From an uncultured archaeon (GTDB lineage Archaea > Halobacteriota > Methanosarcinia > Methanosarcinales > Methanoperedenaceae): DNA of 43,030 nt. The notes below the pieces were generated by a model, which did no database searches, was not told where the DNA came from, and worked only from the letters and a program-made list of their open reading frames with translations. The DNA lies in contig CABMII010000008.1 of the NCBI GenBank assembly GCA_902386255.1, positions 1-43,030 of the forward strand. The letters run 5' to 3'. Position numbers and translations under genes: made by a program. Below, piece after piece: positions 1-43,030 of this stretch (the first letter of the stretch is position 1; each line of letters starts with the position of its first letter).

Positions 1-222
1 AATCGGGGAATAATATAGCAAATTGCTAAGATATTTAGTAAATTTCTATTAACTGTCAAATAGATTTTCCTGCCAAAAAAGAGGACATTCCCGATAGAAA
101 AGATTTATCAACTGTCAAACTCAGGTTTCAGGTTGATTTTGGGTCAATCTTATTAAATGTGTTGAACAAAAACATAATTACCAGCACAAATTGAAACTGT
201 TTCAAAATCCAGATAATATATG

Positions 223-297
223 AACAACGTACGAGCTGATACGAATTCATTCCACTGGAGTTCGTACGAGTCGTGTTAGTTCGTCGTCAACGTTAGC
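223..297. repeat. Dispersed palindromic intergenic repeat, copy A
   Basis: A degenerate copy of a family that recurs at 6345, 12251, 22030, 23557 and 23844. It contains the recognisable blocks CGTACGAGCTGATACGAATTC and GGAGTTCGTACGAG followed by a GTTAGTTCG tail. The copy ends exactly where the stop codon of the agl23 gene begins, so it may form the 3' end of that transcript. The rest of the first 222 bases is AT-rich and non-coding as far as I can see; it contains two copies of AACTGTCAAA, near 51 and 110. Confidence 0.7.
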
Positions 298-2064
298 TCA
301 ATACCTTGGCTGGTAAAACAGCACGACCCTATACTCCGACGCCGGCCTGTCCATCTTCCTGTAAAGCAGGTAATTCAGCGTAATATCCGAGGGCGCAAAC
401 CAGTACCATGACATCTTTGCGCTGTCAAGCCTCTCGTAATCCGAGCGCAGGCGGCTCTTCACGATATCGGGTTCATGTTTTTCATCAGAATCATGCACCA
501 CAATCAAAGGCGCCGTAAGCTCAGAATCAATGCTCACCCTCCACCTGACATTGCCATAATGGCGCAGTATCCACAGGAGCTGCGTTTCCATTTCATTATC
601 AGTAACCTGGATTTCTGTTGACTGGTTCTGGTATTGCCTGGAAATCTCGCTTATTTTATCAATGAAAAGAGAAAATTTCTGCGGTGGCTGCGCCGCCTGT
701 ATCATGGGTTCAGCCGGATTGGTATAATCATAGAAGTTCAGGAATATGCTTGAATAGGCAAAATACGATGAACTGAGCACAAGGAATATGATAGTGGCTG
801 CGCCCGCTGTGGATTTAAGATTCAACCGAGGCAGGAGTTCTCCGAGGTATAAAGCGGCGATCAATACAAGCGGCAGCAGGAAATTCAGCACAAGCCACGG
901 GACTTTTTCCTGGATATACGAATAGACAAAAAAGTTAGCCAGTGCCCAGTAGGTTAAAAAAGCAAGAAAAATATTGCCGGATTTAAGGACACAGACAATC
1001 CCGTAAATCAGCAGTGGGAAAAAGATAACAATGGACGACGGGATATATGAAGTCGGTAAAAACCTGCCCGATTGGGGGTATAAGGTAGAAATATAATACA
1101 TTAAATCAACAATAATCCAGTACGCCAGTAACGCTGTCAGCATTTTCTCTTTTGCTTTACCACTGTAGCCGTAATATGCCATCCCGATGGCCCCAAAAAC
1201 CAGGACTGGAAGTTCATAGAGAGCAAGTATCGGCAAATAGAAAAAGTAAGGCCCGCCGATGCGCTCTATACGGTGCATCTCGTACCAGTGGGTTACAGCC
1301 TTTTCAAACGCTGAATACATTCCGTGTAATTCAAGAGGCTTCCCCGTATAATAAAGCGAAAATGCAATAAGAAAAACAAATATGAAAAATACCGATTCAA
1401 TAACAATGGCCACCAATTTTTTATCAAACATTTTCATTCTTGCGCTCAAACCCTGATAGCTCTTTTCCCTTATGAAAAGAAGGAACAGGAAAAAAACAAT
1501 TAATCCAATTGCAATATACGCATTTTCTTTAAGCGCAGCCATTGATGCCATTGATATTGCAGCCAGGAAAAGGTAAAAAACCCTTAAAACAGAATATTTT
1601 TCTTCCAGATACTTTTCCGCATATTTGACAGCGCATACAAGTGTCAACAATGAAAAAAACGCGATGAAAATATCCTCCCTGTAAAAACGTGAATAATAAA
1701 GAAAAGAGGGCGATAGCGCAAGAAAGAAAGCCGAGAGAACCAATCCCACGTTTCCGATATATTTTCTTAACGGGATTAAAAGGAAAATCATGGCTGCTCC
1801 GAAAAGCGCAGGAAGAAGACGCGACGAATATATGCTATCCCCCATGCGCCTGAACATCTCGGACGTAACATAATACATGAAAGGACCGTGGAACGAAGGG
1901 TCGTATGAATAAATGCCGTCATTGAACAGTTTATACGTGAAATAACCTACCGCGGCTTCATCATGATGGAATACCCTCTCATCGAGATGGTAGAGCCGAA
2001 GGAAAAAGGCAATAATGACTATGAGAATAAAACCGAGATATAAAGCAAAGTTTTTTTTATTCAT
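298..2064 (-). CDS. agl23: Agl23-like membrane protein (GT39-like, protein N-glycosylation)
   Basis: A polytopic membrane protein of about 588 residues resembling the archaeal family called flippase-activity-associated protein Agl23, which works with lipid-linked sugars in N-glycosylation at the outer membrane face. A first membrane helix (about residues 7-24) is followed by an acidic loop with HHDEAA near residue 34, as in GT39-type enzymes where acidic residues in the first outer loop act in catalysis. About ten further hydrophobic segments run to around residue 430, then a soluble C-terminal part of about 140 residues. A GTG (2067) directly precedes the ATG at 2064; I prefer the ATG. The gene is divergent from the SAMP gene with only about 60 bp between them. 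The STT3-like protein at 4200-5468 is a possible functional neighbour. The family call is from recognition of the N-terminal pattern; the exact reaction is not known from sequence. Confidence 0.8.
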   Translation of the reverse strand: MNKKNFALYLGFILIVIIAFFLRLYHLDERVFHHDEAAVGYFTYKLFNDGIYSYDPSFHGPFMYYVTSEMFRRMGDSIYSSRLLPALFGAAMIFLLIPLRKYIGNVGLVLSAFFLALSPSFLYYSRFYREDIFIAFFSLLTLVCAVKYAEKYLEEKYSVLRVFYLFLAAISMASMAALKENAYIAIGLIVFFLFLLFIREKSYQGLSARMKMFDKKLVAIVIESVFFIFVFLIAFSLYYTGKPLELHGMYSAFEKAVTHWYEMHRIERIGGPYFFYLPILALYELPVLVFGAIGMAYYGYSGKAKEKMLTALLAYWIIVDLMYYISTLYPQSGRFLPTSYIPSSIVIFFPLLIYGIVCVLKSGNIFLAFLTYWALANFFVYSYIQEKVPWLVLNFLLPLVLIAALYLGELLPRLNLKSTAGAATIIFLVLSSSYFAYSSIFLNFYDYTNPAEPMIQAAQPPQKFSLFIDKISEISRQYQNQSTEIQVTDNEMETQLLWILRHYGNVRWRVSIDSELTAPLIVVHDSDEKHEPDIVKSRLRSDYERLDSAKMSWYWFAPSDITLNYLLYRKMDRPASEYRVVLFYQPRY

Positions 2065-2125
2065 CACTTCATCATAGTTTAAACATATTCATAGCATTTA
2101 TGGTTTAAAAGAATTAAGAGATTCC

Positions 2126-2398
2126 ATGCCAAAAATAATAGTAAAGCTCTTTGCCAATTTCAGGGAATTCACGGGGACGAAGGAGCTTGAAACAGACGGC
2201 ATTACAGTCAGAGAGATTCTCGGGATTCTCTGCAAAAAGTTCCCGGGATTTGAAAAAATGCTTTTCAAAGGAAAGAGCCTGCAGCCTTACGTCAATGTCT
2301 TTTTAAATGGACAGAATATTCTTGAGTCCGGCGGACTGGATGCAGTTATCAATGCGGGCGATGAACTCGCGATTTTCCCTCCTGTGTCGGGTGGCTGA
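2126..2398 (+). CDS. Ubiquitin-like small archaeal modifier / MoaD-family sulfur carrier
   Basis: A 90-residue beta-grasp protein starting MPKIIVKLFANFREFTG and ending in PPVSGG. The C-terminal Gly-Gly is the residue pair that is adenylated and then thiocarboxylated (MoaD role in molybdopterin synthesis) or joined to lysines (SAMP protein modification) in this family. The ALIFPPVSGG-type ending is typical for both MoaD and SAMP1. Its stop codon shares one base with the start codon of moeA, so the two are translationally coupled. That coupling favours a role in molybdenum/tungsten pterin cofactor synthesis, possibly for the aldehyde oxidoreductase at 27783. A second role as a protein modifier cannot be excluded. 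Confidence 0.9.
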   Translation: MPKIIVKLFANFREFTGTKELETDGITVREILGILCKKFPGFEKMLFKGKSLQPYVNVFLNGQNILESGGLDAVINAGDELAIFPPVSGG

Positions 2399-3576
2399 TG
2401 TTCAGGCAAAGAATGAATGCCGATGAGGCAAAGGAACTATTTTTAAATGCATTTGCTCCTCTTTCGGACACCGAAAAACTGCCTATCGAGGATTGCGACT
2501 GCAGGATTATTGCAGAAAATATCACTGCCGGCATGGATGTGCCCCATTACCGCCGCGCAGCGATGGATGGTTTTGCGGTCAGGGCAGGCGATACGCTTGG
2601 GGCTGGAGCCAATTCCCCGGTGATTCTCAAACTGGCGCAATCTATTGAAAACGGGACATGCGTAAGGGTACATACAGGCTCGCCGATACCGGAAGGCGCC
2701 GATGCGGTCGTGATGCTGGAAGATGCGGATTTGCGGGATGATAAGGTTGAGATATTTTCCCAACTCCATCCCGGGAAAAATGTGGGTGAAACCGGAGAGG
2801 ATATCCGGAAAGGGGAGGTTATTCTGAAAGAAGGGCACAGGCTCCGTCCCTGCGATATAGCAGTTCTTGCAGCGCTGGGCATCAGGGATATTCCGGTCTT
2901 CAGGAAGCCTCTTGTAGTGGTAATTCCCACAGGCGAAGAACTCGTTTCGAGGGATAACCCGGTTCTGGGGGAAGGGGAAGTCTATGAAACTAACGGATTG
3001 ATGGCTGCGCTTTATATAAGGAAATGGGGCGGCGCTTCGAGGCTGCTTGATATAGTAAAAGACGACCCTGAAAAGATAAAAGATGCGATTTTCTCTAATC
3101 TCGATGCAGATATGATTATCACAAGCGGCGGAACGTCTGTGGGAAAACGCGATTATGTTCCGGGCGTAATCGGTTCGTTGGGAGATTTACTCATCCACGG
3201 CGTGGGTATAAGCCCGGGCAAGCCCACGGCGCTTGGTATTATAAACGGCAAACCTGTGGTATGCATGCCCGGCTATCCGGTCGCAGGTATCATGGCGCTT
3301 TTCTTTTTTGCAAAGGCGGCTCTCAGGAAGCTGGGACATATACAGGATGAGGAGGACAGGAAAGTTCGTGCTGTATTGTCAGGAAAAATACCCGGAAGAA
3401 CCGGATATAAAACATTTGCCCGCGTCAAACTTGAAAAATGCGAGGCTATCCCTCTTGCAACATCGGGCGCAGGGATTTTGAGTTCTGTTTCGAAAGCAGA
3501 CGGTTTTGTTATTATCCCGGAGAATGTGGAGGGTTATGATAAAGGGGAAGAGGTTGAGGTAGTGTTAATCGAATGA
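2398..3576 (+). CDS. moeA: Molybdopterin molybdenumtransferase MoeA
   Basis: A 392-residue protein, the usual length of MoeA, which inserts molybdate (or tungstate) into adenylylated molybdopterin in the cytoplasm. Seen in order: an N-terminal linker segment with PHYRRAAMDGFAV near residue 50 (the conserved MDG(F/Y)A motif), the VHTGSPIPEGADAVV segment near residue 95, the MoCF/gephyrin-E fold with PTGEEL near residue 180 and TSGGTSVGKRDY near 240, GKPTALG near 277 and VCMPGYPVA near 288, followed by the C-terminal beta domain. The start codon overlaps the stop of the upstream SAMP/MoaD gene by one base. No other pterin-cofactor genes are in the window. Archaea often carry two MoeA paralogues, possibly one for Mo and one for W; which metal this one handles cannot be told. 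Confidence 0.95.
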   Translation: MFRQRMNADEAKELFLNAFAPLSDTEKLPIEDCDCRIIAENITAGMDVPHYRRAAMDGFAVRAGDTLGAGANSPVILKLAQSIENGTCVRVHTGSPIPEGADAVVMLEDADLRDDKVEIFSQLHPGKNVGETGEDIRKGEVILKEGHRLRPCDIAVLAALGIRDIPVFRKPLVVVIPTGEELVSRDNPVLGEGEVYETNGLMAALYIRKWGGASRLLDIVKDDPEKIKDAIFSNLDADMIITSGGTSVGKRDYVPGVIGSLGDLLIHGVGISPGKPTALGIINGKPVVCMPGYPVAGIMALFFFAKAALRKLGHIQDEEDRKVRAVLSGKIPGRTGYKTFARVKLEKCEAIPLATSGAGILSSVSKADGFVIIPENVEGYDKGEEVEVVLIE

Positions 3577-3601
3577 TCTTATTTTCGAAGATTACATAAC
3601 C

Positions 3602-3634
3602 AAATATTTAATTAGTCAACATACATATGTTGAC
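3602..3634 (+). promoter_or_regulatory. TATA box and palindromic operator before the 3653 gene
   Basis: An AT-rich TATA-like stretch (AAATATTTAATTA, 3602-3614) is followed at 3615-3634 by GTCAACATACATATGTTGAC, a palindrome with perfect 9-bp arms around a two-base centre. The same 20-mer with one base changed lies at 5914-5933 on the other strand, directly after the TATA box of the HTH regulator gene. The palindrome occupies the stretch between the TATA box and the expected transcription start, a position where a bound protein would block initiation. Inference: operator for the regulator encoded at 5465-5911. Confidence 0.75.
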
Positions 3635-3652
3635 GTATGTTCAGGCATGTAA

Positions 3653-3904
3653 ATGACAAAAGGTTCAGGTTCTGGACAACATGGCACCTTAACAGCATCG
3701 AGTATGAAAAATAGAGAGCTCTTCTTTGTTACAGGCATAATAGCGATAGTGATTGGGCTCTATTTGCTAATTTTTGTGCAATCAATAGGAATAGACTTTG
3801 GTGGCCATAATATTATCAAGATATCGACTATATTTGATGGAGTGTTCCTGACTATAATGGGAATTGCAATAGTAATTGCATCATCAAGAGACTGGGACTC
3901 ATAA
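3653..3904 (+). CDS. Small two-helix membrane protein, operator-controlled
   Basis: An 83-residue protein of unknown family. It has two hydrophobic segments (about residues 24-42 and 60-77) joined by a short polar loop with GIDFGGHN. A polar Gly/Ser-rich stretch of about 17 residues precedes the first helix; the in-frame ATG at 3704 would remove it. Neither start has a clear ribosome binding site, but the ATG at 3653 lies about 15-20 bases after the expected transcription start, so a short-leader message is likely. The gene faces, tail to tail, the three-gene operon 5911-3956 that carries the matching operator. A partner role in the same membrane process is inferred from the shared operator only. 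Confidence 0.7.
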   Translation: MTKGSGSGQHGTLTASSMKNRELFFVTGIIAIVIGLYLLIFVQSIGIDFGGHNIIKISTIFDGVFLTIMGIAIVIASSRDWDS

Positions 3905-3955
3905 AAAAAGAAAATAATCAAATACTGAATATCTTGATTTTAAGTATTCGATCAA

Positions 3956-4171
3956 TTAAACTAATGAGCTTTTCCAGATGTAATCTGTTTTTATAACGGG
4001 AATCAGCCTGTATCTAACAAGCGAAATCATCCTGCCTTCTATAAATCTGACATAAACGTACGGTATCAAAAAGAGCAAAGAAAAAACAAATACCCATGTG
4101 ATTATATCCAAAGGTGTTGCAGGCTCGAACCAATCCGGATAAGCCTTTTTAAAAGTTTCAACGTCGTACAT
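3956..4171 (-). CDS. 71-residue membrane protein, third gene of the operator-linked operon
   Basis: A short protein of no family I recognise. A polar N-terminus (MYDVETFKKAYPDWFEPATP) leads into one hydrophobic segment at about residues 22-42, followed by a basic tail with several arginines, which suggests the tail stays in the cytoplasm. It lies 28 bp downstream of the STT3-like membrane protein on the same strand with no obvious promoter between them, so co-transcription is likely. A role as a small accessory subunit of the larger membrane protein is a guess from position. Confidence 0.65.
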   Translation of the reverse strand: MYDVETFKKAYPDWFEPATPLDIITWVFVFSLLFLIPYVYVRFIEGRMISLVRYRLIPVIKTDYIWKSSLV

Positions 4172-4199
4172 AAATAGAATATAATCACATAATATATTT

Positions 4200-5468
4200 T
4201 TATTTTAGTTTATAAATTATAACATCCTTATTTTCGAATATTTTATCGAAATATTTGAACTCCGAACCGCTGTTGAATTTATATCCCATCGTTGGCTTGA
4301 TAATTTTCTCAAAATAATCCCCAGTGGTTTTAATATCCAGGTTCTGTGGATTAAAGTCCGGGTTGGCGGTAAACACCATTACCCCGAGCAGGTCGTTCAT
4401 TCGCTGCCTCGATATGTACACCAAATCAGCTCCGTATTTCTCGGCAATGCCCTTTGCTACATCCTCCGAGTCCGTGGCGAAAAACCTGGAGACATCTGCC
4501 ACTTTCTCATCAGGCTCGAATTTGTCGTATAATGATGCAGGTCTTGCGATTGTCATCTTGATAGCTTCCGATGCGTAGCTGATAACAGGTTCCTTACCTG
4601 CTGCCTTGATTTCAAGTTCAAAATCCCACCATGCCAGAACCTTGCCGCCTTCTTTGCTCTTCAGGAACTGCATCGCTTCGAAGGTATCTTTCGAAATGGG
4701 ATGCCCTGTAGTATCGCTTGAATCTATGAAGTATGGATACATGCTTGACATGCCAAACAAGGAACCCCACGAAGCACCCGGTTCTATCTTGTAAATTTTG
4801 ACATCTCCGAATTCCCCGGCGAGCATTGAATTTTTTTGGTTGTTCAAATATAGATAATAAGCACCGAGAGACGCGAACACGACAATAATAACGAGCAAAG
4901 TTGCGGTGAGGAAGCCTTTTTTCTTTTCCCCGGCCGGTTTGCTGAAAAAAGTAAGGATGTTTGGTATGGCTACAATGAGCGTGAAAAGCAGCAGTGTCAC
5001 CAGCCCGAAACTGTAGTAGTTGTAGAGCTTATCAAAAAACATTGATAGATAGTTGAACTCAGATGAGACAAGAAACTGGCTCAGATACAGGAAAAATCCG
5101 GCTAACAGGGCAAGGTTTACAGCCGCCAGTATCCTGTGGACATTGGCTGATTTTACGAAATTAAAGAAAATAATCAGGGAAGATATGCCTATTGCCAAAA
5201 GTATCCCGGATGAAATGATGTTTATATCCATTCCCCACCACGGGAAAATCTCTCGCTTTGCCAGTACCCAGAGCGCTGTGGATATCAGCCAGACCCCAAA
5301 CACCAGATGCAGAGCGCCAAGAAATCCCCTGAAACCCATGCCTTTTATTTTGTCTATATACTTTCCTTCATACGATACCATATATATTTCCTCCTTTTTG
5401 TTTACAAATGCAGCATTCGGGCACCAGCCCATCATTTTTCTTATTTTTTCAGTTATATTTATCGTCAT
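4200..5468 (-). CDS. Membrane protein: DUF1673-like N-terminus, five helices, STT3/AglB-like soluble domain
   Basis: A 422-residue protein of unusual composition. Residues 1-19 (MTINITEKIRKMMGWCPNA) match the N-terminal signature I know from DUF1673 proteins of Methanosarcina. Then come about five membrane helices (roughly 46-70, 82-104, 113-135, 152-175, 187-207). From residue 260 the soluble part reads like the domain after the membrane region of archaeal oligosaccharyltransferase AglB/STT3: EAMQFLKS, then VLAWWDFELEIKAAGKEP at 277-294 (compare the WWDYG motif), SRFFATDSEDVAKGIAEKYG near 327-346, and a DLVYIS strand. The N-terminal catalytic membrane half of a real STT3, with its acidic metal ligands, is absent and the protein is about half STT3 length. 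It is not expected to be an active transferase alone. Its start overlaps the regulator stop by 4 bp (ATGA), so the two are coupled. Domain assignment is by eye. Confidence 0.75.
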   Translation of the reverse strand: MTINITEKIRKMMGWCPNAAFVNKKEEIYMVSYEGKYIDKIKGMGFRGFLGALHLVFGVWLISTALWVLAKREIFPWWGMDINIISSGILLAIGISSLIIFFNFVKSANVHRILAAVNLALLAGFFLYLSQFLVSSEFNYLSMFFDKLYNYYSFGLVTLLLFTLIVAIPNILTFFSKPAGEKKKGFLTATLLVIIVVFASLGAYYLYLNNQKNSMLAGEFGDVKIYKIEPGASWGSLFGMSSMYPYFIDSSDTTGHPISKDTFEAMQFLKSKEGGKVLAWWDFELEIKAAGKEPVISYASEAIKMTIARPASLYDKFEPDEKVADVSRFFATDSEDVAKGIAEKYGADLVYISRQRMNDLLGVMVFTANPDFNPQNLDIKTTGDYFEKIIKPTMGYKFNSGSEFKYFDKIFENKDVIIYKLK

Positions 5469-5911
5469 GCCATATCCCTCAGCTTCCCGAACAGTTCATC
5501 CGCCAGTTTCGTAGGGTCGTCAGTTTTCTCAAGCTTGAGCTTCATCTCGTCAGCAAAGTCCCACAGCAACTCAATGCACTGCGTATATCTGTTGCATGCG
5601 CCGCAGTCACCTTCGTGCTCGTACCATACTTGCATTCCATGCCTGGCAGATACGAAAATAATGGCGCTGGCATTAAACGGCACTGAATGCCCGAACAGGA
5701 TGCCGCGCTCAGAGTTCACCCTTTCCACTTCTATCTGGTTTGAGTGCGCCATCTCAAGCATTGTCTTTTCTATCCTTTCATCCATGGTAATGAGCGCTCT
5801 TGACACTGCCTTCTTGGATATATCGAATGAGCGCGCTATATTTATATTGGGAAGACCGCCGCGCCGCAGCTTCCAGAACTCAAACTGCTTGTCGTTCAAA
5901 GGCAGAAACAT
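5465..5911 (-). CDS. Tfx-like HTH transcriptional regulator with a C-terminal Cys cluster
   Basis: A 148-residue protein. The N-terminal part (about residues 4-48: LNDKQFEFWKLRRGGL then NIARSFDISKKAVSRAL) is a LuxR/Tfx-type helix-turn-helix in which the recognition helix is SKKAVSRALITMDE. The remainder contains CGACNRYTQC near residues 107-116, three cysteines in a C-x2-C-x5-C pattern that could bind metal or sense redox. Tfx is an archaeal activator of the molybdenum formylmethanofuran dehydrogenase operon, but similarity here is only to the HTH and the size. Its own promoter carries the palindrome at 5914-5933, ending three bases before the start codon, so autoregulation is likely. First gene of a three-gene operon running to 3956. 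Confidence 0.75.
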   Translation of the reverse strand: MFLPLNDKQFEFWKLRRGGLPNINIARSFDISKKAVSRALITMDERIEKTMLEMAHSNQIEVERVNSERGILFGHSVPFNASAIIFVSARHGMQVWYEHEGDCGACNRYTQCIELLWDFADEMKLKLEKTDDPTKLADELFGKLRDMA

Positions 5912-5913
5912 AT

Positions 5914-5945
5914 GTCAACATATGTATATTGACTATTTATATTTT
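5914..5945 (-). promoter_or_regulatory. TATA box and palindromic operator of the regulator operon
   Basis: Read on the minus strand, AAATATAAATA (5945-5934) is followed directly by a 20-mer, GTCAATATACATATGTTGAC (5933-5914), which equals the operator at 3615-3634 except for one base, so 19 of 20 positions match. The TATA box to operator spacing is the same at both sites. The start codon (5911) follows two bases later, so the message is probably nearly leaderless and the operator covers the initiation region. A further CATATG block overlaps the start codon. Confidence 0.75.
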
Positions 5946-5981
5946 CCAAATTAGAGACTTTTTATTACTTTCTGGTTTGAA

Positions 5982-6014
5982 AAAACACAGAGAGCACAGA
6001 AGACACGGAGAAAA
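5982..6014. repeat. CACAGAG/GACACGGAG-type intergenic repeat fragment
   Basis: The stretch reads AAACACAGAGAGCACAGAAG and continues GACACGGAG. It resembles the sequence at 21963-22022 (CACAGAGGACGCAAAGAACACAAAG and CTTTGCGACCTTCGCG) and that at 12158-12188 (CTTTGCGGTCTTCGCAG). These look like parts of one degenerate dispersed intergenic repeat. It lies between the regulator promoter and tRNA-Ser and has no coding potential that I can see. Confidence 0.45.
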
Positions 6015-6082
6015 ATAAACGCTCATTCTGCCACAGGAATCTGGTTTAACATCATTAATCGAAAAACAGTTATTAGTAGAAA

Positions 6083-6169
6083 CGACGAGAGGGGGACTTG
6101 AACCCCCGAGTTCCTTGTGGGAACACAGGGTTAGCAACCCTGCGCCATACCGGGCTTGGCTATCTCGTC
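6083..6169 (-). tRNA. tRNA-Ser (anticodon GCT)
   Basis: On the minus strand the acceptor arm GACGAGA (from 6169) pairs with TCTCGTC (6090-6084) and the discriminator base is G at 6083. The anticodon stem CAGGG/CCCTG encloses the loop TTGCTAA, giving anticodon GCT for AGC/AGT serine codons. The long variable arm (GTTCCCACAAGGAAC) is that of a class II tRNA, and the T arm carries GGGGG-TTCAAGT-CCCCC. CCA is not encoded and there is no intron in the anticodon loop. The substrate of a serine enzyme such as SerS at 34415. Confidence 0.95.
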
Positions 6170-6344
6170 AATCCGGAATGATGACTGTATCCATCATTTA
6201 GAATAAGATTTCGGGTATTCCTCTAATCTACTGTTTGCTATTTAACACTTTTTACCTGTTTTGTAATTTATAAATATTCAGCCCTATATTAGTAATTTAT
6301 CAGCAAGAATAGCATTACCACGCTTGTGTTCTTTGCGCCTGATT

Positions 6345-6501
6345 AACAACTAACTCGTACGAACTGAAAACTTTAGGAAAGTTTTATCAAACGACAGGTA
6401 TGCTTCGCATACCTGAACACCGAATAAAGCGAGGTGTCGCTTTACGAACTCACGTCCCGCCGGAGTTCGTACGAGTTCGTATTAGTTCGCTGTTAATGTT
6501 T
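6345..6501. repeat. Dispersed repeat copy B, split by a three-hairpin module
   Basis: The left part AACAACTAACTCGTACGAAC (from 6345) and the right part TACGAACTCACG plus GGAGTTCGTACGAGTTCG to 6501 together make one copy of the family seen at 23557. Between them, about 6367-6443, sits another module with three perfect hairpins: AAAACTTT/AAAGTTTT (6367-6385), CAGGTATGC/GCATACCTG (6395-6415) and AAAGCGA/TCGCTTT (6426-6443). The same type of module occurs in tandem at 15108-15291. The 450-bp gap between tRNA-Ser and the 6621 gene holds this composite and a short CTTGTGTTCTTTGCG fragment just before it; no gene is seen there. Confidence 0.75.
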
Positions 6502-6587
6502 GTGTCATTTTCATTGTCTTCTATGAACCGTGTTCATAGACGACATTGCGGTGATGATTAAACTGGTTAAGCCGCATCGAAGGATAG

Positions 6588-6597
6588 CTATATAAAG
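6588..6597 (+). promoter_or_regulatory. TATA box of the DUF1786 gene
   Basis: CTATATAAAG lies about 26-30 bases before the ATG at 6621. With the usual archaeal spacing the transcript would begin at or within a base or two of the start codon, so the message is probably leaderless. No Shine-Dalgarno sequence is seen before this ATG, which agrees. Confidence 0.6.
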
Positions 6598-6620
6598 TAA
6601 AATCTTCTGGATAACATGCC

Positions 6621-7667
6621 ATGAAATTTCTTGCCATCGACGTTGGAATGGGAACACAGGATATTCTTCTCTATGACAGTAAAAAGAATATCGAAAACTG
6701 CTTCAAGATGGTTCTCCCGTCGCAGACGCAGATAGTTGCACAGAGGATTTCCAGGGAGACCCGCGCCGGGCATGATATCGTCCTTACCGGGGAAACCATG
6801 GGTGGAGGACCGTGTGTCGGAGCCATCAGGCAGCATATCGAAGCCGGCCTTGCAGTGTATGCGACAGAAAGAGCCGCCCTCACGGTTAATGATAACCTGG
6901 ACAATGTCAGAGACATGGGAGTTATCATAGTCAGCGAAGAGGAAGCGGATGAGTTAAATGTAACAAGGATTGAAATGTGCGACGTGGATAAACCCGCCCT
7001 AAAAAAAGCATTGGGGTTTTTTGGTATTTCACTTCCGAACAGGTTTGCAGTTGCGGTGCAGGACCACGGCTATTCCCCTGATACCAGCAACCGTGTATTC
7101 CGTTTTGAGTATTTCAGGGATATACTTAAAAAGGGCGGGAGTCTTAACTCGTTCGTTTATAAAGGAAATATCCCCGACCGTTTCACAAGGATGAAGGCTG
7201 TGGAAAGAACACTCCCCGGAGCTCTTCTTATGGATACGGGATTTGCAGCGATAAGGGGCGCCCTTCTTGGCGCGGATGTAAAAATGCCAGCCCTTGTTGT
7301 AAATATCGGCAACGGCCACACCCTTGCAGGTGTTGTTGATAACGGAGTGGTTCTTTCGCTGTTCGAGCATCACACACATCAGATGAATGCGGGCAAACTC
7401 GATGACTACCTCAAGCGATTATGCGATGGAACGCTTGGATTCCAGGAAGTATTCGACGACGGCGGGCATGGGTGCTATATCAGGGAAGCAGTCGGGTTTG
7501 ATAACATCGGTTCAATAATTGTAACAGGCCCGAACCGAAGCATCATGCGAAACTCTCATCTGGACATAAGATTTGCCGCTCCTTACGGGGATATGATGCT
7601 TACAGGCTGCTTCGGTCTTATGGACGCTTACCTTAATTATCTTGAAAATCATAACGGTGGGACATGA
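6621..7667 (+). CDS. DUF1786 family protein (ASKHA-like nucleotide-binding fold)
   Basis: A 348-residue protein of the archaeal DUF1786 family, often loosely named as related to pyruvate formate-lyase activation although no radical-SAM cysteine motif is present. It opens with MKFLAIDVGMGTQDILLYD, a phosphate-1-like loop of the actin/sugar-kinase/Hsp70 (ASKHA) fold, and has VNIGNGHTLAGVV near residue 228, a phosphate-2-like segment. The GETMGGGPCVG loop near residue 57 is glycine rich and strongly patterned. The biochemical role is unknown. Its last four bases overlap the start of the following membrane protein (ATGA), so the two are probably one operon with the leaderless promoter at 6588. 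Confidence 0.8.
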   Translation: MKFLAIDVGMGTQDILLYDSKKNIENCFKMVLPSQTQIVAQRISRETRAGHDIVLTGETMGGGPCVGAIRQHIEAGLAVYATERAALTVNDNLDNVRDMGVIIVSEEEADELNVTRIEMCDVDKPALKKALGFFGISLPNRFAVAVQDHGYSPDTSNRVFRFEYFRDILKKGGSLNSFVYKGNIPDRFTRMKAVERTLPGALLMDTGFAAIRGALLGADVKMPALVVNIGNGHTLAGVVDNGVVLSLFEHHTHQMNAGKLDDYLKRLCDGTLGFQEVFDDGGHGCYIREAVGFDNIGSIIVTGPNRSIMRNSHLDIRFAAPYGDMMLTGCFGLMDAYLNYLENHNGGT

Positions 7668-8176
7668 AAAAGGAATTGCTGAAACCAATAATAAATGCGA
7701 TATTTGCTTTGTTTTTGATAATCCTGGTTAAAATTGTAGCAGTGGTCATGCTCAAAGAAGTCAGAGGCGTCAATACTCTTATCGACATCGCGCTATCCCT
7801 TGCAGTTGTCATCGTATTATTAACGTTCATGCAGGAGTTCAATAAACAGCTTGAGATATCATCACCTGAGTTCCCGCAGCTTCGCCAGATCGTCTCGTGG
7901 CTGATATTTCTGCTTGTTGTCCTGACAATTTACGGGGCATTCAGCCCGTTTTCAGGCGATTTACCCTATGGCATATATTTCATAATCTTTTTCATCCTGG
8001 CGCTTCTCCCGATATATTTTCTGTGGAAAATACTGTACAAGAATACAGACAAGATATCATCCTTCATCGAGAGTTTTTCCTTTGAAGAAAAAACCAGGTG
8101 CTCATGCGGTATGGAAAACCCGGAATCAGCTAAATTTTGCAACAGTTGCGGCTTGCCAATGCAGGAAAAAAAGTAA
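7664..8176 (+). CDS. Membrane protein with C-terminal zinc ribbon
   Basis: A 170-residue protein with about four hydrophobic segments (near residues 10-30, 40-57, 74-92, 104-125) and a C-terminal double-cysteine unit CSCGMENPESAKFCNSCGLP (C-x-C-x11-C-x2-C), the zinc-ribbon form often found at the end of small membrane proteins. The ribbon would lie in the cytoplasm and bind one zinc ion. It overlaps the DUF1786 gene by four bases and ends 45 bp before nikR. I do not recognise a named family, and no enzymatic motif is seen. Confidence 0.8.
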   Translation: MKKELLKPIINAIFALFLIILVKIVAVVMLKEVRGVNTLIDIALSLAVVIVLLTFMQEFNKQLEISSPEFPQLRQIVSWLIFLLVVLTIYGAFSPFSGDLPYGIYFIIFFILALLPIYFLWKILYKNTDKISSFIESFSFEEKTRCSCGMENPESAKFCNSCGLPMQEKK

Positions 8177-8221
8177 TGAAAAGATATATCAACACTTAAA
8201 TTATATTTTAAGGAGAAGCAT

Positions 8222-8644
8222 ATGGAACAGGATTTAACTCGTATAGGGGTGTCCCTGCCTGAAAATTTACTCGGGAAATTTGATGAAATAATCACAAAGC
8301 GGGGATATTCTTCAAGGTCTGAAGGAATCAGGGATGCAATCCGGGGATACATCCGCTATTATGCATGGATGAGCGAGGTCGAAGGCGAACGCGTGGGGAC
8401 AATCTCCCTTGTATATGACCACAGCCAGAGAGGTCTTGTGAATTCATTGCTTGATATCGAGCATGAGTTCTCTGAAATCATACGTTCTTCAATACACATG
8501 CATATAAATCATGATATGTGCCTGGAAGTATTGCTGGTAAGAGGCGATGCACGGGATGTCAAAGATGTTACCGAGAGGATAATGACCCTAAGAGGCGTAA
8601 AGCACGTCAAATTGACCACGATTATCCCGGAAGAAGAAATTTAA
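8222..8644 (+). CDS. nikR: Nickel-responsive transcriptional regulator NikR
   Basis: A 140-residue protein of normal NikR length. Residues 5-45 form a ribbon-helix-helix DNA-binding unit (TRIGVSLPENLLGKFDEI, then GYSSRSEGIRDAIRGY). The C-terminal ACT-like metal domain has the high-affinity nickel set in the right spacing: His81, His92, His94 and Cys100 (IHMHINHDMC), corresponding to H76/H87/H89/C95 of the E. coli protein. It has a clear ribosome binding site, AGGAGAA, six bases before the ATG at 8222. No nickel transporter is nearby, so the target genes are elsewhere. Followed 22 bp later by trmY on the same strand. Confidence 0.95.
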   Translation: MEQDLTRIGVSLPENLLGKFDEIITKRGYSSRSEGIRDAIRGYIRYYAWMSEVEGERVGTISLVYDHSQRGLVNSLLDIEHEFSEIIRSSIHMHINHDMCLEVLLVRGDARDVKDVTERIMTLRGVKHVKLTTIIPEEEI

Positions 8645-8666
8645 GAAGAAATCCACCTCTACAAAT

Positions 8667-9242
8667 ATGCGCGAATTCATACTCTATTCACGAACCGGAA
8701 GAACAGATTCACGATTCCAAAATTTAAGGGAAGCGGGAAGGCTGGATGTCGTGTACCAGTCAATCCTGATGGCTCTGTTCCGTTCTCACGCCATGCGCAG
8801 GGATGTCGTATTCCATGCGATTTTAAGCGGCCCTCCGGCTCCGCCTCTTGAGCTTGTGGTGGATGGGGAAAAATTAAGAGATGCGAGGACAGATGAGCGC
8901 ACCTGGGAAGATATCCTCAGGAAAGTCCTGTCGGGCAGGGAGCATCCTGGTATAACAATTAAGAAAAGCAGCCTGCAGCAGCTTGTAAAGGAGAAAAAGA
9001 ACATCTTTGTTCTTGAAGAGTCAGGTGAAAGCATAAGGACTATTGACCTTGGTGAAAACCCGGTATTCGTACTGGGAGACCAGGTGGGTCTTCCGAAGAA
9101 GGATGAAGAGTTCGTTTTGAGGTATGGGAAAAAAGTTTCGATAGGGGAAAAGGCATATCTGGCTTCTGCATGCATTTGTATTATTAATTATGTTCTTGAC
9201 CTGCGGGAATGTTTTTCAGGGGAAAATGAGGAAACGCAATGA
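8667..9242 (+). CDS. trmY: tRNA (pseudouridine-54-N1)-methyltransferase TrmY
   Basis: A 191-residue SPOUT methyltransferase of the archaeal TrmY (DUF358) family, which methylates pseudouridine at position 54 in the T loop of tRNA. Family marks are the N-terminal REFILYSRTGRTDSRF, GRLDVVYQSILMALFRSHAMR, and the knot region FVLGDQVGLPKKDEEFVLR (near residues 132-150) followed by GEKAYLASACICIINYVLD, where SAM binds. Length is as expected for the family. It follows nikR on the same strand at 22 bp, probably co-transcribed, and is convergent with the DUF531 gene, whose end lies seven bases away. Confidence 0.92.
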   Translation: MREFILYSRTGRTDSRFQNLREAGRLDVVYQSILMALFRSHAMRRDVVFHAILSGPPAPPLELVVDGEKLRDARTDERTWEDILRKVLSGREHPGITIKKSSLQQLVKEKKNIFVLEESGESIRTIDLGENPVFVLGDQVGLPKKDEEFVLRYGKKVSIGEKAYLASACICIINYVLDLRECFSGENEETQ

Positions 9243-9248
9243 CTCTTT

Positions 9249-9779
9249 TTATCCCTTCATCCTTTCCACACATCCTGAAATAACAGCAGGCACCGCCCCT
9301 ATTGCAGTGCAGGTTTCAAGCGAAACGCCTTTTGATGTTATATCCAGGTGATACTGTGCAAGCTCAAATAATTTATCGGGAAGACCTTTATGCCCAAGCC
9401 CTATGAGGAAAAGGAATGATTTCTTCCTGTTAATCAACTCTGCAAGAGCAGGCAGTTGGAGCTGTTTTTCGCGGGCAGGGTGGGATGTGGTCACCACCAC
9501 CGAACCGAACTGCGGCTGGAATCCTTTTTCAGGAAGGTCAAAAACGAAAAATTTTCCTGAACTGAATAATTCTTCAAGATATTTTCCTGACTCTCCGATT
9601 GTGGTTTTATCTTTCACGAAATCCACAAGTTCTTCCGCATTCATTTTGAAGGGATAATCAAAAAGAGCGAGATTGAACCCGAAAGCGTATGCGATAGGCG
9701 CGGCCCTGGCAATACTGCGGTAATGTGCCTCGTGGAGCTTTATTTTATCGTAGGTGTTCACAATACCAAGTGTCAGCAT
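9249..9779 (-). CDS. DUF531 family protein
   Basis: A protein of about 176 residues of DUF531, a family restricted largely to methanogens and relatives. Typical segments are MLTLGIVNTYDKIKLHEAHYRSIARAAPIAYAFG at the N-terminus and GLGHKGLPDKLFELAQYHLDIT near residue 127. An upstream extension of 33 residues is open in this frame, but it lacks conservation in my memory of the family and the ATG at 9779 gives the normal N-terminus. The LIGLGHKGLP segment and the final LETCTAIGAVPAVI resemble SPOUT-type knot regions, so an RNA methyltransferase role is conceivable but unproven. It is convergent with trmY. Confidence 0.8.
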   Translation of the reverse strand: MLTLGIVNTYDKIKLHEAHYRSIARAAPIAYAFGFNLALFDYPFKMNAEELVDFVKDKTTIGESGKYLEELFSSGKFFVFDLPEKGFQPQFGSVVVTTSHPAREKQLQLPALAELINRKKSFLFLIGLGHKGLPDKLFELAQYHLDITSKGVSLETCTAIGAVPAVISGCVERMKG

Positions 9780-9931
9780 ATTTTTTCTAAGGGAGTTGAA
9801 TGGATAATAAACTTGCTGAATGGGTTGGCATGTAACACGGATTTGCGCGGATGGATTGGACTTGCGGTATATTTCCAATAGTCCGCAAGTCTTATTAATG
9901 CAAAAACTATTCTTAAAACCAAGGTGAAATA

Positions 9932-10087
9932 ATGTGTTTTATAGATTCTTCTACTACCGTTGACATCGAATCCGGCGAAATAAGCACTGCTGAATATTAT
10001 TGCATCGAATGCAAGAATAAATTCAAAGCCCTGGGAAAGAAAATTCGCTGCCCTGCATGCATGTCGGCAAATGTGAAAAAAGTTTAA
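9932..10087 (+). CDS. 51-residue zinc-ribbon protein
   Basis: A short gene from the ATG at 9932 to TAA at 10087. The product begins MCFIDSSTTVDIESGEIST and has two CxxC knuckles, CIEC (residues 24-27) and CPAC (40-43), 12 residues apart, a normal zinc-ribbon layout. AAGGTGA lies four bases before the start codon and is a good ribosome binding site. An ACTATTCTTAAAA stretch before it may be the promoter. It lies between the divergent DUF531 start and the convergent end of speA. Size, codons and the paired cysteines support a real gene; function is unknown (such proteins often bind nucleic acid). Confidence 0.7.
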   Translation: MCFIDSSTTVDIESGEISTAEYYCIECKNKFKALGKKIRCPACMSANVKKV

Positions 10088-10099
10088 AAAACCCAACGA

Positions 10100-11986
10100 T
10101 TATAAATCCAGGTACGTGTACCTGTTCATGACTTGTTTATAATTATTCATTATATCGTCAGCATCTGCCTTTGGCAACCCGTTTTCACGCACAGCCTGGT
10201 TCACTTCGGATTCAAACGCTTCAAGAAGATAACTATTATTATATTTGACATAACCAAGGACATCGCAAATCCTGTCGCCGTGAACGATTTGTTTAATGTG
10301 CCATCCGCCGCTCTCATCTATTATTATATGCGCCTCGTTCGCAGCGCCGAATAAATTATGATAATCCCCGATGGTATCCTGGTAAGCGCCAATCATCAGG
10401 ACTGCGAGGTAATAAGAACCGTTAGTAAGCTCATGCAATTCAAGGACTTCTTTTACATCCTTTAAGTCCACGAACTTGTCGATCTCACCATCCGAATCGC
10501 ATGTGATGTCCACTATAGTGCCATATTGGGTTGGTTTCTCATTGGCGCGGCTTACCGGAACAACAGGGAACAATTGCTTTATTGCCCAGAAATCGGGAAC
10601 TGACTGGAAAACCGAGAAATTGCCGATGTATTTTTTGGACAATAGTTTATTCAGGTCCTCAAAATCGTCGGATTTGTTCTGGGTTTCCTTGGCAAACGCC
10701 GCAGCTTTTTCACATATCTGCCAGAAAAGAATCTCCCCTTCTGACTTGTCCTCAAGTTCAAGTTCTCCGAGATTGAAGAGGGAAAGAAGCTCTTCACGGT
10801 GCAGCAGCGCATCGTGGTAATACTCCTCATAATTTTTAATGTTTATTTCCTTTGAGCCGTCGTACAATTCTTTTATTATATGAGGTTCATTGCCGCGCAG
10901 CTCCACCTGCCTGTTGAGGTTGCCGTTCTTGCTTCCCTTAACGTTTATTACCAGCACGGAATGGTATGCTGAAATCGCCCTTCCGCTTTCCGATAAAATT
11001 ATCGGGTGAGAAACATTCTCCTCGTCGCATACGTCTTTCAGGGAATAGACAACGTTGTTGGCATATTCCTGGATAGAGTAATTGGCACTGGCATCCGATG
11101 ATGTTTTGCTGCCGTCATAATCGAGACCAAGACCGCCGCCAATATTGAAATATTTGATGTTGATGTGCTTGACTTTAATCTTCGCATACACCCTTGCTGC
11201 CTCTTTGACAGCTTTCTGGATTCTTCGTATCTCGGTTATCTGGGAGCCGATATGGAAATGAAGCATCTGCAGCTGGTCCAGCATATTATATTCGCCGATA
11301 ATTTTTATGCATTCAATTATTTCAGTGGTGGTAAGGCCGAACTTTGCTGATTCCCCGCCGGATTCGACCCATTTCCCGCTTCCTTTCGAGTATAATTTCA
11401 CCCTTATGCCTATCAGCGGTTTTACTCCCATCTGTTTTGAAATCTCAAGCAGCCGTTTTGTTTCGTTGAATTCATCGATTACTATTACGACTTTGTTACC
11501 CAGCTTTATTGTGTTCAATGCAAGCCGGAGGTATTCATCGTCCTTGAAACCATTGCAGATAAGGAGCGCATCCGTGCTTAAATCAAATGAAAGGGCAGCC
11601 AGCAATTCCGCTTTTGTTCCCACTTCCAGTCCCATATTATATTTTTTCCCGGATTTTACGATTTCTTCTATTACCTCTTTTCGCTGGTTCACCTTCATCG
11701 GGAATATTCCCTGGTACGTGCTATTATATTTATATTCCGAAATTGAACTGGAGAACGCGCCGTTTAAGGTTTTTATCTGGGCTTCAAGTATCTGCGGGAA
11801 CCTGAATAATATCGGGAATTCGATTTTTTTGGAAGTGAGATTTTCCACGACATTTTTCAGGTCAATAACCTGCGCATCATTTTTTGTTGGCTTGACGATT
11901 AAATCACCATTTTTATTAAAAGAAAAAAATCCATTGCCCCACCGCTCAATGCCATAGAGTTCTATTGCGTCTTCGACTTTCCACAT
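10100..11986 (-). CDS. speA: Biosynthetic arginine decarboxylase (PLP-dependent, SpeA type)
   Basis: A 628-residue fold-III PLP enzyme that turns arginine into agmatine and CO2. Motifs: GIFPMKVNQ with the PLP lysine at residue 98, GLEVGTKAEL near 118, HFHIGSQ near 245, the glycine-rich YFNIGGGLGLDYDGS near 279, ESGRAISAYHS near 333, and the C-terminal GAYQDTIGDYHNLFG with the catalytic-face residues from the second subunit. Length matches the bacterial SpeA family (about 630-660). Most archaea use a pyruvoyl-dependent arginine decarboxylase instead, so a SpeA form is noteworthy here. No agmatinase gene is near. Transcribed alone toward the 51-residue zinc-ribbon gene, with a TATA-like region expected around 12010-12030. 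Confidence 0.93.
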   Translation of the reverse strand: MWKVEDAIELYGIERWGNGFFSFNKNGDLIVKPTKNDAQVIDLKNVVENLTSKKIEFPILFRFPQILEAQIKTLNGAFSSSISEYKYNSTYQGIFPMKVNQRKEVIEEIVKSGKKYNMGLEVGTKAELLAALSFDLSTDALLICNGFKDDEYLRLALNTIKLGNKVVIVIDEFNETKRLLEISKQMGVKPLIGIRVKLYSKGSGKWVESGGESAKFGLTTTEIIECIKIIGEYNMLDQLQMLHFHIGSQITEIRRIQKAVKEAARVYAKIKVKHINIKYFNIGGGLGLDYDGSKTSSDASANYSIQEYANNVVYSLKDVCDEENVSHPIILSESGRAISAYHSVLVINVKGSKNGNLNRQVELRGNEPHIIKELYDGSKEINIKNYEEYYHDALLHREELLSLFNLGELELEDKSEGEILFWQICEKAAAFAKETQNKSDDFEDLNKLLSKKYIGNFSVFQSVPDFWAIKQLFPVVPVSRANEKPTQYGTIVDITCDSDGEIDKFVDLKDVKEVLELHELTNGSYYLAVLMIGAYQDTIGDYHNLFGAANEAHIIIDESGGWHIKQIVHGDRICDVLGYVKYNNSYLLEAFESEVNQAVRENGLPKADADDIMNNYKQVMNRYTYLDL

Positions 11987-12157
11987 TTAAGTAATTTTCA
12001 CGTCCTTCGTACCAATAAATCTAGGTTATGAATACTTGCGTAGGTTTAAACTTTTCCATCGAGAAAATTTGTTATCGGGACAAGTGAAATGGAATAACAA
12101 TATTTAAACCATCCTGCCAAGATATTGGATTATAGTTCGAATCTAAACAATTTAAAC

Positions 12158-12335
12158 TGTCTTTGCGGTCTTCGCAGCTTTGCGTTGAATAAAATCGCAT
12201 ACAGCAAAGTCAGGTATGAATTGTTGTTCATAGAGAGCAATGAAAAGAACAAACGTTAACAACGAACTAATACGAACTCGTACGAACTCCAACGGCGTGA
12301 GTTCGTATCAGTTCGTACGAGTTAGTTGTTGATTT
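12158..12335. repeat. Repeat cluster before the ACT/DUF711 genes, including copy C
   Basis: The 425-bp gap 11987-12411 contains a CTTTGCGGTCTTCGCAG fragment at 12158 and a nearly complete, inverted copy (copy C, about 12251-12335) of the CGTACGAACT repeat. Copy C shows both halves: AACAACGAACTAATACGAAC on the left and GTTCGTACGAGTTAGTTGTTG on the right, which pair with each other as imperfect inverted halves. No gene is seen in the gap. The promoter of the ACT gene should lie between about 12360 and 12390. Confidence 0.7.
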
Positions 12336-12411
12336 ATTCATACCAAGCGTAAAGTATTCACAAGACTATGTTTGAAAAACCAGGTTCTCAATATAACATC
12401 GGAGGTTCTCA

Positions 12412-12690
12412 ATGCCCAAATATCTCGTATTCATAACCGTTATCGGTAAAGACCAGAAAGGAATAATCGCCCGAATTTCAAATGCGGTTTACAAGCACAA
12501 TATCAATATCGAAGACCTGAACCAGAAAGTCATGGAGGGCTATTTTGTGATGACAATGCTTGCCGATATGTCTGATTCTTCGATGACAATACCTGAATTA
12601 AAAAAAGAGCTTTCCATAATAGAGAAGGAAATGGGCCTATCCATCCAGGTCCAGCATGAGGATATCTTCAAAGCGATGCACCGGGTGTAA
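12412..12690 (+). CDS. ACT domain protein (UPF0237 family)
   Basis: A 92-residue single ACT domain of the UPF0237 family: KYLVFITVIGKDQKGIIARISNAVYKHNINIEDLNQ, then MTMLADM and a helix EIEKEMGL-like region. ACT domains bind small ligands, mostly amino acids, and tune enzyme activity; the ligand here is unknown. A strong GGAGG ribosome binding site lies seven bases before the ATG. It ends three bases before the DUF711 gene; the two families are adjacent in many archaea and bacteria, which suggests that this domain controls, or forms a complex with, the DUF711 protein. Confidence 0.9.
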   Translation: MPKYLVFITVIGKDQKGIIARISNAVYKHNINIEDLNQKVMEGYFVMTMLADMSDSSMTIPELKKELSIIEKEMGLSIQVQHEDIFKAMHRV

Positions 12691-12693
12691 GTC

Positions 12694-14052
12694 ATGGAAT
12701 ATTCTATCGAAGAGGTCATGGAAACCGTCAAAATGACCCTTTATCATAATTTCGATATCAGGACCGTGACGCTTGGAATCAATTTGAAGGACTGCATCCA
12801 TTCAGACATTGATATTTTCAAGTCAAACGTTTACGACCGTGTCACGGATTATGGGCGAACGCTTGTTTCGGAAGCAGGGAAACTTGAAGAGAAATACGGC
12901 ATCCCGATAATCAATAAAAGGATTTCGGTAACGCCGGTTTCATTGATTGTCGAGGCGTGTGCAGAGGAGGATGCGCCGGTCCAGATTGCAAAAACCCTTG
13001 ATGATGCTTCACGCGAGGCAGGTATCGATTTTATCGGCGGATACGGGGCACTCGTCCAGAAAGGCATAACAAGAGCAGACGCACTTCTCATAGACTCGCT
13101 TCCGGAAGTTCTCTCAAGCACCGAAAGGGTATGCGCTTTCCTGAATGTCGCTTCAACAGTTTCCGGGATGAACATGGACGCAGTGATCAAACTTGGAAAA
13201 ACCCTCAAGGAAATCTCAAACAGGACAGAGAACGGTATCGGATGCACAAAATTCGCGGTATTTTCAAACGCCCCCGAGGACAATCCATTCATGGCGGGAG
13301 CTTTTCATGGCATCGGGGAACCTGATTTTTCATTAAACATTGGCATAAGCGGCCCTGGCGTGGTGAGAAGCGTGGTTGAGAAAAACAGGGACTGCGACCT
13401 GACCGCGCTTTCCGAGGTCATAAAGCGCACGGCATTCAAAATAACAAGAGCTGGAGAACTGATAGGCAGGGAACTTGCCGGAAACATGAACGTGCCTTTC
13501 GGCATCGTTGACATATCGCTTGCATCGACCACGAAAGTCGGGGATTCGGTTGCTGGCATTGTTGAAATGATGGGCGTTGAGAAAATGGGTGCGCCGGGAA
13601 GCACAGCCGCGCTTGCGTTGCTTATCGATGCTGTAAAGAAGGGCGGCGCCATGGCATCAGGGAACGTCGGGGGATTAAGCGGCACGTTCATACCTGTGAG
13701 CGAGGATTCGGGCATGAACGAGGCAGTGAAGGCAGGCGCGCTTTCGATAGAGAAACTTGAAGCCCTGACCGCAGTCTGCTCTGTGGGGCTTGACATGGTT
13801 GCTATTCCAGGCGATACGCCTGCCGAGACCATATCGGCTATCATCGCTGATGAGCTTTCGATAGGCGTGGTGAACGGTAAGACGACAGGCGTGCGGCTCA
13901 TCCCTGTCCCGGGAAAAAAAGCCGGGGATTACGTGAATTTCGGGGGGCTTCTGGGCGAAACATACGTGATGGACGTGAGCACATTCAGTTCCCGCGATTT
14001 CATATTGCGCGGCGGCAGGATGCCAAGCCCGATTACGAGCATGAGGAATTAG
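12694..14052 (+). CDS. DUF711 / UPF0210 family protein (PFL-like fold)
   Basis: A 452-residue protein of the DUF711 (UPF0210) family, normal length. The N-terminus ([31 protein letters not shown]) and the segments [69 protein letters not shown] and [16 protein letters not shown] are family landmarks. The fold resembles pyruvate formate-lyase, but there is no C-terminal glycyl-radical loop, and its activity is not known to me. It follows the ACT gene by three bases, and co-regulation is nearly certain. Confidence 0.9.
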
Positions 14053-14099
14053 CCACCCAGATAATATTATTAACTCATCAATACAATAATAGTAATTGA

Positions 14100-15098
14100 A
14101 TGTTTAAGCTTCGAATAAGTAAATCTATTATTATCTATATTTCCATTTTTACATTTCTCGTTTTAATATACGGCCTGGTTTTCCAGTATCTGATGCGCAC
14201 ATACGAGAACAAACAATACGATTTCATAACTGCGATTTACTGGGTTATAGTGAGCATGACAACTGTGGGGTATGGCGATATTTATTTCAATTCCCCTATA
14301 GGCCACCTGTTCAGCATCGTTGTTGCACTTTCAGGTGTAATAATGATATTCGCCATGCTTTTCCCCCTTGTGGTCACCCCCTGGCTTGAACAAACTATCA
14401 AAAAAGAGCTGCCAGCGAAAGCGCCGGCTGCTTTGAAAGACCACATAATAATCAGCGGCTACAACCAGATCGTTGAAACCCTCATCACAGAACTTGGCGA
14501 ATACGGGATTCCTTTTGTCGTTGTTGATGAAAATGAAAAGAACGTCGCGCAGTTAATCAAAAGGAAAATAATATGCGTTCACGGTGATGCGGCGGACGAA
14601 AACGTGCTGTCAAATTCCAATATCCTATCTGCGAAGATGCTGATAGCCAACCAGAGCGATGAAAAGAATGCAAGTATAATCCTGACAGCCAAGGAGCTTT
14701 GCAACATCAAGGTAATAGCTCTTGTTGAAAATATAGCAAGGTCTGGGTACCTGAAATACGCGGGAGCAGACCAGGTTATTTCACCAAAAACATTATTCGG
14801 GACATACATCGGAAGAAAAGCCATCGACCCGCTCACAGACCATCTTGCCGGGGCTACGAAGTTCTTTGAAGACTTAAGCATCGTGGAACTTCCCATTTAT
14901 CCCAAAAGCGTTCTCATCGGGAAAAAACTGAAGGATGCGCAGATACGTGCACAGGCAGGCGCAAACATAGTTGGGCTCTGGACAGGCGGCATATTATCAT
15001 TGAATCCGCAGCCGGAGGACGTGATAAAAGAGAATTCCATACTTCTTGCAGTCGGTAATGAAATACAGCTTGAAGCATTAAAAAAAATGACGCGGTGA
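14100..15098 (+). CDS. Two-helix potassium channel with RCK (TrkA-N/TrkA-C) domains
   Basis: A 332-residue channel subunit. Helix 1 (about residues 8-30), a pore region with the potassium filter TTVGYGD at 54-60, helix 2 (about 65-90), then a cytoplasmic RCK domain from about 112 (HIIISGYNQIVETLITELGEYG, VVVDENEKN, VHGDAADENVL) and a TrkA-C segment from about 255 (ELPIYPKSVLIGKKLKDAQI). The architecture is that of MthK-type channels gated by ligands such as calcium or nucleotides bound to the RCK ring. The RCK glycine motif is altered (GYNQIV rather than GxGxxG), so nucleotide binding may differ. A TrkA-like gene follows after a repeat array. Confidence 0.92.
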   Translation: MFKLRISKSIIIYISIFTFLVLIYGLVFQYLMRTYENKQYDFITAIYWVIVSMTTVGYGDIYFNSPIGHLFSIVVALSGVIMIFAMLFPLVVTPWLEQTIKKELPAKAPAALKDHIIISGYNQIVETLITELGEYGIPFVVVDENEKNVAQLIKRKIICVHGDAADENVLSNSNILSAKMLIANQSDEKNASIILTAKELCNIKVIALVENIARSGYLKYAGADQVISPKTLFGTYIGRKAIDPLTDHLAGATKFFEDLSIVELPIYPKSVLIGKKLKDAQIRAQAGANIVGLWTGGILSLNPQPEDVIKENSILLAVGNEIQLEALKKMTR

Positions 15099-15107
15099 TA
15101 TTGTGAA

Positions 15108-15291
15108 AAAACTTTGGGAAAGTTTTATCAAACCAAGGGGTATGCTTCGCATACCCCAATACGCCCTCCCGAAAACCTTTGGGAAAGCTTTACCAAACGA
15201 GGGGTATGCTGCGCATACCCCAACACTGCGTAAACCGAAGTTTCGGTTTAGGCGAGACTCGGGACGTCATAAAGGGATGTAACCCTTTATG
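15108..15291. repeat. Tandem hairpin-module array between channel and TrkA-like gene
   Basis: Almost the whole 190-bp gap consists of hairpins. Unit 1: AAAACTTT/AAAGTTTT (15108-15126), link TATCAAAC, then GGGGTATGC-TTC-GCATACCCC (15137-15157). Unit 2 repeats the order with changes: an AAACCTTT/AAAGCTTT pair (near 15174-15190), link TACCAAAC, then GGGGTATGC-TGC-GCATACCCC (15201-15221). Next is TAAACCGAA/TTCGGTTTA (15231-15250). The last hairpin, CATAAAGGG/CCCTTTATG (15268-15291), contains the start codon of the next gene. The same module interrupts the repeat at 6345. Confidence 0.85.
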
Positions 15292-15957
15292 AAGAAACAT
15301 TTTATTCTCATCGGGTACGGCGATGTCGGCATGAGCATAGCCAGTGCCCTTGAAAAAGCCCTTGTGAGTTTTGTCGTGGTGGATAAAAATGAGGCAAAAT
15401 TCAAGGATAAGAATTTCAAATACGTGGCCGGGGATGCAACCGACGAGGAAGTCCTGAAGCGCGCCGACCTCAAGAATGCAACTTCGGTCATAATTGTTCT
15501 GAATAACGACACAGATATTATTTTCACTTCTCTCATAGCAAGGACTTTGAATCCGCACTGCATAATCATTTCAAGGGCAAATGCCACAAAATCCATTGAT
15601 AAGATTTACAGGGCGGGTGCGGATTATGTGGCTTCTCTTTCGATAGTGGCTGCGCAGATGCTGGCCCGCATAATTATCGGGCATGAAATAGAAGAGACAA
15701 TAAAGATGTTTGAAGGGCTGGAAATAGAACGATACCACGTTACAAAAGACTCACCTCTTGCAGGAGAGCGAATATCGGACGCCTGTATCCGTTCCAGGAT
15801 AGGATGCACCATTATCGGGATTGAAGAGGATGGGAAGACGACAACTGATATAGACCCATCTATTGTGATTAAAGAAGGGATGACGCTGGCTGTTATCGGG
15901 AACTGCGACCAGATTACGAAATTCAAGGAAGAATATACAAAATCTCAAAAGGATTGA
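15289..15957 (+). CDS. TrkA-like potassium uptake / channel regulatory protein (TrkA-N + TrkA-C)
   Basis: A 222-residue cytoplasmic protein made of a Rossmann TrkA-N domain (FILIGYGDVGMSIASALE with GxGxxG at residues 8-13, VVVDKNE near 26-32, VAGDATDEEVL near 44-54) and a TrkA-C domain (about 135-215: YHVTKDSPLAGERISDACI and DPSIVIKEGMTLAVIGNCDQI). It resembles a single-unit KtrA/TrkA protein that binds NAD(H) or ATP/ADP and gates a potassium transporter. Because the GYGDVG motif begins seven residues after the start, the ATG at 15289 must be the natural start, although it is in the arm of a repeat hairpin. The channel at 14100 is the likely partner. Confidence 0.9.
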   Translation: MKKHFILIGYGDVGMSIASALEKALVSFVVVDKNEAKFKDKNFKYVAGDATDEEVLKRADLKNATSVIIVLNNDTDIIFTSLIARTLNPHCIIISRANATKSIDKIYRAGADYVASLSIVAAQMLARIIIGHEIEETIKMFEGLEIERYHVTKDSPLAGERISDACIRSRIGCTIIGIEEDGKTTTDIDPSIVIKEGMTLAVIGNCDQITKFKEEYTKSQKD

Positions 15958-15974
15958 AAAGAGTCAGAAAAAAA

Positions 15975-16727
15975 TTACCGCATCATCTGCGGGCTCTTTG
16001 GCAGCGGCTTAACTTTCGAGGCAGCTTCCCAATCGGCTTCATAGATATGCAGCGAGTTACAGAAATCCACAACTTTCACTAGTTTGAGGTTGTTGGGTTC
16101 AAGCACTTCCCGTTTTATCATCGTGAGCAGTCCCACCATGTTGCTGTTCCATGCTGCATAAAGGTCGCGCGAGCGCCACATGCAATGCATCTCGGCATTA
16201 CCGTCACCAATAGCCCTTACCCACAGCCTCTGGAGGCAGGGCTGGTCTTCCTTCACGAAAAGGTCGCGCTCAGGTATCCATGTGATTGCCTGCCGGCGGC
16301 GTGAAACGCCCTGAGGAAGTAAGTCTTTTATCGCTTTTAGCTGGTCAACAACCGTTACGCCAGTTGACGTCGTATGCACGCATTGCTCCGCAATGCGTGA
16401 ATTTTGCTTCGCACTGTCCTTGCCGCGCGATGGATAGTTTATGAGCCTGTCCATGTAATTATACTCAAATCCCTGTTTTTTCCAGTCATAACCCCGCTCC
16501 CACTGCTTCAAATACTCCTTTACATGCAGCTCCTTTGTAGGGAACTGGGGATGCAGCATTGGCTCCGCATAAGGTTCGCGAATTTCGATGACAGAACAGA
16601 TGTCTTTTGACATCGGCCCGTATTCTGTCTTTATCTCCATACCGTTTTTCATTACAAAATTCACTGCCTGCGCCCATGCATCCGCAAGTCCGGCTGCCTG
16701 TATGAGGTTGGTTGGTGGGTATTTCAT
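15975..16727 (-). CDS. thyA: Thymidylate synthase, archaeal ThyA type, with in-frame insertion
   Basis: A 250-residue protein matching the divergent archaeal ThyA form, which methylates dUMP to dTMP. The catalytic segment is VKEDQPCLQRLWVRA with the nucleophile cysteine near residue 178, and then MHCMWRSRDLYAAWNSNMVGLL, equivalent to the RSxD...N block that binds dUMP. The Methanothermobacter enzyme is about 220 residues; the extra length falls in a segment near residues 100-122 (RGKDSAKQNSRIAEQCVHTT), which is coded by a perfect DNA hairpin and looks inserted in frame. The active-site parts are intact, so activity could remain. Convergent with the TrkA-like gene, 17 bp apart. Confidence 0.85.
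   Translation of the reverse strand: MKYPPTNLIQAAGLADAWAQAVNFVMKNGMEIKTEYGPMSKDICSVIEIREPYAEPMLHPQFPTKELHVKEYLKQWERGYDWKKQGFEYNYMDRLINYPSRGKDSAKQNSRIAEQCVHTTSTGVTVVDQLKAIKDLLPQGVSRRRQAITWIPERDLFVKEDQPCLQRLWVRAIGDGNAEMHCMWRSRDLYAAWNSNMVGLLTMIKREVLEPNNLKLVKVVDFCNSLHIYEADWEAASKVKPLPKSPQMMR
16377..16399. repeat. Perfect hairpin inside thyA
   Basis: CACGCATTGC (16377-16386) and GCAATGCGTG (16390-16399) are perfect inverted arms around TCC. The form, with a three-base loop and a GC-ending arm, is that of the hairpins GGGGTATGC-TTC-GCATACCCC in the intergenic arrays. It lies in frame within the coding region of thyA at a place where I expect the family to have no residues. Confidence 0.75.
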
Positions 16728-16932
16728 GAATATCTAATACATGAGGATGAGATATTAGACTTACGATGGAAAAAATCGAAGGAAATTATCTTTCAGGAAA
16801 TTCAAGGCATTCCAATTTTTAAGGCTTAAAAAGTTGTTTTGAATTTCTGTCGCTAAAAACAGTATCTTATCAGCGCCATAGACTTTATGTAAACAGGGGA
16901 TAATTAAAAACGCATTATTTTAAGAAATTATT

Positions 16933-17625
16933 ATGGACAGCATCACCAAATTCAACGGTATTGACTATGCAAATACCTTTGCAAAAAGAATCAGTGTTAT
17001 GCACGAATTAGTCAAAAATGTCATGTCAGGACAACTAAACAAAGGAGATAATGTAATCGATATAGGCGGCGGCCCTGGCATAGGCGCCAAGATGATTGAT
17101 GAATTAGGAATAGAAGCCACAGTGATTAATATAGAACCTTCTACTACGATTTATGATGTCCCCAAACTATCGTTAGTGAAATATATACCCTTAAAGATGA
17201 CCTTTAAAGAGGCGCTGGATGCCCAGATGCCCTGTACTGCCGACTGCCTGTTGATGGTTAGCTCAGAACATGAGATAGCATTATGCAACGGGAGCACACC
17301 CAAAGAAAATAAAAAAATATTCTTAGAAGATCTGAATAATTTTATCCATAAAAACCTCAAGAGAAATGGAATTCTGGTTTTTGGATTCCCTAACTTTCGA
17401 AAAGGAGCATCAAAAACAGAGATTGCCAGGCAGCGCAGATTGACTGAATCGCTATTAGGACATTCACACCCGAAAGAAGAGTACTTTACAGTGGAAGAGT
17501 TCTCAGATGCATTTGGCGCAAAACCTGCGGTATTCATTCAAAAACCTATGGATATTACAAATGAGAACACAGAAGACACAATTTTGATAGCAAATGCAGC
17601 AGTATTCAAAATAGAAAATTTATGA
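16933..17625 (+). CDS. Class I SAM-dependent methyltransferase, substrate unknown
   Basis: A 230-residue protein with a SAM-binding motif I at residues 40-50 (DNVIDIGGGPGIG), a motif II-like acidic end of strand 2 (INIEPSTTIYD), motif post-region DCLLMVSSEHEIAL near 98, and a strand NGILVFGFPNFRKG. It looks like a complete single-domain Rossmann methyltransferase. Nothing in the active-site loops tells me the substrate. The 205-bp region before it (16728-16932) has no gene; the sequence AATTAAAAACGCATTATTTTAAG just before the ATG is AT-rich. Its end overlaps, by six bases, the end of a frameshifted second methyltransferase gene on the other strand. Confidence 0.8.
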   Translation: MDSITKFNGIDYANTFAKRISVMHELVKNVMSGQLNKGDNVIDIGGGPGIGAKMIDELGIEATVINIEPSTTIYDVPKLSLVKYIPLKMTFKEALDAQMPCTADCLLMVSSEHEIALCNGSTPKENKKIFLEDLNNFIHKNLKRNGILVFGFPNFRKGASKTEIARQRRLTESLLGHSHPKEEYFTVEEFSDAFGAKPAVFIQKPMDITNENTEDTILIANAAVFKIENL

Positions 17626-18337
17626 GCCAGCCACCTTGCTGCACAAATAAACTGCCATGAATCCTTCAGAATATTTAGCATCGTCTATTGTAAATCCAGC
17701 TCGCAGGAGGAGACCTTCCATGATCCAATCAAGAGTCGAATATTCTTCGCGTATAGCTAACTCCAAATCATCCGAAATCTCTGACCCTCCTGCTTTCCTG
17801 ACAGAATCAATTAAATTATTGAAAAAAGTCTCATGAGTATGCGCATCAAAAGAATAAACAGTATCTTTTAAGAAAAATTTCCCACCGGTTTTTTAGCATT
17901 CCAAATATACGTTTCAGAGCTATCAATTTCCAGAAATCTGGAAGATGGTGAAGTGCAAGTTGTGAAACAACTGCATCCACTTTTGCCCCTGAATGATTAT
18001 AAGTAAGAAATCCAGCGTTATGAAATTCCACATTTAAAATCCCCTTCTGGCCAGCCTTTTTTTGTGCAAATTCAAGCATTTGTGGAGAAACATCTATAGC
18101 AATTACTTTTTTACATTGCCCTGCAGCCTCAATTGCAAAATTTCCAGTGCCCGTTCCGAATTCAATAAGAGTCCGGTCCGAAATTAGATTCAAGGTCTTA
18201 ATAATTGTTTCATTCTCTTTTTTTATGTCCCGCAACTTTTGCATTTGCATATCATATGCTTGAACATTCGCAACATCATTATAGTCCGTACCGACTTGCT
18301 TCATCTCATTATATTGCCAGCCCAAAAATGATTTCAT
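17620..18337 (-). pseudogene. Class I methyltransferase gene with a +1 frameshift
   Basis: The first 148 or so codons read well from the ATG at 18337 (ribosome binding site AGGAGA): motif I is IEFGTGTGNFAIEAA, followed by VIAIDVSPQMLEFA and the DAVVSQLALHHLPDFWKL helix, a UbiE/SAM_MT_11-like protein. At a run of six A (17894-17889 on the minus strand) the frame shifts. With five A the product would continue MLKTGGKFFLKDTVYSFDAHTH and on to a stop at 17620, giving about 238 residues, a normal size. As it stands, the product ends at 17846 with an aberrant tail. The gene follows the aminotransferase by ten bases. Homopolymer sequencing error is as likely as a true mutation. Confidence 0.8.
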
Positions 18338-18347
18338 AACAAATCTC

Positions 18348-19544
18348 CTATTTCAAGTGCATATTTTCCAGAAGTCCTTCCAGACATCCAGCCAGACGTT
18401 TAATTCCCTCTTCAATTTGCTCTTCATCGGAATTAGAAAAATTCAATCTCAATGTGTTATTCCTGCTGCCATCATCGGTATAAAACGGATTACCGGGAAC
18501 GAATGCAACATTCTCTTTCACTGCAAGCTCAAATAAGTCCAGTGATGATGCCCTCTCAGTAAGCGTTACCCATAAAAACATCCCGCCTTCGGGTTTTGTA
18601 AACTTGACTTCCTCCGGGAAGTACTCAGTCATCATGTCAATCATCAAATCCCGCCGTTTCCCGTAGGCAGCCCTTATTTTCATAATGTGTTCGTCTATAT
18701 CGTTATCCATCAGGTACTGATGAACAATCCTCTGTGAAAGGTAATTCGAATGCAAGTCGGCAGCCTGCTTTGCGACTATCAATTTCTCCATTATTTCTTT
18801 TTCTGCGCATATCCATCCGATTCTCAATCCCGGGGAGATTATTTTTGAAAACGAACCCAGAAGGATTGTATTATCTGAATAATTCCTGATGCAAGGCAAA
18901 TCTTCCCCTGCAAATCTCAACTCACCATATGGATTATCCTCAACACAGACGACATCATGATTTTCCAGAATACCGGCGACATCTTTTCTTTTTTGTCCGG
19001 AGTAGGTAATCCCGGATGGATTCTGGAAATTTGGAATGGTGTAAAGGAGCTTTGCATTATCTTCGCCCAACGCTTTCTCCAGTAAATCAGTGTCAATTCC
19101 ATCATCGAGAAGGGGAACGGATTTAAATGTTGGTTCGAATATAGAAAATGCCTGAATTGCTCCCAGGTATCCCGGTCTCTCGATAACAACCCTGTCACCT
19201 TTGTTCAAAAAAACCTTTCCGATTAAATCAATTCCCTGCTGCGAACCGTTAGTAATCAATATATCGTCAGGTTCTATCTTTAACCCGCTCTTCCTGAGAT
19301 ACCTTTGCGCAATGAACTCTCTTAAAGGCAAATATCCTTCACTCGTACTGTATTGAAGAACATTCCTGCCATCCTTAGCCAGAACCTTTGTGGAAGCACT
19401 TGAAATTTTTTCCACCGGGAAAAAACCGGGATTCGGAAGCCCGCCGGCAAATGATATCACTTCCGGCTGCTGGGTAACTTTCAATATCTCCCTGATGAAG
19501 GACTTCCGGGTGGTCTTCATCCTGTCGGCAAATCTGTTGTTCAT
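18348..19544 (-). CDS. PLP-dependent aminotransferase, class I/II (LysN/ARO8-like)
   Basis: A 398-residue fold-I aminotransferase. Landmarks: VISFAGGLPNPGFFP near 29-43, LQYSTSEGYLPLREFIA near 63, ITNGSQQGIDLIGKVFLNKGD (cofactor-phosphate loop), YTIPNFQNPSGIT near 168 with the PLP-ring asparagine, DNPYGELRF near 202, and GSFSKIISPGLRIGW near 230 with the PLP lysine in SFSK. The C-terminal RLNFSNSDEEQIEEGI contains the substrate-carboxylate arginine. This subgroup acts on 2-aminoadipate, aromatic or branched-chain amino acids with 2-oxoglutarate; the substrate cannot be fixed from sequence. The ribosome binding site AAAGGAT precedes the ATG. Likely operon with the frameshifted methyltransferase. 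Confidence 0.88.
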   Translation of the reverse strand: MNNRFADRMKTTRKSFIREILKVTQQPEVISFAGGLPNPGFFPVEKISSASTKVLAKDGRNVLQYSTSEGYLPLREFIAQRYLRKSGLKIEPDDILITNGSQQGIDLIGKVFLNKGDRVVIERPGYLGAIQAFSIFEPTFKSVPLLDDGIDTDLLEKALGEDNAKLLYTIPNFQNPSGITYSGQKRKDVAGILENHDVVCVEDNPYGELRFAGEDLPCIRNYSDNTILLGSFSKIISPGLRIGWICAEKEIMEKLIVAKQAADLHSNYLSQRIVHQYLMDNDIDEHIMKIRAAYGKRRDLMIDMMTEYFPEEVKFTKPEGGMFLWVTLTERASSLDLFELAVKENVAFVPGNPFYTDDGSRNNTLRLNFSNSDEEQIEEGIKRLAGCLEGLLENMHLK

Positions 19545-19598
19545 GCAGGTATCCTTTTAATATTCAATCCGGGTTAAGTATTTCCGTTTTTGCATTCG

Positions 19599-20984
19599 TT
19601 ATTTTGCCCTTATGCCTTCATCTATCGCCCGCGCCGCCTTCTTACCTGCACCCATAGCGCTGATTACCGTAGCCGAACCAGTGACAGCGTCACCGCCGGC
19701 ATAAACCCCTTGTTTGGTGGTAGCGCCGTTTTCTTCTGCGATTACAGTGCCGTGCTTTGTAATCTCAAGCCCCTGCGTGGTGCGCGGCACAAGTGGGTTA
19801 GGTGATGTCCCGATAGCGATTATCACAACGTCTGCCTCTATCTTATGCTCTGACCCAGCCAGCGGCATGGGTTTGCACCTGCCAGATTCGTCAGGTTCGC
19901 ACAGGTACATGTTGATGCATTCGATATGAGTGACCCAGTTTTTGCCATCGCCGATTATCCTGACAGGATTTGTGAGAAGCCTGAACTTGATGCCTTCCTC
20001 TTTTGCATGTTCAATTTCCTCAGCCCGCGCAGGCATTTCTTCTTCCCCGCGCCTGTAAACGACAGTAACTTCCTCGGCGCCGAGGCGCAGGGCGCATCTT
20101 GCAGAGTCCATCGCCACGTTGCCCCCGCCGACCACGACCACATGCTTTCCTTTCTTGATAGGCGTATCGTACTCAGGGAATTTATAGGATTTCATGAGGT
20201 TCACGCGGGTCAGGAACTCGTTCGCGGAATATACGCCGTTTAAGTTCTCACCGTCTATATCCAGGAAAACCGGCAGTCCGGCTCCTGTGCCGAGAAAAAC
20301 CGCATCAAATTCATCAAGCAGCCCGTCCACGGTATCGATCTTGCCTATCACAGAATCAAGAAGAATCGTAACGCCAAGTTTCTTCACATATTCAACTTCG
20401 GCATTCACGATATCCTTGGGAAGACGGAATTCAGGAATGCCGTAAGTTAGAACGCCCCCGGCTTCATGAAGCGCTTCAAAAATCGTGACCGAATGACCCA
20501 TTTTTGCAAGGTCTGCAGCGGCTGTAAGTCCTGCAGGCCCGGAACCCACGACAGCGACCTTCTTTCCTGAAGGTTTCGGCACTGAGGGAATTTCTACGCC
20601 TTTTTTGCGTTCGTAATCAGCCACAAAGCGCTCAAGCCTGCCGATCGACACCGAAGCTCCTTTTTTGCCCAATATACATGCCTGCTCGCACTGCGTTTCC
20701 TGGGGGCACACGCGCCCGCATACGGCAGGGAGGGCATTATCTGCCTTTATCTCTTTTATGGCACTTTCAAAATCGCCCTCTGCCACGTATTTTAAAAAAG
20801 AGGGAATTTTCACTTCAACAGGGCAGCCTTCCATACATTTGGGTTTCTTGCACTGGAGGCACCGTTTTGCTTCCTCCGTAGCCTGCTCCGCTGTGAAACC
20901 AAGCGCAACCTCATTGAAATTGGTGCGGCGAATCTTTGGTTCCTGCTCGGGCATTTTCTGGCGCTCTAACTTTGATGAACCCAT
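19599..20984 (-). CDS. nfnB: NADPH-dependent ferredoxin oxidoreductase large subunit (NfnB; GltA/GltD-like)
   Basis: About 461 residues when started at the ATG at 20984, which has the strong ribosome binding site AAAGGTGG; the longer open frame overlaps nfnA and is not needed. The N-terminal domain binds iron-sulfur clusters through CLQCKKPKCMEGCPV and CGRVCPQETQCEQACI. FAD and NAD(P) Rossmann motifs follow: VAVVGSGPAGLTAAADLAKMG, VVVVGGGNVAMDSARCALRLGA, and a terminal GVYAGGDAVTGSATVISAMGAGKKAA. The family includes homotetrameric glutamate synthase and the large subunit of electron-bifurcating Nfn. The adjacent nfnA, 31 bp upstream on the same strand, supports Nfn, which exchanges electrons among NADPH, NADH and ferredoxin. 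Confidence 0.88.
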   Translation of the reverse strand: MGSSKLERQKMPEQEPKIRRTNFNEVALGFTAEQATEEAKRCLQCKKPKCMEGCPVEVKIPSFLKYVAEGDFESAIKEIKADNALPAVCGRVCPQETQCEQACILGKKGASVSIGRLERFVADYERKKGVEIPSVPKPSGKKVAVVGSGPAGLTAAADLAKMGHSVTIFEALHEAGGVLTYGIPEFRLPKDIVNAEVEYVKKLGVTILLDSVIGKIDTVDGLLDEFDAVFLGTGAGLPVFLDIDGENLNGVYSANEFLTRVNLMKSYKFPEYDTPIKKGKHVVVVGGGNVAMDSARCALRLGAEEVTVVYRRGEEEMPARAEEIEHAKEEGIKFRLLTNPVRIIGDGKNWVTHIECINMYLCEPDESGRCKPMPLAGSEHKIEADVVIIAIGTSPNPLVPRTTQGLEITKHGTVIAEENGATTKQGVYAGGDAVTGSATVISAMGAGKKAARAIDEGIRAK

Positions 20985-21015
20985 AGTTAATCCACCTTTT
21001 TTGACGGGTTTTTCA

Positions 21016-21861
21016 TCAACATGTGCATCCCTCGCGTTCGCATTTGTACTTTTCAAATGCAAGCTTTTCTTCCGGCTGGTACATCGCAAGACGGTTCATG
21101 AGAAGAGTAAAATCCACAAGATGGGCGTCAAATTCCGGACCATCCACGCAGGCGAACTTTGTTTCATTGCCCACAAGCACCCGGCATGCCCCGCACATTC
21201 CAGTCCCGTCCACCATGATGGAATTCAGGCTTACTATGGTCTTAACATTGAATGGTCTTGTCACGCCTGCAACAGCCCGCATCATCACAGGCGGGCCGAT
21301 GGCAACAACCCTCTCCACTTTCGTGCCATTTTCAAGGAGCTTTTTCACGATATCTGTCACAAAACCGTGGTGACCTTTTGTACCGTCGTCTGTGGTGATA
21401 TACAACTCATCGCTGACTTTCCTCATCCTGTCCTCCCAGAGCAGAAGATTCGCGCTGCGTGACCCGATAATCGAGATTACTTTGTTCCCCGATTCCTTAA
21501 AAGCGCGCGCCTGCGGGAAAACCGGCGCAACGCCAACACCGCCTCCGACAAGAATTACCGTTCCCAGGTTTTCGATATGCGCAGGATTCCCGAGCGGCCC
21601 TATGAAATCCAGGAGTTCGCCACCAGCTTTCAGGGAAGATAATTGTGTTGTTGTTTTCCCGACTGCCTGGAAAATCATAGTGATAGTTCCTTTTCTCCTG
21701 TCAAAATCCGCAACAGTAAGCGGTATCCTTTCTCCGGTTTCATCTATCCTGAGTATGACGAACTGTCCCGGCTGCGCCTTTTTCGCAATCCGCGGAGCGC
21801 TTATCTCCATTAAGTGGATTGTTGGGACAAGTTCCTTTTTTGTTACGATTTTAAATGGCAT
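21016..21861 (-). CDS. nfnA: Ferredoxin-NADP oxidoreductase small subunit (NfnA; FAD and 2Fe-2S)
   Basis: A 281-residue protein of the PyrK/SudB/NfnA type. Seen in order: an FAD domain with ERIPLTVADFD near residue 44, an NAD(P) domain with GTVILVGGGVGVAPVFPQA near 99, and a C-terminal cluster site VDGTGMCGACRVLVGNETKFACVDGPEF near 219-246, with CxxC and a later Cys plus the aspartate of VDGTG, a layout fitting the unusual 2Fe-2S ligation of Nfn. A Cys-containing tail CEREGCTC ends the protein. Upstream of nfnB on the same strand; together they form the Nfn heterodimer, cytoplasmic. Sulfide dehydrogenase naming is an alternative label for the same pair. Confidence 0.88.
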   Translation of the reverse strand: MPFKIVTKKELVPTIHLMEISAPRIAKKAQPGQFVILRIDETGERIPLTVADFDRRKGTITMIFQAVGKTTTQLSSLKAGGELLDFIGPLGNPAHIENLGTVILVGGGVGVAPVFPQARAFKESGNKVISIIGSRSANLLLWEDRMRKVSDELYITTDDGTKGHHGFVTDIVKKLLENGTKVERVVAIGPPVMMRAVAGVTRPFNVKTIVSLNSIMVDGTGMCGACRVLVGNETKFACVDGPEFDAHLVDFTLLMNRLAMYQPEEKLAFEKYKCEREGCTC

Positions 21862-21962
21862 GGTTTTCTCTCGATTTGGCTCTTAAGTTGGTCTGGCATA
21901 AAAAAGATATTGGTTTTATTGGACAATGCCCTTACTGTCATCCTGGTAATTCTATATAATTC

Positions 21963-22077
21963 ACCACAGAGGACGCAAAGAACACAAAGTGACGCAATAT
22001 TACTTTGCGACCTTCGCGCTCTGGTATAAAAAAATCAACAACGAATTCGGACGAACTGATACGAACTCACGCCACCA
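21963..22077. repeat. Two intergenic repeats side by side (CACAGAG-type and copy E)
   Basis: From 21963 to about 22022 runs the CACAGAGGACGCAAAGAACA and CTTTGCGACCTTCGCG repeat. Directly after it, from about 22030, is half a copy of the CGTACGAACT family: ATCAACAACGAATTCGG and GACGAACTGATACGAACTCACGCCACC, broken at the centre of the element, where the other copies continue with GGAGTTCGTACGAG. The region between nfnA and the 22147 gene has no gene of its own. Confidence 0.65.
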
Positions 22078-22146
22078 TTTTTACAATCCCAGTCTGGCAT
22101 GCTCCATCCCACTAACTATTTATTGCCCGCATACGATTAATCAGGT

Positions 22147-22953
22147 ATGCAAAAGCTTTCAAAGGAAAAATTCGAGGAAGAATATACGCTTTGGATTAAA
22201 TCCGCAGCCAAGGATGTAGCTTTTTCATTAAACCAGTTAAAGCCCGAAGAAGTGAAAAGCATAATCACATGCAACGAGCAGTACCTTGAAAAACCCGAAT
22301 CCGTTTACGGAACTGTTGGTCTCGATGCTGTCAGGCCGTTTGCGCCCCCGAATATCCTGCTGCTATCAACCGAAGCGGTTGTATTCTCGCAAAGCATATT
22401 TGCGCCCATGCCTGGCGTTTTTGATTACGCGCTCGCCATGAACAGGCGCTATTACCTCGGCTCATGGTATTCGATAATAACTTTCAACACCGCATACTTA
22501 AAAGAAGCAAGCGAAGCCATGATAAAATACGCGCTGTTCCATGAATTGCTGCAGAAAGAGATATACGAGGAAAATATGAGGAATGGGCTACGTAAATTCT
22601 CGCCTGAGGAAAAAAGAAAAATAAGCAAAGAGACGCTCCATAAGGCGATTGAAAGGTCAGGTGTAACCCCGGATGAGCTTGCCCTCGAAAATGAACTCAT
22701 GCTTAAGATTTCCAGGCATTCACCGCTTATACCGAAACCCTTTGCCGAGACCGCGCTTTACTGGTATATGGAAAAAAACATAGAAGACTTCAAACAATAC
22801 GCCGAGGCGAGCAAGACCGGCAAGGAAGAGACAATCGGGAAAAAATTAAATTCCGATTTCAAAGGCTGGCTTGATTTTTCAACCAATACATACAGGATTT
22901 TACTTGCCGGCCTCAAAAAAGAATTGAACTACATGGATTACGGATACGCATGA
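22147..22953 (+). CDS. Conserved-looking protein of unknown function, coupled to a phosphodiesterase
   Basis: A 268-residue protein that I cannot place in a family. It is mostly helical and charged, with no membrane segment. The centre (YALFHELLQKEIYEENMRNG, near 137-156) is a helix with an FHELL motif; a single HE pair of this sort is not enough to call a metalloprotease because no second ligand motif is clear. The segment PFAPPNILLLSTEAVVFSQSIFAPMPGVFDYALA near 59-92 is the most hydrophobic part. A TATTTATT box about 25-30 bases before the ATG suggests a leaderless message. Its stop overlaps the phosphodiesterase start (ATGA), so they are translated together and may act together. Confidence 0.75.
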   Translation: MQKLSKEKFEEEYTLWIKSAAKDVAFSLNQLKPEEVKSIITCNEQYLEKPESVYGTVGLDAVRPFAPPNILLLSTEAVVFSQSIFAPMPGVFDYALAMNRRYYLGSWYSIITFNTAYLKEASEAMIKYALFHELLQKEIYEENMRNGLRKFSPEEKRKISKETLHKAIERSGVTPDELALENELMLKISRHSPLIPKPFAETALYWYMEKNIEDFKQYAEASKTGKEETIGKKLNSDFKGWLDFSTNTYRILLAGLKKELNYMDYGYA

Positions 22954-23492
22954 AGATTATCGCAATTTCGGATACGCACATAAAAGAGGGTTCCATCCTG
23001 GCGCAGATTCCGGCCGGGCTTGTCAGGTTAATCAAGGATGCCGATATTGTTATCCATGCAGGCGATTTTGTCACAAAAGAAGCATACGATGAACTTTCAG
23101 GCATATGCAGGCTTGAGGCCGTCCACGGGAATATGGATGAGCCTGAATTGAAACGGATGCTTCCGGCGCGAAAAGTCATAGAGCTCGATGGGTTCAGGTT
23201 TGGAATAATCCATGAGGCTGCGCTGTCAATCCAGGATACTATAGGAGCAAGGTATATGGCAAAAGAGATGGAAGTTGATGTCCTCATTTTCGGTCATATC
23301 CACAGGCCTTTAATAGAAAAATCCGATGTGCTTCTTGCCTGCCCCGGCAGTCCCATAGCCCCGAGATTATCAGAGCCGGCTGCAATCGAGTTCAGCATTG
23401 AAGACGGCAGCATCTCAGGAAAGGTCATAACACTGGAAGGAACAAGATGCGGGGCGCTTGAAAGCGCAAGGGAATTTGGGAAATCAGATTGA
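22950..23492 (+). CDS. YfcE/MJ0936-type metallophosphoesterase
   Basis: A 180-residue calcineurin-like phosphodiesterase of the small YfcE/MJ0936 group. All metal motifs are present: SDTHI (7-11), HAGDFV (about 30-35), GNMDEPE (about 55-61), IIHE (about 88-91) and FGHIHRP (about 112-118), the pattern for a two-metal centre, usually manganese. Family members hydrolyse phosphodiesters such as bis-p-nitrophenyl phosphate in vitro, and the real substrate is unknown. It overlaps the unknown gene at 22147 by four bases. A second, longer metallophosphoesterase is at 41531. Confidence 0.9.
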   Translation: MKIIAISDTHIKEGSILAQIPAGLVRLIKDADIVIHAGDFVTKEAYDELSGICRLEAVHGNMDEPELKRMLPARKVIELDGFRFGIIHEAALSIQDTIGARYMAKEMEVDVLIFGHIHRPLIEKSDVLLACPGSPIAPRLSEPAAIEFSIEDGSISGKVITLEGTRCGALESAREFGKSD

Positions 23493-23556
23493 AATTATGG
23501 GAGAACCTATATACCAGACATATTCTTGTGAAGACTTTGCTCCTGATATGAAAAAA

Positions 23557-23881
23557 TCAACAACTAACTCGTACGAACTGATACGAACTCATGCCACCGG
23601 AGTTCGTACGAGTTTAAAACCGCTATCAGGATAATTTTTTAATTGTGGATGCAATATTTAATGAATTTGTAGCACTCGTGTAAAAATATTATCAATATTG
23701 TTAATTTCAGGGCGATAGCTTCAATTTCATAAATATATTCAACCATGGTTACTAATTGGTTTGGTTGCTTTATAAAGTAAGATTGAAGAAACCTGCCGAT
23801 ATGAGCAGAAAAACGCTTTGATTATGAGGAGAAGCTCCCCATAAGTTCGTACGAGTTCGTATTAGTTCATTGTTAATGTTT
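23557..23881. repeat. CGTACGAACT repeat copies F and G separated by 229 bp
   Basis: Copy F (about 23557-23614) holds the left and centre parts of the element: CAACAACTAACTCGTACGAAC, CATGCCACCGGAG and then AGTTCGTACGAGTT. Copy G (23844-23881) starts with the same 14 bases, AGTTCGTACGAGTT, and continues with the right part CGTATTAGTTCATTGTTAATG. Together they make one full element with a 14-bp duplication flanking 229 bp (23615-23843). The 495-bp gap 23493-23987 holds this repeat and AT-rich sequence; I see no gene in it. Confidence 0.65.
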
Positions 23882-23987
23882 AATTTTCCTTGATTTCAGG
23901 AAGCTATAACCAATATCATGGAATCATTCATGAGAAGATTTATTATAACCCATACTAAAAACCATACTAAGAGGATAACATAGAGAA

Positions 23988-25016
23988 ATGACGGATGAAA
24001 AGGTTCTAACATACATTAAAAAATGCCTCGATGCAGGGCGGATGTCTGAAGCCATCGAAACCTCCGAAATTGCCAAAGTGGAGCTTTCAAAAGAGGAACT
24101 CAAAAATTACATTTACAAATATCTTGAAAACGGGTGGGTTTCCAAAGCTATCGAAGGTTCAAAAGCTGCCGGGATCGAACTTCCAAAAGAAGTGCTCATT
24201 AATTACATCAATAAATATCTTGACGAGGGACGGATATATTCTGCAAATGAGGCTTCTAAAATTATCGGCCTTCCCCTCCCAAAGGAAAAAATTATCATAA
24301 TCGGCAGAGCATGTTTTTTGAAAGGGAAACTCAATCAGGGTCTTGAAGCCTACAAGCTCCTTAAAGAGAATCCGCCGGTTGAAGAACTCATCATCTGCGG
24401 CGGCGTGTGTTTTAAAGATGGGCAGTTCTATTAAGGTCTTGAAGCTTACAAACTGGCAAATAAAAAGCCGCCCGAGGAAGAACTCATCATCTGCGGCAAC
24501 AAATGTTTCAATACCGGGCAGACCACGCAGGGATTGGAAGCCTACAAATTAGCCAATAAGACCCCCACCAAAGAGGCACTTCGCGTATGCGGTGAGATAT
24601 GCCTCCTTGAAAAACGTCATGAGGAAGGAAGAAAAGCGCTTGTGGCATCGCAGAAAATAGACGAAGTGAAAGAGGAAAAACCAATTGAGATAAAGGAAAT
24701 ATCCCTCAAGGAGCTTCACGGCTCAAAGGAAATAGAAGAATCGTGGAAAGGTTTTGGACCTAAAAAATGCCTTGATTGCGGGAACGAGGATGAATTCAAA
24801 GAAAGGTTCTTTTTGTTATCAAGATGCCCCGCGACCAGAAAAGAAGAAGAATGGCTTGATAGAACGATGAAAGAGAAATACCGCGTGGAGCACTTTACAG
24901 TTGGGATAGGGGATAATAAAGGACTGGTTGGCTCGGCGGTTTGCGCAAAATGCGGTTCCCGGAACGTGTCCTTTGAGTCCGGGGGGACCAAGGAATATAT
25001 TGAACTCAAAAAATGA
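23988..25016 (+). pseudogene. TPR-like repeat protein with C-terminal zinc ribbon, interrupted by an in-frame TAA
   Basis: A frame of 342 codons broken by one TAA at 24432-24434. The product is built from helical repeats of about 33 residues, such as LTYIKKCLDAGRMSEAIE, then KNYIYKYLENGWVSKAIE, INYINKYLDEGRIYSANE, and later QGLEAYKLLKENPP, GLEAYKLANKKPP and QGLEAYKLANKTPT. At the stop the repeat expects Gln before GLEAYK, so CAA to TAA is the simple explanation. After the repeats come CLDCGNEDEF and CAKCGSRNVSF, a zinc-ribbon pair. No good start codon follows the stop until a TTG at 24534. Function unknown; repeat proteins of this sort bind other proteins. Whether the stop is real or a sequence error is open. 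Confidence 0.8.
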
Positions 25017-25058
25017 AGCATGGTGAAAAAAAGCATCACGCCGAAGTACTAAGGCATA

Positions 25059-26198
25059 CTATTTCCCAGCATTCTTCTTCGCAGCTACTATCAATTCCTG
25101 CGTTATCTCAGGCAGTTTACTGCCCAGTTTCTTAAGCTTCCTTGGCTTGCAATTCTCAAGCGCATAAGCAAAAATTATCGGAACGCCTACGGTAGCATCG
25201 ATGTAAGGGATTACATTCCCCTCTCCAGCTTTCGGTATCTTTCCCCACGACTTGCCTTCGTTTATCGTAGCGCCTGAAAGTCCTCCAACGTCAGGACGGT
25301 CAACAGTCACCTGGACTACATAATTCTCACCCGGGCACTCCATGCCTATAATCTGGGAAATCATAGGCCCCGTTTGCTGGAGGAAATTCTTGGGCACCCC
25401 GCCGCCCACTTCAAGCACGCCGCGGGGAATCTTCTCTAGCATGCTATTGTGAACGATTGCAGCGCTTTCAAGCACGTCCATCGTGGGGCTCGGGTCTATG
25501 AATGTTTTCGGATCAAGCTGCCCTGACGTTGAGCCTGAATTTGCCATGATAGGCAGGTAACTTGTTCCCATCCCGACGGATGAATCGGCAAAACTCGGGA
25601 CAAAGACCGGGACATCATTTTTTGATGCAGAAGCGATGAACGAGCGTTCAGGAGCCTTTGCAGTCTCAAGCACCCCATCGCCAAGAATTTTATAATAATA
25701 TGCGGTTGAGTATTTTTCTGGGAACATCTTCCGTTTTACCGCTTCCTGTGTAAGCGCCTGGATAATCTTATCCTGGGCTATTAGCGTTCGCTCCATATCG
25801 ATATACACGTCATAGATACGTACCACATCGTGCTCAGCAAGTTCGTTATCGTCCGCATTATAATCTCCCTGGTGGACTGGCAATTTGTATGCAAAATGCA
25901 GGTCATGGTATGTGTTTGCGCCTGTCGTTACAATCCAGTCGATAAAGCCTTTCTCCATCATTTTGACGATGCCGCCGCCCAGTCCCACTGGAGTCATGGC
26001 GCCGGCGAGCGTCAGGCATACCGTTGAGTTGTCGTCTACCATGGTCTTGAAGAGATGACATGCTTCAGCCAGCCGTTTTGCATTAAAACCCATGTCATCA
26101 AAGACCTCGTCAACCAGCTGGGTAATCGTCATATTATCAGAAATAGGGATAGGAGATATTGGTTTACCCCCCCAGTAATTATGTTTCGAGTTGTGCAT
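25059..26198 (-). CDS. Deoxyhypusine synthase family protein
   Basis: A 379-residue protein of the DHS family, which transfers an aminobutyl group from spermidine (or, in some archaea, an agmatine-derived group) to a lysine of initiation factor aIF5A. Typical features: TLAGAMTPVGLGGGIVKMMEKGFIDWIVTTGANTYHDLHFAY near 62-103 with the NAD-binding segment, PSFADSSVGMG near 200, PRGVLEVGGGVPKNFLQQTGP near 260, and GKSWGKIPK near 330 containing the expected catalytic lysine. A good GGAGGAA ribosome binding site precedes the ATG. Some archaea carry DHS-like paralogues or homospermidine-synthase-like forms, so true DHS function is not certain. It may share polyamine supply with SpeA (10100). Confidence 0.85.
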   Translation of the reverse strand: MHNSKHNYWGGKPISPIPISDNMTITQLVDEVFDDMGFNAKRLAEACHLFKTMVDDNSTVCLTLAGAMTPVGLGGGIVKMMEKGFIDWIVTTGANTYHDLHFAYKLPVHQGDYNADDNELAEHDVVRIYDVYIDMERTLIAQDKIIQALTQEAVKRKMFPEKYSTAYYYKILGDGVLETAKAPERSFIASASKNDVPVFVPSFADSSVGMGTSYLPIMANSGSTSGQLDPKTFIDPSPTMDVLESAAIVHNSMLEKIPRGVLEVGGGVPKNFLQQTGPMISQIIGMECPGENYVVQVTVDRPDVGGLSGATINEGKSWGKIPKAGEGNVIPYIDATVGVPIIFAYALENCKPRKLKKLGSKLPEITQELIVAAKKNAGK

Positions 26199-26465
26199 TT
26201 GATTCCTCCCGGGATTTCTGATAAATTCGATTTCATTTCAAATATGCGGTGAGATATTTAAGAATTGCTAAAAGTGATAATGAAATCCGATCCACATATT
26301 TAATACAAAAAAAATAAAAACTGCAGTGAAACCGGCTAAAAGTATATTTCAAAAGCATATGTTACAGAATCATACACAATCAAATATTCGTAGATTCATC
26401 AAAATAATAATTAAAATTTTGTCTCGCTAACGAAAGCAACGCTATTCAAAGAGGAGTGATGGAAA

Positions 26466-27584
26466 ATGAAATTGAATAACATTTACGGATGTTGTGCTTT
26501 AAGAATTGGGTTTAAAATAACAGTAATTGTTTTATTGCTGGTAACCGGTGCAAGTGCCGCAGAAATAACAGTATGTAAAACCGGGATTTGCGATTATTCA
26601 ACCATTCAAGCCGCTATATCTGCAGCAAGCCCGGGGGATATTATCATGGTGCATAGCGGTACATATTACGAGAATGTCGATGTGAACCAACCTCTCATTC
26701 TCAAAGGCATCGATACCGGTGGAGGGAAACCTGTTGTGTTAGACTTTATCGGAGGCCCCCGAATAACCTTGAGTGCTGGAAATAGCACATTTGAAGGTTT
26801 TTCACTACGTGGTATGCCTGGAGTAATTAACGTAAATTCCAACAACAATATAATCAGGAACGACGACACCTGTTCAATAGATCTGGAATCTTCCAATAAC
26901 AACATGTTAGCCGATAATGTTGCCACGTGCTCATGGACTGCCATTATTCTCGATTCTTCCAGCAACAACATACTGTTCAATAATACTGCTGAATCGGTTA
27001 ACGACTGGGGCATATCACTACACTCGTCAAGCAACAATAATACTCTGAGTTGGAATAAAGTTGTGGGCGTTGTGTCTGGCATCGAGCTTTCCTCTGCCAG
27101 TAACAACACATTGAGCTGGAATACTGTCACAGGTATTGCAGGCCCGGGCATCGAACTAACCTCTTCAGGCTACAATACACTGAATGGAAACAAAGTCTCA
27201 CGCTTTAGTTCAACTTCATCTACAATTAGCATAAGCTTGTCTTCTTCCAGCAATAACATAATCTATAACAACGATTTCAGTGGCACGGCACGGGACAATG
27301 GATATAATAAATGGAACATCACAAAAACTTATGGCGAGAATATCATCGGTGGTTCCTGGCTTGGCGGTAATTTTTGGTCTGATTATGCAGGTAAAGACAC
27401 TGATGGAGATGGCTTAGGTAATACGTTACTCCCGTATAATTCTTCGGGCGACATAACAAATGGCGGCGATTATTTGCCAGTGGTGGTTGCCACCATTCCT
27501 CCATCCCCAGCCCCGGAGTTACCCACAATAGCTCTGATGGGAATTGGTATATTTGGTTTGATGTTTATAAAAAGAGGCAAGTAA
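26466..27584 (+). CDS. Secreted parallel beta-helix (NosD-like) surface protein with PEF-CTERM-like tail
   Basis: A 372-residue exported protein. A signal peptide (about residues 17-35, IVLLLVTGASA then cleavage before AEITV) leads into YSTIQAAISAASPGDIIMVHSGTYYENV, the usual start of a right-handed beta-helix. Asn/Ser-rich turns follow about every 22-24 residues (SSNNNMLADN, SSSNNILFNN, SSSNNNTLSWN, SASNNTLSWN), then GGNFWSDYAGKDTDGDGLG, common at the end of NosD-type repeats. The C-terminus is PELPTIALMGIGIFGLMFIKRGK-like: a PEF-type motif, a hydrophobic segment and basic end, the sorting signal for an archaeosortase. No archaeosortase gene is in the window. A GAGGAGTGATG ribosome binding site precedes the ATG. 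Probable cell-surface carbohydrate-binding or adhesion role. Confidence 0.85.
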   Translation: MKLNNIYGCCALRIGFKITVIVLLLVTGASAAEITVCKTGICDYSTIQAAISAASPGDIIMVHSGTYYENVDVNQPLILKGIDTGGGKPVVLDFIGGPRITLSAGNSTFEGFSLRGMPGVINVNSNNNIIRNDDTCSIDLESSNNNMLADNVATCSWTAIILDSSSNNILFNNTAESVNDWGISLHSSSNNNTLSWNKVVGVVSGIELSSASNNTLSWNTVTGIAGPGIELTSSGYNTLNGNKVSRFSSTSSTISISLSSSSNNIIYNNDFSGTARDNGYNKWNITKTYGENIIGGSWLGGNFWSDYAGKDTDGDGLGNTLLPYNSSGDITNGGDYLPVVVATIPPSPAPELPTIALMGIGIFGLMFIKRGK

Positions 27585-27654
27585 AAAAATTATTTCAAAT
27601 TTCGTGGGCATGATGGTACATTCAGCAGGCAAAGCAGGTTTTATCGGTTATGGT

Positions 27655-27672
27655 GGATAACGGCAGTTATCC
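27655..27672. other. Short perfect hairpin between the surface protein and AOR genes
   Basis: GGATAAC (27655-27661) and GTTATCC (27666-27672) are inverted arms around GGCA, followed soon by CCCATTATCCG, which could pair with the left side in an alternative fold. It lies about 70 bp after the stop of the surface-protein gene and 110 bp before the AOR start. It could be part of a transcript end or a regulator site; nothing decides between these. Confidence 0.35.
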
Positions 27673-27782
27673 CCATTATCCGTTGAGCTAAATTACAAGG
27701 AATATACAACACATTATAAAAACGTCAACGAAAAAAGGTCCAACCAATAATATTTAATACAAAAAACCTTGTTCTGAATCAT

Positions 27783-29492
27783 ATGCATGGCTGGACAGGA
27801 AAAACAGTAACAATCGATTTATCAAACAGCAAAATATCAGAAACGAATACCGATTCCAATATGCTTCGCTCCTTTATCGGCGGGAGGGGACTGGGAGTAA
27901 AGCTGTATTACGATAATGCCTACCCGAATATCGACCCGCTGAGCCCTGAAAACCTCCTGATATTCGCAACAGGTCCACTTACGGGGACGCTGGCGCCATT
28001 GTCAGGAAGGCATGTGATGGTATCAAAATCGCCTCTCACTGGCACTATGTTGGATTCAAGCAGCGGCGGTTTTTTCGGGAAAGAACTGAAATTTGCAGGG
28101 ATTGATGCGATTATCATAAAGGGCGCTGCGGAAGAGCCGGTTTACGCTTCCATCGAAAATGGGGACTTCGAGATACTCAGTGCTAAAAAGCTCTGGGGAA
28201 AAAACGTAAGGGTATGCACTGATATGCTGTCATCGCGGGGGCGCGTGGCATGCATCGGGCGCGCAGGGGAGCGGCTTGTTCCGATGGCAAATGTCATGAA
28301 CGATTACTTCCATGCCTGCGGGCGGGGAGGGCTTGGCGCTGTCATGGGTTCTAAGAAACTCAAAGCGATTGTAGTGAAAGGGGACAAGAAACCCGCAATT
28401 TCGGATGAAGAGGCATTTGGGAAAGCGAGACGAAAAGCAAGCAAACTTCTAAGTGAAGGCGGATCAAAAGGACTTTCAACGTACGGGACTTCAGCAATGG
28501 CTAACCTCCTGAACTATATGAAGCTCCTGCCTGCACAGAACTTCAGGAAAAGCGGGTTTGCAGGTATGGATAAAGTCTCAGGTGAATTCATTAAAGAAAA
28601 TTATGATATCAAAGGCAACGCCTGCTATAATTGCACAATCGCATGCAAGCATGTCATAAAAAGCGGCGCATTCGAGGGGCATGAGGTCCCGGAATACGAA
28701 ACCCTGTGGGCTTACGGGCCTGATAATAACAACATAAATTTGGATGCAATTATCAAAATCAACCGCCTCTGCAACGACTACGGCATGGATACCATCTCCT
28801 CAGGCTCGACAATTGCGGCTTATGCCGAGATTATGGGCGAAGACATAAAAGAATTAGCCGGGCTTGTTGAAAAAATAGGTGAAAAGGAAGGGGTCGGGGC
28901 TGAACTCGGCAGGGGTTCAAAGGCTCTTTCAAAATCGCGCAAAAAAGATGTCGGGATGCAGGTCAAGGGGCTTGAGCTTCCGGGTTATGACCCGCGGGGC
29001 GTATTCGGGATGGCGCTTGCCTACGCCACTTCAAACCGCGGGGGCTGCCACCTGCGCGCCTACATGATAGCGCCTGAGATTCTTGGGAAGCCCATAAAGG
29101 TTGAGCCAAAAACATTTTCAGGAAAAGCAGGGCTTGTGCAGGCATTCCAGAATGCGACTGCAGCCCTTGATTCGCTTGTGCTGTGCATATTCTCATCGTT
29201 TGCGATAGGAGATGTGGAGTTTGCGAACATGCTGACCGCGGCAACGGGGGTGGATTATTCGACCGAAGAGTTCCGCAAATGCGGTGAGAGAATCTGGAAC
29301 CTTGAGCGGCTGTTTAATATCGAGGCTGGATTTTCGCGAAAGGATGATACCCTGCCTGAGAGGTTTTTTGAGAGCGGCGGGATTAATAAGGTTGAGTTTG
29401 AGAAGGCGCTTGATGAGTATTATCGTCTCAGGGCATGGGATGAGAACGGGGTGCCGACGAAGGATAAGTTGAGGGAACTGAAGCTTCTGTGA
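27783..29492 (+). CDS. Aldehyde:ferredoxin oxidoreductase family protein (tungsten pterin enzyme)
   Basis: A 569-residue AOR-family enzyme, oxidising aldehydes to carboxylic acids with ferredoxin as acceptor through a tungsten-bispterin centre and a 4Fe-4S cluster. The N-terminus WTGKTVTIDLSNSKISE, then FIGGRGLGVKLYYDN, PLTGTLAPLSGRHVMVSKSPLTG and SSSGGFFGKELKFAG, bind pterin as in the family. Cluster cysteines are C281, C284 and C288 (CYNCTIAC) and C468 (LVLC), matching the C-x2-C-x3-C plus distant Cys pattern. The pterin segment CHLRAYMIAPEILG contains the RGGCH-like loop (NRGGCHLR). It is shorter than the Pyrococcus AOR (about 605). The aldehyde is unknown; aldehydes from amino-acid breakdown are likely. 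TATTTAAT upstream (near 27750) may be its TATA box. Confidence 0.9.
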   Translation: MHGWTGKTVTIDLSNSKISETNTDSNMLRSFIGGRGLGVKLYYDNAYPNIDPLSPENLLIFATGPLTGTLAPLSGRHVMVSKSPLTGTMLDSSSGGFFGKELKFAGIDAIIIKGAAEEPVYASIENGDFEILSAKKLWGKNVRVCTDMLSSRGRVACIGRAGERLVPMANVMNDYFHACGRGGLGAVMGSKKLKAIVVKGDKKPAISDEEAFGKARRKASKLLSEGGSKGLSTYGTSAMANLLNYMKLLPAQNFRKSGFAGMDKVSGEFIKENYDIKGNACYNCTIACKHVIKSGAFEGHEVPEYETLWAYGPDNNNINLDAIIKINRLCNDYGMDTISSGSTIAAYAEIMGEDIKELAGLVEKIGEKEGVGAELGRGSKALSKSRKKDVGMQVKGLELPGYDPRGVFGMALAYATSNRGGCHLRAYMIAPEILGKPIKVEPKTFSGKAGLVQAFQNATAALDSLVLCIFSSFAIGDVEFANMLTAATGVDYSTEEFRKCGERIWNLERLFNIEAGFSRKDDTLPERFFESGGINKVEFEKALDEYYRLRAWDENGVPTKDKLRELKLL

Positions 29493-29565
29493 GTTTCAGT
29501 TCAAATATTTTTTAACATATCCTATTTTTCAAATAGTCTGTAATTTTTTGCGTCCATCCTTCGGC

Positions 29566-29925
29566 TTATATCCTTTCTCCTATCTTTTTGAGTATTTCTA
29601 CAAATGTCGGCTCATCTGATGGCTTTATATTGTCTCCTTCATGCAAATGATGGGGGAAAGTTTCGAATTCGGAATGATGAGGCGCATTGTCCCATCTTGT
29701 TATCAACAGTTTTTCTTTGTTCTGCCAGTGATATGAGTAATCTATCTTGTGCAGACTGGAATCAACATATTCAAACACATGAAGTTCTGAATCATCTCTC
29801 AATTCGATTACAAACCTGATGAAACCCCTGTTCACACCAATGAATTCCCTGACAAGTCGGAGATTTTTTACAGAGGGGTTCTTTTTCGCAACTTTTTTTA
29901 AGAACTCGAAATAGTCCTCTATCAT
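29566..29925 (-). CDS. TumE-like toxin (DUF6516)
   Basis: A 119-residue protein resembling the DUF6516/TumE toxin group: MIEDYFEFLKKVAKKNPSVKNLRLVREFIGVNRGFIRFVIELRDDSELHVFEYVD, with the later YSYHWQNKEKLLITRWDNAPHHSE segment rich in conserved aromatic and His residues (YSYHWQ and APHH). The usual members end with a short Asn/His motif after an HHLH-like turn, also here (FPHHLHEGD). The gene overlaps the upstream partner by four bases (ATGA), the common arrangement for toxin-antitoxin pairs. Toxic activity is not shown by sequence; the molecular target of this family is not known to me. Confidence 0.75.
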   Translation of the reverse strand: MIEDYFEFLKKVAKKNPSVKNLRLVREFIGVNRGFIRFVIELRDDSELHVFEYVDSSLHKIDYSYHWQNKEKLLITRWDNAPHHSEFETFPHHLHEGDNIKPSDEPTFVEILKKIGERI

Positions 29926-30230
29926 CCGATAGCCTCTATCAGCACCTTTTTCTCCTCTTTCAGCTCATTATATATTTCTGCGGATGCTTTCCATTCAAAA
30001 AAATCCATGTCATCGCCAAGCGATCCGCTTGTGAATTTTTTGTAGAATTCTTCAGTTTTCATGCCATATTTTTTCTCAAAATATCTCATGCTGGCGTAAA
30101 TATCATTTAACTTCTGGTTTATTTCCTCTATCTTGGATTTGAGCGTCCGGATGACCGTATATTTCACTAAATCCTTTGGAATTCCTGTGTTCTTAATTTC
30201 CGCTGCCAATTTTATCACCTGCCAGTACAA
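29922..30230 (-). CDS. TumA-like antitoxin partner
   Basis: A small, highly charged helical protein (102 residues from a TTG at 30230). The central part KSKIEEINQKLNDIYASMRYFEKKYGMKTEEFYKKFTSGSLGDDMDFFEWKASAEIYNELKEEKK is typical of the antitoxin genes found next to DUF6516 toxins: FYKKF, a short glycine turn, then DDMDFFEWKA. The start is uncertain; a second TTG at 30209 has GGTGAT before it and is a plausible alternative. It precedes the toxin and overlaps it by four bases. Confidence 0.7.
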   Translation of the reverse strand: MYWQVIKLAAEIKNTGIPKDLVKYTVIRTLKSKIEEINQKLNDIYASMRYFEKKYGMKTEEFYKKFTSGSLGDDMDFFEWKASAEIYNELKEEKKVLIEAIG

Positions 30231-30331
30231 TCCGGTTATATATTTATAGAGACTCTTATTTATATGAACGTATCCCCTTGAACAAATGCCTGGCTAATTT
30301 ACTGCATTTATTCTGATGCTGTGACGTTATG

Positions 30332-31888
30332 CTATAACACCGTGCTCTTTCTCAGCCAATCAATATCGCTCTGATACAGCTCCCTCAAATCCTTGAGACC
30401 CAGCCTCAACATCGCCACCCTGCTCACCCCGAGCCCCCATGCCAGCACCGGATACTTGATTCCGAGAGGCAGCGTGACCTCTTTCCGAAACACACCCGCG
30501 CCCCCAAGCTCAACCCACTTGCCCCTGCTCTCGATGTACACCTCTGGCTCCACGCTCGGCTCGGTGTATGGGAAATACCCTGGCCTGAATCTCACTTCAT
30601 CAAAACCCATCCTGTGATAGAACTCGGTGAGGCACCCGAGCAGGTTCTTGAAGCTCACACCTTTATCCATCACCACGCCTTCAAGCTGCTCGAACTCAGG
30701 CGTGTGCGTGGGGTCGATTGCCTCTCGCCTGTACGCGCGGTCGATGCAGAAGGCCTTAACCGGCTGGTCGGGATGGTCTGCAAGATATTTTATAGTGACT
30801 GCTGTGGTGTGAGTCCTAAGCACCTGTTTTCGTGCAACATTCTCGCTCCATTTACCTCCCCAGCCCCTTGATATTCCGGCGCCTTTTTCGTGCATTTCTT
30901 TTACGGGTGCTATGTATTCTTCAGGCAGGTCGCATTCGGTAGAGAGATGGAACGTATCCTGCATCTCACGCGCGGGGTGGTCCTGCGGCTGGAAAAGTGC
31001 ATCGAAATTCCAGAACGAGCTCTGTACTATATCGCCTTTTATCTCTGTGAACCCCATCTCAAGGAAAATCGAGCGCATTTCGTTGATGAGGCGCTGGTAT
31101 GGATGGAGTTTAGCGCCGTACACCGGTTTTACAGGCGTGTGGATATTGTACGGGCGAATCTTAGCTGTCTTCCATGAGCCGCTTGTGATGATGGTGGGGG
31201 TGAGCTGGGCGATTTCCTCTTCAATGCTTAATCCGGCGGCAGCGAGGGCTTTTCCTTCTGCAGTGATTATTATGACACGTGTCTTTTTCTCGGTTTTTTC
31301 GACAAGATTTCGTTTTATCAGTTCCTGCAACACTTCGCTTCCTTCTAAAGATGAAAATTCAAGAGCTCTTTGTCCGAGTTTAAATTTTATTCCTTCTCTT
31401 AATTTTAGCTCTTGCAGTATTTCATCTTCTAAAGATTTGCCTTTAAGAATTTTGAGTATTTCCTCATCTACTCCAATTTCTCCATCAGCTTTCCCAGTTG
31501 GAATAATCATATTATTTTCAATTCTTGCCCAGTTTTTTCTATGAAGCCAGCCTAAAGCAATACCTGCTACCTTAGGAGAAAAACGTCTCATTAAGTCGGA
31601 AATCGGGGTTGACTCCTGCTGGCCAGGCACTCTGATCACGTCGACTATCTGGCGCTCAGGTAAGCCATTATTTGCACACTCTTTGCCTTCCTTTGTGAGC
31701 GTATATACCGTAGTGACTTTTTCTGTTACCTCGCATAAACCTTTTTCAGCGAGAAGAAAAGCTGACTGCATAGCTGCTTCGACGCTGAGTCCTGATGCCG
31801 TGGTGATGTCTTCGGGAGTGAATTTGTCTTTTCTGGAGAGGGCGAGCAAGACCTTTTTTTCGTTGTTGGTGAGTGAATATTCTTTCAT
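30332..31888 (-). CDS. pheS: Phenylalanyl-tRNA synthetase alpha subunit
   Basis: About 518 residues from the ATG at 31888; the upstream extension of 27 residues in the open frame is hydrophobic and is not needed. A TATA-like ATTAAATAT sits about 25 bp upstream of that ATG (minus strand), so the message is probably leaderless. The N-terminal half carries several winged-helix units typical of the archaeal/eukaryal alpha subunit ([56 protein letters not shown]). The class II catalytic core follows: [19 protein letters not shown], the motif 2 loop [14 protein letters not shown] with [27 protein letters not shown], and motif 3 [25 protein letters not shown]. The beta subunit gene is not in the window. 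Confidence 0.95.
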
Positions 31889-31983
31889 GAGCGCATTAGA
31901 ATGGACAGCGGGATATTTAATGATTTGTGAAATGAGCAACCGAAAAAACCTATATACCCCAAACAACATCTTACCCCTTCGCA

Positions 31984-32057
31984 GGGCTCGTGGTCTAGTC
32001 GGCTATGATACCGCCTTTACATGGCGGGGATCCGGAGTTCGAATCTCCGCGGGCCCA
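31984..32057 (+). tRNA. tRNA-Val (anticodon TAC)
   Basis: GGGCTCG (31984-31990) pairs with CGGGCCC (32050-32056) with one G-T pair, and the discriminator base is A at 32057. The anticodon stem CCGCC/GGCGG encloses TTTACAT, giving anticodon TAC. The T arm contains the standard GTTCGAATC loop. CCA is not encoded. A TATA-like CCTATATACC lies near 31948. The 3' end is four bases from the stop codon of cofH on the opposite strand. Confidence 0.95.
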
Positions 32058-32061
32058 TCTT

Positions 32062-33117
32062 TTAAATATGCCTGTATAGCGTATCCCGCTGCTTTGGTAC
32101 CCGTTTTATTTCCAATATCAGGCGCTCAAATTCCTGCGGCGCCATGTACTCGCCACTCGTTGCGCCTGCGCTCTTTGAGATTTTCTCTTCCATCAAAGTC
32201 CCGCCAAGGTCATTCGCGCCGCAATCGAGGGCTGACTGAGCAAGCTTTTTGCCGAGCTTCACCCAGCTTACCTGGATATTCCTGATATTCGGATACAACA
32301 ATACTCTTGCAAGCGCATGTAATTTCAAATCCTCAATTCCCCGGGAAACCTGCTTTCCTGCCCCCAGTCTATTGTTTAGCGGCATAAAAGGAAGAGGAAC
32401 AAATTCCGTAAAACCGCCTGTTTTTTTCTGAAGCTCGCGAATTATCAGAATATGCTCAATCCTTTCCCGCAATGTCTCAATATGCCCGTACATGATTGTT
32501 GCTGTTGTGGGAATTCCTGTCCTGTGCGCTGTCCTGACAACACTGATCCATTCATGTGTGGTGAGTTTATCAGGACAAATCTCTTCCCTCACCCTATCGG
32601 CAAGTATCTCGGCAGCCGTCCCTGGCATTGAACCAAGACCTGATTTTTTAAGAATTGACAATGTTTCTTTAATACTCAAATTGCTATTCTCCGCTGCATG
32701 GAATACTTCCATGGGAGAAAATGCGTGAATGTGCAATTGCGGGAATTCTTTTTTAATACTTTCCAGGATCTCGCAGTAATTGGAAACATCCCAGTCAGGA
32801 AGAAGCCCGCCCTGGATACATACCTCGGTGGCATTAATATCAACAGCAGCTTTTGTTTTTTCAAGAATTTCCTGGATAGACATGATATACCCATCCTGTT
32901 TCTTGAAGGCGCAGAATTTGCATGTCCCGATGCACATATTTGTGAAATTAATATTCCTGTTAATAACGTAGGTTACGTCATCCCCGACTGATTTTTTGCG
33001 AAGCTTGTCTGCAAGTGAAAAAAGAAAAGTTGGTTTATCGTAGAGCGCCAGCGCATCTTCAGTCGTGAATTTACCCGCCTCTGCCCGGCTCAGGTAGTCA
33101 TCTTGAATGCTTCGCAA
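32062..33117 (-). CDS. cofH: FO synthase subunit 2, CofH
   Basis: A 351-residue radical-SAM enzyme that joins the tyrosine-derived part to the ribitylaminouracil during synthesis of FO, the core of coenzyme F420. The cluster motif is CIGTCKFC (C62, C66, C69), and the family segments ICPDKLTTHEWISVVRTAHRTGIPTTATIMYGHIET and FTEFVPLPFMPLNN are present. The start is a TTG at 33117; no in-frame ATG is found near by, so the start is less certain. It follows cofG with 62 bp between them, on the same strand, so both halves of FO synthase are together. F420 supports the assignment to a methanogen-related archaeon. Confidence 0.95.
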   Translation of the reverse strand: MRSIQDDYLSRAEAGKFTTEDALALYDKPTFLFSLADKLRKKSVGDDVTYVINRNINFTNMCIGTCKFCAFKKQDGYIMSIQEILEKTKAAVDINATEVCIQGGLLPDWDVSNYCEILESIKKEFPQLHIHAFSPMEVFHAAENSNLSIKETLSILKKSGLGSMPGTAAEILADRVREEICPDKLTTHEWISVVRTAHRTGIPTTATIMYGHIETLRERIEHILIIRELQKKTGGFTEFVPLPFMPLNNRLGAGKQVSRGIEDLKLHALARVLLYPNIRNIQVSWVKLGKKLAQSALDCGANDLGGTLMEEKISKSAGATSGEYMAPQEFERLILEIKRVPKQRDTLYRHI

Positions 33118-33179
33118 TTCCTGGATGCCCTGTGATTTATGTATAGTACCACCAGAATTTTGCAGACATTACACGATAC

Positions 33180-34199
33180 TTATTTATATGCTTTCCGAAA
33201 TCCTTCTGCGTCGCAAAGCCTTGGGATAAGCGGCGCAATTTCGCTACTGAACCATTTTTTCTTCACAAATTGCGGATAAATCGGCAGCCGCTCCCGGAGG
33301 GGACTACTAACCATAGTCTGCAATTCCTTGATATTGGGCCATGGGGCTTCGGGATTAATGTAGTCTATGGTTCCAGGCGAGATGCCTCCAAGGTCGGAGG
33401 CGCCGCATTCGACTAATTCCCCAGGCGGAATCAGGTTAGGGGAAACCTGTATAGCCACATCGTCAGGAAGAGTCTCCCATGCCGTGGAGACGGTCTTTAT
33501 CATCTCGTTTATTCCCGGCGCTGGGTGTGAAGCCATTTTTGTATAGGGTTTGGGGATAAAATTCTGGATAATTACTTCCTGGATATGCCCGAATCTTTCG
33601 TGGATATCCCTGATAATTTTAAGGGAGCGTAGCCTGTCCTCCCAGGTTTCGCCAATGCCCACGAGTATCCCTGTGGTGAATGGGATTTTGAGTTCTCCTG
33701 CATATTCGATGGTTTTTATGCGCTCCAGGGGAATCTTTCCGATGCAACCTTCATGAGCTTTAACTGTACCCGCAGTTTCAAGCATGAGCCCCATGCTGGC
33801 ATTGAATGGTTTTAGTTTTTCAAGCTCTCTCCTTTCAAGTATCCCGGGGTTTGAGTGCGGTAAAAGACCGATACGGAGCGAAAGCTTGCACAGGTCAACA
33901 AGATAATCGATGATATTGCCATATCCCAGTTCGGAAAGCCACGTGCTGAAACCATCGACTTCTTCCGGACGCTCACCGAATGTGAAAAGAGCTTCCGAGC
34001 AGCCTGCCCGCGCGCCTTTTGAAAGTATGGCCGCAACTTCATCAGGCGGGAGGAGTTTAGCCTCCGGGTGCCCCATATCCCGCCTGAAGCCGCAATATCC
34101 GCACTTGTTCCTGCAAACATTGGTAAGCGGGATAAAGACATTGCGCGAGAACGTGACAAAGGACTGAGGCATAGACGGTAATTGAAATGGATTATACAT
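33180..34199 (-). CDS. cofG: FO synthase subunit 1, CofG
   Basis: A 339-residue radical-SAM enzyme, partner of CofH in making 7,8-didemethyl-8-hydroxy-5-deazariboflavin. It has the radical-SAM cysteines C29, C33 and C36 (CRNKCGYC), followed by GARAGCSEALFTFGERPEEV, GLMLETAG with the typical GLMLE strand, and GASDLGGISPGTIDYINPEAPWP, all CofG landmarks. Start ATG at 34199, lying about 60 bp from the tRNA-Leu gene on the other strand. CofG is the first gene and cofH the second of this two-gene unit. Confidence 0.95.
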   Translation of the reverse strand: MYNPFQLPSMPQSFVTFSRNVFIPLTNVCRNKCGYCGFRRDMGHPEAKLLPPDEVAAILSKGARAGCSEALFTFGERPEEVDGFSTWLSELGYGNIIDYLVDLCKLSLRIGLLPHSNPGILERRELEKLKPFNASMGLMLETAGTVKAHEGCIGKIPLERIKTIEYAGELKIPFTTGILVGIGETWEDRLRSLKIIRDIHERFGHIQEVIIQNFIPKPYTKMASHPAPGINEMIKTVSTAWETLPDDVAIQVSPNLIPPGELVECGASDLGGISPGTIDYINPEAPWPNIKELQTMVSSPLRERLPIYPQFVKKKWFSSEIAPLIPRLCDAEGFRKAYK

Positions 34200-34260
34200 A
34201 ATTATGTCGAATAATACGTTAGTTTAAAGTAACCCGAGGGATATTTAACGTGACCCTAAA

Positions 34261-34343
34261 GCGGGGGTAACCAAGCGGCCAAAGGTGCAGGACTTAAGAT
34301 CCTGTTGCGCAGGCATTCATGGGTTCAAATCCCATCCCCCGCA
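34261..34343 (+). tRNA. tRNA-Leu (anticodon TAA)
   Basis: GCGGGGG (34261-34267) pairs with CCCCCGC (34336-34342) and the discriminator is A at 34343. The anticodon stem CAGGA/TCCTG encloses CTTAAGA, giving anticodon TAA (UUA leucine). The class II variable arm and a T arm with GGGTTCAAATCCC are present. No intron and no encoded CCA. A GATATTTAAC box about 25 bp upstream may be the promoter. Confidence 0.95.
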
Positions 34344-34414
34344 TTAATTAACAGAATTATTTTGATGAAGTATAAATAAGAAATGAATCATAAGTAGTAC
34401 TTCAACTAAAGGAA

Positions 34415-35932
34415 ATGATGCAAATGGAACCTTACTTTCATCTAAAAGGCAGCTTCAAAACAAGCGCCGATGCCGCAGCCGCCTGCGCCGATATAGAAAA
34501 GTTCATAGAAGAAGCAAAAACTACAATCCTGCAAAAAGGCGTACCCGCAGGAAGAGGCTCTAAAATCATCGGATGGGACATCAGGGATAACAGTATCTTT
34601 TTTGATATCGAATCAGACAGGTACCTGCGCGCCCACGATGCGTTCATCCGCCTCCGCAAACCGCTTGCAGGAGTTCTTGGCAAAGTGCACAAAATCGGGA
34701 TAAGAGGCGCGGAAGTGGAAGAGTTCATTGTAAAACTTCCTTCAGAACAGGCGCTGCGCCAGACTAAAATACCTTATGTAAAGGAAATTGAATTCGCTGA
34801 CGGAATGATAACGCTCTCTCTTGACGTTGGGGAAGCGCAGCTTGAGAACAAAATCCCTGACAGGATAATCTCGCTCATCGAGGACAAAATCGCAGCGCAG
34901 GGTTTTGGCGGCAAAGCCGAGCACTGGAGCTTACTCTGGGAAAGCACCAAAAAAGAGATGAAATTCACAGCCGACCCCACCGTGGAAGCTGAGAAGCGCG
35001 GCTGGATAAAGCGCGGCGCAAGCCGGGGGCAGTGGATACATGGACCCCAGATGACACGCATTTTCAGGGCATTTGAAGAGATAGTGCTGGAAGAAGTAAT
35101 CAAGCCTCTCGGATACGTTGAAATGATTTTTCCCAAGCTCGATACATGGGATGTGCTCAAGCATTCGGGACATGCAAAGGGCGTGTATCCAGAGATATAC
35201 TACATAAGCCCGCCGAAGACACGAGACCCCCTTTTCTGGGAGGAGGTAATTGATCACTACAAGGTCACTCTTGAAGTGCCGCTTGACCTCATCTCAGAAA
35301 AAATCGATAAACCCATCGGTGCAATGTGTTATGCCCAGTGTCCTTCGTTCTGGCCTTTCATGCAGGGGAAAACAATAGCGGAAGACTCATTTCCGATAAC
35401 GGTATTCGACCGCTCCGGCACATCGCACAGGTATGAGAGCGGCGGCATACACGGCATGGAAAGGGTTGATGAATTCCACAGGATTGAGCTTGTTTTCATA
35501 GGCACGCCTGAGCAGATACTCGACCACTCAAAGAAGATGCAGGAGTGCTACAAGCATGTATTCAATGACATTCTTGACCTTGAGTGGAGGATGGCATGGG
35601 TCACGCCTTGGTTCATGGCGCAGGAAGGACTTACCGGGCTTGCGGGGCAAAAAGAAGTGGGCACCATCGATTTTGAGGCGCCGCTGCCCTATCGCGGAAA
35701 GGATGGAGAGTGGCTTGAGTTCCAGAACCTGAGTGTCAATGGAGATAAGTATCCAAAGGGTTTCAACGTGAAGTCGCAGTCTGGTAAGGACGTCTGGAGC
35801 GGTTGCTCGGGTATCGGACTTGAGAGGTGGGCAAGTACGTTCCTCGCGCAGAAAGGGTTTGAGCAAAAGGACTGGCCTGATAAGTTCACTGAGAAGGTAG
35901 GGGAGATGCCGAAGGGAATAAGGTTTATGTGA
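34415..35932 (+). CDS. serS: Seryl-tRNA synthetase, methanogenic (type 2, zinc-dependent)
   Basis: A 505-residue enzyme of the rare methanogenic SerRS type, which has a zinc ion in the active site instead of the usual serine pocket and a distinct N-terminal tRNA-binding domain ([32 protein letters not shown]). Zinc ligands expected from the Methanosarcina barkeri enzyme fall in the segments [16 protein letters not shown] and [24 protein letters not shown] and an intervening glutamate. Class II motif 2 is near [28 protein letters not shown] and motif 3 near GIGLERW. Three ATGs (34415, 34418, 34424) are possible; AAAGGA at 34408 suits the last best. No interacting gene is adjacent; tRNA-Ser is at 6083. 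Confidence 0.95.
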
Positions 35933-35979
35933 AAACAAGGTATAAGGAAAAAAAACTGGGAGATAGCGGTTAATGGATT

Positions 35980-36387
35980 TTATGCAGGGACGACATTCAC
36001 TAATCTATTAAATTCTGCATCAAAAGTAAAAATAGTTTCAATTTTAAATCTTTCCATAAGTGCAATATTTGTGCAGTCTGTGAAGCTCAAATGCTTATCT
36101 TCATACTGCTGGAAAAGATCCCACGCCTTATCAAAATCTATCGGCTCTATAAAGCGAAAGTTTATGGGTTTTGCCTTTGCAAATCTTCCTATGTCGTAGG
36201 CGAATTTTTTGCTGGCTGTTCTGATATAAGCAAGGGTAATCGCCTCATCGAAGATGTAGTCGCTGACAAATAACTTACCGTAATCCCCTTGCAACGCAGG
36301 GGTCATTATATCCACAGCTTTATTGTGGTTTTTATCTTTAACGTTTCTTGCGGCGACGAGCGCTGAGGTATCGAGTAGAAGGCTCAT
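35980..36387 (-). CDS. PIN-domain toxin (VapC family)
   Basis: A ribonuclease toxin of about 135 residues from the ATG at 36387 (the open frame extends 16 residues further without family character). The PIN acidic residues are in place: LLLDTSALVAA near 3-13 with the first Asp, FDEAITLAYIR near 54 with the Glu, LSFTDCTNIALMERF near 103 with the third Asp, and TFDAEFNRL near 123 with the fourth. These bind the Mg2+ used for RNA cleavage. The gene overlaps the preceding antitoxin gene by about 50 bp in another frame. Which RNA is cut cannot be inferred. Confidence 0.85.
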   Translation of the reverse strand: MSLLLDTSALVAARNVKDKNHNKAVDIMTPALQGDYGKLFVSDYIFDEAITLAYIRTASKKFAYDIGRFAKAKPINFRFIEPIDFDKAWDLFQQYEDKHLSFTDCTNIALMERFKIETIFTFDAEFNRLVNVVPA

Positions 36388-36649
36388 GAATTTCACCATA
36401 TACGTATTTATCAATGTTCTCAGAAGAATCTTCAACGCCCCAGTTAACAGGTTTTTGGAGCATGGTAAGAGCCACGTTTTCTTCTTTCTGGAGGAGTTTT
36501 TTGATTTGAGTTAAATCGGTGTATTCTATCAGGGTATCCAGAATCTTTTGTTCTGTGATTTTCATGCCCGTTGCGCGCAGTTTTTGATGGAGCGTGTCGA
36601 GGAGGATTTTTGCGTCAGAGCTTATTTTGACGCTGGCGGTGGATGGCAT
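36338..36649 (-). CDS. VapB-type antitoxin partner
   Basis: A 103-residue basic protein that precedes the PIN toxin gene. It begins MPSTASVKISSDAKILLDTLHQKLRATGMKITEQKILDTLIEYT, which reads as a ribbon-helix-helix DNA-binding unit (short beta strand, two helices) and a charged, less ordered C-terminus rich in Arg and Lys that would wrap the toxin. The end of the gene overlaps the toxin start. Family assignment is from shape and context rather than a sharp motif. Confidence 0.7.
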   Translation of the reverse strand: MPSTASVKISSDAKILLDTLHQKLRATGMKITEQKILDTLIEYTDLTQIKKLLQKEENVALTMLQKPVNWGVEDSSENIDKYVYGEIHEPSTRYLSARRRKKR

Positions 36650-36727
36650 GATTCTACACTCTACTTTCTACTTGATAAGCTTTTCACCATCATGTAAAAT
36701 TATTCAACAGTGTTAAGGCGACTGTTT

Positions 36728-37252
36728 TTATGATTCCCAATGCATTTCAAATTTATTATCGATGGCATAATTGCGAAGGTCTCTAACCGCCGAACCACCT
36801 ATCGTTAGGATTGGAATTCCGAGATGTTTTTCTAATTGTCGACAAGCTTCTTTAGCAGACTTGCAAAGTTGACCATTGAGAAATATGTCACTCTCTCCAC
36901 CGAGTGTTCTGATAAGAACTTTGGTCTGCTCTATATAACCTTCCAAACTAAAATTACAATCATCTTTCGATCTGGGAGAATATATTGGCTTTATTTGACC
37001 GAACAGAGTTAATGCTCTTTCATAACCTTTTTGAGTAATTCTGTATTCTCCAGACCATTTATTTGGCCAGTTTTCCCAATATTTTTTGATATCAACACTG
37101 GTTTCCAAAGCTCTTTGAAAATCATTTTCATGATTTGAGGAGCCAAGTTCATTATTAGCCACAAAAAACAATTGGAGCCTATGAGCGGATTTTCCTCCGG
37201 GTATTAAACCACAAAGAAGAGATGATTTTAGTAACTGACTTTCCAAATCCAA
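36728..37252 (-). CDS. Unknown protein, possible winged-helix N-terminal domain
   Basis: A 174-residue protein starting at a TTG (37252) with AGAAGGTGAT as a good ribosome binding site just before it. The N-terminal half (SLLCGLIPGGKSAHRLQLFFVANNEL and YRITQKGYERALTLFG) has the rhythm of a winged-helix domain, with an ITxxGxxxA wing-like segment. The C-terminal half ESDIFLNGQLCKSAKEACRQLEKHLGIPILTIGGSAVRDLRNYAIDNKFEM has no match that I know. Base composition is AT-richer than the neighbours, and codon use looks different from acdB and pheS, which suggests horizontal gain. It lies alone between toxin-antitoxin genes and acdB. Confidence 0.6.
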   Translation of the reverse strand: MDLESQLLKSSLLCGLIPGGKSAHRLQLFFVANNELGSSNHENDFQRALETSVDIKKYWENWPNKWSGEYRITQKGYERALTLFGQIKPIYSPRSKDDCNFSLEGYIEQTKVLIRTLGGESDIFLNGQLCKSAKEACRQLEKHLGIPILTIGGSAVRDLRNYAIDNKFEMHWES

Positions 37253-37301
37253 GATATCACCTTCTGAAAGATATCCATTTAAGATTTAAAGTTATCTAAA
37301 C

Positions 37302-37961
37302 TCATTTCCTTCTCTCATCCACCATCGCCCTCGCATCCACCGCAATCGCCCGGCTCTCGCTCACGATCAGCGGGTTAATATCAAGTTCGATGATGTTCTC
37401 CTTTTCAGCCATTTCCGAAACTGAGACCAGCACGCTTGCGATAGCATCAATATCAGCAGGCATTCTTCCCCTGATTCCCTTGAGTATGGGGTAGCCTTTA
37501 ATCTCCGATATCATCGAAAGTGCATCGCTCTTGTCGATTGGCACGACCCTGAATGTAACATCCTTGTAAACCTCCACAAAAATCCCACCAAGCCCGAACA
37601 TCAGCGCATGACCGAACTGCGCATCCTTTTTCAGACCCACGATAATCTCATGGCCGGGCGGCGCCATCTGCTGCACCAGGATGCCTTCGATATTTGCATC
37701 CGGCACTACCTTTTTAATCCGCGCCAACATTTCGTTATAAGTTGTCGTGATGAACTCCTTTTCTACATTCAGAACCACGCCGCCTGCATCGCTCTTATGG
37801 GGAATATCAGGCGAGGAAATTTTCATGGCAACAGGGGTTCCTATCTGTGATGCGATTGCAAGGGCTTCATTGGCGCTTGCTGCAATTTGCTCTTTTGTCA
37901 CAGGAATCCCGTATTTTGCAAGGAGTTTTTTTGTCTCATGCTCAGTAAGAATTTTTGTCAT
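37302..37961 (-). CDS. acdB: ADP-forming acyl-CoA synthetase beta subunit (ATP-grasp)
   Basis: A 219-residue beta subunit of ADP-forming acetyl/acyl-CoA synthetase, which makes ATP from acyl-CoA, ADP and phosphate, releasing the free acid. It has the ATP-grasp features: LTEHETKKLLAKYGIPVTKEQIAAS, PVAMKISSPDIPHKSDAGGVVLNV, LVQQMAPPGHEIIVGLKKDAQFGHALMFGLGGIFVEVYKDV, and the C-terminal ELDINPLIVSE with metal ligands. Length matches the separate beta subunit (about 230). Its start codon overlaps the end of the alpha subunit gene by four bases. Third gene of the gdh-acdA-acdB operon. Confidence 0.93.
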   Translation of the reverse strand: MTKILTEHETKKLLAKYGIPVTKEQIAASANEALAIASQIGTPVAMKISSPDIPHKSDAGGVVLNVEKEFITTTYNEMLARIKKVVPDANIEGILVQQMAPPGHEIIVGLKKDAQFGHALMFGLGGIFVEVYKDVTFRVVPIDKSDALSMISEIKGYPILKGIRGRMPADIDAIASVLVSVSEMAEKENIIELDINPLIVSESRAIAVDARAMVDERRK

Positions 37962-39349
37962 TTGCCTTCCTCCGCGGCTCTTGTTTTAACAGTTTCAAGG
38001 AACTCCTTGTGCCTGATAAGCGCAGCCAGCGCTTTCACAGCCCGCTCCGGCACTGAGTAGTTGGGTAGGCATCCGCTCTTCAGGATATCAATACCTTCTT
38101 CCGTTCCTTTTCCTCCCATCCAGCATGTGATTACAGGTTTCGGGCATTTTCGTTTTATCTCTACCACTGCCTCGGCAGGCGGTATCGCGTTTGACATCAG
38201 GGTATGCACATAGATTACGATTAACCCGTCCACATTCCGGTCTTTGAGAAGCGCTTTTATGACCTCGCTGTAAATTGTGAAAGAAACCGTACCTGCTGTA
38301 TCGATGGGATTCGAAGCTGATGCAAATCCGGGAATGACTTTTTTTATCTGCTCCTTTGTTTCTTCAGCCAGGTCAACTATATTGATACCGTGCCTCTCAC
38401 ACTCATCCGTGGCTACGATTGAAGCCCCGCCGCCGTTTGAAAGTATCGCGACGTTATTCCCTTTCGGGAGCGGCTGGCATTAGAACGCAAGCGCGGCATC
38501 GAATACCTCATCGATTGTATCAACCCGCAGGATTCCCGCCTGCCTGAATGCAGCTGAATAAACCTCATCCGAACCGGCGATAGAGCCAGTGTGTGAGAAA
38601 ACCGCCTTTGCTCCTCTTCGTGACCTTCCAGTCTTAATAGCGATAATCGGTTTCTTGGTGCGCCGGGCGGCTTCCATGAACATCCTACCGCGTTTGATTC
38701 CTTCAGCATACATGGCTATGACGCCAGTCGAAGGGTCTTTATCAAGGTATTCTATCAGGTCAACATCATCTGTATCAGCCTTGTTCCCGGTGCTGATCAC
38801 TTTGCAGAGGCCGAGTCCCATATCAATCGTCCAGTCAGCTATCGCAAGGCCGAGTGTTCCGCTTTGCGTGATGAAAGAAATCGGACCCGGGCTCGGAAGC
38901 CTCCCTATAACGCTGGCATTGAGGTGTGTCGGTTCGTTGACTATCCCGAGCGTGTTCGGTCCTATCATGCGCATGCCGTACTTCCTGACAATGGATTCGA
39001 GTTTTTGCTCAAGTTCAAAACCTTCATTCCCCGTTTCACTGAACCCGGCGCTTACCACAATAAGCCCCTTAACGCCTTTTTTCCCGCACTCTTCTGCAAC
39101 ATCGAGGACCAGTTGCGCTGGTACTGCTATCACCGCCATCGTGACCTCATGGGGGATGTCAAGGACAGAAGGATATGAAGGCACTCCCTGCACCAGCATT
39201 TCCTTCGGATTTACAGGGAATACCTGTCCTTTAAAGTCGCTCAATATATTCTTAAGTATTCGTCCTCCCCACTTTGTCTCGTTGTTGGAAGCGCCAACTA
39301 CTGCTATTGATTCCGGCTCGAATATTGAAGAAAGCATTATTACATCCAT
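37958..39349 (-). pseudogene. acdA: ADP-forming acyl-CoA synthetase alpha subunit gene with an in-frame TAA
   Basis: One continuous frame of 463 codons plus stop, the normal alpha-subunit length, broken once by TAA at 38480-38482. The first 289 residues contain the CoA-binding domain (ESIAVVGASNNETKWGGRIL) and the catalytic phosphohistidine near residue 253 in FSHTGSIAG. After the stop the frame continues CQPLPKGNNVAILSNGGGASIVATDECERHG and further family sequence to the end. No ATG, GTG or TTG occurs in this frame for about 80 codons after the stop, up to a GTG at 38233. The stop lies between two domains. The gene begins inside the end of gdh (10-bp overlap) and its end overlaps acdB. Sequence error, recent inactivation or stop readthrough are all possible. 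Confidence 0.85.
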
Positions 39350-40449
39350 TCCCTGTATTTCATTGCCCGCATTACTCTTTGTTTTGCAATACCGATTGCG
39401 GTTTCCCTGGGATAGGTTTTTTCGCTGTAAACTTTGTCAAGAAGCTCTTTAGTGTTCCTGGGAATGGTGCTTTTTATCCGTTCAAATGCAGACGCCTCTG
39501 TGCCTCCGTGGTATTCTACAGACGCCGTTATCACCCCGCCGGCATTTGCCACAAAATCTGGGACGACCAGGATTCCCCTGTCATGAAGCATCTTTTCTGC
39601 ATTTTCAGTGACAGGGATATTCGCCCCTTCGATGACTAATTTCGCATCCAGCACATCCGAGTTTGCTTCAGTTATCACATCAGGCCGCGCCGCCGGGATG
39701 AAAATATCGGTGCTTACCGTCAACAGGTCTGTTGTTTTTAAAACCTCCCCGTCTTTATAATTTGTAACCGAACCCGTGTTTTCCTTTATCCGTACCAGTT
39801 CTTCAATATCCAATCCTTTTGAATTGTAAATTGTGCCTTTTGTGTCACTTGTGCCAACGAGTATCATACCCTTCTCTGCAAGAAAACGCGCCGCAGGTTT
39901 TCCCACATTCCCGAACCCCTCGATAGTGAGGCGCGCCCCGTTTAGGTCAAGATTGATATAATCCTTCGCTATGTCAGCGCACGCTGCAACTCCGTATCCG
40001 GTAGCGCCTATTTCATCAAGCGGAATCCCGCCCAGCTCTCTTGGGAGCCCGACTGCGCGGGAAATTTCATCATAGATATACGCCATGCTCGCTTCATCTG
40101 TACCCATATCAGGGCCGGGGATATATTCTTGGAGGTTTTTTATTCCGCGGGCAAAAGTCCTTATTAGCTGTTCCCTGTTTACGGTTTTAGGGTCGGCTAT
40201 TATCCCGGATTTCCCGCCGCCGTGAGGAAGACCTGCCATGACGTTTTTGTAAGTCATTGCACGGGCAAGCCTCCGGACTTCGGTAGTGGTTACGTCAGGC
40301 GCCATGCGCACTCCCCCGATAGCAGGACCTGCAGCCACATTATCCACCACAACAATGGCTTTCATTCTTGTTCTGGGTTCATACAGATGGACAATTTTTT
40401 CAGGACCGATTTCATCTGTAAATTCGAATATTTGTTCAGTAATTTCCAT
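39340..40449 (-). CDS. gdh: Glutamate (Glu/Leu/Phe/Val) dehydrogenase
   Basis: A 369-residue enzyme of the Glu/Leu/Phe/Val dehydrogenase family. It converts an amino acid to a 2-oxoacid and ammonia with NAD(P). Seen: AMTYKNVMAGLPHGGGKSGI near 60-80 with the substrate and catalytic lysines, GPDMGTDEASMAYIYDEIS near 114 with the catalytic aspartate, the Rossmann glycine motif IEGFGNVGKPAARFLAEKG near 177, and PDFVANAGGVITASVEY near 298. It is shorter than classical glutamate dehydrogenases (about 415-450), nearer the leucine/valine dehydrogenase size, so the substrate is uncertain. AGAGGAAA lies before the ATG. First gene of the operon with acdA and acdB. Confidence 0.9.
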   Translation of the reverse strand: MEITEQIFEFTDEIGPEKIVHLYEPRTRMKAIVVVDNVAAGPAIGGVRMAPDVTTTEVRRLARAMTYKNVMAGLPHGGGKSGIIADPKTVNREQLIRTFARGIKNLQEYIPGPDMGTDEASMAYIYDEISRAVGLPRELGGIPLDEIGATGYGVAACADIAKDYINLDLNGARLTIEGFGNVGKPAARFLAEKGMILVGTSDTKGTIYNSKGLDIEELVRIKENTGSVTNYKDGEVLKTTDLLTVSTDIFIPAARPDVITEANSDVLDAKLVIEGANIPVTENAEKMLHDRGILVVPDFVANAGGVITASVEYHGGTEASAFERIKSTIPRNTKELLDKVYSEKTYPRETAIGIAKQRVMRAMKYREWM

Positions 40450-40494
40450 TGATTTCCTCTCCCGTTTATAATGTAATTTTGTTTGGTTAGTAAA

Positions 40495-41490
40495 TTAAGA
40501 TTGTGGTATCCCCAGCCCCAGATCCTTCTTTATGCTCATTATTTCTTCATCATCCGGTTTTTTCGGGAAATTATATATCTTTGAGAACGTTTCATTCGCC
40601 ATGGGACGGTTGCAGTCCGGGCATCCTGAGGTCCGGAAAGCCTCTCCATTCTCAATAGCCTCAAGAATCACATCGTATTTCACCCCAAAATCAACGAGAA
40701 AGCCGTTTTCGAATCGCATATCAGAAAAAACCGCCAGTCCTTCAAGAATCAGATGCCGTGCAAGCTGCACAGTGCGGTAATGTTTGATGGCGCTATCTTT
40801 GGTTTTTTCTCCGAAATTGCCCTGGGAACCCGAAATATATGTGTATGAAAAAAGTGCGATATTTACATTATTTTTGTGCAATTCCGAAATTATCCTTACC
40901 GCATCCTCATCGCTTTCCCCGAGACCGAGCATGAGATGAGTCCCTACTTTTCCAAATATGCGAGATGCGCGTTTCAACCCGTCCACATGGCGTTCCCATG
41001 AATAAGGTCCTCCTGCGCTTTTTCCTTTTATCCTTTCAAATAACTGGGGCGTACAGGCATCAAGAGGTATAACAAGTTCATCAACGCCAATTTTTTTTAA
41101 TTCTTCAAATCGCTCCGCATTCAGCGGAAAAACCGAAAGCGATATGGGAATCCGGCTTTCCCTTCGGATTCTACCGGTTAAATAAACGGTATCCTCCCAC
41201 CACGTATCATAAAGCGCCGTCTGGATGCAGGCGCGGGCGAGGTAGCCTCGCTCATAAGCCATTTTAAGCCGCATGACAACAGTTTCAAGGTCGGCGGGTA
41301 CATACATGCCCCGGGCAATATGAGAAATGTCTGCGGATGAGCCTCTTGCCTGGGCGCAGAACTGGCAGTTCGCCTCGCAGCGTTTTTCGGTGTAAATCTG
41401 AAGATATGCAGTCGTGGGTGGCGTATCCATCTGCACCAGTTCAAGTCCCAGGGCGCCCAGGGTTCCCATCGAAGCTCTGACTTTTTTCAT
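40495..41490 (-). CDS. Radical-SAM protein related to biotin/lipoyl synthases
   Basis: A 331-residue radical-SAM protein from the ATG at 41490 (a TTG nine bases earlier is possible). The cluster cysteines are C38, C42 and C45 in RCEANCQFC, followed by ARGSSADISHIARGMYV and a TIM-barrel with ARACIQTALYDTWWED, VDELVIPLDACTPQLFERIKG and GTHLMLGLGESDEDAVR. The C-terminus has a CPDC pair (SGCPDCNRPMANE) that may bind a second cluster. It resembles the biotin-synthase-related group that includes archaeal lipoyl synthases (LipS1/LipS2), but no lipoyl-related gene is adjacent and the substrate is not known. It lies upstream of gdh with a 45-bp gap and may be in the same transcript. Confidence 0.8.
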   Translation of the reverse strand: MKKVRASMGTLGALGLELVQMDTPPTTAYLQIYTEKRCEANCQFCAQARGSSADISHIARGMYVPADLETVVMRLKMAYERGYLARACIQTALYDTWWEDTVYLTGRIRRESRIPISLSVFPLNAERFEELKKIGVDELVIPLDACTPQLFERIKGKSAGGPYSWERHVDGLKRASRIFGKVGTHLMLGLGESDEDAVRIISELHKNNVNIALFSYTYISGSQGNFGEKTKDSAIKHYRTVQLARHLILEGLAVFSDMRFENGFLVDFGVKYDVILEAIENGEAFRTSGCPDCNRPMANETFSKIYNFPKKPDDEEIMSIKKDLGLGIPQS

Positions 41491-41530
41491 CAAGGACAAC
41501 TATTTGGGAAATCATTGTATATCTATTAAT

Positions 41531-42208
41531 ATGATGATAGGATTGATTGCGGATGTTCACTCCAATGCTGTTGCGCTAAAAGCCGTTCTTTCCGCGCTCA
41601 AAGACGCCGGCGCTGAAAGAATATTGCATGCCGGCGACATTGTTGGTTATAATCCTTATCCCAATGAGACAATCGAATTGTTTAAAAGGAATAACATAAT
41701 CTCAATTGCCGGGAACCATGACAGGGCACTGGTTACAGGAGATACTTCAGGTTTTAATCCGTATGCGAAAGCTGCTCTTGAGTGGACAAGAAATGAGGTC
41801 TCGCCTGATAATTCCGGTTACATTAAAGGGCTAAAAAATATTGAATCCTTCACCGTCGATGGAAAAAGGACAGTCCTTGTTCATGGAAGCCCGTTAGATA
41901 TTGATGAATATGTTTATCCTGAGGATGCATCGCCTGGTTTGCTGTCAGCCGCAAATGCTGATATTCTTGTTTTGGGCCATACCCATATCCAGTTCAAAAA
42001 AGAATATCCTGAAGGCATAATCGTAAATCCGGGCTCGGTCGGGCAGCCAAGGGACAAGAATCCGAAAGCTGCGTTTGCTGTCCTGGATACCGAATCAGGA
42101 AAAATCGAACTTAAAAGAATTAGGTATGATATTGAAAAAGTAATTGAAGATATGCTTGCCGCACATCTTCCTGAAAAACTCGCTTTGCGGCTTCGAACCG
42201 GCAATTAG
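41531..42208 (+). CDS. Metallophosphoesterase, MJ0912/YfcE-like
   Basis: About 225 residues from the ATG at 41531 (a second ATG follows at once). Calcineurin-like metal motifs are GLIADVHSN (D-x-H), HAGDIVGYNPYPNE, SIAGNHDRAL (GNHD), VHGSP and LGHTHIQFKKE, followed by NPGSVGQPRDKNPKAAFAVLD, which is the usual closing region. The family hydrolyses phosphodiester or phosphoprotein bonds; the physiological substrate is unknown. The open frame reaches 117 bases further upstream, but that overlaps the divergent radical-SAM gene and lacks family sequence. Its stop overlaps the end of the ferredoxin gene on the other strand by four bases. Confidence 0.88.
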   Translation: MMIGLIADVHSNAVALKAVLSALKDAGAERILHAGDIVGYNPYPNETIELFKRNNIISIAGNHDRALVTGDTSGFNPYAKAALEWTRNEVSPDNSGYIKGLKNIESFTVDGKRTVLVHGSPLDIDEYVYPEDASPGLLSAANADILVLGHTHIQFKKEYPEGIIVNPGSVGQPRDKNPKAAFAVLDTESGKIELKRIRYDIEKVIEDMLAAHLPEKLALRLRTGN

Positions 42209-42414
42209 CAGGAACTATGCTTGATAGCCTTTACCGGACATGCATCAACGCAAGCACAGCATTCGATGCAATCGCCGACACGTATGGCTTTTGATTTCCC
42301 GCCCTGTATTTCAAAAACGTTTGTAGGGCAGACGTTCACGCATTCCCCGTCAGCGTTGCATTTCTCTTCATCAATTTCGATGGTCACAGCCGCTTCATAT
42401 TTCTTAACTACCAT
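42205..42414 (-). CDS. Two-cluster ferredoxin with an Asp in the first cluster motif
   Basis: A 69-residue ferredoxin. The second motif is complete, CIECCACVDACP (C-x2-C-x2-C-x3-CP). The first reads CNADGECVNVCP: where the second cysteine of C-x2-C-x2-C-x3-CP should be, there is an aspartate. Asp at this place is the known fourth ligand of the single cluster of Pyrococcus furiosus ferredoxin and can allow conversion to a 3Fe-4S form. GGAGAAA precedes the ATG at 42414. It could serve the aldehyde oxidoreductase or Nfn proteins in this window, though genes are not linked in an operon. Convergent with the phosphoesterase gene. Confidence 0.92.
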   Translation of the reverse strand: MVVKKYEAAVTIEIDEEKCNADGECVNVCPTNVFEIQGGKSKAIRVGDCIECCACVDACPVKAIKHSSC

Positions 42415-42471
42415 GATTTTTTTCTCCTATAATCGGTTAGTGTTGTTATTTGGGATTAAAGGTTTTGGTTA

Positions 42472-42510
42472 TGGTATAAAGTCCTTTTTTTGTTATACCA
42501 TATCGTATAA
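42472..42510 (+). promoter_or_regulatory. Repeated GTATAA/TTATAC half-sites before the AbrB/PIN pair
   Basis: TGGTATAA (42472-42479) and TTATACCA (42493-42500) are perfect inverted arms, and GTATAA recurs at 42505-42510, giving three half-sites spaced in the 127-bp region between the ferredoxin and AbrB genes. A TATA-like ACTTATATAGCC follows at 42510. AbrB-type antitoxins commonly bind such inverted repeats in their own promoter, so this may be the autoregulatory operator; it is inferred only. Confidence 0.5.
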
Positions 42511-42541
42511 CTTATATAGCCATAGTTACATTGTTGTATTT

Positions 42542-42748
42542 ATGTGCCATGCTGTTGTAGAAGTAAAAAAATGGGGCAACTCCCTCGGTGTGCTCATCCC
42601 GAAAGATAAGGTCGCTGAGTTGGGATTATCTGAAAAAGATATAATCGATATCGATATCTTAAAAAAAGAAAAAGTAAGCGGGTTTGGGATTGCAAAGGGA
42701 AAAATATCGTTTGAAAGAGAAGAACCTGAGCACGAAGACCTCTGGTGA
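42542..42748 (+). CDS. AbrB/SpoVT-type antitoxin
   Basis: A 68-residue protein from the ATG at 42542; the long upstream open frame covers the promoter and is not coding. VVEVKKWGNSLGVLIPKDKVAELGLSEKDIIDIDIL is the swapped-hairpin AbrB/MazE DNA-binding fold, with WGNSLGVLIPK as its signature. The C-terminal tail GKISFEREEPEHEDLW is acidic and would bind the toxin. The PIN toxin gene starts four bases after its stop. Such pairs are common in archaeal genomes. Confidence 0.88.
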   Translation: MCHAVVEVKKWGNSLGVLIPKDKVAELGLSEKDIIDIDILKKEKVSGFGIAKGKISFEREEPEHEDLW

Positions 42749-42752
42749 TACT

Positions 42753-43030
42753 GTGTACCTGATAGATACTTATGCCTGGGTTGAATATTTCACAGGTTCA
42801 AAAAGAGGGGAAAAGGTCAAAAAAATTATAGAGGATGAAAATAATATTATCCTCACTCCTGAATGCTGCCTGGCTGAAATAAAAGGATGGGCTATCAGGG
42901 AAAGTATGGATTTTGAAGAACTATATTCCATTGTGAGGAAAGTTTCTGATATCCGGTGTATTTTAACCCAGGATTGGCTGGATGCTGCCACGATTAGAAG
43001 TGAACTCAGGAAAACAAAAAAAGGCATTGG
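42753..43030 (+). CDS. PIN-domain toxin (VapC family), cut by window end
   Basis: Starts at a GTG at 42753 and stays open to the last base, 92 complete codons. The product begins VYLIDTYAWVEYFTGSKRG, where Asp5 is the first PIN acidic residue, and continues with LTPECCLAEIKGWAIRE containing the second (Glu). The remaining acidic residues would lie beyond the window. It forms a toxin-antitoxin pair with the AbrB gene. No ATG is available in frame near this GTG, so the start is reasonably firm. Confidence 0.85.
   Translation, partial: MYLIDTYAWVEYFTGSKRGEKVKKIIEDENNIILTPECCLAEIKGWAIRESMDFEELYSIVRKVSDIRCILTQDWLDAATIRSELRKTKKGI

Follow-up and report, generated by a model that had tools for sequence, protein, structure and literature searches.

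The window analyzed here is a 43,030-nucleotide stretch of DNA from an uncultured, methane-oxidizing member of the Methanoperedenaceae, the genome of which spans 2.6 Mb and has Candidatus Methanoperedens as its nearest named relatives. On its minus strand, an HTH regulator gene is followed, with a 4-bp overlap, by an open reading frame encoding a 422-residue protein that starts with MTINITEKIRKMMGWCPNA, continues through five hydrophobic helices, and carries VLAWWDFELEIKAAGKEP and SRFFATDSEDVAKGIAEKYG near its C-terminus. An earlier sequence-only reading had reported an ORF at exactly this position, with the same helices and C-terminal motifs, and the present analysis confirms both these observations and the reality of the gene.

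4200..5468 (-): gene of the membrane protein chimera, which joins the MGWCP motif, five helices, and the STT3/AglB core; ORF with a 22-member family and purifying selection
5394..5468 (-): MGWCP motif, residues 1-25, the sole part in common with DUF1673; hhalign E 2.5e-14 to MGWCP proteins
4827..5336 (-): five transmembrane helices, residues ~45-214, from hydropathy and the structural model; negative by hhalign
4203..4763 (-): STT3/AglB central-core (CC) domain, residues 236-422, from sequence profile, profile-profile comparison, and fold
4623..4631 (-): WWD, residues 280-282, part of the WWDYG motif of the Ser/Thr pocket; invariant in the family alignment
4377..4400 (-): equivalent of the DK/MI motif, M357-x2-L360-x3-M364, from alignment position
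5465..5911 (-): gene of a 148-residue Tfx/EnfR-like HTH regulator

The membrane protein has orthologues (66-88% identity) in 13 further genomes of its genus and homologues with 37-55% identity in other families of the order; the family alignment comprises 22 full-length homologues (37-88% identity, across the order). Relative to the closest relative, dN/dS (NG86) is ~0.11 in the helices and ~0.08 in the STT3-like domain, the latter value indicating that the gene is under purifying selection. A few orthologues (L024, L026, and L131) are broken.

Residues ~236-422 constitute an oligosaccharyltransferase (OST) central-core domain, an assignment that is well supported. A search of the family profile against all PDB chains returned eight matches at E<1, every one of them an OST catalytic subunit; the best was the C-terminal domain of A. 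fulgidus AglB (3vgp, E 1.4e-4), followed by human STT3A, and the matches span residues 236-420. Profile-profile comparison with 29 AglBs gave E 3.8e-8 and a probability of 95%, against a maximum of 1.2% for 40 column shuffles and 0.1% for the reversed alignment. The AlphaFold model of the protein (mean pLDDT 78.8, mostly 65-96 from residue 241) has 3vu0 as its best Foldseek match (E 2.3e-5, probability 1.00, TM 0.74 by target), followed by ten matches that are all AglB or C-mannosyltransferase entries. Genuine AglBs are also recovered when the family profile is searched outward, with per-genome E-values of 2e-7 to 2e-5. The E-values of the core matches are modest because the domain has diverged, and a profile was needed to obtain them: a single-sequence phmmer search of the 422-residue protein against the PDB found nothing significant (best E 0.42). 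An OTOP2 match to the helices in a single-sequence search was absent with the profile, and an NCBIfam match to FlhF (E 0.08) was attributed to chance. The proposal that the C-terminal part corresponds to the soluble domain of STT3/AglB is thus borne out.

The acceptor-recognition motifs of the domain are partly retained. WWDYG contributes to the Ser/Thr pocket (PMC3703281); in the family alignment, WWD is present in 22/22 sequences, Tyr in 11/22, and Gly in 3/22, and the YG is not kept in the window's member. At the DK/MI position, the window's member reads MxxLxxxM, with the Lys/Ile of the motif not kept; the third signature residue is Met or Ile in all 22 homologues, and a deeper relative (L222) bears a textbook DxxKxxxI at this position. 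No Pfam match to PF02516, the multi-span GT-C membrane domain with the DXD motifs, was found in the 422-residue protein. The catalytic membrane half is thus absent, as had been supposed, and without it glycan transfer by the protein is not expected.

The other end of the protein has a different affiliation. Its motif, of the form [RK]KxMGWCPN, is conserved in 167 distinct proteins of a set chosen by GWCP, although the score of the whole protein against DUF1673 (PF07895), 20.1 bits, lies below the gathering cut-off of 30.4. Nearly every MGWCP motif has one Cys, the exception being L025 with GWRP. A DUF1673-like N-terminus had been suggested for this protein; the suggestion stands for the motif of residues ~1-25 but does not extend to the helices, for which hhalign ruled out homology to those of DUF1673 (probability 0.6-2.7) and found only the motif. 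The helices are likewise dissimilar to the AglB membrane domain (hhalign probability 0.6-0.7), and the idea of a truncated STT3 was rejected on this ground. Because they match neither DUF1673 nor STT3, the protein is best described as an OST core grafted onto an MGWCP membrane module; it is a three-part chimera of the MGWCP motif, a private five-helix membrane part, and the OST core. Clustering of MGWCP proteins by their remaining sequence is blurred by helix similarity and gives no count of such types.

An N-in, C-out topology is suggested by the odd helix count and the loop charges; it would place the core outside, as in AglB. The N-terminal part of the model is of low confidence (pLDDT about 43). 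Three minimal relatives (L217, L218, and L219) consist of the MGWCP motif, one helix, and the core, with nothing else, and thereby support a receptor-like layout.

The HTH gene is present in 70/150 genomes of the order, including all 27 genomes that carry the STT3-core gene (that of the window among them), and in 73/394 of the phylum. Among 42 distinct loci of the order, the gene after the HTH gene encodes an MGWCP protein in 34; among the rest are loci with broken genes and others with the MGWCP gene further along. The HTH protein scores 15 bits against TIGR00721 (Tfx), far under the cut-off of 60.25 and over the HTH region only, and the best Foldseek match of its model is EnfR (8hno, E 0.057, probability 0.94); the model is thus suggestive of the eighth-note fold and of a resemblance to EnfR, a dimeric repressor of the Tfx family. 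H99, C103, C106, and C112 are invariant in the HTH protein, and it is conceivable that these residues and the Cys of MGWCP share a metal site or a disulfide. Upstream of the HTH gene and around the operon, the following elements were located.

5914..5933 (-): predicted operator, a 20-bp inverted repeat 2 nt before the HTH start codon
5934..5941 (-): TATA box TATAAATA, abutting the operator; read from the sequence, with the same layout in relatives
3956..4171 (-): small membrane protein of 71 residues, downstream of the 422-residue protein gene; a homologue lies between the receptor gene and AglB in L006/L114
3615..3634 (+): second, perfect operator copy, GTCAACATACATATGTTGAC, from an operator search of the genome
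3637..3714 (+): decayed start of a second HTH gene, MFRHVNDKRFRFW and then a stop, read from the sequence and compared with MFLPLNDKQFEFW
3704..3904 (+): ORF of a small membrane protein with two helices, following the second operator; a similar small gene stands behind the second operator in L122

The operator consensus is GTCAACATACATATGTTGAC, and its spacing to the HTH start codon is almost always 2 nt. Every one of the 70 distinct HTH genes whose upstream DNA extends far enough has the inverted repeat, where ~0.001 would be expected per stretch, making the identification of the operator well supported. In the window's whole genome there are two good sites, 5914-5933 and 3615-3634. The small membrane protein behind the second site probably belongs to the regulon; the arrangement of second operator, HTH-start fossil, and small membrane gene is also seen in L122. 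In three relatives (L010, L012, and L016), the STT3-core gene lies apart from the HTH gene yet still has the operator and the initial codons of the HTH gene fused to its front, and this retention suggests that the predicted operator is used in trans. In G121, a genome of Methanosarcina type, an operator copy with a decayed HTH start stands ahead of an ABC exporter gene (L188:4259-6335), beside a second HTH locus. Directly upstream of the window's operon, on the same strand, lies a tRNA-Ser (GCT) gene (6082-6170, -). A MoeA-like gene (2398-3576, +), convergent with the operon, is a neighbor in several genomes of the genus (L004, L015, L191, and L197), a pointer to a chromosomal and vertically kept locus.

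A paralogous type of HTH protein, with the recognition helix RQGVSQ (L207, L208, L211, and L215), is accompanied in 4/4 cases by the operator GTAAA...TTTAC and by GLCR or GLCP in the membrane protein, whereas 56 of the 57 others for which a motif was found go with GWCP. Recognition helix, operator, and membrane-protein motif thus appear to change together in the four divergent paralogues; as these come from related families, the covariation is suggestive and no proof.

Links to OST genes come from relatives rather than from the window, where no OST gene lies near the operon; the AglB genes of the same genome have no operator within three mismatches on their contigs. A compact STT3 of ~575 residues (PF02516 plus STT3 core) is found inside the HTH operon in four genomes (G098, G088, G080, and G056, split over two contig ends in the last). 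G106 has a full AglB after the STT3-core gene, and in G030, operators stand 2 nt before the start of AglB and 13 nt before a compact STT3 gene, on two different contigs. Most genomes with the STT3-core gene have no linked OST gene, although gene absence is weak evidence here because many of the genomes are MAGs. In three of the compact STT3s, the Asp of the first motif is missing (NDAY replaced by NPAY, NAPY, or NAAY; G098, G088, and G080), and these proteins may be pseudoenzymes; it is kept in those of G104, G030, G020, and G056. Elsewhere in the phylum, CC-only proteins without MGWCP occur in a single-anchor type with WWDYA and DxxKxxxI and in a type with a lipoprotein-like signal. They suggest that detached OST domains form a class not described before, apparently with three or more modes of anchoring.

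L122:8268-9995, L131:3243-4970, and L191:1497-3227: Asp-less compact STT3 genes
L225-L231 and L233: CC-only proteins on single-helix anchors, in other archaeal families
L232, L235, and L237: CC-only proteins behind lipoprotein-like signals, in other archaeal families

The explanation that fits these data best is that the protein is a non-catalytic membrane receptor, with the OST core outside and MGWCP inside, encoded in one autoregulated operon with a Tfx/EnfR-like repressor; we would accept this reading about as readily as doubt it. The five non-STT3 helices would hold the acceptor-recognition core in the extracytoplasmic space and the MGWCP N-terminus in the cytoplasm, while the repressor, as a dimer, would bind the inverted repeat between the TATA box and the start codon. 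Outside, the core may bind a Ser/Thr-containing acceptor, such as a peptide resembling a sequon or a surface protein that is under-glycosylated, upon which the MGWCP end would capture or release the repressor inside. The output would be an altered level of operon expression, extending in some relatives to OST genes. Contact between MGWCP and the repressor is proposed from the coupling within the operon and from the motif/operator covariation. Speaking against this explanation are the weak Tfx assignment, the YG and Lys/Ile positions that this member does not keep, the window's own genome with neither an OST gene near the operon nor an operator at its AglB genes, and the low-confidence N-terminal model. 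A sensing or accessory role with binding of acceptor peptides had been put forward before, in a reading that did not include the coupled Tfx-like regulator gene or its operator, and we keep it as the most natural one; topology, ligand, and direction of signaling are inferred.

The main rival is an accessory subunit of OST, which at the membrane would capture acceptor sequons or nascent surface proteins and pass them to AglB or compact STT3 in trans, MGWCP and the HTH protein setting the dosage only. Much of the acceptor pocket is kept, in six relatives OST genes share the operon or stand behind such an operator, and the CC-only proteins manage without MGWCP; yet the same anchor and HTH gene accompany many unrelated membrane proteins, and the linked OST gene is lacking in most receptor-bearing genomes, so that we regard this role as rather unlikely. 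Less likely still is the reading in which the Tfx-like protein activates transcription, or responds through its conserved Cys to a metal or redox signal of its own, while the membrane protein is just its target gene, with an unrelated function. The invariant His and Cys residues would suit such a regulator, and operator autoregulation requires no membrane partner. However, throughout the phylum the motif goes together with the HTH gene and differs when the HTH paralogue does, and the overlap of the operator with the probable start of transcription fits repression.

Two further readings carry little weight. The protein could be a decoy or protective surface protein, its false OST acceptor site blocking viral or foreign proteins within variable, defense-like arrays: MGWCP/DUF1673 proteins are indeed expanded and variable, and they are listed in archaeal "dark matter islands" (PMC4158269). 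This seems very improbable, given that the PADLOC defense library yielded no match, that no relatives were found in viral contigs (leaving a mobile or viral origin without support), and that the locus is chromosomal with conserved neighbors. A functionless relic of a degenerate STT3 would account for the missing catalytic half and the few broken orthologues, but is hardly credible for a protein with helices unrelated to STT3, low dN/dS, an invariant WWD, and a conserved operon and operator.

The receptor reading finds an analogy of layout in the bacterial membrane anti-sigma and BlaR/MecR pairs, which combine an extracytoplasmic sensor, a membrane part, a short cytoplasmic part, and a DNA-binding partner in an autoregulated operon. 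No sequence relation is claimed, and no protease, kinase, or sigma factor was seen here. In a limited literature check, we came across no description of an OST recognition domain standing alone, nor of any archaeal system that senses N-glycosylation; a sensor role of the detached domain, if true, would be a new use of it. Against the C-terminal central core of AglB-S1/S2 (PDB 3vgp, 3vu0), the 422-residue protein is alike in fold, motif order, WWD, the DK/MI position on the kinked helix, and the C-terminal end, but it lacks the GT-C membrane domain and DXD motifs, does not keep the YG, has Leu where Lys/Ile would stand, and is anchored by five unrelated helices. With DUF1673 (PF07895; MGWCP membrane proteins arCOG06827 / SC.00027) it shares the N-terminal MGWCP motif, the membrane anchoring, and an operon with the same HTH gene, whereas its helices are not homologous by profile, an OST core is added, and its score is below the Pfam cut-off. 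The proposed function, if true, would be the first role for DUF1673/MGWCP proteins, an expanded archaeal family with function so far unknown.

EnfR, of the Tfx family, acts as a dimer on an inverted repeat near a start codon, and its authors expect an antirepressor, none being known to them (PMC10570040). The window's HTH protein looks, from its model, like EnfR/Tfx (PDB 8hno; PMC10570040) in its two short helices, long stem helix, and alpha+beta head, and its gene is preceded by an inverted repeat close to the start codon; it differs in its TIGR00721 score, in a head with an invariant His-x3-Cys-x2-Cys-x5-Cys, in a 20-bp rather than a 36-bp site, and in being encoded with membrane partners. 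By a tentative and rather doubtful extension, archaea of the phylum would use detached OST cores as surface receptors for sequons, the MGWCP-anchored form signaling through a phylum-wide system of membrane protein and Tfx repressor, with MGWCP as the missing antirepressor and N-glycosylation under feedback control. For the regulator described here, the partners form a defined class, the operator is a defined 20-bp site, and the peptides can be tested.
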